Shown here piece by piece: positions 1 to 64,000 of a DNA stretch of 64,000 bases. The DNA is from Daucus carota subsp. sativus (lineage: Eukaryota; Streptophyta; Magnoliopsida; Apiales; Apiaceae), in contig NC_030383.2 of the NCBI RefSeq assembly GCF_001625215.2, forward strand, positions 57,774,949-57,838,948, written 5' to 3'. The translations under genes were made by a program, and so were the position numbers. Numbering within the stretch: position 1 is the first letter of the stretch; each line of letters begins with the position of its first letter. Under the pieces are notes generated by a model, which was not told the DNA's origin, did not search any database, and worked only from the letters and a program-made list of their open reading frames with translations.

Positions 1-43
1 GACCCAAAAAAGCTATATAATTATATATTCTTGTAAATTAATA

Positions 44-967
44 CTAGCTTATAGCCCGTGCAAGGCACGGGAGCTTTTTAATTATTTATAAACTTTTTAA
101 ATATATTTTAATTGGTGTGAAAAAATTAATTTATAAATAATAAATTAAAATTGTATATATCATGCCAAAGTATTAAATTCTTTCTATCAAATTTTAAACC
201 AACTCCTATTAGATTATATTTATAAATGTATTTTATACTAGAATTATTATAATGTCATTTAAATATTTTTTTAAAAATTTTTATGGTTCGAGATTAAAAT
301 TGATGAACACAATTTGTTTTGAATTAAGAAGATGAATCATAAACGTGCAATAAGATGGTAGAATTTGTTTTGGATTAAGAAATTTTTTTTGTATTTGTTC
401 CTCACATAAATCGGGCTTATTAATTTTGAAATATATTAGGTAAAAATAATTTTGTGACTGTGCGATTTATATGATTTTACAAATAAAATTGGTAGAAAAT
501 ATTTATTTTGGATCAAAAAAAATCATAAACACGTGAAATACTGAATTTGTTTTGGATTCAGAAAAGGATTTATAAACATGCAAGTAGATATCAGTTGTCT
601 TATGGAACAAAAGTTAATTTTGTTCTAATCCAACGGTGCTTATTTGTTCAATATACGATCCGATGGATAAAAATAATTTTGTGACGGTGTGATTTATACG
701 ATTCCACAATTAAAATTTGTAGGAAATATTTATTTTGAATTAAAAAAAACCAAAAACACATGAAAGACAGAATTTGTTTTGAATTCAGAAAAGGAATTAT
801 AAACATGCAAGTAGATGTCAGTTTCCTTATTAGAACAGAATTTAATTTTGTTCTAATCTAACGGTGCTTATTTGTTCAATATACGATCCAACGGATGATA
901 AGCTTTTGGACCACAGGACCATGCGACCAAATTATCTCCCTTACGCTTATTATATATAAGTATATAA
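44..967 (-). mobile_element. Non-autonomous Helitron, minus orientation
   Basis: Read on the minus strand, the 3' end is a perfect 7-bp-stem hairpin (CCCGTGC-CTT-GCACGGG, about 55-71) followed by a short spacer, then CTAG and a host T at position 43. This is the standard Helitron 3' terminus (hairpin, CTRR, insertion between A and T). The other end, near 967, carries a TATACTTATATA-like motif like the 5' end of the better-preserved Helitron at 38659-39931, but the leading TC is not intact, so this boundary is approximate. There are no terminal inverted repeats, no target-site duplication and no Rep/helicase coding sequence. It is a non-autonomous copy. Confidence 0.6.
432..895. repeat. Two-unit tandem repeat inside Helitron
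   Basis: Two units of about 230 bp lie head to tail, starting near 432 and 666. Both contain 'ATTTTGTGAC', 'ATATTTATTTTG', 'ATAAACATGCAAGTAGAT', 'TTTTGTTCTAATC' and 'CAATATACGATCC' in the same order. A diverged partial third unit precedes them (about 280-390). Internal subrepeats are common in non-autonomous Helitrons. Confidence 0.75.
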
Positions 968-1346
968 TTCAAAAAGTATATTGTATTTGTTATATATTAA
1001 ATAAAAGCAACAATTATTTTATGCAGAAACTAAAAAGTTTAAAATAATTGCCTGCCTGCTTAAATTCGTTCCTAGCTAACTGACTAAAATCCTACATTCT
1101 TGTTCTTTATGACTTTATCGTTTGACGAAAAATAATGTCCTTATTCGATTTTATGTTATTTCACCAAGCACAAATATACACATACAATTCACAGGTACCC
1201 CTTGCATAACTTTATTCATTTACAACATTTCAACATTAATTACAGTTTTTATCAGTTAAAAAACACTGATGTCGCCCCATTGCACAGTTGCATACAACGA
1301 AAAAGAAGATGAAATTTTCCAACATTCCCCAAAAATCACACCATCG

Positions 1347-1940
1347 TTAATAAGCCCTGCTGTAGTAACTCAAAGGTGGGGCCATGCTCTTTTGTTTCTC
1401 CAACTCCTTATAAAACTTCCTAATAAATTCTTCCGCAGCCTTGTCCAGCTGATCCGTATTCTCCTCCGCATCTTTAATCGAAAACGGCGAATCCGAAACC
1501 CTCAGCTGCCTACCAGGGCTCTTCCCGAACCCCGGCAGACTAATAGCAGGCGAGGCCTCCACGCTTCCCTCGTAAATAGACCTGTTTGTTGTAGTGCTAT
1601 ACACTCTTTGCTGAGTGTACTTGTGACGATACTGGTAATAACTTTTGTTGCGTCTCCGAATTAAGGGCGTGTTACTGCAGCTGAACTCGTACTCTTTTCT
1701 AGGTGACACGTAGGATGTCGCGACGTCGGTGGATCGGCACACGGAGGAGGCAGCGTAGTGGTGGTGGAGCATCAGGCTGCTCCGGGTTGAAGTGGTTGCA
1801 TGCTGGCGTTTAAGCATGAGATGAAGATCAGTTATTCTGAGCTTGCTCTTTGACAAGCCTTTCTTTAGCATGTAGAAAACTATGCTTAGAGTCTTTGACA
1901 ACTTTGTGGCTACAAGTGATGAACATTCTTCTACTTCCAT
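1347..1940 (-). CDS. DUF761 domain protein
   Basis: Single-exon gene of 197 residues. The C-terminal segment LDKAAEEFIRKFYKELEKQK (residues 165-184) is the short amphipathic helix that defines the plant DUF761 family, whose members include Avr9/Cf-9-rapidly-elicited proteins. The middle is basic and rich in His, Ser and Tyr and predicts no enzyme fold. I start at the ATG of MEVEECSS at 1940. The frame is open upstream to 2036, but those 32 residues would overlap a good TATA box at 2013-2022 and are not family-like. Family members are small and are usually linked to defence or development, with no known biochemical activity. The family call is firm; function cannot be said from sequence. Confidence 0.85.
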   Translation of the reverse strand: MEVEECSSLVATKLSKTLSIVFYMLKKGLSKSKLRITDLHLMLKRQHATTSTRSSLMLHHHYAASSVCRSTDVATSYVSPRKEYEFSCSNTPLIRRRNKSYYQYRHKYTQQRVYSTTTNRSIYEGSVEASPAISLPGFGKSPGRQLRVSDSPFSIKDAEENTDQLDKAAEEFIRKFYKELEKQKSMAPPLSYYSRAY

Positions 1941-2012
1941 ATCAACAAAAATTAAAATTAAGTGTAATGTAGCTTGTTTAGAGAGTGAAATGAATTGATG
2001 TACAGAAGAAAC

Positions 2013-2022
2013 TATATATATA
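2013..2022 (-). promoter_or_regulatory. TATA box of DUF761 gene
   Basis: TATATATA on the minus strand about 75 bases upstream of the chosen ATG at 1940. The spacing fits a core promoter with a 40-50 nt 5' UTR and argues against the further-upstream in-frame ATG at 2036. Confidence 0.5.
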
Positions 2023-2040
2023 CACACTGCACACATTGTG

Positions 2041-3080
2041 GAAAATTATGATAGAGTGGTATTATTTTAATAAATGGTAGGAAATTAATATTACTTTTAT
2101 AACTTTCGGTTGGTGCAATTTGAAATGCATTAAGTCCTACAATACTGTCTAATTAAGTCGATCGTGTGGTATTAAGTACCTTTAATTAAAAAAAGTACCT
2201 TTAATTAAACTAATCCCTGCTAATATTTCTCCTAAGTACAGCCATCTTCTAGGCTCTCCTAGGTCTTGTTGGTTGTTAAGATAATGAAACAGGGAGCTGT
2301 AGTAGTATCAGAACTTCTAGTAGATGAATATAGTATTATGTTTTGATTAGGATAAGAAGCCATGAAAGATTAAACAAAATCCGCTTTTGACTTTGAGTGT
2401 AAGTGTGTAATGATTAAGGGCAATAAATCAGAAAGTTTAGGCATGCAAAGTTGAGCTTGAGGTCTATCCAAAACCACAAATGTGTCAAGGAAGTGATGGA
2501 TTAGTTAAAAGAAGAGCTTTTAAGCACGAAAAAGAGAGAAAATGACTAAGTTATGTTAAGTTGATTATGCATGTAGCTTGGTAATTAGGGTCTTGTACGG
2601 AACATTAAAATATACATTCCATTAACCATGGGAGAGAGCCCACATTGAACCACTAAGTGAAGCCCGGTTAAATTAAGTACCGATTAGTTTTGAATTTTTC
2701 ACTGAGAAAAGCAAGCGAGACTAATTGGTCTCGAATCGAGTTCTAATCGATGTGTACGTGTATACCCTCGTAGCATTACAAACAATGACTCCGACAAATT
2801 TAGGTGACCATGAGTCTCACTTTCGGTTCCTGCGTGTCTTTTCACATCCTCGAATTCAGTGCAGATAGAGCATGCAACGTGTTTGGTCGCGAACACATCC
2901 ATACAATCACACGATGATGAAGATTGTTTTACAGATCTGTGCCTGATATTATGATATGGACCTGTTCTTCTAAAATTCAGATCTTTAGTTGAAGTCCTCG
3001 CGGATCATATAATCAAATATCCCTAGCTAATCTTGACTGTAATGACCGTAATCCGCCTAATATGATATGAGGCAGCACTG
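2041..3080. other. Gene-free upstream region
   Basis: About 1 kb between the DUF761 promoter and the first hAT MITE. The open frame at 2699-2902 (minus) has no family resemblance and no gene-like context. No RNA gene, repeat ends or splice-linked coding segments were seen. Confidence 0.5.
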
Positions 3081-3088
3081 GTGTGTGC

Positions 3089-3352
3089 TAGGGGTGGCAA
3101 TATCAGACACGACCCGAAACCCGACACGAACCCGACCCAACCCGAAACCCGATTTACTGAGACAGAAACCCGAAAGTGACCCGAAAATCACCCGACAGAC
3201 CCGAAATGGACCCGAAATGACCCGAAACTAGAATTTCATTTGTAATAACTTCAATTTTTGGTTTTATTCAATTTTAAGTGATTTTAGGTTGACCCGAAAT
3301 CGACCCGATTGCTGACACGAACACGACCCGTTACCCGAAATTGCCACCCCTA
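3089..3352. mobile_element. hAT-type MITE with exact 8-bp TSD
   Basis: The 264-bp element has 13-bp perfect terminal inverted repeats (TAGGGGTGGCAAT / ATTGCCACCCCTA) and is flanked by the identical 8-bp duplication GTGTGTGC (3081-3088 and 3353-3360). An 8-bp TSD and TAGGGGTG-type ends are diagnostic of hAT transposons. The interior is dominated by ACCCGA/GACCCG motifs and has no coding capacity. Confidence 0.92.
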
Positions 3353-3379
3353 GTGTGTGCGATAACTATTGATGGATAT

Positions 3380-3972
3380 AAGGGGTGGTCATTCTCCTGT
3401 GTGCTCCAACCCGGTCCCATCCCCGGTTTGCTAAATTTTTCGGGGACCGGACAAAAAACGGGAAAATTTTTATAAAAATTTTGATATCGGGACGGGGTCG
3501 GGAAAACGGGATTTGTAACCACTATATCCCGATTGTATATATATAAAATATTTTTATATATTATACTAAATAAATTATTAAAAATAGATATCATTTATAA
3601 ATATTATTAAAATAAAAAATAATCTATAATTTTGTTAATCATTTTTTCATTGTAATATAATATATTATAATTTTAAAATCAATTTTGATATGATTTTATG
3701 TTAAAAATATGAGATGATATCATTTTTTTAGTATATTACGAGTTAGTAGATTGATTTTTTAATAAAAAAATATTATACATTATAATATTATTATTTAAAT
3801 TAAATAATAAAAATTTGAATTCTCGCCGGGATCCCCGTTCGGGACGAGGATCATAGTTGGAAAAAATCCTTATTCGGATTCAGGGCGGGTTCAGGGATCG
3901 GTATCAAATTTTGGGATCGAGGGTGGGGATAGTATTCCCAATTCTCGAAATGCCCCTGTGCCCATCCCTACT
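3380..3972. mobile_element. Degenerate hAT-like element
   Basis: The left end AGGGGTGGTCA and right end TGCCCATCCCT form weak inverted termini. GC-rich CCCCG/CGGGG arms lie just inside each end around an AT-rich core, a layout typical of a plant hAT MITE group whose arms read like repeated GGGACGGG. No clean 8-bp duplication is visible, so boundaries are approximate. The short minus-strand open frame across 3331-3594 is not a gene. Confidence 0.5.
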
Positions 3973-3998
3973 GATAGCCCATCTGCGAATTAAATTTT

Positions 3999-4789
3999 AT
4001 TAAGGTTACCGGCCGCCTCCTTCCTCTCTTCCTCCTCCATTAGGGTTTGTCTTTTTTCAAGTAAATCAAGGGGCTTCCACTGGTTTTCTCCGGTGGAAAG
4101 CCCCAACCCCTTCATTATCTATCTTTTACTCTCGATAATTTCTTTTCAATAAAACTCAATCTTTGGGTGTTTGTGTCTCCTTTTGGAGTGTGTGGTTTAT
4201 CTCTCCTTTTGGAGTTTTTATTTAGTCATGACTGGGTTTATTTCGTGTTGCACCTGTTGAAAACGAGTTTATTGATATTTTGGTGATCTACAAAAACTGT
4301 ATCGAATCTGGGACGGTGGTGATTATTGCAAGAGCTCACCTTTCACAATCAAAGATTGTTCATCATTCACGGGTTTACACTTTCGGCATGTCTATAGCTG
4401 GTATCCGGCATGTAGATAACTGGGGTGCCTTCGGCAGGTCTATAGTTGGTACCCGGCATGTAGATAGCTGTGGTGTCACTTCTTCAATCTCGATTTATGC
4501 GATTGGTGTTTCTGAACATTGGGCTAACAATAGTTTTTAAGTGATATGGTCAATTGCGATGTTACTGTTTCTAGAGATTTTGGTGCAATTTGGATCGCTT
4601 GGATGTCTTTGATTTCGTTTTTAGCTTCAAGAATTTTTAAATTCATTGTGTTAAACGATCAGGAAACAAATTATCTAATTGTTTTTAGCATGTTATTTGT
4701 TTTACTACCTGGTTGTATCGATAGTTGGGGTTTTGTCCCGACTGTATTATATTCAAGTTACTGAAATCTTCTTGCATTTGTCAAAAAAA
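3999..4789 (+). mobile_element. ORF-less poly(A) retroposon, copy A
   Basis: About 790 bp ending in CATTTGTCAAAAAAA, with a probable TSD TAAATTTT (3991-3998 and 4790-4797). It is colinear with copy C on the minus strand (6450-7195). Shared landmarks in order are CTCCTTTTGGAGTG repeats, ACGGTGGTGATTAT, a short TTCA-rich block, and the tail segment ending GTCAAAAAAA. Open frames at 4280-4540 and 4546-4764 are not conserved in the other copies. The poly(A) tail and TSDs show target-primed reverse transcription by a LINE machinery, but I see no LINE domains and no clear pol III boxes. Confidence 0.6.
4382..4477. repeat. 48-bp tandem duplication inside retroposon A
   Basis: Two adjacent 48-bp units beginning TTCGGCA(T/G)GTCTATAG and containing GG(T)A(T/C)CCGGCATGTAGATA differ at only a handful of positions. 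The duplication makes up much of the meaningless open frame there. Confidence 0.8.
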
Positions 4790-4950
4790 TAAATTTTGAA
4801 TTTAATTAAATGATATGTTGATATATGTATAAATAAAAATTAGGTCTGAGTTTCATTTCAAATCTGACACATGAGAGATGAAGTTAGACCTCAATCTCTA
4901 CGAGACAATTATAATATTATAATATATTTGATATAAAAATGTAAATATAA

Positions 4951-5171
4951 GCCCGCAAGGGTTGGTTCAACTGGTTAAAAAGGGGACAAGTATCCTCTTG
5001 GTCACAGGTTCGACTCCCGAAGGGAGCAGAATTTGTGATTATGCCTCTTGGATCAGAGCCTGTCGCGCTTAGGTGCGGTTTACCTTGGTTCACGTAGTTT
5101 GCAGGCTATTGCGTGAGCGAACGCACCCGAAGGGTAGCGGCTGCGGGTTCCTACGTTAAAAAAAAAATAAA
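4951..5171 (+). mobile_element. tRNA-derived SINE with 16-bp TSD
   Basis: The head carries pol III promoter boxes: A-box-like GGTTCAACTGGTTA (about 4972) and B box GGTTCGACTCC (about 5008). The body is unrelated to tRNA (CACCCGAAGGGTAGCGGCTG) and the tail is A-rich. It sits between identical 16-bp duplications AAAAATGTAAATATAA (4935-4950 and 5172-5187). Structure and TSD together identify a SINE and not a tRNA gene: there is no acceptor-stem pairing and no intact anticodon arm. Confidence 0.88.
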
Positions 5172-5245
5172 AAAAATGTAAATATAAAATAACTTATATA
5201 TAATATTAATACCTATTCTAACAAATGATGTGATAAATGGATGAC

Positions 5246-6430
5246 TTTTTTTTGACAAACGAATAATTTATTAACATAAAACACTTAACAAAGTAAGTAG
5301 CGGCAAGTAGCGGAATCTAGAGGGGACAAAGCTCTAAACTGTCAACTACATCTTTATTGTGAGTAAAGATGAGCTAACAATTTGTCATTTTATTTTCAGA
5401 TCGCTTAGCACATAGAATATTCAAATTATTTAATCTAAAAAATATAACAATTTGAAAATATTAGTATCGCCATTAAACTTCACGTAAGTACCATATGTAG
5501 CTAACGTTCATAACTATCAATTACATCAACTAATATTGGAGCAACATGTAAAAAATACTAACAAATCCCAAACTCTCCGCAAACTCTACTTTTCTTTCCC
5601 GCGCCTCTTTCTTTTCTTTGCTTGGCAGCTGGGGGCTTCCACCGGATTTCTACCGTTGGAAAACCCCAAAATCATTTATTTTCTTTGTTTGTTCTTCTTT
5701 CTTTCAATGAAATTTGTTTTAAAGTTTGAATTTTCCTAAAAATCTTTCCTGTTAGGTAAGATTAGTTTTTTTTCCAGTTTTGGTATTAATGTGTTTTTTC
5801 GGATCTAAGGATTAAAACCTTTTCCGATTGGCCTTCATTAATTCTCTTAAATCTCAATTCCACGGAACTACGGATTTCTCGTTCTTCCCAGTGATTTTGT
5901 TCTCGACAGTGGTAGGAGTTATCTTGTTTTTGTGAGCTAAATCCCCAGATCTAAGGATTGTCTTGATTTAGCTAGTATTTCATTTACACATTTGCAAATC
6001 TAAGGCTGTTAGGGTGTGGATTTGGTTTTTGTTGCCTCACCGTTTGTGTGAGTTTTGTTATTTTCTCACCATTTTGTGTGAGTATGATGTTTGATTTAGT
6101 AATAAAAGTTGTTAGGGGATTGCATTTTCAGTCGATAGCTCAAACTTGTTATGGCAGAAGCGAAAGTGGCGAAGCATGTGTAAATATCTTCAACAAATCA
6201 CGTGATTTTATCTCCAAGAAGAATAGATTAATCAATGATTGTTTCTGTATTTTGTTTGTTCGACGCGACTGTTTATGTAGATGTCGTATGGCTTTTTATT
6301 ATTGAATGAACTCATTTATCAAAAAAAAATATTGGAGCAACAAATGCCCCTAAAAAATGATCAAAATTTTGTTGTACGATATTCACCACCGTCCCACGAT
6401 CGAAGAGAGCCTTTAATATAAATCACCTAA
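5246..6430 (-). mobile_element. Retroposon copy D, split by copy B
   Basis: Minus-strand copy of the copy A/C family. Its poly(A) is the T-run at 5246-5253, followed by TTGACAAA. 'TGTCATTTTATTTTCAGAT' near 5382-5400 matches copy C near 6558-6575. The element is interrupted at 5547-6327 by retroposon B and resumes at 6328 with sequence matching C (ATTCACCACCG versus AATCACCACCG). Its 5' part is missing or too diverged after about 6430. Confidence 0.55.
5547..6327 (+). mobile_element. Poly(A) retroposon, copy B, nested in D
   Basis: About 780 bp with a 3' end CATTTATC followed by an A-run, flanked by an exact 15-bp duplication AATATTGGAGCAACA (5532-5546 and 6328-6342). The 5' region shares GGGGGCTTCCACCGG and the following GGAAA-CCCC block with copy A. 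The open frames at 5536-5739 and 6048-6305 show no protein family. The TSD and tail prove retroposition. The B interior is more diverged from A and C than these are from each other, so it may be a subfamily. Confidence 0.75.
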
Positions 6431-6449
6431 AATATCATAGCGAAGAGAG

Positions 6450-7195
6450 TTTTTTTTTTTTTGACAAAATGCATGAATTAAAACTCTCAAACACAGTCTG
6501 GACAAATACCCGAACTGATAATACAACCTAATTGGGAAATAAATGAGCTAAATAACTAGTCATTTTATTTTCAGATTGCATAACAAACTGTATATAAATT
6601 TTCTTGACAATAAAAATGATTACAAAGGTTTCCCAATTAAGCATTCCACTCGACACCAACAATCTTGAACGCGCACATAAAAAACAGGTGATAGTCCCGT
6701 GTTCATACCCGTCAGTTACGCCAACTGAGGCCAGGGGTACAGATTTCTCCATATATTGAATAATCTATCGTTGTGGAATGTGAGTTTTTGTGATAATCAC
6801 CACCGTTTTAGATTCAAAGCAGGCTTCCCAGATCTCCCAATACACTAATTGAATTATTATTAACGGATCAAAATAACAAAATAGAACACATCAAAACATA
6901 TTAAAACACACCAACCACTCCAAAAGGAGAGACACAAACCACTCCAAAAGAAGAGACATAAAACACCCAAAAGGATAGATGCAGGAATCAAAAATCTCAC
7001 CCAAGAGATGAAGATTATTGAAGAAAAAAACAAAAAAACAAGAGAAAGACAATATAGGTCTCCTGCGATGACTTATTTAGATTGAGTGTAGGAGTAGAGG
7101 GGAGGGGGATGGGGAGGGGAGGCGGCGGGTGAGAAGAAATATGGGGAAAGAGGGGGTCAACTCTCATTAGGATTTTGTGGCGATCAGTTTTGTTT
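6450..7195 (-). mobile_element. Poly(A) retroposon, copy C
   Basis: 746 bp on the minus strand with its A-tail at 6450-6462. Its flanks repeat 13 bp with one mismatch, ATAGCGAAGAGAG (6437-6449) and ATAGCGAACAGAG (7196-7208). Colinear with copy A over most of its length, including two TCTC(C/T)TTTTGGAGTGG units. It has no convincing ORF; the minus-strand frame 6528-6752 is not shared with A. Confidence 0.75.
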
Positions 7196-7856
7196 ATAGC
7201 GAACAGAGTTTAATCGGTAAGAGAATGAAGATTTAGAAGGTGGAGAAATGACTGTTGGAGCCCAAATTAAGGGGGAGTCGAATTATTATAATTGAATGAT
7301 TTTTATGCATACATAGGATAATTAATATAAGGGGAACCAATCAAATATCGTTAAATATGATTTGTAGAAAAAAGTTGAAAACAAATTTTAGGAATTAACT
7401 TTTTTCTAGTCTAAATAGACTAAATTTAAATTCAAATCTATCCAAATTTAATCTAGAAAACAATACGTAATTCTAAACTGAGAAGGAAAAAGAAAATCCA
7501 ACCATAAAACATCACAAATAAAACTTGTGTCCAGATCACCACAAAGAGCAGAGAGGAAACAATTTGAAAATCTAATGCGTCTATTTCTGTGTAATTCTCC
7601 CATCGACAACCTTGATTTCTATTTTTCCTGGTCAGGACCTCTCTATCATATGTATTAAAGATGATATGCCTAAACTCCTACTACAATTATTATTGATTTG
7701 ACATCAGTTTTTGATCATTACAAGCCAGGACAAATTACTTCATGTTTTGGTTATGAACCATGCACACCACGTTTTAAACCTAATTCTGAGCTCCTGCGTG
7801 ATTTTCCTTTTACTTGTGTGGTTTCGAGGGTCGTTTGTTGGGATCAATATTAATTA

Positions 7857-8047
7857 CGAATTTTCTATGGTGTGTCCATGGGCACACAATAGTCACTAAC
7901 TCTCATGATAATACTAGTTTTTGATTGGTGGATGGATAATAAATATGAATGACCCCTGCATTCACACCAATTCCACCAATCAAATGAAACCATTTTAATG
8001 AGAGTTGGTGCTTATTGTGTGCCCTTGGGCACACATTAGAAAGACCG
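7857..8047. mobile_element. MULE-type MITE with exact 9-bp TSD
   Basis: 191-bp foldback element flanked by TATTAATTA on both sides (7848-7856 and 8048-8056). Terminal inverted repeats of about 45 bp pair GGGCACACAATAG-type sequence on each arm, ending in ACTCTCAT. A 9-bp TSD with long TIRs is the Mutator-like signature. The related sequence GTGCCC-GGGCAC recurs in the element at 8130-8700. Confidence 0.85.
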
Positions 8048-8129
8048 TATTAATTATAGCTAATTTACTTTGATGTTAAACAGTCAATTTATTTAAACCC
8101 AGAATTGTATTAGACAGAGATTATATATA

Positions 8130-8700
8130 AGGGGCTGGCTAACTTGTGCCTTCGGGGCACAGGTTAAAGTGTATTTAATGTATCTTGGTGGCAGCTGACA
8201 ATTAATGTGATTCTAGTTTTTTGTAACAATACATTAATGACTAATTAGATTCAAATCATATTTGATATTTTATTTAATCATATATTGTATTATAATTTTT
8301 ATTATTATATTTTTTAAGAATATTAAAATAATAAAAGACTCATAAATTTATTATTAAATATCAGATTGGCCGATTTTAGTTAGAAGGCTGATTTTAATTT
8401 GAAAATTAGTTTGCATGTAAGGGGGCCTCGTTATTATTTGTGGGATGAAATCAATTAAAAATTATCATATAAAATGTGATAAAAGAATTATTCTATGTTC
8501 CGCCATTTTTTTGAAATTTAACAATATTTTATTATAAATATAAAATTTAGAAGACAAATCAAAAATAGATGTATAATTAATACTTAATAAATTTTTGAAT
8601 GATTCTATACAAATACACTGATAACTATGCAAACATAAGAGTAGTTGACTGTATTAATTACTACTTATCCTGTGCCCAGGGCACAGGTTAGCCACTCCGT
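8130..8700. mobile_element. MULE-like MITE related to the preceding one
   Basis: The left arm GGCTGGCTAACTTGTGCC and the right arm, read in reverse, GAGTGGCTAACCTGTGCCC form about 40-bp imperfect terminal inverted repeats. The interior is very AT-rich with no ORF. No clean 9-bp TSD could be matched, so ends are approximate. Confidence 0.65.
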
Positions 8701-8737
8701 ATATAAACCTTGACTCAAACAAAATTTGTTATTATTA

Positions 8738-8969
8738 CTCCCTCCATTCCAAAATAATAGTCGCTTTGACTTTTTGCACGTATTTTGAGTTGCATAAAAA
8801 ACATATTTCTAAATGTTATTTTTCAAATTTTTTTTTTGAATAAAAATAGGGATGTTAAACTTTTATTCAGAAAAAGAAAAATTCAAAAATAATGTATAGA
8901 AGCATGTTTTTTTACACCTTAAACTACGTGCACAAAGTCAAAGCGACTATTATTTTGGAATGGAGGGAG
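8738..8969. mobile_element. Stowaway MITE
   Basis: 232 bp with long, nearly perfect inverted repeats beginning CTCCCTCCATTCCAAAATAA, flanked by the TA dinucleotide on both sides. CTCCCTCC ends and a TA target duplication are diagnostic of Stowaway (Tc1/mariner). The arms extend past 40 bp, so a transcript would fold into a strong hairpin. Confidence 0.93.
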
Positions 8970-9305
8970 TAGCTATGTACTGCAACATTTATTACTTCCA
9001 TCTCCATCAACAATCACAATTTACAATAACCTAAATTTCATTGTATTTAAAATTCATTTTATCAAATTTACTTACATAATAATGTTAAAGATAGGACTCT
9101 TGAGTTTGTAAATTCAAAAACTATTTCTAGAGATATAAAAAATTAACATAAAAAATCGTTATGTATAAGCTAGAGTAAATTTATTAAACTTAAAAATTGT
9201 GACACACCACGCGTTGACTAGATAAAGATTATTTAGGTCCTTTACAAATACAAACACATAACTGACGCATATAAATTTGCTAGTATTTTTTCGTATTGTT
9301 AGATC

Positions 9306-9307
<2 letters not shown>

Positions 9308-9356
<49 letters not shown>
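9308..9356. repeat. (AT)n microsatellite
   Basis: 49 bp of uninterrupted alternating A and T. It creates a poly-Tyr/Ile artefact frame on the minus strand. Confidence 0.98.
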
Positions 9357-9359
<3 letters not shown>

Positions 9360-9937
9360 GTGAATTTGAGATATTATAAATGATATTAGATTTTTCCACA
9401 TTATGCATTAGACAAACAGTATTATGTCCGTGTAAGCATATAACTCACGTATACCAATTAGACTAAATAAAAAATTTATATGTCTTTATAAATATAAGCG
9501 CATAACTTGGGAAATTTATGAATTCGTAATCAATCATCCCATGTCAACAAAAGGTATTTATAACTTGGACTCTTAAAATTTATATTTTCTTTTGTCAATG
9601 TCTACATATACGTAGATAGATTGTATTGAATACAATAGCTGCATCAAAATTTTTTTTCATTTAATAAAGTTTATTTTCTAACTGAAGATCATGCAAGATG
9701 TCTCTAGAAATTTAAAAATAAGACTTTAATGATTGAAGAGATGAACACATTTTATAATATCACGAATTCATGTTAATACCGTTTATTCAATGGACATGAA
9801 TGTAATGAATGTTACACTAATTCCTTGTTATAATATATTATCCTTTCAAAGAAATACATTATCCAACATAAATAATAATCTAAGAAGTTGCATCATTGTA
9901 TGTAGTTGACCCCGATATCCTACTTAACTATGTGTTA

Positions 9938-10181
9938 TTCCTTCGATCCCTTTTTACATGTTTATTTTAGTTTTCGTGAAGTCAAATTGATCAAAATTTG
10001 ACGAAACATACCAATATCTATTCATTAATTTTAAAATCTGAAAATCACATATTAAAATAGATTAAATATAATTTTTAATGATATAATTTATATTATTTTT
10101 TCTCAATTATATAATACTCCACGTAAATTTGAGTCAGAATACAATAAATTTGAATGGTCAAATGGATGGGCAACGAGGGAA
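9938..10181. mobile_element. Degenerate Stowaway-like element
   Basis: Left TATTCCTTCGATCCC and right, in reverse, TATTCCCTCGTTGCCC are weak CTCCCTCC-like termini bordered by TA. The interior contains a GTCAAATTGATCAAAATTTGA block common in this MITE class. It is old and diverged. Confidence 0.4.
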
Positions 10182-10800
10182 TACTAATCTATGCCGCTTA
10201 GTCAAAATATGGATTAATTGTTATCAAGTGTCATTAAGTTACATTAGTGAGCACGTCTACCACGTCATTCAACTCAAAGCCGTTTGCATAGGCGGCTGCT
10301 ACCAGGTAACTACATGCAATATTTCCAAAATACCCTCAATATCAACCTTGACCAATAAACCACATTGCATAGCTAACAGGTCTGCCATTTATACCCGGTA
10401 TAAAAACAAAAAAAACATTTGATGTTTATAATTTTATTTTGAGTACTCAAACATAAGAATCTATGAAATCGTCTAATGTTATATTTAGCTTTATTATGTG
10501 ACTACACTACAAATTAGTTAATATGCACATGAATGTATATTTATAAAATAATATATATATATAAATCATTGCACATATGATTATTTGTGCCTATTTAAAT
10601 CGAGTGACCCACAATAACACAAGACGAAAACAATTGTTTAATTGAAGCAAGTAACAGAAGGGTAATATGGGCAAGATAGATGATAATAAACTGCTCCATT
10701 GGAGTTTCCATCATCAAGAGTATATGGCTTGGACTTTTGTACACTTAATATAATTACACAAACACTACATACACTACATGAAAAGGAAAGAATATATGTG
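10182..10800. other. Gene-free AT-rich stretch
   Basis: No supported gene, RNA or mobile-element ends. The final part probably holds the promoter of the gene whose untranslated first exon ends at 10900, but no clear TATA box could be fixed. Confidence 0.4.
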
Positions 10801-10900
10801 AAGATATTCCAAATATTTGCATTCCAAAAAATTCCTGTTCTTCCAAATTCATAGCTTTTGGTTCAGTGTTTTTTGGATTACAGATTCTTTATCCACTCAG

Positions 10901-11680
10901 GTAAAATTTGTAGTTGGTTCTTTTTGCTTTTGCTTTTCTCTTTTGTCCCTGTACTTTTTTGTTCAAAGAACTAAAGATTGTATCTTTTCTGAATTTTGAA
11001 CAAGATATTATCTTGTAATTCGAAACTGTTTATTGGGTTTTTGTTTTTGATCAAAATCTTGGAAATTTGTGAAAGATGGAAATTGTTAGTATGACAGTAT
11101 GTGATTGTATCTGATATAGGGTTTATGAAACTGTTAAAGCTCATGTCCTTGTGATCATCTGTCGTGTATTTTAGTTATTGTTGAAATAAATTGGTCCTTT
11201 GTTTTAGATTTAACTCCATATTGAGTTTAAGGGTTTAGGCTACATTTATCTTGAAATTCATATCTACCTAGTGGGTCGTGATTGGGGTCCTGCAAAGAAG
11301 AGTAAAGTTGTAGAGGATTAGGATGGATCTTTTTTTGAACTATGATCCTAACAAACCGCTGACACGAGTAACTTCCCTTTACTGTTGAATCGCGTGTCTA
11401 GAAATTGGTGAGCTAGTCAGTTAACTCATGCCTAATGTGTGCCAGTCAATGATTTAATTTTTATTTTATGTAATACAATGATTCCCGGAATAATTATTAT
11501 AGTGAGGTTTGCCAGTTGAAGTTTTAAACTTCAAACATGATAACTCTCTTTTCTTGCAATAAACTGAATACATGCTTATGCTTGTCTTATGAGCTATTTG
11601 TCGCAGATGTTCCATTACTTTTGTCTGTTTAAATTTTGGGTACCATATGTTGTGTATTTACTTTTGCTCTGTTTGTTTAG
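10901..11680 (+). other. Intron in the 5' UTR of the membrane-protein gene
   Basis: Donor ...CCACTCAG|GTAAAAT at 10900/10901 and acceptor TTTGTTTAG|GATTTTG at 11680/11681 match plant splice consensus. The intron is T-rich, and the first ATG after the junction (11698) opens the coding frame. A leader intron of this kind often raises expression in plants. The first exon probably begins near 10800. Confidence 0.7.
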
Positions 11681-11697
11681 GATTTTGTGCTACTAAT

Positions 11698-12447
11698 ATG
11701 ACAAATTACCAGTCCGCTGGACGGAACCAGAAACCTAGAGGGTTGAGAGTAAAACAGGCCCTTCAGTTCACAGTGATGTTGGCCATTTGTGTCTGGTTGT
11801 TGTACCAGATCAAGCCCTCTCGTAATGAGAATAAAAATCATAGTCTAAGTACATGGAGCAAACTTAGCCAAGAAGGCAGAACTTTGATTTTAGGGAGGAA
11901 GGGGTGTGCAGTGTGGTCTAGTAACAGAAGTGACTCTGAATCCAAGGGTGCACACTTCGTGGAAGAAAACGATGTAACAGATGATAGTGGAACGGGAAAC
12001 TGGAAGTCGGACCAAGTGCTGGACAAAGAGAAGGCAGTTATGGAAAATGATATAGACGAGATTTCTACAGAAACAGAGTCTGGAAGTACTTTGGAACACC
12101 TTGGAATGGATAATGAAACTATGTTAGGCCATACCGAAGTGGAAGATGGAAACTATAGCTTTCCTGATGAGAATGGAATTCCAGAAGAACTAGAAAAAGA
12201 TTATCAGAAAATTAATTTGGATCATTCAAGCATCTCATCAACACACATCGGGGGCAAAATGAGTAAAAGAAAGGCCGTTCCAAGACAAAAAGCAATGCAA
12301 CACAAATTCCTATCAAAAAATAAAGATGATGGTACCACAGAAGATCTAAAAAATGACATAAAAGCTGGTGTTGATTCAAGTACTTTGAAGATAATGCAGG
12401 TAAAGAGCAAGTATTCCGATGATTTCAGGGCTCAGAATACTCTATAG
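11698..12447 (+). CDS. Small membrane-anchored acidic protein, plant-specific
   Basis: 249 residues starting MTNYQSAGRNQKPRGLRVKQ. A basic N-terminal stretch precedes one hydrophobic segment (about residues 21-38, ALQFTVMLAICVWLLYQI), with K/R after it, giving a type II signal-anchor layout. The remaining ~205 residues are hydrophilic, rich in Asp, Glu and Ser, and predicted disordered. The motif of basic K-A-L then CVWLLYQ(I/V)K is, from memory, the conserved head of an uncharacterised plant family with variable acidic tails. I chose the ATG just after the 3' splice site; the 17 upstream in-frame codons lie within the intron. A donor-like GCAG|GTAAAG at about 12398 suggests a possible alternative 3' end. 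Confidence 0.75.
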   Translation: MTNYQSAGRNQKPRGLRVKQALQFTVMLAICVWLLYQIKPSRNENKNHSLSTWSKLSQEGRTLILGRKGCAVWSSNRSDSESKGAHFVEENDVTDDSGTGNWKSDQVLDKEKAVMENDIDEISTETESGSTLEHLGMDNETMLGHTEVEDGNYSFPDENGIPEELEKDYQKINLDHSSISSTHIGGKMSKRKAVPRQKAMQHKFLSKNKDDGTTEDLKNDIKAGVDSSTLKIMQVKSKYSDDFRAQNTL

Positions 12448-12861
12448 CAGCCAGAGGATCATGAATAAAGCCCTGCTCGCACAAGCAGTAAAAGCACAGC
12501 AAGCAAAATCATAATCCAGAATTAGCAGAAACATGTACAAAAAATGTAGCCCCTGCAGTCAATTCAACAGCAGAGTAACTTGTAAATTCTCATTTTCTCA
12601 TCTCTGATATGCCATTTAAGGCTTTGGTACAGTATACAGACTACAGTACGTTACATGGCAACTGAAAATATTGTTGGCTTGCTGCTATATATCAGATTAT
12701 CAGTCATCAGTTTGTGTTTATTATATTGTATAAATTTAGTCAAGCTCATTTTATAATACGTGAGACACGAGCACAATTTTTATTTTTAATCACCACCTAT
12801 CTCCTGCCATTTCTTTTACAATTCTACTTTGAGTTCTTCGGGCCAGCTTATTCCTGATTTC

Positions 12862-12899
12862 TCATACTAGCTGAATTGCCTCATACTAGCTGAATTGCC
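12862..12899. repeat. Perfect 19-bp tandem duplication
   Basis: TCATACTAGCTGAATTGCC occurs twice back to back. Confidence 0.95.
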
Positions 12900-13158
12900 A
12901 CCATTGATAACTCCGCTGATCCACACCAACATCCATACCGACTTAAACTTCTTAGTTACGGGACTCTGGGGATGTTTGGTTCATGTATCTTTGATGAGAT
13001 CTAAACCAATACCATTGCACTTTGCTTTCCCTACTCTGCTTAATTTCTGCTGACATTTTGAGCACATCCTTTTTTGTTTGTGTTCTTCCTTGTCGCCTAA
13101 AGCTTCGTCTTTGCAACGATTGTTACCTTAATTTTTCTTACTGCCAGGTCTTTTTTTC

Positions 13159-13309
13159 TTACTGAGTAATGAATCTGGTATCATGAGGGAGAGCCTAATT
13201 AAGTTTTTAATTAAAGCTTCCAGGTTTTGCAAGGGTTGTTATCTTAATTTATCTCACTGAAATAATGAATCTGGCATCACGAGGGAGAACCTAATTAGTT
13301 TTTAACTAA
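13159..13309. repeat. Direct repeat pair of ~55 bp
   Basis: Units at about 13159-13214 and 13255-13309 share TAATGAATCTGG(T/C)ATCA and GAGGGAGA(G/A)CCTAATTA, with about 90% identity by eye. No TIRs or TSD accompany them. Confidence 0.7.
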
Positions 13310-14096
13310 TCTTTATATTCTCATCAAATTCATACTCTAACCATTTTTAAAATTTTAAATTTTGTTTGAAAGAATTTGGACAAATAATAAGTGACAGAAA
13401 TACCTACTTAACAAAATATGAAGTCATAATATAACAAGATAAATAATATCGTTTTCTTCAAATGGAGAAATTAAAAATATAAAAGGACTTCAAATTAATT
13501 AGAAGGAGCAAAAAAATCATCATTGACAAGTATTTATATTAAGAAATGATTTACAAACAGAATATAAAAAAATTATAAATTTACATATATTTTATATTTG
13601 TATTGAGAAATAATTTACAAATAGAATATTAAAAAATATAAATTGTTTCTACTATTCACATGAAATAAAAAATAAATTATAAAATTTAAATTATAGAAAA
13701 TAGTATAATCATTTGGTGAACAAACAATTTAAATGAATTTCAATACTTGATCATAAATTTCTCAAGTAAGAATAATGTACATCCAACAATACTAAAATAT
13801 TCATAAAATAATATAAATTTCAAATTTAAAAATAATATATTATAACACACTAAAATAATAACGTTACAAATGAAAAATCAGATTTTCACATAATTCAGGT
13901 ATATATTTATTTTTTTTTTTGCCAGAGGTATATATTTATTTTAAATATAAACAAACCAATTTTATTTTATACTATAAAAATAATAAACTAAATTATATGT
14001 TAATCAAAGCGTACACACCTTTTTGTAAGCAAGCATAACCATCCCCATCTTCCTCGCCTAGGGTTTACGCACCTGTAAATTCACCATCACACAATA

Positions 14097-17000
14097 ATGG
14101 CGGATGATGATGACGAATCATCGGCGACGATTCTGGACCTAACGAGCTGTCAACTCCGTGATTTGAGCTCAATTGAGCTTCCAATTACTCTGACGGAGCT
14201 TGATTTGACGTGTAATCGTCTCAAAACATTGGATCCTCGAATCGGCGATCTCGAGAATCTCAAGAAGCTATCTTTCCGACAGAACCTTCTGGATGATTCT
14301 GGAATCGAACCTATTTCTCATTGGAATCACATTTCAGGGCTCCAAGTATTCATCTTTGCCCTAAATTTGTGTTTTTTGATTATCTCTTATTTTCATTTAT
14401 CGTTAACTGAATAACATTGTCAAATTGATAAATTTAGACTTGATAAATGATTAGTATCGATAAATGAATATATTAATAGAACTAAAAATTTGTTGAGAAT
14501 TAGCTGTACATACTATCTGTATAATCTTGTAGAACTCTGCGTCCAAGTTTAATTACAACTTCTCATGTCTGTGTAATAGCCAAGTTATATATTCTTTTGT
14601 TCGGGGATGCCTTTGGTTTTTTTCAGTTATGATTTGTAATATTATTTGACAATATCTTTTTCTTAAAAATAGTTTAATATCCTATATTAATAGATGCAAT
14701 TTTCACTAGGAATTTGTATTTGAATTTCAAGAATTATTATTAGTATAAAAGGTATGTGAATGTGTCTTGTGTTTATGTAAGATGTTGTATGCAATTAGGA
14801 GCATTTTATGTGTTAGGAGATATATGTTGGGTTTTTTATACGCAGAGTACTTAAACATGTTTCAGCCAAATTTTACGTAATACTCGTATGAAATATAAAA
14901 TGATTTTGGTATTGAAGGTAGTGGATGACTTCCCTGTTTGTTCAATTTATTGAAGAATGCTTTTGTCTGAATTATTTGCATTTCATTTCTTTTCTAGTTT
15001 TCTTCAACCTCTTTGTGCTTGTGAACTTGTTTGTCATATACTATTCATAAGGTTGCGTAGTAGTTTAATTTGATCTTACTAAATGCTATGTCATTCTGCT
15101 AAAGAAGCTGCTGAGAGACATTAAGAAAATGAGAACCACTAATTACAAACCAGCTAGGGTGTTGCTTTATGCTGTTTAGAGTTTATGAGTTAAAGGTTAA
15201 TGGCATATGACCCGACTTTTAATAGGTTTCATAGTCGAACTGGTCCCAGGACTCCTGAAATTGACCTGGACGAGATGCATTCTATGTTCTCGAATCCCAA
15301 CTATGTATATCATCTAAGTACTCCTGTCAGACAACCGACATATCTTTTAAGCTAATAACATGCAATAATATATAAATATTGCCGAGTCCGACACTTGGAC
15401 ACATATTTTATACTGTCGGGTTGATATAAAAATAGTGTAGTTATGCAACACATATGCAACTATAATTTTACATCTCGGTCAAATGCTCTTCTTTTGACAT
15501 TATAATGGTCAATAACTCAATCTTAATGGAATTGTTAAAACTAATAGGCTACGCTTTAATTTACTTTGATTATTGTAATGAGAAATGGAGAGGTCATTAT
15601 TTCATATTAGTTTAGAAAGAGTATATTCAATATTATTGTATTAGCCTTTGTGGCTTGCCAAGTAATGAGGTTGATGAGTAAAGTCAGTTGTGTTCATTAA
15701 GCCGGTATGATCAATGTGATTGAATTGGCATTTGGTTGTCACTCGTCCAAGGTTGTGGGCTTGTGGATGATGGAAGACCTTTCTAAACGAATAAAAGTTG
15801 ACATCTTAGAGAACGCTATCCAAATAACTACCATCTACTTAAGCACCAACTAATGAATGACTATGTATCATATCTTTAAGTTCTAGAAAATACTAGTAAG
15901 TACATAGATATTAACTACTGCAGAGATTGAAGCCAAAAATTTAGAGAGATGAATATGATAGAAAATGAATTATTCTGTGCTTAAGAAGAGGATAGTTATG
16001 TAGATGGTTTGTCGTTAAAGGAGTTGAATTTCAGTCTCTCGGAGCGGCCATTCACAAACCCTCGATGTTTGGACTGGTGATCAACTACATGCCCATCCAA
16101 TCAACTTGATGGTCTGATGAACAGAGCTCACTTCGCTCATCACTTTCACCCTTGAATTAGTACTCATCCATCTTGATCGTCATCATCAGAACATGTAGAC
16201 TGATCACAACTATAACATTAGGTTCAAAATCATTATCACAATGATGTGCAATCTTACAGTTCAATAATCAACTGTCTTAGACTCTTATTGATATTATATT
16301 TCCCTTTGCCAAAACTTATATGATTTGCTTATTTGTTGGAATTTCTATCAATGAACTTGAATATGTAGCTGATCATTTTACTCGAAGCACAGAAAGAAGA
16401 AAAGAGGCGGGGATGGGAGATTTTATTGTATATGCTGAAGTTGCCAGGCTATTATATAAATATTCGAAAGTTAACTTAAATATCATAGTCAATGACTAAT
16501 GTTCCTGATAGCCATACGAGGTACTATGTGAAAATTCGGCCTAAAAAGACTGGTGTATTGTGTTTCGCATTATCTAGATTCTAGAATGATAGATATATGT
16601 TAAAACTTGTACCCAAAGACCAACGAAAAGGAATGAATATATGTCATGTTATAGCCTATATTTTACATTTCAATTTCCATTTCTTCCCAATTTAAAGCTG
16701 TTGGGTTCAGTGGTGTACTGTATATTGGATTACAGATTCCCTACCCACTCAGGGTTATTTGGGTTTTTTTTCGTGTTGTACTTTTCATATGTGAAGAATG
16801 AAGAGTAAATGTTTCTTGATTTTTTTGTATATGAGTGTGATTGAAGACCATCTCTGGGGTTTATCTCTTGGATACAAATTGGAACTGTCAGTATTTCAAT
16901 ATATGTGAATTCTAGGGTTTAGCCATTTAAAAATTGGCAAACTGTTTAAAGTGTCTTTTTTATTTTCTTTTATCCAGAGAGCGCAAAGTATTACATCCGA

Positions 17001-18962
17001 ATAATCTCCTGCAAAGAAAAGTAAAGGATCATGATTTTATTGTTGAACTGTGAACATGTCTTGTATATGTTCCTGTTGCTTATACTGTATAATCATTAAT
17101 GAGTCCTAAAAACATTATGCTGCTTCCTTGTCTGGTCATGCTTGTGTTTTGACATTTTTAGGTCAATTTTTTTCGAGAAGGGTATATAATATATCTTCTA
17201 TGCCTTCGTGAATAATGTAATGAACAGGGGAGGAGGATATCATTGTTGTTTAAATAAGGATAATAGATATTCTCACTTCTGATGTTTTGGTATCAGTTTG
17301 TGCCTAGCAATAAAACATGGTTCATGTTTCTGCAGGAACTGGTGCTCAGGGATAATCAGCTAAAGAAACTCCCTGATGTTAGCATATTTAAAAGTCTTTT
17401 GGTTTTCGATGTTTCTTTCAATGAGATTACTTCGCTAAATGGACTGTCAAAATTTGCTAGTACCCTTAAGGAACTTTATGTGTCAAAGAACGAAGTTCCT
17501 AAAATTGAGGAGATTGAACATTTCCATGACTTGCAACTTCTTGAACTTGGATCCAACAGATTACGGGTAAGTTCTTGGTCCTTTGATGTATACTGATATA
17601 CAATAGTAATTCTTTCTTCAAGAACCTAGTGTCTGATTACATTGGTGCATGATTCTCATCTCAGTGAATTAAAATTCAAATACTTGCTATGTTCTGAACG
17701 TATTCAAAATTGATGAGATGGAACAAGTTGTAAATGAGGATTTTGCACTGTATAATGTGCTTGACTATCAGCTTAGAGCCTTAGACCTTTTACTTCTCTG
17801 TTTCAGGTTATGGAGAATTTGCAAAATCTAACACAATTGCGGGAGTTGTGGCTGGGTAGGAACCGTATTAAAACCATCAACTTATGTGGGCTGAAATGCA
17901 TCAAAAAGCTTAGCCTGCAGAGCAATAGATTAACTTCTATGACAGGATTGGAGGTATTTCGTTGATCATTGTGGATTTGTGGTACCTTGGGTTATATTTA
18001 AGTGACTCTCGTCACCTGGATTCTGATATTTGGCGGTTTATTTTCATTACTTTCAGGGATGTGTTGCTTTAGAAGAATTGTATCTGAGCCACAATGGTAT
18101 TTCACAAATGGAAGGGCTTTCAACCTTGCTAAACCTACGGGTCTTGGATGTTTCTTCTAATAAACTTGCCACAATCAACGATATTGAGAACTTAAGCCTG
18201 TACATATACCTTTTCTACGCAGATATATAATAATCAATCGTCTCTTGTTTTTTTTTTTGTAGCATTATTAAGCTGACCGCTTGATTTTTTTTTCAGTTTA
18301 GAAGACTTGTGGCTTAATGACAACCAGATATCATCTTTAGAAGGTATTGAAGGTGCAGTTGCTGGTTCTAGAGAGAAGCTAACAACCATCTACCTTGAGC
18401 ATAATCCATGTGTAAGCTTATCTTCTACTGAATGACTTAACTTTAAACTATAGTCTTTGTTTTCCTAAAAAGTCTTCCTGTACATATTATCTTTCATGTA
18501 CTTTATACTTCTTTTCTTCTAATAATATATAGTCTATAATTTCTCAATTATCTTAGCATCGTAGGTTATATATATTACAATACAGAGAGGCTAACTGAAA
18601 TGATCTGTAGATATTAGACTAGAACACATTGTTTTCAAAAGAAACTCTATCCATCAGATCTATCAGATGCACTAGTTGAGGATTTGACTATTGGACTGAC
18701 TTTAGTGTTCTAATCCGCTATTCATTCAATGCCTAGCATGCTTTATCTCAAATATGTGTGGGGATGTTCATTCTGTATTAGTTGACCAGCCTCTTTTCAG
18801 TTGATTACATTTCCTTTTTGCATCTATATACATATTATTCAACATAAACTATGATTTGATATCTGCTTTTTCTGCATATAGGCAAACTCCCAAGAGTATA
18901 TCAACACGGTGAGAAAGATGTTCCCAAACATTCAGCAGATTGATTCATCAATGTTTGCCTAG
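14097..18962 (+). CDS. SDS22: PP1 regulatory subunit SDS22 (PPP1R7-like)
   Basis: Six exons: 14097-14345, 17336-17566, 17807-17953, 18057-18199, 18297-18411 and 18882-18962. All introns have GT-AG borders and the joined frame encodes 321 residues, the usual SDS22 length. The protein is almost entirely 22-residue leucine-rich repeats of the SDS22 type, such as LKELYVSKNEVPKIEEIEHF and LEDLWLNDNQISSLEGIEG, capped by a C-terminal segment (ANSQEYINTVRKMFPNIQQI) that matches the LRR cap. In yeast and animals SDS22 binds protein phosphatase 1 catalytic subunits and guides their assembly and nuclear function; the plant orthologue is expected to bind TOPP phosphatases. Intron 1 is unusually long (2990 bp) and contains a copy of the upstream gene's leader. 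Confidence 0.93.
16695..17160 (+). repeat. Diverged copy of the upstream gene's 5' leader inside SDS22 intron 1
   Basis: TTGGATTACAGATTC followed by CCACTCAGG (16725-16755) matches the end of the untranslated first exon of the gene at 10.8-12.4 kb (10874-10902). The match then continues colinearly in patches to TCCTGCAAAGAA(A/G)AGTAAAG (17007 versus 11288) and beyond. The splice donor GT of the source is GG here, so the copy is probably not spliced as an exon. No TSD or tail was found. Confidence 0.65.
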
Positions 18963-20178
18963 AAAGTTGATCGCTTATGGTTAGCAAAAGCAAAAGAAAC
19001 ACGATCGCATGTCCTCTTTCTTGCCCACAATCAACAATCAATTCATAATCTCTCTTTTGTATGACAAATTGAGATCAATATTGTAATATGGAATCAATGT
19101 AGTGCTAAGTTGAGAATATTCTTTTTTGTTGTTTTAACACAGGATTCCATTGTAAACTTTAAAATAAGAATAGAGCTGGTTATACTGTGGTACATTGTTA
19201 AAAACACAATATACAATATAAGTAGTGGCAATAGCATATTCACGTAAATAGCAGTATTAGAGGATTTGCAAAACCATGAATATATAGAACCCGCAGCCAT
19301 CATAAATTAACAATTATCCAACATAAACTTGTTAGAACTAATTTCATCTTTACATTTATGAATCGTGACATCTACTTAATTTTTGAAGCCAAAGGAAATA
19401 TAGCCTCGGCAAAAAATAGAGATAGTCCCTGGAAGTGGTCTTTTTTCTGGTGTCATAAAAATCCCTAAATATCAACACGCAGCCATAAGGACTCCCTTTG
19501 TCTCTTAAATATCAACATCTAAAGCTTCTTGTTATTTTTCTGCTGCGGGTATAGCTTTTTGTTAATGCTTGTCTTCCCATGTCCTTATGAGTTAAGTACA
19601 TACAGCCGGTGACGGAGCTAGGAAGAATTTTAAGAGGGGCCGGAATGTAAAAGTTATTTAAATTCAAAAATATTATATATCAGATTTTATAATAGCATTA
19701 GTGATAAAATTCCATTTATTTTAAATTTCTATGAAAAAGCTTAATCATTTCATTAAGAAAATTTAATTATTTAACTACCAAGCGGTCAAGGACGGAGATT
19801 TGAAAAAACAAATTGCAAATAGAAAGACTCATAAACAGTTTTAAATGTTATTTTATGTAACATTTCACTATAAAATAAATAATTATAGTTTTCTTGTGAC
19901 AACCAAAGGTCCAAAACTGCAGATATTATCTTTATTACTTCCCATTTTTCACAAATCTGAATTGTGATATACTGGGCCGTACTTGAGTTGGGTCCAACAA
20001 AACTGGCCTTTGGGTTCGTCAAAGAAAAGTAGGGTTCTCGTTCTGCTTACTTACTCCGCCTATAAATGCATCAAAGCCGCCGACGGCACAGCCAATTTTA
20101 TGTAGCTCTCGTATTACAAAATCAAATTTGTACTTTACAATTTTATTTGTGGTAATTGATTTACGTGGAGTCATATAA

Positions 20179-20416
20179 GCAGATGATGAAAGATTTTGTA
20201 TTTGGGCTGATTAACCGTGAAGCTCCAAATCGAGCTTTTTAAAACTGATGCTTATCTCTCTCTTCAATCCAAATTTACATTATTATTGTTATTATTAATT
20301 ATGTAATTGAGTGATTTAGAATAATTGCTGGGGAAGCTGCAGATGATGATATATTATGTATTTTGGGCTGATTAACCATGAAGCTCCAAAATCGAGCTTT
20401 TTAAAACTGATGCTTT
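20179..20416. repeat. ~76-bp direct repeat pair
   Basis: Units 20179-20253 and 20339-20416 share GGGCTGATTAACC(G/A)TGAAGC and CGAGCTTTTTAAAACTGATG. Between them is unrelated AT-rich DNA. Confidence 0.85.
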
Positions 20417-20510
20417 TCTTCCCTGTGCAAAATCGAGCTTGTAAATTTTTATTATTGGTAATCTGTGTGCAAATTGTGACAGATGCTATCTCTGTAATCT
20501 AGAACATATA

Positions 20511-20587
20511 CTCGTTCCGTCTCGGTGAGTTATATACATTTTGTACGGAGAGTTCGACATGTCTAGAAATAAGTGGGACGGAAGGAG
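20511..20587. mobile_element. Short Stowaway-like remnant
   Basis: CTCGTTCCGTCTCGGTGAG and GGGACGGAAGGAG face each other across 77 bp, with TA at the left edge. Probably an internally deleted Stowaway. Confidence 0.4.
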
Positions 20588-21044
20588 TTTTAATTTAAGT
20601 TTTTTGTTAAATCTACGTTGAAGTTGTGAATAGACTTTGTTGAATGTATATATCTGAAGAATAAGGATTTGATGAGGCACTGACATTGTTTCGCGAGATG
20701 CTTGAACAAGATTATAGTTGACAGACTTCAGTTGCTTTGTATTAATAAGAGCTCTGCAATTAAGTAAATTTGGAAGTACTGAATGGTTAGATACTTAGAT
20801 TAGTATATGTGATCAGGTCTGATCTTGAGTAGCTTGTGACCTTGTGTTGAGTTGTGTTTGTACACGTAACAGGAAATTTTAGTGCAATTTGTTCAAGTTG
20901 GAAGAACTAATGAAATTGCTTAAGCTAATACGAGAATGGTTGTTATTCCTGGTGTTGAGGTTCTAGTAATCAAGGATATAATCATCTTGAATTTCAAGGA
21001 TATAATCATGCGAATTCCTATAATAATTTGTCTGGCAGCACAAA

Positions 21045-21104
21045 TTACAGAAGATATGTCTTGATGATATATACGTTACAGAAGATATGTCTTGATGATA
21101 TATA
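21045..21104. repeat. 31-bp tandem duplication
   Basis: TTACAGAAGATATGTCTTGA followed by TGATATATA occurs twice in a row with a period of 31 bp. Confidence 0.9.
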
Positions 21105-21307
21105 AGAATGGTTAGAAGAATTTAGCATGTTTATTACACAAGGAGGATAAGTCTGAAAGAAAGGTAGATATTGGGAAATTATTTTGTTGGGACTATTACT
21201 CAAAGCTTACAGTATGAATGAGAATGTTGTTATTTGGGATGAACATGTTTCACAAGGTGTTATTGACTGTAATTTACTGGTTAATGAAGCTGGAAATAAT
21301 GATATAC

Positions 21308-21513
21308 TATTTCTATTTTGAAATATAGGTCATTTAATTTTTTGGCATATATTTTTAAGTTCTTTGATTGTATAGTTAAAATTATTATTTTTTCTAGATA
21401 AAAATATATAATCAATATTATAATTCAAAATTTTTTTAAAAAAATACTAATTTTAACTAAGCGATCAATTGATTTAGAAGTGTGCTATATTTTAAAATCG
21501 AGGGAGAAGGAAG
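21308..21513. mobile_element. Degenerate Stowaway-like element
   Basis: Arms TATTTTGAAATATAGG and, in reverse, CGATTTTAAAATATAGC face each other. The right end GGGAGAAGGAAG|TA resembles a Stowaway end, while the left terminus has decayed. Confidence 0.4.
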
Positions 21514-21550
21514 TATAGCAGATTAGAATAAGATTTCATATTTGAATAAA

Positions 21551-22584
21551 GGGTTAATGCTCTGTTTGGTCAGTCCCTATACTGGATCAAAACTTTCAGT
21601 TAGTCTACCGAATCAAAAAAATTTTCATTTAAATAATAAAGTATCCAAAACCTTACAATCACGTAATTAAGCTTAAAAAACATTTCAGCGCCGTTAACCA
21701 TGTAGTTGAATTTAACGGAAAACATTAATTTTAACGGAATTACATATATTTTTCAGATTTGCATGTGTAAATTAGGGTTCTTAACATTAATTTGGGGCTA
21801 CAGTGTCCCAGCGGCAAAGATTCTACTACAGCAACCATGTAAGACTCTGTTCCACCTATTTGCAACTTCTGGAGAACATTGTAATGACCCAGGACAATCT
21901 CTAAAGTAGTTCATCAGTTGTTGGCAAAACTCCAAGACACACTACACCAAAACTCCAAGACGAGAAGATATGGAAAAATTCATTCAGATGATTAAAGCCG
22001 ATCCTATAATATACATCAGTAATGCAAGTAGTTGGTGCTCCAGTGCTCCTCTATGTGATTCTGGACTTCTTGTGCTTAATGGGAAAATTCATGACCTCGA
22101 AGTGAGATATACTTCTTTACCCATATAGCAATATCCTCGGCACATGCCTGGGCTTGAGGTGTCTTAAGGAGCATGTCAAGGGAAGCAAACTCATGAACTG
22201 CATCAACTGGTGCATCAACGTTCACCTTACGAAGTTCCTCTCAAGACTTTGAATTCCCATTTCATGTCAAATAAGTCTCCAGACGACAAGTGCATCATGT
22301 CTAATGTATTGACACCATAGTAAAGGGGGAGAAAAAATCAGAAGATAAGGAAGTGGAGGGGGGAGGTTGCTTGTAAAGTTGTCCTTTATTCAATAGGGCA
22401 ATTAATAATTTTGATTGAAAACGATGATGAAACAGAGCATTAACACGTTAAGTTTTTAACGGAGACTAACGGAATGACCTTTCTGAAAGTTTTAAATGAT
22501 ACAATTAGTTCGAAAAGCTTTTTTTACTCGGTAGGTCAACTGAAATTTTTAATCGAGTATAGTGATGAAACAGAGCATTAACCC
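21551..22584. mobile_element. Non-autonomous MULE with 10-bp TSD
   Basis: 1034-bp element flanked by the identical 10-mer TTTGAATAAA (21541-21550 and 22585-22594). Its termini are inverted: GGGTTAATGCTCTGTTT on both arms, then (G/C)ATC-rich sequence and a shared TTTCAGTT(A/G)... CTACCGA block, giving TIRs of about 65 bp. Long TIRs starting with G and a 9-10 bp TSD define Mutator-like elements. The interior is GC-richer than its flanks and could include captured host sequence: on the minus strand about 22320-22080 reads as a mostly open, protein-like stretch containing VNVDAPVDAVHEFASLDMLL. I do not recognise its source. Confidence 0.85.
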
Positions 22585-22594
22585 TTTGAATAAA

Positions 22595-23357
22595 TGATGC
22601 CCCTTTTGTATTTTTGTGGAGCATTGCAATCATAGATCAAAACAAGAGGAACTATCCAAGGTTCTGGTAAGACTTAAGAGGTCCAATCTTATTAATATTG
22701 ATGGTGCTCCTGGATGTACAAAAAGTACTTATAATAATTATTTAGAATTAGAACTCCAAATATGTTTGCAGCTTATTCCATCAAAGTCTAGCAATAAGGC
22801 CAGTCTAAAACACCTATGGCTTATAAATTCGGGGTACTTAAATTGAAGGCCTTCGAATGGATATCTTTAAACGCCATGGAAGAGAAATAATATCATTTGC
22901 ATGCTAAATAGGCACAGTTTTTGCACCTGCTAACTTCTTTTATGTAGATTTAGAACCATGTGACATCTCTGGTTTCTTTGAATTTATTACTGGCTTCTTG
23001 TTTCTGTTATTATCATGCATATACATATTGTGGTATCTAGACATTTAAATTTATAGGTCCAAATTTCAGGAAGATCCACTTCAATTTTATAATGACAAAC
23101 GCCAAACTATACATGTATACTATAATCTGTAAACTGTAATGCAACCAAGCCTTTATCTGAACGTCATATACACAAAATGCCACAACTTTATGATAAAGCA
23201 ACAATTGAAGTAACAACTTGGCACTCACCAAATTAACATCACGTTACGACAGCCAACATCATGCACACTGGTCATTTGTTTTCCGAAGCCTTTCTTACAC
23301 AATGGAGCTTCAGAAACTATCAGCAGCATGTTGGTTATGCAACTGTCTTCTAGTTGA
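22595..23357. other. 3' flank of the UNC-13-like gene
   Basis: Region between the MULE and the ancestral stop codon of the minus-strand UNC-13-like gene at 23358-23360. It probably contains that gene's original 3' UTR (about 23050-23357). The plus-strand frame 22616-22846 shows no family features. Confidence 0.5.
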
Positions 23358-26300
23358 TCATAGTTTCTTCGGGAAGTTGTAGGTCTTTTTGAGAAAGTTG
23401 GTTGCCTGTTTATCATTCCGATAACATAAAACACGTAAATTTGTATTGGCTTCTGTAGGTTGATAGGTCCATTATTTTGCACATTTTAACTACCTATTTA
23501 TTGCTTGTTTTCGTATTTTTATTAGTTAATTGTTTTGTTTTCAGGAAATTTTAGAGAAATCAAGAATTCAAGAGAAAAAGGAACAAAAAGGTGCAAGAAG
23601 GGAAAAAGAGGAAGAAAAAGAAAAGAAGAGGAAGAAAAAGAAAAGAAGAAAAAGAAAAAGAAAAATGGAAAAGAAAATCAAGACACAAAGACCCTTCTAC
23701 CCCTAAAACCCTAATCTTGGCCTATATAAACATCATTTTCTCTCATTAGCCACCATCTTAGTCTTTACCCTAGTTTTACCTAGTTGTTAGTAGCCTCCTT
23801 CATCACTTTCTAGCTTTCTTTTTCAAATTGTAATCTCTCAAATATTGTAAACACTTTCTTGTTTAATATAATTTCAAGTTTAGTTTCTTCATCTCCTACA
23901 TCTTTACCTTGTTGAAATTTATGGCTATGATCTATTTTCTTTCCAACAAGTGGATAAAGTGGCATGTATGCCAACCACTTGTGGGTTGAAAGAGCCTTTA
24001 TTTTATGTTTTAGTTTACATTTTGATATTTAGATTAAGCCCCTTTTAAATCTCAATTTTATTAGTGGGTTTAATGATTTAGTATTTTTGTTTTTGATTTT
24101 GGTTTGTAGTTTGATGGGGTTTTGTTAGAAACATGGTAGATAAGCTAGTTTTGAAGTTTTGTTGGATTTAGAGTTAGTTTGATATGATTTGGTAGTGTTC
24201 TTGTTCTTGGTTTTGGTATTTTTGAGGGCTTTTTGGTGTAAATTTTAGTTTATGATTTTGACTTGAGGTTAGTGGGTTTGTGTTTGAAATATTATGTTTA
24301 GGTTAGATTTAAAGTTTGGTGTATTTTGGAGTTGTTTTGGCTTGATTTTGGTCTTGTTTTGGTGAGAAATGGGTAGTTTAGGAGCTATTTAGTGTAGAAT
24401 TTATTGTTGAATTTGATTTAGAGGTTAGTGGGGTTTGATTTGTTATATTTGGAATGGCTAGATTTTCCGGTTAAATTGATTTTCCGGTAAGATTTAGACT
24501 ATTCCGGGGACCTCCATGTATTCCGGCGATGGTTCGTTAGACTGATATGTTTCTGCGATTGTTTAGTATATACGTTGATCTTCATGTTTTGGTTCAGTGG
24601 ATTACGTGTTTAATTTGTGTCAATTTTTCTTTTCTTTTATTTTTATTTTTTATTTTTCCGTTTCTTTTATATTAAGTTTGTTTTACATGGCCAGTGTATC
24701 TGCTTGTTCTGTTCACAAATCACACACTCCTCTCCCTTTTATTTGACACGCTCAGACCACGGACCAGTTCTCTGTCTTATGTTTTAAATTAATTCTGTTC
24801 GTTTGTTATTCTTTATATTTTCTTTTTAAATTTTCTTTTGCATTTCTATATTGATTTTGATAAGTGATTAATTTGTTTACTTTTTTTTATTTGAGAAATG
24901 TTTAATATTAATTAGTAAAATCAATATTCTCCTCAAAATTAATTTGGTCTAATTTGATTAAGTTAAAAATTAAGTTTTCGCGAAAATAACTTTAGTCCTT
25001 GGAACGAATCTTATATTACTAAAACGGGATCGTGCACTTGCGATTAATTTTAAAATCATATTTTGAGCACATCATAGGTTTCCACTGACCAGATGTTGGA
25101 GGCAAGGTGTTGAGACACCTACATAAGCGGGAAACATGCATAGTAGTTATCGGCAGTATTTAGTAGTTAATAGTTATCTTATCTTAACATGTTCTGGTCT
25201 TATTAGTGGGATTACTTGTGTTAGTGGTAGCTATAGTTTAGGTGTCACGATGTATCCTCTATTCTCTATCCTGTATATAAATTTGCAGAACTAATATAAT
25301 CTGTGTGAAGTGTTTTATCTCTTCAAGCACACCTCTCTTGTCACTGTTGATAAATTCTAACTTGGTATCAGAGCCTTATGGCCAACGCTAATATTCAAAC
25401 AAATCAGCCCTTATATTCTCTCGGTGGAATGCTTTCTCAACCACCATCAGTAAAGTTAGATAATGACAATTTCTTGCTTTGGCAAAATATGGTATTGCCA
25501 CTTCTGAGAGGTCATAAGCTTGAAGGTTTTCTAACTGGTGAAATACCATGTCCAAACGAATTTATTGTTTCCACCACAACAACTTCTGCTTCAATTGTAT
25601 CTGGAACACCATCACCACCAAAAAAAGATCCAAATCCTGATTATGATGTTTGGATCTCAAAAGACCAACTTCTGTTAGGTTGGTTATATAATTCTATTCA
25701 GCCACACGTTGCGGCTAGATTGATGGGTTTTACAACTTCGAAGGATCTGTGGGAAGGCATAAAACAATATTTTGGCATGCAAAACAAATCTCGTATCATT
25801 TTCCTGACAGGAGAGTTGCAACAAGCCAGGAAAGGCACAATGAAGATCGCTGAATATTTGAACTCAGTGAAGTCTATTGCTGACAATTTGGCTTTGGCAG
25901 GAAAGCCAATTGATAGTTCTGATCTTGTAACTCAGGTTCTTGCAGGACTCGATGAAGAATATACACCAATTGTTGTGCAAATCAGCGGAAGAGAATCAAT
26001 CTCTTGGGTCGAGCTACAATCTACTTTGATGACTTATGAAAGTCGCCTAGAGCAATTAAATGCAACACGTTTAAGCTTGGCTGGAATGGAAGTATCACGA
26101 CCAACTGCAGCATTTGCAAATAAGGTCAATCCAAATGCTCGCAATAGTAATTCGACTGGCTTGAATTACAAGAGTCATAGAGGCGGAGCACAAGGAAGAG
26201 GAAATTTCAGGAATGGTAATACCAGAGGGAGAAACCGTGGAGGAAGAAGTTCAAACTCCAAATTAATGTGTCAAATTTGTGGAAAACCTGGACATACAGC

Positions 26301-29300
26301 TCCCTACTGTTGGAATAGATATGATGAGGATTTCATGGGCACCTCCCCAGACACAAGTAAAGGAAAGCAAGAAAGCTCATCGATTGCATTTACAGCTGCT
26401 ATAGGGTCAGAAGTTGATCAAAGCTGGTTTATGGATAGTGGGGCAAGCAATCATGTTACAAACGATGAAACTCAGTTATCGAATGCAGGTAAATATTTCG
26501 GTAGAAAACTCTGATGGTTGGAAATGGATCAAAACTTTGTATTGCACATACCGGAAAAATACTTGTTCCATCCTTGGATCACAAGGTGTTGCAATTAAAA
26601 AATGTTCTTCATGTGCCTTGCATTAAGAAAAATTTGCTCAGTGTCTCTCAATTAGCTTTTGATAACAATGTCTTTACTGAGTTTCACTCTAATTGTTGCT
26701 TTGTTAAGGACAAGGAAACGGGACAGGTTCTTCTTCAAGGGACGCTTAAAGATGGTCTGTATCAGTTAAAGCTTGCAGATAGATTTAGAAGCTCAAAGTC
26801 AATGTTTAGTCATTCTAATGTTCCAATTGCTCGAGAAAATAATTCTTCTCATGTCGCACTTGAGTCTAGTGTCGTTGATTCTCGAAAAGAGTTGTTTCAT
26901 AGAAGATTTGGTCACCCATCAAATAGAATTTTATCAACAATTCTAAAGTCTTGTAATCAGTCCATGTTCTTCAATGAAAATCAATTTTTTTGTGAAGCTT
27001 GTCAGTATGGAAAATCTCATTCTTTACCGTTTCCCACATCTGAATATCATGCACAAGAACCACTTCACTTGATCCATACAGACTTATGGGGTCCGGCACC
27101 TGTCCAATCTTGTGATGGATACAAATATTATATCCATTTTTTAGATGATTATAGCAGGCATATTTATCCTTTAAAAACCAAAGGTGATGCACTTGATGTG
27201 TTTATCAAATTCAAAAGGCTGGTTGAGAACAGGTTCAACAAAAGGATAAAAATTGTTCAATCTGATTGGGGAGGAGAATATAGAAGCTTCAGTAAAGTGT
27301 TGGAAAAGTGTGGCATTGAATTTCGACACTCTTGTCCACATACTTCTTCGCAAAATGGACGAGCCGAAAGAAAACATCGACATATTGTCGAAACTGGCCT
27401 CACTCTTCTAGCTCAAGCAAAAATGCCTCTGAAATATTGGTGGTATGCTTTTCAAACTTCTGTGTACCTAATAAACTGTATGCCTACTCCTGTTCTTAAT
27501 CTAAAATCCCCCATTCAGACTCTTTACAACCAGAAGCCAAATTATCAATTACTCAAAGTCTTTGGTTGTGCATGTTTTCCTTGTCTCAGACCATATCACA
27601 AAACTAAATTTCAGTTTCATACGATAAAATGTGTGTTTCTCGGATACAGTCCAGGTCACAAGGGATATCTTTGTTTGAGTCCTACGGGTAGAGTTTATGT
27701 GTCCAGGAGCGTTATTTTTAATGAGAATAATTTTCCTTTTGCACATACAAAATTTCTCACCAATAATTGGCATCAATCTGAACACTCTGTTGTCAACTCG
27801 TGTTCATCATATTCTATACTACCTTTATCTCCCTTAAATTCCACAGATGCGATAACTGATACAAGACCTCAACAAGCATTTTTTGAAGGCGGGTCGGTAC
27901 CTTCTGAGTCTGAAAACTTGCAACAACCAAGTGATGAATCTTTGGCTCAACATGATCACAACACTCCATCAGCGGCAAATTCATCTGCTCAAGAATTCTC
28001 TCCAATAGATTTGGAAGAACACATAGAGTCTTCTCATTCAGTTGATGTGTCTGCAAGTTCAAGAACAGGCAAAGCTCATGCAGAAAGTCATAGCATGGTT
28101 ACACGAGGTAAAGCTGGGATTTTTAAACCGAAAGCTTATATTACCAATGTTTGTCATGAACCTGCTACAGTACAGGAGGCTCTTGCAAATGAACACTGGC
28201 ACAAAGCAATGCATGAAGAGATGGCAGCCCTCACCAAAAACCATACATGGCAACTTGTTCCATGGCGACCAGATATGAATGTGGTGGAAAATAAATGGGT
28301 GTTCCGTATTAAAAGAAAAGCTGATGGATCTATCGATAGATTTAAAGCACGTCTCGTGGCGAAGGGATATTTACAAACTCCAGGAGTGGATTTCACTGAA
28401 ACCTACAGTCCAGTTATTAAAGCCTCTACAGTTCGTATCATCCTTACCATAGCCATTTCAAAGAATTGGAAAATCAGGCAACTTGATGTTAACAATGCAT
28501 TTTTGAATGGGAAGCTTCATGAAACAGTGTATATGGCTCAACCGGAAGGATTTGTTGATGCAAACAAGCCTGGATATGTTTGTAAACTTGAGAAAGCAAT
28601 TTATGGATTAAGACAAGCACCTCGTACCTGGAGTGATGAATTAAGAGAGACGTTACAACGCTGGAATTTTATTCAGTCTCAGTGTGATTCATCTTTGTTC
28701 TTTTTGCAGGCCAGGAACAAAATAATATTTGTTCTTATCTACGTGGACGACATCATTGTTACAGGGAATGATGATTCTTTGTTACAAAAATTTATTCAGC
28801 AATTAAATCGCATGTTCTCCCTGAAAGATCTTGGTGATCTTCATCACTTTCTTGGTATTGAGGTCCATCGAGATCATACCGGTCTGTTTCTTAGTCAAAC
28901 CCAGTACATACGTGATATTCTTTTCAAGTTTGGTATGTCACAGTGTAAGCCATGTCCTACACCCATGAGTACTGGTAGAAGTATCAGTCTTTCTAATGGT
29001 ACACCAATGCATGATCCTACTGTGTATCGAAGTGCTGTTGGAGCTCTCCAATATTTACTTCATACAAGACCTGATATTGCTTTTGTAGTGAACAAACTCA
29101 GTCAATTCTCACACACACCAACTGATGTGCATTGGCAACTCCTCAAGCGTGTATTCCGATATTTGCAAGGTACATCTCAGTTTGGTTTATACATTCAGGG
29201 CAATGAAAGGCTTAATGTTACCGGTTTCTCTGATGCTGATTGGGCTTCATGCCCTGATGATCGTCGATCAGTAGGTTCTTATTGTGTATATTTAGGTGAC

Positions 29301-32300
29301 ACTTTAGTCTCCTGGTCATCCAAGAAACAAGGTGTTGTTGCTCGCTCCAGCACGGAGGCTGAATATCGCGCTCTTGCTAATGTTGCGGCAGAGATTACTT
29401 GGATTCAGTCATTGTTCAAAGAAATCGGAGTTCCCTGTAGTAGTACACCCATTACTTGGTGCGATAACATGAGTGCTAATGCTCTTGCTTCTAATCCAGT
29501 ATATCATGCACGGACAAAACACATAGAGATTGATGTTCATTTTATTCGCAGTAAGGTGCTTAACAAACAACTTGAAGTTCGGTACATTCCTTCTTATGAT
29601 CAGGTTGCTGACATGCTCACTAAGCCTCTTACACATTCTCGATTTCTTTTCTTGCGTGACAAACTCAATGTCAGTCAGGTTCCCTTGAGTTTGAGGGGGG
29701 ATGTTGAGACACCTACATAAGCGGGAAACATGCATAGTAGTTATCGGCAGTATTTAGTAGTTAATAGTTATCTTATCTTAACATGTTCTGGTCTTATTAG
29801 TGGGATTACTTGTGTTAGTGGTAGCTATAGTTTAGGTGTCACGATGTATCCTCTATTCTCTATCCTGTATATAAACTTGCAGAACTAATATAATCTGTGT
29901 GAAGTGTTTTATCTCTTCAAGCACACCTCTCTTGTCACTGTTGATAAATTCTAACTCAAGGGAAGGCTAGAACTAGCAGACGGGCCATACTCGTTTGATA
30001 TTGAAGCTCTGAACTGCTCGATGAGGCTCTGAGTGTCCATATGGAACAGGGGAAGTATACGTTTCACAATGAGTGCAAATCTGTTTATTAATTCAGGTGG
30101 TAATTCATATCCACTGGAACAGAAGAAATTTTGAAGAAAATCAAAGTCTTCCTCTATCATTATATAGTCTTCCACCGAATAGGCACGAGAAGGGCCTCCT
30201 GCAAGCAGAATCAACAAGAAACCATCAAAAGAAGCTTTCATCACATCGGCAATCAGACGTGCCCGGACTCTGTCATGAACGGTGGATGATATGATCTCCA
30301 AGTATTGTTTGAGATCTTGAAGAAAAGGTTCTATCCTAGAAGAAGAGACTTCCCCAAGATATAGACCATCCCAGAACACGGGACTTAAATCACGAAAAAT
30401 GAGCTTGTATGCAGTTGCCACGCATAACTGCTGCACCCCTTCTGAACAAGCAGTTTGTGAAAGCTCAAACACTTTCCCCTTATCATCCAGATGAGTATAT
30501 TCAGCATTTCTTAAGTGAGCGGTCATCCTATTCTGTAGAACTTCCAATTTTTTCCGTATGAGGTGCAAGGTATTTATGCGAACACACAGTTGCAGAATTC
30601 CTGAGTTGTCCTCATTTAAAACAGGTTTCCTCCTCGGAATCAACTTATCTTTCTTCCTGAAGACACCTTGGAGTTTTGATCCCGCTGTACATCTGGTCAA
30701 ATCAGGAATAACGGGAAGAAATTCACCTCGAGATCCTGAAGACCACAACAGAACACAACACAATGAGTTATTTTGAATAGAAATTTTTCCTTTAAATATG
30801 AACTTTGTACTAATAGTTAACATGTAATGCTCACCACAGTGAGATTTTGTAGTTATTATGTAACTCTGAACGCATTTATCAAGACTCCTCATCAAGTCAG
30901 GTAGTAATATAGGATGCCTCGGTATTGGCAGCAAAAAGAATGCTTCCAGAGTTTCATCTGCCATCCGAAGAACCTCCACTGCCGATGGAGCAGATCGCTC
31001 TTTGTTTGCTTGTGGATTCCACACCTGTAACAAAAATTTATATCAATCTAGCAGTTTCAAAATGTATGTGGTCAAGTTTTATACCTGTAATGTCAGTTAA
31101 AAATATGACAGATAACGAGGAATTTTAATCACATATCTGGTCAGCATCATACAAAGCCCCTAAGAAAAGATGGATCTGCATGAACTTCTTGAAGAGTAAC
31201 AAATCAAGATTCAATGCATAATGTTATTTGATCTGTAAATCCTGTCAATTTAATTTATCATTCAGCTGGTTAAATCAAATTTATTAATTAAATTAGCTTG
31301 TGAAGTGAGATTATTATTGACATTGTGGGTGATCTTTAGTTTTGAATTTAAAAAATGCCAAGATAAGTATTGTAAGCTCAATCAAGGATAGTTTGTGTGC
31401 CAGTAATATGGAAGACTGGTGGAGTTAAAAAATTACAAATCAGGGCACCAATATAGGTTAACCAGAGAGGGGAAGTAAATACTACAGCAAAAGGAAAAAA
31501 AGTCATACCAGAAAACAAAGGATAAACTATTATACTCTGGAAGAGAGAATGTCAGTTGAAATCCGGCATTTAAAATTAGGCATTAGACATTGGGTCTCAT
31601 TAGACATTACCTACCAGAATCGGTAGGAAATCTGGCTTGCAAAACCGACCAGAAGTGATTGGTAGGAAAAGGGTAGTTGACCACATAATTGGTAGGAAAT
31701 GCCCGTTTTGCTTGTAGTGTCCTTATGTGAATTTTAAATTTTTTACTTGACAACTTGTATTAAATTTGTGGAGAGTCTAACTCTATACAAGGCATAGGTA
31801 AGGCCATGGTATTAGATTAAGGACTTGGTCACCAAATTTTCACAGTAAGAAAAGACGAGTAATATCTAATCATTCATGTCATGTTGTCACCTTCTTTCTG
31901 AATGTAAGATCATTCTCCTGCCAATCCAATTACAAAGCTAGATCACTATCTTGTAGGAACCACATATGCAATCCATATGCTTGATAGAATTAATAAATTT
32001 TTCCTGGCGTTTTTTTTTTCCTTGAAGTATAAATTATCCCTGAAGGAGGAAATTAATAGCCTAGTTGCAGGGCTCCTTCCGCTATCCCTATTGGTTGTCT
32101 ATTGTTGAATCATTTCCACGACTTGACAGATAATTCAATAATATTATAGTATGTACCTTAAGTAAGGCCATACGTTCCTTCAAGATAAGTATTTTGCTAT
32201 TATCACATACTTAAACTACAATGTGGTATTGGTGCAGTTCTCACTGAAATTGACTTTTGACAGACTTTACCTCTACCCCTAGGAGTAGAGAGGGTGCTTC

Positions 32301-35242
32301 GGCATAGGCCTTCGGCTTTGGCATTGCAGTAAGTGTAACAATAATACAAACACAGCAAACAACATTTTACTAGATTAGCTAATCTAATATGGCATGTTCA
32401 CGAATACCTAGCATTAACCAGATAGAAACCAAGAGCGAGTTTTAAGAATCAAGTTTGGATTTGAATAATACCTCTTGTTGCAGATTTCTAACAATCCATT
32501 CCTTAAGCCTGTCTATTCTTGTGTTTATCCAAGATTTTACTAGATTTGCAATCACACCTTCAGTCTCATAAGGAGGCATCTCCTGAATTATTGATATTCC
32601 ACCATCCTCACTGTCAACTGAATCTTCCACTGCCATCTGCACTAGATCTTTTTCCAGCTTGTCGGCAGATATCAACACTTGAATACCATCAGGAGTCAGT
32701 TCGCTGATGCCCGAAACAAATTGTTTCAATTCATTTGCATAGCAAGCATGTAGAGTTGCTACGGCTACACCTGTTGCAAGAGGGTGCCATCTCTTCAAAA
32801 TAGGACTATATATTTCCTTCTCATTATAAGCAAGATCGCTAATGTCTTGAGCAAGGATGGAAAGGACAGGAAGAGGACTTTGCTGATGTCTTGCTGACCG
32901 TCTGCTTAGATAGATTTTCTCCTTTTTCTGTCTTAAGGTAAGTATAAAAGTCATACTCGTGACAGAATATATGAATTTTCAAATTCTAAGTGAAGAAAAA
33001 CAGCAATGTGGATATAGATTTTTGAATTTAAATAAAACGGAGAAATGCTATAATAGCATGTGGTGATAACAGAATATAAACATTAGAAGATGACACAGAA
33101 AGATTAGACTATTAAGGAGAAGAGACAAGGAAAACTTTGACTCTGGAGGTTTTATCTTGAAGATATAATGTTAATGATAAACACAAAGTATCTACGGAAA
33201 CTAACAGAGCCTCATATGCTGAATATTTGAAAATAATCTAATCAATAATAAGAGAGAATTTTGCATTTGGTTTGAGCTTTGTTCATTAAGAGTTTACCAT
33301 CCCCTGTATTACATTATTCAAATCACTAATAGCAATTAGACTGACAGCACCACAGGGAAATTCGAAAGAATAACATAAAAGAAAGATTAACTAGTTAATG
33401 AAAACTTGCCTGATGGAATGCACTGGCAACTGATGACCTAATGTAAGTGTTAAGTTGGCGACATGAGATGCCAACATCTGTGTTCTTTTCGTGTGAAATG
33501 TCTTCCCCCAATATATTATTCGTTAAGACATTGAGTGATAGAACAATTTGCATTAAATCAGTGTTACCCCTGTAGAAAGTGTCATGGTAAGCAAAGAGTT
33601 TTTTTCCACCCCAACTCAGAATTGAGCTCAAAGCTGAATTTAAAATCTTGGAGTAAGAAGGATCCTTTGTTGCCTTTGCGTCCTTTTCAACTTCCAAAAA
33701 TATTTTTTCAGCAGCGAGGAGCAGGTCTTTTTCAACTTCGCCTGTAGCAACATAACGGTCAAATAATACCCATAAAAGACAGAGATTATGGTATGCTTGG
33801 TTTAGTCCAAGGATCCCCCATGTTTTCTTTATGAGCTCTAACAATTCATCAACTTCCTCTATCACAACTGTTGCGTTATTAATATCAAAGCAAGATTCTA
33901 AAAGCGTCTGATACACTCGGAGATTAAAAGGTACCCCATCTGCCCAATGGCATATATCAGAGACAGAACCATCAAACGATCTACAGGCAAGAGACATAAC
34001 ATTGTTCCATAATGCTTGCATTGTTTCACTTCTACCAGTCTCGATGGGCCTCTCTAAACCCCCATCTATAATCTCGCGAAGTTTTTGAGCAGAAGCATTG
34101 GTCTTGTCAAGAGGCACATGAGAATGCTGGAGAATACCAGCTTCAAGGACCTTCAATATCCTCTTTTGCCATGCTTCATATTCTCTTGCAGAGGAAAAAT
34201 CTGAAGCTTTTAGTTGTTGTAATAGCTCTAGAGGTAAAACAAGAGACTCCATCCGCTTCCCTAGCTAAAACAAGATCAAGACAATAATTGATATCCAATC
34301 ATTCAATATAGTCACATTCTAAAATCCTCCTTCAACAATGTGATCCATCCATGGGTGGCAATGTGTAATAAGACCAAATATCTTACTTCATTATTAACAC
34401 AATAGAAAGATCGGAAAATAAAATACACGTCTCAGTTAACCCAAATGTCACATTCTCACTCATATTAACTCCACGTTACATGATTGAAGGATCTAATTAT
34501 GTGCATTTTACAAAAAATTTAAATATACAATTTTTCACACTCCAAAATCAATTCGGGAAGGTTACTATAGACGAGAAATTAAATGTACATGATCACCGCA
34601 TATAGAATTATCCTTAATTCTTATTGAGTTATGCAGTTATGCTAAAGGTACAAAATTGTGTATCAAAATTTATCCACAGATGACGATGTATCGATGACAT
34701 CAAAAAACTTAATCGGTGATATTGACGTGAATGCGGAGATGTATCGTAATTATTGAGTCATAACCAATACAAACATTTCCTATCGAAAATCTGAGGTTCT
34801 AAACAACAGAAACTAAAAAATTAAACTACAATATCACATACATACACACATATATTTTAAGAAAATAAATATGTACCTGACCAGCCGTAATTCTAAGCAA
34901 GGCACGTCTAACCCTAGAATCGACTTGCTCAGAAACCTTCATCTGAACCCTCATCAACTCTCCTACAGCCCCAACTCGCTTGCCTGAACCCAGTGAGTTC
35001 TGTTGAGTGAGCACCGAGTTCTTCAAGCCCCACTCTTTTTTCTCCTTTGTTGACGAAGCAGATACAAAAGTCAACGGTCTGGAACCTCTGGAGCTCCGAG
35101 AAGCCGCGATGAAGATCTCGTACGCGGTTTCTCGGAGCTCCGAGTCCGAGAAGTGGAGGCCCAGCTGAGGAAACGGGCTGGCCAGGCCGGAGGTGGTGGT
35201 GAAATGAGTGTCACTGTCAGTCACCATGGTGGTGCTGGACAT
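23358..35242 (-). CDS. UNC-13-like DUF810 (MUN-domain) gene, last exon broken by two LTR insertions
   Basis: Minus-strand exons: 35242-34877, 34264-33410, 32927-32472, 31024-30835, then a last exon from 30735. All junctions keep frame; intron 2 is a GC-AG intron. The protein opens with a low-complexity head and SDSELRETAYEIFIAASRSS, then LPLELLQQLKASDF, SPILKRWHPLATGVAVATLH and LPIPRHPILLPDLMRSLDKC, hallmarks of plant DUF810/UNC-13 homologues related to PATROL1 (vesicle tethering/priming at the plasma membrane). The last exon reads ...GPSASSSLPL and is then cut by the copia element (25108-29956). Host sequence PPTSGQWKP resumes at 25102, is cut again by the solo LTR (23461-25074), and continues to CYRNDKQATNFLKKTYNFP and stop at 23358. 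The ancestral protein would be 923 residues. The present frame ends at TAG 29951-29953 inside the LTR, giving 883 residues and losing the last 41. Nothing else is broken. Confidence 0.92.
23461..25074 (+). mobile_element. Solo LTR of an unclassified LTR retrotransposon
   Basis: 1614 bp beginning TGATAGGTCC and ending GAGCACATCA (TGAT...ATCA), with exact 5-bp duplications TAGGT at 23456-23460 and 25075-25079. It contains a GA-rich purine tract (23560-23690), an AAACCCTAA box and a plausible TATA box CCTATATAAAC (23721-23731). No primer-binding site, polypurine tract or coding domain is present, so it is a solo LTR left by LTR-LTR recombination, perhaps Ty3/gypsy by its length. It lies antisense to the host gene, inside its last coding exon. 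Confidence 0.9.
23723..23730 (+). promoter_or_regulatory. Putative TATA box within the solo LTR
   Basis: TATATAAA in a suitable position about 260 bp into the LTR, downstream of the purine tract. It could still drive transcription antisense to the UNC-13-like gene's remaining segments only if oriented upstream of them; it points away from the main gene body along the copia element. Confidence 0.35.
25108..25362 (+). repeat. 5' LTR of copia element
   Basis: 255 bp starting TGTTGAGACACC and ending TTCTAACT, immediately before the primer-binding site. It contains a TATA box (TATATAAA, about 25275) and therefore a likely transcription start. The 3' end is CT where CA is usual. Confidence 0.97.
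25363..25375 (+). other. Primer-binding site, tRNA-Met type
   Basis: TGGTATCAGAGCC directly follows the 5' LTR. It is complementary to the 3' end of plant initiator tRNA-Met, the usual primer of plant copia elements. Confidence 0.95.
25378..26514 (+). CDS. Copia Gag and start of protease
   Basis: 378 residues beginning 3 nt after the primer site. The N-terminal half is a plant copia Gag of the type beginning with VKLDNDNFLLWQNMVLPLLR (capsid-like helical domain). Residues 298-311 form a CX2CX4HX4C zinc knuckle (CQICGKPGHTAPYC) after an Arg/Gly-rich stretch. The frame enters the aspartic protease with WFMDSGASNHV (catalytic DSGA), then ends at a TGA at 26512-26514 only about 25 residues later. 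A normal element continues in one frame into Pol, so the stop reflects a single-base-scale frameshift just upstream. The stop overlaps the next ATG (TGATG). Confidence 0.93.
   Translation: MANANIQTNQPLYSLGGMLSQPPSVKLDNDNFLLWQNMVLPLLRGHKLEGFLTGEIPCPNEFIVSTTTTSASIVSGTPSPPKKDPNPDYDVWISKDQLLLGWLYNSIQPHVAARLMGFTTSKDLWEGIKQYFGMQNKSRIIFLTGELQQARKGTMKIAEYLNSVKSIADNLALAGKPIDSSDLVTQVLAGLDEEYTPIVVQISGRESISWVELQSTLMTYESRLEQLNATRLSLAGMEVSRPTAAFANKVNPNARNSNSTGLNYKSHRGGAQGRGNFRNGNTRGRNRGGRSSNSKLMCQICGKPGHTAPYCWNRYDEDFMGTSPDTSKGKQESSSIAFTAAIGSEVDQSWFMDSGASNHVTNDETQLSNAGKYFGRKL
26514..29720 (+). CDS. Copia Pol: rest of protease, integrase, RT, RNase H
   Basis: 1068 residues in the frame offset from gag. Domain order: remainder of protease; GAG-pre-integrase with the HHCC zinc finger (HRRFGHP...CEACQYGKSH, about 125-170); integrase core with acidic residues D190 (HTDLWGP), D251 (QSDWGGEY) and E285 (NGRAERKH); reverse transcriptase from about 570 with YVDD at 743-746; RNase H near the C-terminus (SDADWASCP, SSTEAEYRAL, TKHIEIDVHFIR). 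The first ATG coincides with the gag stop, but it is probably not a natural start: the intact family encodes a single polyprotein. The stop codon (TAA, 29718-29720) lies 19 nt inside the 3' LTR. Confidence 0.95.
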   Translation: MVGNGSKLCIAHTGKILVPSLDHKVLQLKNVLHVPCIKKNLLSVSQLAFDNNVFTEFHSNCCFVKDKETGQVLLQGTLKDGLYQLKLADRFRSSKSMFSHSNVPIARENNSSHVALESSVVDSRKELFHRRFGHPSNRILSTILKSCNQSMFFNENQFFCEACQYGKSHSLPFPTSEYHAQEPLHLIHTDLWGPAPVQSCDGYKYYIHFLDDYSRHIYPLKTKGDALDVFIKFKRLVENRFNKRIKIVQSDWGGEYRSFSKVLEKCGIEFRHSCPHTSSQNGRAERKHRHIVETGLTLLAQAKMPLKYWWYAFQTSVYLINCMPTPVLNLKSPIQTLYNQKPNYQLLKVFGCACFPCLRPYHKTKFQFHTIKCVFLGYSPGHKGYLCLSPTGRVYVSRSVIFNENNFPFAHTKFLTNNWHQSEHSVVNSCSSYSILPLSPLNSTDAITDTRPQQAFFEGGSVPSESENLQQPSDESLAQHDHNTPSAANSSAQEFSPIDLEEHIESSHSVDVSASSRTGKAHAESHSMVTRGKAGIFKPKAYITNVCHEPATVQEALANEHWHKAMHEEMAALTKNHTWQLVPWRPDMNVVENKWVFRIKRKADGSIDRFKARLVAKGYLQTPGVDFTETYSPVIKASTVRIILTIAISKNWKIRQLDVNNAFLNGKLHETVYMAQPEGFVDANKPGYVCKLEKAIYGLRQAPRTWSDELRETLQRWNFIQSQCDSSLFFLQARNKIIFVLIYVDDIIVTGNDDSLLQKFIQQLNRMFSLKDLGDLHHFLGIEVHRDHTGLFLSQTQYIRDILFKFGMSQCKPCPTPMSTGRSISLSNGTPMHDPTVYRSAVGALQYLLHTRPDIAFVVNKLSQFSHTPTDVHWQLLKRVFRYLQGTSQFGLYIQGNERLNVTGFSDADWASCPDDRRSVGSYCVYLGDTLVSWSSKKQGVVARSSTEAEYRALANVAAEITWIQSLFKEIGVPCSSTPITWCDNMSANALASNPVYHARTKHIEIDVHFIRSKVLNKQLEVRYIPSYDQVADMLTKPLTHSRFLFLRDKLNVSQVPLSLRGDVETPT
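29693..29701 (+). other. Polypurine tract
   Basis: GAGGGGGGA immediately before the 3' LTR, the plus-strand primer site. It overlaps the end of the pol reading frame (LSLRGD). Confidence 0.9.
29702..29956 (+). repeat. 3' LTR of copia element
   Basis: 255 bp, identical to the 5' LTR except for C at 29876. Its last bases place a TAG stop (minus strand, 29951-29953) into the UNC-13-like reading frame. Confidence 0.97.
30736..30834 (-). other. 99-bp stop-free intron of the UNC-13-like gene
   Basis: Donor CTGTG|GTGAGC and acceptor TTCAG|GATCTCG. Family alignment from memory (CGSR after KSHCG) supports removal. The intron length is divisible by three and has no stop in the coding frame, so retention would add 33 residues and not truncate the protein. 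Confidence 0.75.
31608..31719 (-). mobile_element. Isolated CACTA-type terminus in an intron
   Basis: Read on the minus strand from 31719, it starts CACTACAAGCAAAACGGGCA and is followed by repeated TTCCTACC(A/G)AT motifs (three direct or inverted units within 110 bp), the subterminal repeat style of CACTA (En/Spm) transposons. The partner end is missing, so this is a truncated remnant in the intron between the third and fourth exons of the UNC-13-like gene. Confidence 0.65.
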
Positions 35243-35294
35243 GCAATTGTAAATGTTCGTATGTGAAATAGTGTGTTTATTGAATTTGATTCTA

Positions 35295-35303
35295 ATTTAT
35301 ATA
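35295..35303 (-). promoter_or_regulatory. TATA box of the UNC-13-like gene
   Basis: TATATAAAT on the minus strand about 55 bases upstream of the ATG at 35242, leaving a short leader. It is the best core promoter candidate in the region. Confidence 0.5.
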
Positions 35304-35862
35304 CAGCTACATGATGATCGATAAAAAATTAAATTTGTCTAGCTGTGAATGATATTTAATACAGTTACAAATCATAGTTTGTGTTAACTTTAGTTTAATC
35401 CAGAGCTGACTCGATCAATATTTGATGATAATTTGATGAATCTCCGGTTGACACGTATCACTTGTGTAAGTTGACATGCATGTTGTATTATGGATCTGGG
35501 TTTCGCAGGAAAAATATTTAATAGTTTTATTCTAAATTTTAATATATTTATAAGAGGTATTATATTATAATTTAGCCGAAAAAGTATACTTTGTTTAAAA
35601 TTTTCAGATTCTAACCGTTTTTTCTTATGAATAGATATTACTATAATTCTGGACCATTGTATTATTAAGCTAAATTAGCATTAGGTAGTTACAACTAATG
35701 TGGGTCTGGACAAAGCCAAATGATTAGAGACAGGCTGCAAAGGGGAATCATTGAATCAACTATATTATTTACTCCGTTTATCAATAATGTAAACAATTAT
35801 TCTGCCTTTTCGAGCCTCCGGCCAATTCCTCATCAGTAGCACGCCAAATATCGATCTTGTAA

Positions 35863-36256
35863 GAGCATCTCCAACCATCGAAAACCCTTGGCTAAAAGGT
35901 GAGATGACATACTTAAAATAAAAAAATTTAGTCAATAGCTTGAAAAACTCAACCCCAACCATGTTCAGCTGTTGTCAATAAATTTAGCCAACCTCCTATG
36001 GATGGTTAAATTTGTCGAACCTCTACAGGTCTGTAAGAAATCTGTAGAATAATTGTACATCATTTATTACCATATTGAACTGATATATTCTATTTTATCA
36101 ATTTAAAATATTAAAAACATACTGTTTTTAAATTATAGCCAACCAATATAGCCAATACTATTGAAGCAAAATGTCTTACAGGTTCAGCAAATTTTACATG
36201 ATATCTTACAGGTCCAATTTAGCCAACGATTATAGCCAACGCCATTGGAGATGTTC
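35863..36256 (+). mobile_element. Tourist-like (PIF/Harbinger) MITE, copy 1
   Basis: 394 bp with termini GAGCATCTCCAACC and, in reverse, GAACATCTCCAATGG, flanked by TAA on both sides (35860-35862, 36257-36259). A 3-bp TAA/TTA target duplication is typical of PIF/Harbinger MITEs. Two further copies are present at 37918-38274 (reverse) and 45198-45560. Confidence 0.88.
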
Positions 36257-36348
36257 TAACATCGAAAAATGTAGTTGTATCCATAATAGTTCAATGAAAT
36301 TGGTGTCAAATAAGGTCTTTGATGCAGGCAAGTGAAAATTAGAATAAC

Positions 36349-37560
36349 TTTTTTTTTATAGCAAAAGATGTTCTTCATTAATTCATCAAACAATCCGACA
36401 TAATCGTCTCCAACAAAAATGGAGGAGACATAAAATCCAAGAAGCAGTTTAGCTCACAAGGGATTTTGGCAATATTATGTGCCACCCTGTTAGCTTACTT
36501 TCTAACAAAATCTACCAACACCCCACCCCTACTACGAATCATGAGTTTAAATTGATGCACCTGATTACCAAACTCGAGCAGATTTGTGTTGTTCCCTTTC
36601 ATAGCGTTGACACAAAGTTCGGAATCACTCTCAATGGTCACTGCTGTCACTGGAAGTTGGTTTATCCATGAGAGAGCCTCTAGGATCCCTACCATTTCTG
36701 CCTCCACTACATGCGTGCTGCCTGCAAATCTCATTACTCTTCCTGTTAAGAACTGTCCATGACTATTCCTGAGAGCCATACCAACTGCAAATGAGTCTTG
36801 ACCTTCTTTTATTGCACCATCAACATTTACCTTAAACGAACCTAAGTTGGGAGGTGTCCATTTGCTTTCCTGCTGTGAAACAAAAGAGATATGTCTTGAA
36901 GTTGCATGGTGTTTCTTATTTGCTTCTTTCCACTCTTGGACCTGCTTTCTGCTCCATTCCATAACAACAACTGGTGTCATGGTTCTTTCTTCAAATATCT
37001 TCTTGTTTCTCGCAAACCAGACTCCCCAAAGCACTGTTGCAATCTTTGTCAAAACCTCACTGGATTCAGTACTCAGTTTCTCGAGCAACCAGTCAGCTGC
37101 ATTTTCTACTGACCACATGTCGTAGTTCAAGCCCACATTCAACCACACTCTTTGGCGAAACTACAATTAAAAAACAAATACAAGAGGTGCTCAATATCTC
37201 CAGTGCACATCGGGCAACAAATCAGAACTGTGATTCTTTTGATTTCAATTAAGTACCTGACTGGAATGGTATTTCTAGACAACCTCCATCAAAAGATTCT
37301 TATTTTGTGGGGGATTTGCAAAGCCCATATTTTGCTTCAATCTCTAGACTGATGTTTCCCGGTTGCCAAGGTGTGATTCTTATGCCACTGATGGTACCCC
37401 GACTTCACCGTGTATTGCTCATTAGGAGAATGGGACCAGGCAAGTCTGTCTTTCATACACATATTTGGTATTTGGGTGTTAAGAATGGCATTTGCATCTT
37501 CATTGTTGAACTGCGATCTCATCACTTTTTCCTCGTCCCATTTCTGGAGTCCCGTAGAAA
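36349..37560 (-). pseudogene. 5'-truncated LINE: zf-RVT region and RNase H
   Basis: The minus-strand 3' end is an A-tail (T-run 36349-36357). Upstream of it, 37148-36495 is an open frame with an RNase H (RVT_3-like) fold: VNVDGAIKEGQDSFAVGMAL, EAEMVGILEALSW and IESDSELCVNAM supply the acidic residues. Further upstream, about 37560-37337, the segment WDEEKVMRSQFNNEDANAIL then NEQYTVKSGYHQW is the region just before the zinc-finger part of plant LINE ORF2. Frames are shifted between the pieces and the RT is missing, so this is a dead LINE/L1 fragment. Confidence 0.85.
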
Positions 37561-37917
37561 GCTGGATGAATTTCTTTATATGTCAATTTGTTAAAAAATT
37601 TAACGATGTTTAACTAAAAAATTATAATAATTTAAAAATATAAATAAATTTAACTATGATAAACATAAAATAAGCGTAAGTGTAATTCTCCGGTTATCCA
37701 AACCTTATGGTCCTCCATGGATAGCCGAACTTTTATGTTGGAGCTAAATCTTTCCAGATGGAGAATCAACAGATGAAGGCCCAATCTTTCATTATGGGCT
37801 TTCGTTTTACAAACACATAATTCCTGACACTTTGAAACCCAAATTTTGAATATCTGTCTAGATCGCAGGTGTAATAAGAAAACATATGATATTGTAAAAA
37901 AGAAAAAAAAGTGCAAA

Positions 37918-38274
37918 TAGTTAGCTAAATTGGACTTGCAAAATATTGTGTAAAAATTGCTGAAATTGTAACACATTGCACTTCATATTGACTATATTGG
38001 TTGGTTATAATTTAAAAATAATATGTTGTTAGTATTTTAGTTTGTTAAAATAGAATTTATGATTTTAATATGATAATAAATGATGTGTAATTTTCCTACA
38101 GATTTCTTACAGTCTGTAGAGGTTCGACAAATATATTCATCCATAGGAGGTTGGCTAAAATTATAGACAGCAGATTCATGTGGTTGGAGTGTGATTTTTT
38201 CAAGAAATTGGTTATATTTTTTATATTTTATATGCCAACTCCTAGATAAAGATTTTGTATGGTTGGAGATGCTC
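37918..38274 (-). mobile_element. Tourist-like MITE, copy 2, inverted and left-truncated
   Basis: Reverse complement of the element at 35863-36256. The right end GGTTGGAGATGCTC (38261-38274) is intact; interior landmarks TAGCTAAATTGGAC, TATATTGGTTGG and CTGTAGAGGTTCGACAAAT follow in order. The outermost ~30 bp of the other end are lost. Confidence 0.8.
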
Positions 38275-39382
38275 TAGGTTATTTTTTATTGAACACTTAC
38301 ATCTGAATTTTTATTGTTCTTACCTAAAATCCTAACTCCCGCCCTGCTATTATTTGCCTCTTCTCAATATTGTATTAGTCTTGTTTTTTAAATAATTAAA
38401 CCAATTTTAACAATTTATTAAATAATATAATTTTTTGCCTTTTCTTGTGTCCATGACTTATTTGCAGTTGGGAAAGAAGACATGTGTGAATATATATGGT
38501 GAGGAATTTTAGCTAGTGTCACAAGGCGTCAAGGGCCAAATTTTTAAGTTGAGGTCCAACACGGGAACTGGACTCGTAACCCTCTTTATTTCGCATACAG
38601 TTCTCGGGCTTTAGCCCTTGCAGAACAAAAAGTTTCTTGGGCTTTAGTTTATACATAACTAGATGAGAATACGCGCGTTGCGGCGGCCTATAAAAATTAT
38701 ATTAATGATCTAATATTAATATTTGTAGAATAAAATAATTTTATGACTGTCTATAAAAAGTATATTAATGTTTCAAGTTAATATTTGTAGGATAAAATAA
38801 ATTTATATTATAAAAATCTCGATTTAATACAAATACTAATATATAAAATTGCAAAATTGGAATATAATTCATGGTGAAAAAATGAAAATAAATTTATACA
38901 CGTAATTAACAATTTAAAGCATGACGAATCTTAATTTTATTTGTTTTTTTTTTTGGAAAAATAATCATGTTCTTACATTGTCACCTTCCTCCAATTTTTT
39001 TAGATTTATTGTGCACAAAAACATTTAACTTAAATATAACTACCCTCTTAAAAGTTGCTTGAACGGAGCAAACAGATAATGCATGAATAATTTTTTCATG
39101 TATACAAAGTAAATAATATAAAAATTAACAACAACAAACATGTCCGATGAACAAAACAATTATTATAAAAGAATAACCAACAAACATATATCATTAATAG
39201 TTCATTTATTGATATCAACCATCAATATCCTGTCAAGACTGTATTCTTTTCCGTGTTTGGATTTGTCGACTCCAATGTAATGGTCTATAACTACATTTGC
39301 TTGCAACAACCTTTACTGTAACAGCCTTCACTTATCGTTGCAGAAGAACGACACCTCCGAATTAGAAATCGAGCAAGAGAAA

Positions 39383-39918
39383 GGTATTTCTAATTTTTGA
39401 TATTTTTCATCCAAAAATTTCAGAAAATTAAAAAATAGAACGGAGCGATGTGAGAGGCGCCACCTACACGCCCCTCGCTTCTCCTTTAAAAATCGAGTAA
39501 GAGAACTATCAGGTACGTTTGTGGTATTGAGAGAGGAGGTTGTGTTTAGATGATCCAAAATCCTACGATCTACACAGGTATTTATAGGTGGAGAGTGACT
39601 TGTTTGCTACTTTTTCCCATAATTAAATAATCTGAACAAAATCAGATTAAAATTTTCAAGCTACAATATTCCATAAATAATCTGTCTTTCCCATAATTGA
39701 ATAATCTGAAACAAAATCAGATTAAAACTTTCAAGCTACTATATTCCATAAATAATCCGAAACAAAATCAGATTCTGAAAATTGCTTCTAATATATCCGA
39801 AACTAAAAAAGGTAGTTTTAATTTTTGATATTTTTCATCCAAAAATTCCAGAAAATTAGAAAAATAGGACGGAGCGATGTGAGAGGCGCCACCTACACGC
39901 CCCTCGCTTCTCCTTTAT
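39383..39918. repeat. Two copies of the Helitron 5' terminal segment
   Basis: 39383-39489 and 39811-39918 are about 90% identical, including GATATTTTTCATCCAAAAAT and GAGAGGCGCCACCTACACGC. Only the outer copy is followed by the TATATAAGTATATTGA terminus. Confidence 0.9.
39616..39775. repeat. ~74-bp tandem repeat inside Helitron
   Basis: Two full units and a partial third, each containing CCCATAATT(A/G)AATAATCTGA, ACAAAATCAGATTAAAA and CCATAAATAATC. Confidence 0.85.
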
Positions 39919-39931
39919 ATAAGTATATTGA

Positions 39932-42900
39932 TGATTGATTTCACTTTGACAAGGAACCGGAAATACCATAAGCAACAAATAAAATTCGCACTGTTGGAAG
40001 TCGCTACCCAATTTTTTTTGGGTAAAAAATCATCATGCGTAAATACTAAATATGTTCTGGCAAAAAAAGTAAAAAAAATATTGAATATTTTTTGGCCTTC
40101 TCTCAGCCGGGCTATTTTGCCAAGCGAGCCGTTCAAATTTACTTTAACAAAAAAAGATATAATATTCAAATTCATTTATAAAATGAATTCAAAGAACATG
40201 TGTCATAGTTAATTTGATTATTATTATATAAAATATAATAGATCATGTATGAATAATGATGATGTCAATAAGAATATTATGAAAAAAAACATATCACAAC
40301 GTCATTAGGAAGAATTTTGGATATCCGAATTAGATTTTCTAAAATTACTCGAAAAATGGCACAATTATTTAAAAGCTATCAAAATATTTTTACCCAACAA
40401 AATTATTTAAAAAACAACGAAATAACCGCCTAAATTATTCACATAAACTAGGGCAAAACATCAAACGAAATCACTACTCGTTCTTCATAAATATCGCAAA
40501 ATCTTTGCATCATTTAATCACACATCAATACTCGCGACAAAAAATAAGCAATCTAATCATGCCGGTGCATCCGATTAAAAAGGGAGTATCCAACACATAA
40601 CGTCGAAGATAACAAATCACTGTACAGTCTCAATCCACAATTTATGGCGATTTCGCGACCACATATTCGACTCCAACGAACCTAAATGTCCACGTAAACT
40701 GACCACAAGGTTAGAATCAAACACACGTGCGGATCCACCAGCAAGCTGGGAGAGAAGAAATGTCGGAGAAGAAACCACTTTGTGAAATTATTATTATGCC
40801 GCAAGAATAAATAGAGTTGAAGAAACGTCCATATAGAAACACTCACCGTCCCACTTTTACCCTCGAAGCTTTTCAACAACTACATGCATGTCGGCCTTGA
40901 CCGATTATCAGGCGATAAATGTACAGTGTTTGCATTATTTCGCCATATAAATGGCCAAATATTGTCTTTTCAATATGAAGCGACTGGCCCTGCCATTCTG
41001 CTTTTTCATCTTTACAGATAATATACGTATCCGACTATTTTCCTAAATCTAATTATTTCGTCTTGCTTTTTTGTCGAGATACAAATATACAATACAAATT
41101 ATAACTAGGACCGACTCTTGAAAGTAGCGTTAAAATTAATTCAACCCACCTTAACGCACATATGTTATAAGTTATTTAAACAATTTGAAATCAAGTTTTC
41201 ATTATCTCAGACCGATAATTGTAATATATAATTGGACAGAATTCATGTCTAATACTGCATGTGTAAAAAAATATGTGTATGGACGTCGTTTGAGTAATCT
41301 TTAAAAAAAAGTTTCTGGCTTATAGTAGAGAAATGGACTAAAAATGAAAATTAAATCAAAACTTATAAGTGATTAAATTAAGTAGAAGTCCGGAAGCAAA
41401 AGTTAGTATCTTCGGTTTCTTATAAATGATTTTGGCTTTTTCATAAATGGATTAAGAAAAATGAATTTGGATTCTTATAAAAAAAACCCGGGAAACAACG
41501 TTGTCTAAACATGCACATTATTTCTCGTAGATTTAAGTATACCAATAATTTAGTTAAATGTATAATTTTCACTCAATAAAAAAGGTGAGACTCAAAATAG
41601 ATAAGCAAAATAAGTTAAACAAATCACTGAAATTGTGGAATGACAAACAAAAAATTGATAGATTTGCTTTGATTCCGATAACAAAATATTGATGATTACT
41701 AGCTAGTTTCCAATGCAAGTGCTATCGAAACAACAGGGATTCATGTCTGCAAATTTACGACCTTCGGCTTCGTTCATATATTCTTCGTGGGGTTCACCCA
41801 TTTGTAAAAGACAATTAAAGCTAAGTTGGTAGTCGGTATCAAATAAAGCTCGATAAATCTCACGACTTTTATCTTAGCTAAGATAACTTTCGCCTAAGCT
41901 AATTATTAACAACTTTATAGAAAAGATAATTTCCACAACACTAGTCATCAAATGTTAGAATGTCGATGGTATGAATGTGATGTGATATAACCTGCCGACG
42001 CAGATGTACTTAAAACAATACTAATTACCGACTAATTGTAGTCTATTTTAGTCACTCTAAGCTGTATCATTCGAAAGCTTAGTCAAGTGAAATAGTAAAT
42101 TTAGCGCTAACCACCAACTTAAATTCTTGATTATATGCAATGTAGGGTTAGCTTCTCCTCCGTTTTAGTTGGTACATAATTAATTAGTATAAGTAATCAT
42201 GTTTAGTTTCACATGGGTCCTTAAACCACACCTGAATATATGATTTGATGTGTGTTTAAGGATATTAAATAGAAAATGTGGGTCCCACCTAGACAAGAAA
42301 CTAAGATATATACTCATATTAGTACAATCGAGTGGAAGTTTGTCTGCTGCTCTGGTCATCCAATATTGCGGGACAGGTGGAACTCGCGAAAGTTGACTAA
42401 TCAGTCTCTAATCTTCTTTGATGCATGATTAGTGATGTAATTAAGTATGGCAAAAGATATACGTAAATAATTGATAAAGGTATATGATTGTGCCTAGATT
42501 TACTTGTCCCGGCTAGATACATGTTCAACTATTGTATGATTCTAGCTTTTGTGCTCAGTGGCAGGGAACGGTGGCCATGTGTGGTACCAGATTCCCCGAT
42601 ATTTTCTTTCTTTGATTTTGTTTATTTATTTATATTCGATAAAAGACAATAATGGATTGCTTAAATTCAAAAGAAGGCCGCTGATAATAGTGGTTTATTT
42701 TGTAGTTCCATTAAGGGAACACATTTGCTTTCTTAGAGATATTAAAATTTACTATAACACGAGATTCACGACGGTTAGCCAGGAAGACCCGTCCGAGAGA
42801 GTAATAATTCGTTGGTTAAATTTAGGAATATCACACGATTCACGAAAAAAAAATGTTAAAAAGTCATTTTAGAACAATATTTTACAATATACTCAAAACG

Positions 42901-43851
42901 CATGCAAACAGTGTAGGTAAACCATTTGGCGGGACAAGAGAGTATCATGATATTGAAATAGTTTAAAATATTAAATTGTTGTGACTGGTATTTACGTGCA
43001 TGAGAATTATTATACTTAACAAAATTGAAAATTGATGGTCTAATATATTTAATATAATTATAATTATGATATTTGAGACTTATTCTATAAATAAATTTGG
43101 ATACCCTAACAACAATTTCGTATGTTTTACATAATATAGATACTCATGGTGTTTAATAAAAAGGATCGTGTCGATTTCCCAGAAGGAACAAAACGAATAT
43201 AAAATCGAGCACGGCTCTGGCCATGCATAACAGCAAAATCCACGACTTGTACGAAATAGTGATAAAATATAAGCTGAGGTTGTTAGTTGACCACAGACCA
43301 TATCATCGTTACCATACTGCAGGTACTCTCTTTCAACGTTGTTTCTATCGAACAGTGTTATAACAATGCCGCAAATCTTGAAAATACTCAAACTATGGAG
43401 ATCCATACATGTCACCTTTCTCGCTCATCTCTTACTCGAATGCAGCTGTAACTCACCTACGAATTTTGCACGTATTATTATTAATATAGGAGTAATATTA
43501 AATAATTTATTATACACAGTAGTTGACTGTTGAATGTGTGTGATAAGGAAGTCACGTGTCGTGTCTCCACCGGAAAATTAATGCCGACAACAAGAACTGT
43601 GATCTTATAGGTAAATAGTTGCGCTCCCTCAGCCGGAGGCTGGGCATTTAATCAAGGAGACACTCATATATAAATATACTTTTTCCCAATTTACTGTTAC
43701 ATCGTTTAGTCACCACTTAGCTTTGGAATCAACTGTGAATGGAAAAACGATATTGTTTATTTCGGAGTTGGTGAAAGTTTCTTTGTAGAAAAATCAACCA
43801 AATACATATGGAATCGCTTGGAGATTAATTTTGTAATTTGAATAATTATTA
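39932..43851. other. Gene-free AT-rich region
   Basis: About 3.9 kb without supported genes. The frames at 39915-40212 (both strands), 40682-40879, 42549-42872 and 43080-43533 lack family features, splice-linked partners or codon-bias support. No complete transposon was delimited. Confidence 0.45.
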
Positions 43852-44071
43852 CTTCCTCCGGCCTGTATTGTATGAACTTTTTTAATTTGCATGATCTTTA
43901 GGGAGTAAAGGTTTGTCTCAATTTCAATGACACAAAAAGTGAGTGAATATTAAATAAATATAATTTATGAATATATAATTGTAATATTCAAATAATCACC
44001 TTAAATGAGAAATTCATAATTTTTCGGAACATTCAAAAAAAAAAATATGAATCACGTAAAATGGGACTGGG
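43852..44071. mobile_element. Degenerate Stowaway-like element
   Basis: TA|CTTCCTCCGGCCTG at the left and CATTTTACGTGATTCAT-like sequence to CCCAGTCCCAT (reverse) at the right, followed by TA. Ends match only partly. Confidence 0.45.
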
Positions 44072-45197
44072 TAGTAGTTTCTTTTCATTGCTTATTTTTA
44101 GTACTTCTTCGCAGTAAATTGGCCACATGTGCTAAGCTTCTAGCTTAATCCACCTCAAAATTTACAAAGTTGTTATTTCTAAAAGTGGAGGGAAAATGAG
44201 ATAATTGGACGGACTCGATGGAACTAGGAGTATTAATAGTGCCCTTTCTTCCCGTCTTCCTCTGGCCTAGTCACTAGTGTATGCATGCGGGCATCAGCTG
44301 TTTACAAATCCACAGATATTAAATCGATTTGAGTATCCATCTCGGGGTTCTAAATTCCGTAGGGTCGTCATCTTGCCGTCGCGTGTTAAATGTGGAGCGA
44401 AATCGAGCCATAGCTATAACCTACTCCATTCTTCTCGTTAGTTTACAAATGAGCTAGGTATGTAAATTAAGAAAAATCCTAAGAGCATGAAAAAGGAGAA
44501 GGAAATAGATAAAGTAATGATATAATGATAATAAATAAAAAAGTTAAAGTAATTGATTTAATTAATTTTTTTATTATAAAATTTTATTATTCATGATATA
44601 TTTTTTAAAATGTGAACATCGGATTCTCAAATGAAGTGACAGCTAATTTTGATTGAGTATTTTATGTGTATACAGGGATCTCTTATTACTGTGTGAAAGT
44701 GCGAAACAATTATACATAATTAACTCAAATTATGAAATAGTAGAAAATTACAAACAATTTCCGAGTACCTAATATTTTTCTTTAATAGAAATGGTTAGCG
44801 CAACATACAAGTAGGGCGCATCACTTTCAACATATCCTTTCAAACCAACTTGAATATTTGTTTCCATAATTGGTAAACTTATTTTCAGAATTTATTTTCA
44901 TTTATTGTATGGGTCGTGTCCCTGTAGCTTGAAGGAGTGGAAGGCCATGCATAGCAGATGATGCAGACGGGTTGCATACAACCACCATTGTAGCTCAACT
45001 GCAAGAGTTGTGATCACGAAACTGCTGCATGTCTACGCAGCTTTAATGCGATTTTACATGACAATATATACTAGCTAATATTAGCAAATTTGATAATGAT
45101 TCATCTCACGGTTGCGGAGGTTGAGAATATTTAAAGTCTCCCGCGGCTTAGGACTGACTTGTCACCTATTCTTTCTAGGCGAAAGTGCAGTCTGTAA
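44072..45197. other. Gene-free stretch
   Basis: No supported coding, RNA or mobile features. A GGAGGGAAA...GGACGGACTCGATGGAAC patch near 44188-44226 looks like a worn Stowaway end without a partner. Confidence 0.4.
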
Positions 45198-45560
45198 GGT
45201 GTCTCCGATCATGAAAATCCTTAGCTAAAAACAGAGTTGGCTTAAAATAAAAAAATTTAGCCAACAGTTCGAAAAACTCAACTCCAACCATGCTCAGCTG
45301 TTGTTTATAAATTTAGACAACGTAGGAGATGGCTAAATTTGTCGAACCTGTGAAGATTGCACATCATTTACTACCATATTGAACTGATATATTCTATTTT
45401 AACAAATTAAAATATTAATAACATATTATTTTTAAATTATAACCAACCAATATAGCAAATACCATTGAAACAATATGTCTTACAGATTCAGCAAATTTTA
45501 CATAATGTCTTACAGATCTAATTTGACCAACGATTATAGCCAACTTCATTGGAGATGCTC
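45198..45560 (+). mobile_element. Tourist-like MITE, copy 3
   Basis: Colinear with the element at 35863-36256 in the same orientation (shared TTAAAATAAAAAAATTTAG, CATGCTCAGCTGTTG, ACCATATTGAACTGATATAT, GATTATAGCCAAC). The right end GGAGATGCTC is followed by TTA; the left flank is TAA, consistent with a 3-bp TSD with one change. Confidence 0.85.
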
Positions 45561-46009
45561 TTATAGACTTGTAATATTTTAAATTATATTAATAAAATAA
45601 AATTGAATGACATTATCTATGATACAGGCCTGTTCTGGTCTGTGTAACCTAATTTGAATTCGTGAAAATGAGTGACTCGGGAAAATTAGAATGGAGGTAA
45701 TATTATCTAGCGAGGTATGTTAAACGCGAGCGAAAATAATTAATTTATATGTACAGTCTTGAATGTTTGTTGATGTGTTAAATTTAGATTAAATTATAAT
45801 ATTATACAATTTTAAACATATCTACATTAAAATAAAAATATGGGATATAATGATCTTGGAAATAAATTTAAAAAGATGTGAACTTCATCTTAAAAATATC
45901 AATATTTTATTATATTATATCGAAAATTGAAGTAGAAAAATAATTTGAAACAAATTTTTTTCCATAATAAATATTTACTTCGAAACCGGGAGAGTATAAT
46001 ATTATATAT

Positions 46010-46212
46010 ACATCTAATTCCTTAAATTTCAAAAACTATCAAAAATAATCATTTCATCACTTTCCCATTTTTCTTCCTTTTTTGGTTACTTTTATTTCAT
46101 TATCTTTTTTTTATACATTGAAAATCAATGACTCACACTATTTTATACATATTCTTTAACTTCTTTACCCAAATTATATATGTAAACAAATGACTGAGAC
46201 GGAGCGATTAAT
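46010..46212. mobile_element. Diverged relative of the Stowaway at 55100
   Basis: TTTCATCACTTTCCCATTTT, CATTATCTTTTTTTTATACA and AAAATCAATGACTCACACTA follow the same order as the 55100-55363 element, ending GAGACGGAGCG. The left terminus has decayed. Confidence 0.5.
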
Positions 46213-47561
46213 AAATAAGCATTTCTTTGCAAGTTCAAGCCAATATCATACCTAAATGTGTGTCTGAGCGTCTTGGTAAGCTCAGAAACTGGCGTTTTAT
46301 GCATGGACCATCTAATAACTCATCTCATAGCTCAGTCTCACCCATATATGACAATTGAGAGCGATGAACAGAAAAACTAATAGATACGAGAGAGACCTTA
46401 GTGAACTATACACGACAAAGAGAGGTATAAGGAACGTGCAATAACTAAGAGCTTGCTTATTTTATTATAGTTTTGGTAAAAAGTATCAATAAATTTCGAC
46501 ATGCAGAAAACATTGGAATTGTTTTTGTATTTTTATTGAAGAAATATCAAACAAATTTAGTGTCGTTGAGCGAGTCAATACATGTTGGAACACCGAAAAA
46601 AGCAGATGGAATATAAATGTCATCACGACTTGCTCGTGCACTTTTAAACTATTAAAAGTTTTTTACTTAATTCGAATACACGGTAAACTTGTTGCAATCA
46701 GACAGCAGTACAAAATAATTTATTCGAATATAACAATGCATTTAAGAATTTAAAGTTTTGATGCAAATTTATGAACTTCGAAAACTATACCTTACGAGAA
46801 AAAGCTTAAGAAAATCGTTATTAGCAGTTAGTATCTTGTTTTCTTAAGATTCACTTCATTTTGTGTTGAATATAAAGATTCACTTCATTCTTTAGACAGC
46901 TAAATAAAGAGAATCGTTAATTATTTAAAATCCATTGTCTTGGTCTTTCTTTATATTATATTATTGTTATACCGGAGTATATTATATAAACTACTGTTCT
47001 CCCGTTTTACGTGGCCAAGCATGCGATATAAATTCAATTGATCAAAACCATGTTAATTTATTACTTCATTTAGTCAAAAACAATGTTGGTTAATTTAGTC
47101 AATGAATATTATATAATTTAAAATTCTTTAACACAAATTTGATTTGCTGATCAAGTTGACTTGAATTTTGACTATTAAAGAATAACGTACCTTTGTAGAT
47201 GCCAACAATATTTCTGGTGCATCTGTAAAAAATTATACATATGCGTTTAAATTAAACTGCACGAAGCACGTTGCGTTCGCTTGGTACATGTTTATGAATA
47301 TGTTAATTACTGTTGACAGAACTAGATCAACTTCTGTTTACTTATTCCAAAAGCTTCCAAAGATGCTCTTTTATTTTATGTGCACGCAGATATGCTAAAT
47401 TAGAATCTATTTTAATTTTCACGATTAAATGAAAATGAATCAATCTCTCAATCCGTGAAAATATATATAAAAAATAAAAGACTTTTTAGATGTTATATAT
47501 ATAACTCTCGGTCTAAAACTTCCTGACAATTCAAAGAGGACGGCAATGTAATACTCAATTA

Positions 47562-47784
47562 CTCCTCCGTTTTGAAATATAGGTCTTTTTCACGTATTTT
47601 TAAGTCTTTTTACTGCATGTTTAGAATCATTATTTTTGAAATTTTATTTTTTTTGAATAATAATATCAATTATATATTTTTATCCTGAAACATAAAATTT
47701 CAAAAAAGAATGATTTTTAACATGCGATCAAAAGACTTAGAAATAAGTGTAAAAAAGTCAAACGACTTATATTTCAAAACGGAG
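47562..47784. mobile_element. Stowaway MITE
   Basis: Inverted arms CTCCGTTTTGAAATATA(A/G)G then a GACTTTTT(T)CAC block, bordered by TA (47560-47561 and 47785-47786). Confidence 0.85.
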
Positions 47785-47833
47785 TAGTAATTATTTTGGA
47801 TTTTTGTAAGTATAAAACCCTTGTTAATTTATA

Positions 47834-48064
47834 CTCCCTCTGTTTTTTTTATATGACGCTTTGACTTTTAGCACACACTTTTAAGTGCTTTGATCGGATA
47901 GTTAAAAATATTATTTTTTAAAATTTCTTTTCCTGAATAATAATATATAATCAATATTTTTATTTAGAACAAGAAAAGTCAAAAAATAATATTTTTAACT
48001 ACCCGGTCAAAGCACTTAAAAGTGTGTGCCAAAAGTAAAAGCGTCATATAAAAAACAGAGGGAG
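47834..48064. mobile_element. Stowaway MITE
   Basis: 231 bp; arms CTCCCTCTGTTTTTT, ATGACGCTTT(T)ACTTTT, then CACACTTTTAAGTGCTTTGA are nearly perfectly inverted for about 70 bp each. TA on both sides. It lies only 49 bp from the previous Stowaway. Confidence 0.93.
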
Positions 48065-48789
48065 TATCAATAGTCAAACTACTCTATTTACTAAATCCCT
48101 GCATATTTATCACAAAATATCACAACATATATTATGTTTTAAAAATATCACAGTATATGTAAGTAGATAATTCTTCTACCTTGGGAGTAGCTTTCATTTA
48201 TGCTTCATCTTCCTTTTGCAGTGATTCTGTTATTGTTAATTTTAAAGTCCCTGCACTGTCCATGTATGAACCATTTACACTTGTGCTATCGTCACGTCCA
48301 TGAGGACCATAACGGTGACGTTTGTTGACGCAGAAAACTTGCAGCAATAAATGTCAATACTAACAATATTTACTATCAATTTAAAATCACAGAAATTTTA
48401 TAAATAATTTTGTTTAATGTAAATTAATAAAGGTCAAGTTGGGTAGTTCGCTGAAAGGACAGACACGTAAATACTCCAATTAAAAGGTCAATTTGATTTT
48501 TATACACAACGACCCTATTCTGATGTAAGGAACCCTAACAACCATGCAAAACTATAATCAATTGAGTTTGACTTGTACGTACCAGACTACCAGCATACCT
48601 TCGCCAGCTCATAAATTAAACTTCACATAATTAGTAGTAGTATATATCTGACGCTTTGCATAATTATCGATTTTGTGCAAATTTCTATATAATCGACTTT
48701 ATGTAAAATTATCGGTTGCATGCCCATTTTTCCGGCCTGTTATATAAACTTTCTGTTCTTAAATACATGAAATTTCTTTTAATCTTATA

Positions 48790-49093
48790 CTCCCTCCGTC
48801 CCTATTTATCTGTCCACTTTAGAAGTAAAAATTTGTCCCTATTTATCTGTCCGTTTATACTTTCAAAACTAATTTAATGATAGTATTTCAAATATATCTC
48901 CATAATTTCAATTTTCAAGGCTTGACTTATTTAAAACTTGGTTGAATTCATGTTTTCAAGACATAAAGTAGAGGTATTCCACCATTTTCAAGATATTAAT
49001 TAGAGGTATTTAATGAAAAAGTTCATACATTCAATTATTCCTTGGTATGTGTTTTATTTTCCAAAATGGACAGATAAAAAGGGACGGAGGGAG
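48790..49093. mobile_element. Stowaway MITE
   Basis: 304 bp with ends CTCCCTCCGTCCCTATTTAT and its complement (GACAGATAAAAAGGGACGGA), TA duplicated. The GTCCCTATTTATCTGTCC block is also repeated directly inside the left arm. Confidence 0.92.
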
Positions 49094-51285
49094 TAAATAG
49101 TTAGAGTGGCCTCTTTTTCATTCATAAATAGGGTTTCGGTAGGTAAGATGTCTATAAATAATAACAAATATATATTAAAAAAAAAATTGTAAAGATAATA
49201 TTTGAAATGCATGCAAAAGTTTAAATAGATAAATATCGTATATTAGAAAAATAGAGCAAGTATAGGGCGTAATTAAGAACCGTATGTGGTGCAACACATG
49301 GAATAATATCATAACTTACAAATTATATATTGCTATTTAAAAGTTTTAATTACCACCAATTTATAGATAAATATATGGTTTGGATAATTAACTTTAGAAT
49401 ATGTGTACACTTCTTTTGTTTTGCTCACCTTTTGTATGTATACCCTGCTTTCTTCTATTTAATTCATACATTTCTTATTTTCCTTTAAACATGCCTGCTC
49501 GGAAGGATTCATTGTATTTATGCAAATGGACTTATCGATTACGATTAAATATTACCTAGAACTTCAGTATGCACGGCCTTTAATTAACATAAATTAATAA
49601 ATTATGTACACTAATTTATCTCTGATTCAGTGGTTTAGTAGTTGAGATGCGCTTGTTAAGGGGAATGAAAATACGTATATATAATACGATAATAATAAAA
49701 GAGAGGTAGATGACATCATTCAGTAAGATATTAAAAAACTCAACCAAATAATAAATTAGATAGATAAATCTTTAAACAAAGAGGGATCTTATTAATTAGT
49801 CGATTTGTATACATGTGCGATTATGATTATGCAGTCTTAGTTCATAAAGCACGCTTTTAATACTCATTAGGTCTAATCTTACGAAATCGTTTAGTAGTTG
49901 GGACGTTGTTGTTAAGAATGAACGGAGAAACACACATATATTATAAAACTATAGCCGAAAGTGGTTGATGCTATAAGGTAAATTAGTTGTTATGATTTAC
50001 AATTACGAAACAAAAAGTAAATTGTCTTTATATTATTGGTATATTATTTATACTGTGAATTAATGGGATATTAATTTAATTATTTACTTCCTAATTATAG
50101 AAGATATATATTGTTAAAATATTAAAAATCTTAAACCATATGCCAGTACAAATAGTAGATGCATTACCAAAAATAATGCCATTTCTACTAGCTAGATGCC
50201 TGCTGTTTTCTCCTTTGAATATTTTATTTTATCTTGTTGGTGGTTTTATATTTATAAATGAGGGTGCGTCATGTAGGCACATGAAAAAATAAAAGGGGGG
50301 AAGATCGGCTTTATTTTTTAAAATTAAGTAGATGACAATTATGGTTTATGCTTTGATGATACCGATCTCTAGAAGAAATAAATATCTTGAATAAAATAAA
50401 AAGTTATACTCCACTGCTTTTATTACACACACATATATATTCTGCATTACATGAAATTTTACATGTGTGTTAAGACGCCACGTGGGTCTGTCTCTTTCAC
50501 GCTAGAGGAAAAGCCACCTGGCAAATAATTATAAAAATGACGCCATATTGTAATTAAGACACTAATCTGCACATTGAGCTGCATCTCATAGCTACGAATT
50601 TATTTTGACATATTATGCAGATGCAGTGAGATTGTACAATGTGTGACAGTTTGACAGCTAATTTTTTAACCTTTGCAGGATATTCTTCTGGTTAATTTCT
50701 TATCAAATGGAATATTTCATCAGTAGCTACAAAACTTATCTTAAACTACAGTAGGTCGATCATGAAAGCAAGCATTTTTTACTGTAATATATACGAACAA
50801 CTACAGGTCTGCATCAGTAAATTTATTCCTCCCTCTGTCCAAAATATTATATACATCTGTCTCAATACTCGGCACGTATTTGAAAATTTTTGTAAAATAT
50901 AATTTCATAATTTTTTTATTACTCTTATTTTAAAATAAAAATTTCAGAAATAAATAATAAATCTAAAATTTTGAATACACACTAATAAATAAAAAAATTG
51001 ATTAAAATGCATGGAACGAAATAATATCAAACAAAACTACATACTACATAGATGTGACAGAGAGATAAAGAAGGAAGACTTGAGAAACAAGTAACATATA
51101 TTAATATAAAGCACTTGCCATTTTGGTATACACAAAGACTATGATTTACTACTTCTTGCTAATATTACTAGCAAAATCAAGCAGTCAGACACAGAAATTA
51201 CTGCACTGAATTAAACAAAAGACAAACACGCATGACTTATGACACACAGAGTAGCAATATAGAAACAAAAACATAATTGCTATTA
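49094..51285. other. Gene-free region downstream of the ERF gene
   Basis: AT-rich DNA with no gene. Two diverged direct copies of a ~90-bp block containing TTTAGTAGTTG(A/G)GA lie at about 49630 and 49890. A one-sided Stowaway-like start (TCCTCCCTCTGTCC) is at 50828. The last ~200 bases before 51286 should hold the ERF 3' UTR. Confidence 0.45.
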
Positions 51286-52041
51286 TTAATGTTGCCATAA
51301 TAAAGTGTCAAAGCTAGTGGGGATAAAATTACTATTACTAGTACTAATATTTTCCGGCAATAATATTCCACCGGCGGCGATTTGTTCTTCGAATGCGAAA
51401 TCTTCTAAGCCCTGCAGCCAATTGGGTGAGTGTAGCCACGCCTGATCATACACGTAATTCGACTCGCTCCATTCGTAACTTGTTCCTAAGCTTGGTAGCT
51501 TTAGAATTTCTTCGAGTTCTTCCGGCGACTCCTCCGTCGTCTCCGACGAGGTTATGGACGGAGATGTGGGGTCGAGGTGCTCCATGGCGGCGGCCTTTAA
51601 GGCGGCTTCTTGAATGTCACGTGGAGAGCACGTGACAGGCCGGGGGAAGTGGTGAACGAGTTCTGGAAAGTTTAGTATAGCAGAGTTTCCTTTTATGGAA
51701 AGAGCTGCTACGTCGTGGGCCCGGGCGGCCATTTCCGGGTTCGTGAAAGTTCCGAGCCAGATCCGGCTTTTTTTCTTGGGTTCTCGGATTTCGGATACCC
51801 ATCTGCCCCATGTTCGCATTCGGACTCCCGTGTAAATAGGGTGCTTGCTTCCATTCGATGTGTTGCTCGTATCCGTCACCCGGGTTTTCTTGCTCGGTTT
51901 CGGGTTCGGATCCGGAGATTTTGATGATTTTCGCTTGGTTGTAGATGATGATGTTGATTGTGATGGAGAGGAAGATGCAAATGAAGTGTTGTTTGATTCA
52001 ATTCCCGAGTTTGTTTGCTCAGCCGTCGGCAAATCAGCCAT
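51286..52041 (-). CDS. AP2/ERF transcription factor, DREB A-4 (TINY) type
   Basis: Intronless, 251 residues. A Ser-rich N-terminus with a basic KKTR cluster is followed by one AP2 domain (about 70-126) with the segments [35 protein letters not shown] and [25 protein letters not shown] places it in the DREB A-4/TINY group, which binds DRE and related GCC-type elements in stress and growth control. The C-terminal half is acidic ([10 protein letters not shown]) and ends with LLWQH, resembling the group's C-terminal LW motif. The start is at MADLPTAEQ; the frame stays open 35 codons further upstream, but that stretch is not family-like. Residue 71 is Thr (ACG) where the family has Arg in YRGVR, a DNA-contact position. 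Confidence 0.95.
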
Positions 52042-52266
52042 GATCAGTGACGGAACCAGAACCGAAAGTATTTTTATGAAAATTGATAGGTCGAGGCAAT
52101 GCCGAGAATTAGCACTACTAGCAAGTGTTTGTGAGAAAACGAGCAAGGAGTGTAGAATATATATAACACATATGAGTAGAGAGATTTAGAAGAGAGATGT
52201 TTGATTAGATACTGAAATTGATATTGATGAGTATAGCTAGATGTATAGTGTAGGAGTGTGTGTGGC

Positions 52267-52274
52267 TATATATA
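52267..52274 (-). promoter_or_regulatory. Candidate TATA box of the ERF gene
   Basis: TATATATA about 225 bp upstream of the start codon. A second AT-rich candidate lies at 52156-52165. Which one is used cannot be told from sequence. Confidence 0.35.
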
Positions 52275-52299
52275 GATGTAGAACCCCTCGAGCGATGAT

Positions 52300-54229
52300 G
52301 AGAAAGATGGAGCACCAAACTTAAAAGAACCACACGCAACCCACCCGGCGTTTTGACCCATAAATATTGCTGGGTCCATAGGGTACACAAAGATGCAAGT
52401 ACTGAAATAGGAGTAGTAAAAATCAGCGGCTCTGATTGCCCTGATGAGTTGATCAAAAAGGAATGATTAAAAAGTACAAATAAGTACGGCAATCTCCTTT
52501 ACACTGTTACCACACCGTAAACCTCACAGCTGTCACAAAAAGACGTAGTAAGATATACATTCCGTCAAAAAAAAAATGATCATATGAACTCTTTTATGCA
52601 TTTCATTATGGCTGATTGGCTGGTGAGATATAATTTTAGAAATCAGAATTAAATGGTTAAATTACCCCTTGAGTATTTATAGCAGATTTATTGGAGATTT
52701 TTTGAAATATCATAAATTTTTTATCAAATCAGAATGTGACTGGTAAATTATTTAAAAATTAAGTGGGGATTAATCAAAATTTTTAAAAAATCAATTTTTG
52801 TAGAACATTGCTAAAAATATAAATTTTACATGTTTATACAAAACGAGAAGTTTAAAAACTCTATTTATAAATATTTATTCTGAACCGTGTCTCGTGCATT
52901 TCTTGGGACATTTTGTACACTTCGTATGGGACAAATATACATGCACATAAAATAAAGTTCAACTTCTACTGGAAAGTGGTATTACAGTCTTTTGTGTTTG
53001 TACCCTTTTGTACAGAACTCAAGGCCAAAACTTCAATCAATCATCGATTCCTGTCTGTATCCAACTCAGCTAGTGATACACGGATTACTGTTTGTAGCTA
53101 AGAACCGTGTGCATCACAAAAATCCCTGTTCATTATTACTATCGCGGTTTTGGATCTTCAGTTTCTAGCTGAGGGGCACTAAATGTAAAACTTTCTAGAT
53201 TCGTGAAACTATTTACCTGCCACCGATTGATTTTATTTCTTCTCCCAGAAATGAAAAACTGCTCAGTACTGCGTGTTGCTCGTGCCAAATGTTTGGTGTT
53301 ATTTCCGAGTTGTCCTTTATATTTTGACATCTCGTGTTTGTGTAAGCATATGCAATAATTTAGAGTAGACAAAAGTATTCTATTAGTGTGGCATTTAAAA
53401 TGTGATAATTACTGAGTTATACGAAATTGACAAGGAGATATGAGGTCAAACTACTTACACTTTTTTAGGATCATAGTTTCCTTTTACACGCATAGACAAA
53501 TGTATAAATGAGTAAATAAAATTTAAAAATATTATATAGGTAAAAATGTTTTAAGAAACACATAGTTTTAGATTTTATTTTAAATGATATCAAACCTTCT
53601 TTTAAATATTTATTTCATAATAATCATAAAATATTACTATTAATATAAATTGGGCGGATATTATTTTTCTGAATCTGGAACTTTGGATATGTGAAACCGA
53701 TCATGGTGAGCGACCTAAAATGCAAATGATAACGATTGGCGACAAATTCTTTACCTCAGTAGTCAGTAATATGGATATAGGTATTTATAAATTTTCAATC
53801 ATGGTTACTCGCGAGAATGGAAACCAGGAGGAATAGGATGAAATATGCTAAATAAGAATGTCGAGTGAATAAATGAATAGATACAAAATACTTTTTAAGG
53901 AAAATGGTGAAATATAGGATGAATCTTACTTTCAAATCTTTTCACTTATAATAAATTATAGTTATCAAATAACAATGTAAGAAAAAACATATTATAAATA
54001 TCTCCTTCAATGTCACCAAATAAAAATATAACATTGTTTTATTTATTATTTTAATAATCCGTCCAATTCAATGCAAAAAAACAGTCATTTTCTATTTTGG
54101 AAGATAATACTCATTTAAAAATTACTATTAATTAGTGAGAATTGAATCCCCTTTTAAATTGACCTAGAATGAATATATGATTTCAAAAAGTAAATAGTTC
54201 TTCATGGTTGAAATATGTGTTCTCGACCT
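52300..54229. other. Gene-free region upstream of the ERF gene
   Basis: Presumably includes the ERF promoter. The frames at 52913-53101 and 53139-53372 have no family features. No transposon ends were found. Confidence 0.4.
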
Positions 54230-54237
54230 TCACAAAT

Positions 54238-54374
54238 TTTTTTTTTTCTTTTTTACAAATATGACTTATAGCCTTAACGGATATCCATTCTTAAAAATTT
54301 TGGGATGAGCCAGGTCGAACGCAGGAGCTTGGACCACATACATAAACTCTTAACCAAGTTATCCAACCCTGCTC
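54238..54374 (-). mobile_element. tRNA-derived SINE, minus strand
   Basis: Read on the minus strand: GAGCAGGGTTGGATAACTTG (A-box region GGATAACTTGGTTA), then GCGTTCGACCTGG (B-box-like), a ~60-nt body and an A-rich tail. The flanks repeat TCACAAA (54230-54236 and 54375-54381). Confidence 0.7.
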
Positions 54375-55049
54375 TCACAAAATCTTTATTTAGTTTATCA
54401 CAAAAATATATATACAAATACATCGGTATACTTTATTGTATTTTATTAATGGTTACAGTAAATTAATATTAGCATTTAAGTCGAAGAGGCCATAGATGAT
54501 CACAGAGAATAATTTATTAATTTGAAGTTTTAGAGAACCTAGCACGAGCGACTTGAAGTTACTCAATTCATCTCTAAAAATAAATAAACTAAAATATTAT
54601 AACTTTAATTACTATTAAGCAGTTAAAATTGTATAATTATTGAAAAGAATAATTTGTGATATCAAATTTATAATATTAAATTCATACTACAAGCATGGGT
54701 CACTGTAACTGAAATTGTATCATGTATCATGTATATTTTAATAGTTGCACATCGAAATCAATATATGTCACAGACATGAAAGTAAGAAACTCTTTAATGA
54801 GTTGGTCCCGTGAAATAAATAAAACAATTCACTAATAAATAAATGGTCCAACTACTAAATGTGAGCACTTCAACAAAATAAATATATTCATTTATAAGTT
54901 AGGTTTTATGATTTGTTATTGCTGTTATTTCTTCATCTGGTATCCTGCGTGTATATTCTACTCCGGACATTTGAGAATATATATTATTCCCCAATTTTAG
55001 CATTCTTCGCCGCAATGCAGGTGACTTTACTAGGCAGAAATTCAAAATT

Positions 55050-55455
55050 ATCAGAAATGCTAAAATAGTAATATAGTAATATTACCCTCTAAATATATAC
55101 TCCCTCTGTCCCTCGAGATTCTTTACAGTTTCCTCATTTCTTTACATTACAAAACTTTCCTAAAATAGCTAATGGGCCCCACCACTTTCTCACTTTATCT
55201 TCCTTTTCACACTACTTTTACTCCATTATCTTCTTTTTATATATTAAAAATCAATGGATCCCACCACTTCACCCACTTTTCTTTCTCCTTTCCACTACTT
55301 TATACATATTTCTTAACCTCTGTGCCTAACGTCAATGTAAAGAATTGAGGGGGACGGAGGGAGTAGTAATCTTTAAAACTAATATAGTAATATTACCCTG
55401 TAAATATATAGTAATCTTTAAAACTAATATAGTAATATTACCCTCTAAATAAAAT
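55050..55455. repeat. ~45-bp tandem array split by a Stowaway
   Basis: The unit TAATATAGTAATATTACCCT followed by (C/G)TAAATA occurs once before and twice after the MITE at 55100-55363, each after AGTAATCTTTAAAAC on the right side. The MITE inserted at a TA in the array. Confidence 0.85.
55100..55363. mobile_element. Stowaway MITE
   Basis: 264 bp with ends CTCCCTCTGTCCCTCGAGAT and, in reverse, CTCCCTCCGTCCCCCTCAAT, then TTCTTTACA on both arms. TA duplicated at 55098-55099 and 55364-55365. Confidence 0.92.
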
Positions 55456-56156
55456 AATAAATACTTATAAATTGCATCTAATTGTTTAAGTTGCCCCGAT
55501 TTTATACGAATCGACAAGAATTCAAGCACGATATTAATAAATCTTGATATAGTGATGTAACAGCTAGCTAGGGATTATGTAAAAGATATTGGCAAATCAA
55601 AAGGATTCTTATTCGAAATGATCACACATTTCCCCTCTATTTGGTCACATGGACAATGTTTTTCTGTATAAACAAGTTGTAACTTGTAGTTGTAGCGAGT
55701 TGTGGCTAATGGAGCAGTGCCGCAGCATCCATTGAATTTGAACGTGCGTGGGTCTGATTGTGCTGGTGTATTGTACAATCTATGTTATAGTTTTACAATT
55801 GTTTTTGCGAGCACTGCATATTCAAAATAAAAAATATTAATATTTAATTTCAAATCTTTTTCTAAATACGATTAAAGTCATATATAAAATTGCAATTCTT
55901 AGTTTAAATTTGTTGATTTTTTAGATGACAATAGTTAGAATTGAGATTGCATATGAGAACCGTATTTAATTTTTATTTTTTTAACTTGGATATTTTTTGG
56001 GGGGATGGGAATCATTTAAGTAATTAACTCAAAAAATATATAATTAGCTGATGGGTTTATTTAGGTTGATAAATATAAAGAAAATCATGTTAAAAGAGAA
56101 AGAAAAAAAAAAAAAAACTTCTACTATACCCATCTTTAAAACTTTTGTCAACGTGA

Positions 56157-56600
56157 GAGCATCTTAAGCAGGCTTTAAGCAGTGAACTCCTAAACTGAAA
56201 TTTGAGAAGGGAGAAAGAATTTGTTGTTTCAAGAGACTCTTATGTTGTGTTTGGTTGGGATGAATGATTCCGGAATGAATGGAATTAAAAATGAACTATG
56301 ATATGAGCAATTGTTAAAAAATTTCAATAATTCCTCCATTCCATTCTTTACATCGTGTGCTAGAGATCACACATTCAATTTGAGATGGAATGTTCCATTC
56401 TCTCCTACTCCTATTTCTTCTCAAATCTCATCATAACAATTTTGCACTCACTTAATTTTTTTTCAAAATTTTCCTCCTTTCTCTCTTAGTTTTATAGTAT
56501 TTTACTCATTCCATACCATTACATTTCTTTCTCCTCAACCATAAACAACATTATATAATAGCTCTTCAAATCACTAGCGCCATGCTCTCGAGTTATAACA
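56157..56600. mobile_element. Tourist-like MITE of the 61-kb family, interrupted
   Basis: Starts GAGCATCTTAAGCAGG and carries CTGAAATTTGAGAAG and CAAGAGACTCTTA, then after the insert at 56243-56550 resumes AGCTCTTCAAATCACTAG, the same order as in the 61085 element (CCAAGAGACTCTTA, GGCTCTTTAAATCACTAAG). The right end is not resolved. Confidence 0.6.
56243..56550. mobile_element. Nested PIF/Harbinger MITE
   Basis: 308 bp with ends TGTTGTGTTTGGTTGGGATG and, in reverse, TGTTGTTTATGGTTGAGGAG, flanked by TTA (56240-56242 and 56551-56553). TGTTTGGTTGGGA-type ends and a TTA target fit Harbinger/Tourist. Confidence 0.85.
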
Positions 56601-59152
56601 GCGAGTAAAGCAAGTGAAGAAAATGTAAAGTTATATAATTTCATTTCTATTTGTGTTCTCAAATTTTTTTAAGGGACAAAAGCAACTCAAAATTGATACA
56701 ATTATAACATAATTTCACTCCAAAAATTTCACTCAAAAGTGAGATGTAGGTGATGCACATTTGCTTTAATTTATATTCATTTACTTTCTCTCCTAAAAAA
56801 TTCAGGAGCAGAACCTAAGAACTTGTTTCTCTCTCTTCAAAGTTAAGAACTACTACATAGTTCTTCACTTATTTTTTATAATAAAATATTCATTCCCTCT
56901 GGTTAGATTTTATCATACATAAATCTAAACAAGAATAAAATATAAATTTAAGAGGAAGTGTAAAGAATATCGTTGGAATTGAGACTCTTAAATTTGAATT
57001 GATTTACTAAAAATGTTATATTTTATATTATATTAAGAGTTAACGAGCATGCAGCCAGTTAGAAAACGAACTTATCAGTGACTTATAGTTTTAATAAAGG
57101 TTCTTGTTTCCTCAAAATATGGGGAATTCCTTGTCTTTCTTTATCTCGAAATGAAAACAAAGTTCAAATAGGACGTAAAAAAGTTGTTCAATGACATTAG
57201 TAATGTTGGATATTCGGCTTGTTCATTTCGGAATTAGACCAGTGCCACAATGAAATTATCAATAATTATAAAAGCAAAACCGGACTGAATTTAAATCGTG
57301 AACGGGATCAAATCGGGTTTTTTAAAGATCAAATAACGTAAATTTATGAGAACACACTATATGAATACGTAAATCAACTTAAGAAGATATATAAATATAC
57401 AATAATAAATAATATTGAATAACAACAATAATATTAGCTATGCACATATACCAGAAAAAATAATTGTATACTATAAATATATGATTCTGACTAATATAAT
57501 ATATAAATTAATTGTAAAACAAGTTGAGGCGGATTATAATTGAGAGAAGTAAGAACAAACTTGTATTTGTCGGACACATATTATATAAAGTTAGTATAAT
57601 AATTATTTTAAGACCAGACCAAATTAGAATTTGTTTTGATCCGGACTAGAAAATTGAGTCGATCATAATCTTTAAAAAATAAAATAAGATCAAATTTACA
57701 CGATTAAATTTGATTTTCAGCTTTGATGCTCGACCTGAATATTGGCATGCCTAAATTTCCACTAAATTAAATATTCTTCCGCTCGTAATAAAAGGTACAT
57801 TTATGTCATAGGGTGGGGTTTGCCACCTAATATTCAATTGTTCGGCTGCAAACCTTGACGAACTATTGAATCATATATTATGTATATTAAATTTATTAAA
57901 TATACTTTATATTTAAGAATGAAGAGACATATAACTCTATTTGTAACCCTTAAGTATGTTTAAGGCATCACCTAATTACGCCACTATCAATTATTGCCAT
58001 TTACAAGTTGCTAAGAGTAAATATATATGCAAAATGATTATCTTAGGTGTAACTTCTAATAACTTAGTAAATTTATACATTATCTTTGTCATGCATTATA
58101 CAATTTGATCCACCATTTTGTTTTCTGGTTCAGATAAATTGGTAGCTCTACATCTTTTCCGGTATTAAACTTAAAAGAATGAAAGAGGATGTTTGTTTCA
58201 TCTTCTATCACTAGCCGTATCTATTCATCACACAATCATTTGTATATGTATAATATTATAGTTAACACTGCAATCTCATATAATTGATAGAAATATAGAA
58301 TGGGCTAGTGCATGTAATTATGAGCATATTATAAAACTTGCCAACATTTCACAATAAGTCTTAGTACATGCATGTAGAGGAGTTTTTTTTTCCTAAAATA
58401 GTTCAATCATAGTGTGAGAAAAATATTTTATAGAAATGAAAACCAAGATAAAGAAAAGATAGAAAAAACTACAATTCCATATTCCTGATAAAGCACAGAT
58501 AATTATGAAAAGAAAAGGCTTTAAGAGAAAAATAATAGCCCCACTTTGATTTCGTTGGCAAAAGAAATAATATTATTTAATTTATGGAGAATCTATAATT
58601 AGGTGGAGCTTTCTAATCGAACATTTGTTACAACTTACACGTCACCACTAGGCACATGAAAGCATTGTTGACTAAATGGTGATATATCAATGGGCATGTT
58701 AATGGGCTGGGGACACCTTTGGGCCTACTGTTGTTGATGCTTTGTATTGTAGTAAATAAGTCTTGCCATTTTGGATCAAAGCAGGAGAATTTACCCATAC
58801 ATTCAACAATAATTGCTTCATATAGGACCCAGGTAGTTAAAATATTATGTGTACAGTATTTGACTTTGTTAAACCATTTGGACTATTTGTGGGCCTACAT
58901 ATAATTCCAAGGACAGGCGAGGCCCATTAAAATCTTCTTTCCCGTTTTACCCATGATTCCTACCACAGCATTTTTTATAATCTCTCCGACTAGCCATTAT
59001 TTTTTATAGATGTTTTTATTATTTAAAATGTCTACCATTACATATTCATAAATTATATTTAATTAACATCCATCAACTCTGTTCTTTTGATAGAAGTTGA
59101 AATAAATTTGTCATTTTTAGAAAGCATGATGGTAAAAAAGGTTCATACAATA
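56600..59152. other. Gene-free AT-rich region
   Basis: About 2.5 kb with no supported gene. The plus frame 58719-58904 has no family features. No complete element could be bounded. Confidence 0.4.
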
Positions 59153-59873
59153 CAGTAAAAACTCCATAAATTAATAATGTCGAGACCGGAGAAATTTATT
59201 AATTTAGAGAGTTATTAATTTATCGATAAATTAATATTTATTAATTTAAAGAGTCTTTAACCGATTATACTATACATACCACACAAAAAGACATATTGTA
59301 TATAAATTAATATGCCAAAAAAAAAAAGCAAATTAGTCTAAGTCTCTCAAAATTACATTGCAACGAATCTTGGGACTCAAAGTAAATTAGTAACTACTGT
59401 GTTCATATGTATTGGAAATCAATAATGACTTTAGTAACTACTGTGTTCATATGTATTGTAAATCGATAATGATTTTTAAAGTACTGTACAATAAATATAA
59501 ATAGGAGGAATATATGTATTCAATGTATTCTTAAGCAAGTTTGGCACATATAAATTACATGAATGTGTTAGAGTATTCAAATCATATCTCACAAATGACT
59601 TCTCATCTAAAACGTGTTGCGAAATCTAAAAGGAAAATAGACAACTATTGAATCATATTCAATAGTGTAATATAATTTTTTCAGTTTCTATGAATTATTA
59701 ATTTATGATTTTCTTGGGACCGAAAATTATAAAGAGATCTCCCAAAAAATTATTATCTTATTATTTTATCGAGTTTTTCAAAATTTTACATTGGCCCAAG
59801 TCGGGACCGGATAAATATATTATTTTAGAGAGTTTATTAATTTACCGAGTATTAATTTAAAGAGTTTCTACTG
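59153..59873. mobile_element. Emigrant/pogo-like element
   Basis: 721 bp with ends CAGTAAAAACTCCATAAATT and, in reverse, CAGTAGAAACTCTTTAAATT, flanked by TA (59151-59152 and 59874-59875). CAGTA(A/G)AA-CTCTATAAATTAATA termini and a TA target are those of Emigrant/Lemi (pogo-like mariner) MITEs. The interior has GGGACCGGA/GAGACCGGAG near each end. No transposase is visible. Confidence 0.88.
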
Positions 59874-60324
59874 TATGAGATATGGAGCCTGTTCGTGGTG
59901 CTTGAATCTATGAGTTTAAAACGGTTTTCAATTTTAAACTCAAACATATATGTTTGTGTAATAAATTAGAAATGAACTTAAATTTGAAATTAATTTTATT
60001 TAAAGTCAAGTTTAAGATATTTTCTTCCTTGGCTTAGTATTTGTAAACTATTTTTCTATAACGAAGTTAACCATAAAACATAACTTATTCTTAAATCATT
60101 TTTATTTTTTATTATTTTTTTAATAATCTATAGATTATTAATAAGTGAAAATGATTTAAAAATACATTTTAAACTTCTAGTTTATTACATCAAGTCACAT
60201 TAAGTCAGCAGTCACAATTTTAAGCCCGGGAAGAAAGTAACTTTTTATATTTAATATAGTAGAAAAATATTTTTAAGAGGCACAATCGGATCTCAAGTAT
60301 AAAAGTTACCCGTCATAAGTTAAC

Positions 60325-60816
60325 GGATTAAATATCAATCAGGTAACTCATTACAGCCGATAACTCAAGTTGGTCACTGATTGAAAAAGTGACGAGTTAC
60401 TCATTTAAAAATTTGCATCAGAAATATCACTCTATCGTTGGTCGAAATTCTAAAAGTATTATATATTGCGTTTTGCACATTTTTTATGAATGGTATTGCA
60501 TCCAAATGAAAGGTTTCGAAATCTACTATTTTAGTTAATTTTGTTGGATTTTTAAAATTTTATTAGCTATTTATTTTTAATTTTTTGATTGTTTTATCGA
60601 TTTAAATAGAACTCGGAACCTTTCATTTGAATGTAATATCGTTCATAAAAAATGTGCAAAACTCAATATATAATACTTTCAGAATTTCGACCAAACGATA
60701 AAGTGATAGTTTTGATACAAATTTTTAAATGAGTAACTCATTTGAGTCATTTTTTCAAATCAGTGACCAACTTGAGTAATCGGACTGCAATGAGTCACTT
60801 GATTCATATTTAATCT
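60325..60816. mobile_element. Foldback MULE with long inverted repeats
   Basis: 492 bp, flanked by the exact 10-mer ATAAGTTAAC (60315-60324 and 60817-60826). Its two arms (about 210-220 bp each) are inverted copies with roughly 80-85% identity by eye, including ACTCAAGTTGGTCACTGATT and TTTTGCACATTTTTTATGAA, leaving a short loop near 60560. The TSD length and long TIRs indicate Mutator-like origin. No ORF. Confidence 0.88.
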
Positions 60817-61084
60817 ATAAGTTAACTTATAAGCGTGTTTTACATTGGGAGCTGCACATATATAAAATAAGTTTAAAAAGTTAATAATACTATTCACAAA
60901 ATAAGAATAAATTATCTTATTTTCCCTCAGTCGTATCATTCGTTTCAACAAATAGGGAACCGGTCTATCTCAACATCACAATCAAAGTGTATTAGTGTTA
61001 TACATGATACATCAACTTTCTAATATTTACAGATTAATTTCGTCTGTAGACCCATGATTGAATAATTGAATCCGATATTCCTTA

Positions 61085-61832
61085 GAGCATCTCCAATAGC
61101 CTCTTTATATAAGCTCTTAGCTTGAAATTTGAAGAGCAAGTGAAAAAAAGTTGCTCCAAGAGACTCTTAGTGGCTCTTTAAATCACTAAGAGCAAGTCCA
61201 ATGCTAGATGCTATATATCTATTGCTATTGCTATAATATAGCACCAAAAAGTGTTTTTTGGTGCTAAAATAAAACTTGCACTCCAATGCTAAGTTCTATA
61301 ACTAGTTTCAAATTTAATCAACTCATCAACTTTTACCTAACTTCTATATAGAACCAATTCATTAACTTTTACCTAACTCATTAACTCATTAACTAGTTTC
61401 CAATTTCTAGTTATTGATGATTTGGCAACATAGATGGATCCATCCTTGGTTTCAAATATAAAACCAAGGATGCATCTAAGCATGGATGCATCCAAATATA
61501 GCACTCCTTTGGAGTTGAGTTTTTTTACTTTTGATGCTATAATATAGCAATAGAACCAAGTATAGCATTGCATTGGAGTTGCTCTAAGAGTCTCTTCTCT
61601 CTCCTCTCTTATGAAGAGCTCTTAAAGACTCTTAACTAATATTATATAATATATTCTCTCTCTCACCACTTTATTCTTGTACTATTATGATTGCATACTA
61701 TGTTTAGTGATAAAAAAATGGATAAGGAGTGAATATGAAGAGCATTGTTGGAGATGAACCCACATTAACCTACTAAGAGGCAATATTTTATAATATATTT
61801 AATAGTGAACTAAGAGTCTATTGGAGATGCTC
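61085..61832. mobile_element. Tourist-like MITE (outer of a nested pair)
   Basis: 748 bp with termini GAGCATCTCCAATAG and CTATTGGAGATGCTC, perfectly inverted, and TTA on both sides (61082-61084 and 61833-61835). Without the nested insert it is about 350 bp. Confidence 0.92.
61190..61584. mobile_element. MITE nested inside the 61085 MITE
   Basis: 395 bp with termini GAGCAAGTCCAATGC and GCATTGGAGTTGCTC, flanked by TAA (61187-61189 and 61585-61587). The host sequence joins smoothly across the site as ...AAATCACTAAGAGTCTCTTC.... The inner family has its own interior (GATGCTATA, ATAGCAATAGAACC), distinct from the outer one. Confidence 0.93.
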
Positions 61833-62319
61833 TTATTGATTAAAACTCTAAGCCCTGCCATTAAATACATCAACTTTTTTTAGAAAAAGACACGCTGTCA
61901 TAAATGTTCGCTCTTTTTTTTTTTTTTCAGGAAATATTCACTGTTATTAAATTCTCTCGATAAACCATACTGGTATCATACCATAAAATATCTCGAGAAC
62001 TATAAAATGTAAATGATGACTTTTGAAATTTGAACATGATTAATGATTTGTTAATGAACTGATATACACATTATAAATAAGAGTTCAATAACTGAGTGTG
62101 TATACAACAATTTCCTATTATTTCACCATTATTTAAATGTTTCACTAATGTAATAGGCTTCCCTCTTCGATCAAAAACTTACGCATCGACTGATATTGGT
62201 GAATGATTCATAGAAACTGAGTAACTATAAATATGTATGCCGACTGTTACTAGCTACCGGTGTGCGAGTGAGTTTTTTTTTTCCTGTCGCGATGAATGAC
62301 TAAATTTTTATTTATTATA

Positions 62320-62493
62320 ATTTTCGCAAGTTTAACCCAAACTAATCCGACCCAACCCGAATTAATTGGGTTGGTAGGGTTGGGTTAGATAAATTTTTTT
62401 CAGTTAACGGGTTAAGTTTTTATTAATCCGAACTAATTGGGTTGGGTCATTTTTTTCCAAAAACCCGCCCAACCCAACCCATGTTCACCCTTA
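62320..62493. mobile_element. Truncated hAT-like fragment
   Basis: Right end in reverse TAAGGGTGAACATGGGTTGG, followed by repeated AACCCAACCC/GGGTTGGGTT motifs, wording common in plant hAT MITEs. No matching left terminus. Confidence 0.45.
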
Positions 62494-62574
62494 CTGGTAT
62501 GTTGTAAAGAACAAAAAAACATTAGACAAGAAAATTAAAATGTCTTTTTTTTTTTAAGTGAAATTAAAATGTCT

Positions 62575-63950
62575 TCACTCCATCTCTTCACCCTTGATTT
62601 GGCTTCCTAATTCTACAAGTTGAGTCAACAAAGCCTCGCACATTTCACAAGCATCAGGCTCATTGAGATTCCTATTCCATGAAGAATAGACCATCCAGGC
62701 ATGGTCGAGTTTCCGTCTAGGCCTCACCACAATAGAGCCTGGAACTTCAGCATCCCGACAAGTAACTAATCCGTCGCTCTTCTCCCCATACCTTAATTGC
62801 AAATGCAGTGCACATAAGGCCATTACAGCAGAAACAGGTACAACTATTGGCACTTTCCTGCCAGACTGTATAACGTCTCTGGAATCATCGTAGGAAAAAC
62901 CTGGAAGACGAAGCCATGGCAGTTCAGCATGGGCTATTTGAGTCATGGTAGCAATGACGCTGAGTGCTGTGCTTGCTTCGGAGTGGAAGGAGATGAGGGG
63001 GATGCTTGGAGGAAGTTCATATTTCATGAGGAACTCCTTCCGTCTTTCATATGTTAGATCATCAAGTGCCCGTATGTCGCCCTGCAGCATAGTAAAAATT
63101 GTGAGGGCTTATACAGTTTGTGTAGAATATAAACTAGGTTCTTGTAACAGTTTGTGTAGAATATAAACAAGGTTCTACAAGAACTTATAATAACGAAGAT
63201 TATAAACTAAAAAACAAGGAATCCAGTTCAGGCATACAGAAGAAGGCATTAAAACCTGCAAACGCTCACCTACAACATTATTGATTCTTTGGCTTGGACA
63301 CAACATGCAATAGCATAGCCAAGTCAAATAGACAGATGTAACTGGAGTCATCATTTTTTCCAACAAACGGTATAGAGATTTAAAAACAAAAAAAAAAAAC
63401 CCGATAGGCTTCTAAATTGATATACTCAATAGTCAATAGCAACAACGTACATTTTTGTTAATGAACTAGCCAATAGCTCTTAAAAACTTCACTTCTCTGA
63501 TCCATAGAGCATAGTAAACTTCTATAAATATGTTATCTCTTTGTGGACTCACTTCCAGTAATTTAGAACATAATTCACTGAAGATTAATGATGGCTGACA
63601 TACATTTATATTTTACTTCCAACCTGAGCCACCAGTAACATAGTTATGCAAAAGAAGTCTTGTACCTTAATTAGTTTACAGATCACAAGTTCCATGATCC
63701 TTCGTGTTTCCTTATCAGCAATCTGTCCTTCACGAAGAACATCAGATGCCAAGGGTGTGCCTCCATATGGGCTCTGAACCAATACCAACCCCCCAACTTT
63801 TTCCTTCAAGTCCGTCCAATAAATGGACAAAGCTGCAGCAGCATCAACCCCACCTTTGCTATGACCAAGCAGCATCACCCGTTTGCCAGATCCCCAATAT
63901 AGTTCCTCAATATACTGCCTGAGTTCCCCCGCATTGTGTTCCACAGATGC
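62575..63950 (-). CDS. Alpha/beta-hydrolase family protein, 3' part (continues past the window)
   Basis: Two exons visible: 63950-63666 (95 codons) and 63081-62575 (168 codons plus stop), joined in phase 0 by a GT-AG intron; more exons must lie beyond 64000. The first exon holds MLLGHSKGGVDAAAALSIYW, where GHSKG is the nucleophile-elbow Ser of an alpha/beta-hydrolase, and VLVQSPYGGTPLASDVLREG. The second has SDGLVTCRDAEVPGS (candidate catalytic Asp) and RKLDHAWMVYSSW (candidate catalytic His). These match, from memory, a conserved plant hydrolase/lipase-like family of unknown substrate. Codons are intact with no sign of decay. Confidence 0.88.
63114..63180. repeat. 34-bp tandem duplication in the hydrolase intron
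   Basis: CAGTTTGTGTAGAATATAAA followed by C(T/A)AGGTTCT occurs twice with a 34-bp period, just upstream (in minus orientation) of the last exon's 3' splice site. Confidence 0.9.
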
Positions 63951-64000
63951 CTACATAAAAAGCTAAATGCTAAAAAGAGCATAGAAAATGGTTCCTGCAG

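Follow-up and report, generated by a model that had tools for sequence, protein, structure and literature searches.

How can a carrot gene be listed in public records as encoding a complete protein when, in what appears to be the assembly on which that record lies, its last exon is interrupted twice by retrotransposon sequence? The locus that raises this question is found in a 64,000-nucleotide stretch of Daucus carota subsp. sativus DNA (C3:57774949-57838948, in which C3 measures 64,558,952 bp), hereafter the window, and the genome searches reported here covered 441,086,747 bases in 11 contigs. Our reading, to which we assign a probability of roughly 0.93, is that two LTR retrotransposons integrated independently in the last exon of a five-exon UNC-13/PATROL1-like (DUF810, MUN-fold) gene and broke it. 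Events of this type are already known; the anatomy of this one is unusually clean, and it offers a roughly datable gene disruption in an apparent crop reference genome together with an intact paralogue for comparison.

The gene lies on the minus strand, in five exons. Exon 1 (34877..35242), an open frame with its ATG at 35242 and a GT donor, is followed by exon 2 (33410..34264), exon 3 (32472..32927), exon 4 (30835..31024) and the first part of exon 5 (29957..30735), which runs to ...SSSLPL (residue 882). The introns are GT-AG except one, of the GC-AG type; this is intron 2, whose GC donor lies at 33410, at the end of exon 2. After residue 882 the end of an antisense copia 3′ LTR supplies a Ser codon and a stop (29951..29956, minus strand), and the gene in its present state encodes 883 aa, with the stop at 29951 within the LTR end. 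The rest of exon 5 is split, on the same strand, into an island between the two insertions (25080..25107, PPTSGQWKP) and an orphaned end (23358..23460), which carries the remainder of a 41-residue tail and the stop codon and was recovered at C3:57798309-57798416 by a genome search with the NCBI protein P0001. When the flanks are joined at the target site duplications (TSDs) to give the empty site, a protein of 923 aa ending at 23358 is obtained from a coding sequence of 2,772 nt, in which all five exons are open and exons 4 and 5 together measure 1,095 nt, stop included. The latter figure had been given in an initial annotation of this DNA, which placed both insertions, both TSDs, the frame and the coordinates exactly to the base. 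It also stated that no other lesion exists, and reading through the five-exon frame indeed revealed no coding-sequence lesion besides the two insertions. Its description of the tail was right as to the family type, and the tail, which ends ...KTYNFPKKL, continues for three residues after the quoted part.

The insertion that follows residue 882 is a Ty1/copia LTR retrotransposon of 4,849 bp (25108..29956) on the plus strand, antisense to the gene, with two LTRs, a TSD, a primer-binding site (PBS), a purine tract and the corresponding Pfam domains. Its 5′ LTR (25108..25362, plus strand), 255 bp long with TG...CT ends, and its 3′ LTR (29702..29956, plus strand) differ at 1 of 255 sites; the PBS, TGGTATCAGAGC, begins at 25363, directly after the 5′ LTR, and the purine tract precedes the 3′ LTR. 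Two plus-strand frames are present, a gag-protease of 378 aa (25378..26514; PF14223, E 1e-18), in which a motif marks the putative protease part, and a pol of 1,068 aa (26514..29720; rve and SH3 at 27060-27719, RVT_2 at 28200-28999). A Pfam search of three pieces thus returned the Ty1/copia domain order, PF14223 gag, then rve and SH3, then RVT_2. This copy is not one open frame: gag-protease is read in one frame and pol in another. The ENA protein P0252 is 98.2% identical to the pol over 728 positions and starts with the same methionine; it may share the split between gag and pol, or it may merely have been called from the pol methionine. By eye, the pol of the window is two residues shorter than P0252 in the integrase part. 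The TG...CT ends depart from the usual TG...CA and were not counted as defining, because non-TGCA LTR families are known (PMC5659011). A search of the 441-Mb genome with the copia LTR returned only the two LTRs of the element itself, a result that is no proof of rarity; the source of the element may have been lost, may have diverged, may have been missed by the search or may be present only in other plants.

The second insertion is a solo LTR of 1,614 bp (23461..25074, plus strand) with TGAT...ATCA ends and a TATATAA at 23723, a lone LTR between TSDs some of whose relatives elsewhere occur in pairs. A genome search with its first 1,000 bases gave at least 43 matches, one of them the solo LTR itself, a lower bound derived from 40 scored candidates out of 390. 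Seven further loci (L002-L008) were compared with the solo LTR; each of them aligns as far as both LTR ends, at about 92-93% identity over the first 1,070 bases and 85-92% over the last 140-180. Six of these loci make up three pairs, with 6.7 to 9.2 kb between partners. Retrotrans_gag and RVT_1 frames were found between the LTRs of one pair (in two pieces of L009), which places the family among the Ty3/gypsy elements. Athila-like Ty3/gypsy solo LTRs are similar in their long LTR and in the RVT_1 and Retrotrans_gag of the full relative, a likeness drawn from LTR length, domains and a PBS of probable tRNA-Asp type. In its central part, at about 1069-1472 of 1,614 positions, the solo LTR gave no alignment to the family copies compared; for two of them this unaligned part ends near 1440.

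Both inserts are flanked by perfect 5-bp TSDs, CAAGG at 25103-25107 and 29957-29961 for the copia element and TAGGT at 23456-23460 and 25075-25079 for the solo LTR. The stretch between them measures 33 bases if each TSD is counted once, 23 if neither is counted and 28 if only CAAGG is, the last being the spacing first proposed. The two inserts share no direct repeat as long as 30 nt, and at the level of sequence they are unrelated, because the relatives of the solo LTR are a repeated Ty3/gypsy family and the other insert is a Ty1/copia element whose LTR found only itself in the genome search. The earlier claim of two independent LTR hits in one coding exon is therefore sustained by the TSDs and by the different superfamilies. 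Perfect TSDs and complete LTR ends at both junctions also argue against an assembly artefact, in which unrelated repeat sequence would have been joined into the exon. It is true that assemblies fail at repeats and that NCBI has an intact protein on a contig equal in length to C3; however, DH1 v3, the apparent source of the window (440.7 Mb, longest sequence 64.5 Mb), was built from doubled-haploid PacBio and Nanopore reads, according to PMC10581907, and we regard an artefact as highly improbable.

The closeness of the two insertions had led to the proposal of an integration hotspot in the 33-base island. In its favour, the chance of two random insertions falling within 33 bases of each other is 2.4% in the 2,772-nt coding sequence and 1.2% in the gene body without the inserts, but the locus was picked out for precisely this closeness. 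A uniform model predicts about 28 pairs at 33 bp or less genome-wide, a rough estimate that ignores clustering and starts from about 15,000 LTR retrotransposons and solo LTRs, a figure derived from PMC9324142; exonic pairs would be rarer. This pair is therefore no evidence for a hotspot. Furthermore, the two families differ, and CAAGG and TAGGT have no clear common motif by inspection (n=2). The proposal thus finds no footing here, and we consider it as improbable as the artefact.

The consequence of the two integrations can be read from the empty-site protein, which, tested for equality, is identical over 923 of 923 residues to P0001, recorded as ‘protein unc-13 homolog [Daucus carota subsp. 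sativus]’. It belongs to the DUF810/PATROL1 family, with a match to Pfam TPR_PATROL1 (PF25761) at residues 533-922 (E 1.3e-150), and the gene in its present state is without the tail. A family search scored 7,995 candidates and found 803 proteins; an alignment was made of the 120 that were listed, one of which is P0001. Every one of these 120 spans 36 or more of the final 41 columns, and the alignment of the tail to the family, by which the initial annotation had proposed to be judged, turns out in its favour. The commonest residue has a mean share of 0.89 across the tail, compared with 0.81 for residues 101-882 and 0.62 for residues 1-100. In the predicted structure of P0001 (mean pLDDT 72, pTM 0.55, from 31 aligned sequences) two helices are predicted in the tail, at 894-902 and 907-917, and the pLDDT of the tail blocks is 73-87, except for the final three residues, at 41. 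A sequence search of the PDB gave no match; all seven PDB structure matches at E ≤ 0.001 are Munc13, with moderate query TM values of 0.26-0.36, and in fold the model matches solved Munc13 MUN domains. In these respects, a MUN-type helical protein with TPR_PATROL1 and Munc13 fold matches, the carrot protein is like the plant PATROL1/DUF810 proteins treated in PMC11427605, where PATROL1 is described as working in H+-ATPase traffic in guard cells; unlike them, the carrot copy is without the last 41 residues.

The NCBI record itself is the main difficulty. The whole 923-aa P0001 is listed on a contig of 64,558,952 bp, equal to C3, as is P0121, another protein of the window, and on these equal lengths we rejected the idea that window and record derive from different carrots. 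A whole protein over a broken gene is an annotation conflict that counts against the broken-gene reading. Canonical splicing as the origin of the 923-aa protein was rejected: a search that left exons 1-4 unchanged and allowed as many as three additional introns (GT/GC-AG or AT-AC) gave 0 splicing solutions for the exact P0001 from the window, with a best result of 269 of 301 residues. A nearly full-length protein might still be made if the insert sequence were spliced out, and one in-phase pair of sites would carry the exon through 29956 and resume it at 23452, giving, by a hand calculation, a protein of 913 aa in which 11 residues are dropped. However, on an approximate matrix the donor of this pair scores 1.2, against 6.0-7.9 for the four real donors, and its acceptor 4.7, against 4.3-10.6 for the real ones; an intron of 6.5 kb would be needed, and the exact protein, as said, has no solution. 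Six other in-phase pairs outscore the candidate, and such pairs are therefore expected by chance. We think it very unlikely that splicing rescues the gene in any way, and a shade less likely still that both insertions jointly act as one intron between these two sites, the exon taking in a single base beyond the copia junction, resuming beside the solo LTR and staying in frame; if true, this would be a 6.5-kb intron gained from two unrelated retrotransposons.

If the gene is instead broken by the two integrations, as we prefer, the P0001 record must bridge the insertions, because the assembly search yielded no further copy, and we infer that it does so most simply through transcript or protein evidence from insertion-free plants. 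A record built on such plants would mean that intact alleles exist, perhaps in other carrots. It seems, then, that a gene broken in an assembly can appear whole in a public protein record, which is relevant to pan-genome and knockout inference.

A genome search with P0001, in which 39 of 39 candidates were scored, found one locus near 100%, that of the window; the next are at 77% (C3:38.22 Mb), 64% (C8) and 60% (C1). With a single locus near 100% and the next at 77%, an intact duplicate within the same assembly was rejected. The intact paralogue that the initial annotation had suggested looking for does exist: the 77% copy, about 20 Mb away, has a complete 921-aa frame and four canonical introns, and may buffer the disruption. 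Compared with it, the gene gives a dN/dS of 0.197 over 913 codons and of 0.097 over the 41 tail codons, values that come from one paralogue and cover the time since duplication, not since insertion. They show that purifying selection acted on the gene, including its tail, through the greater part of that time.

At a substitution rate of 1.3e-8, the divergence of 1/255 between the copia LTRs corresponds to about 0.15 My, with an upper 95% limit of about 0.8 My, or of 1.5 My at a rate of 7e-9; the solo LTR is undatable by LTR divergence. The small difference between the copia LTRs accords with the recent event envisaged at the outset, and the disruption would be recent and is probably not fixed in carrot. 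In the course of events that we propose, a Ty1/copia element, still near full length, and a Ty3/gypsy element, of which one LTR remains, each integrated independently in the last exon, the solo LTR presumably having formed through LTR-LTR recombination. The copia LTR provides the stop after residue 882, and the allele would yield either a protein shortened by its final two predicted helices or scarcely any protein.

Among known carrot elements, DcAle and other low-copy Copia lineages are comparable to the copia element in superfamily, recent activity and perhaps low copy number, and DcAle is more often near genes and has many single-copy subfamilies, as PMC9324142 presents them. The Alex1 and Alex3 insertions described there are near genes or in introns, in contrast with the exon hit here, and the word ‘exon’ is absent from the main text of that report. 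Another carrot gene disrupted in the DH1 reference is the Y2 candidate DCAR_730022, with an insertion of 17 kb, according to PMC10581907; it differs in having one insertion and a link to carotenoids, whereas the UNC-13-like gene has two LTR insertions and no known trait.

Minor features were noted on both sides of the gene. Two successive matches to the box C/D snoRNA SNORD36 are found on the plus strand at 20177-20254 and 20337-20416. On the other side, related MITE-like repeats, 81-89% alike and in direct and inverted orientation, are present at 35912-36257, 37986-38199 and 45241-45561, and a MITE-like hairpin at 47840-48060 has arms of 107 nt, 88% complementary, separated by a spacer of 7 nt.
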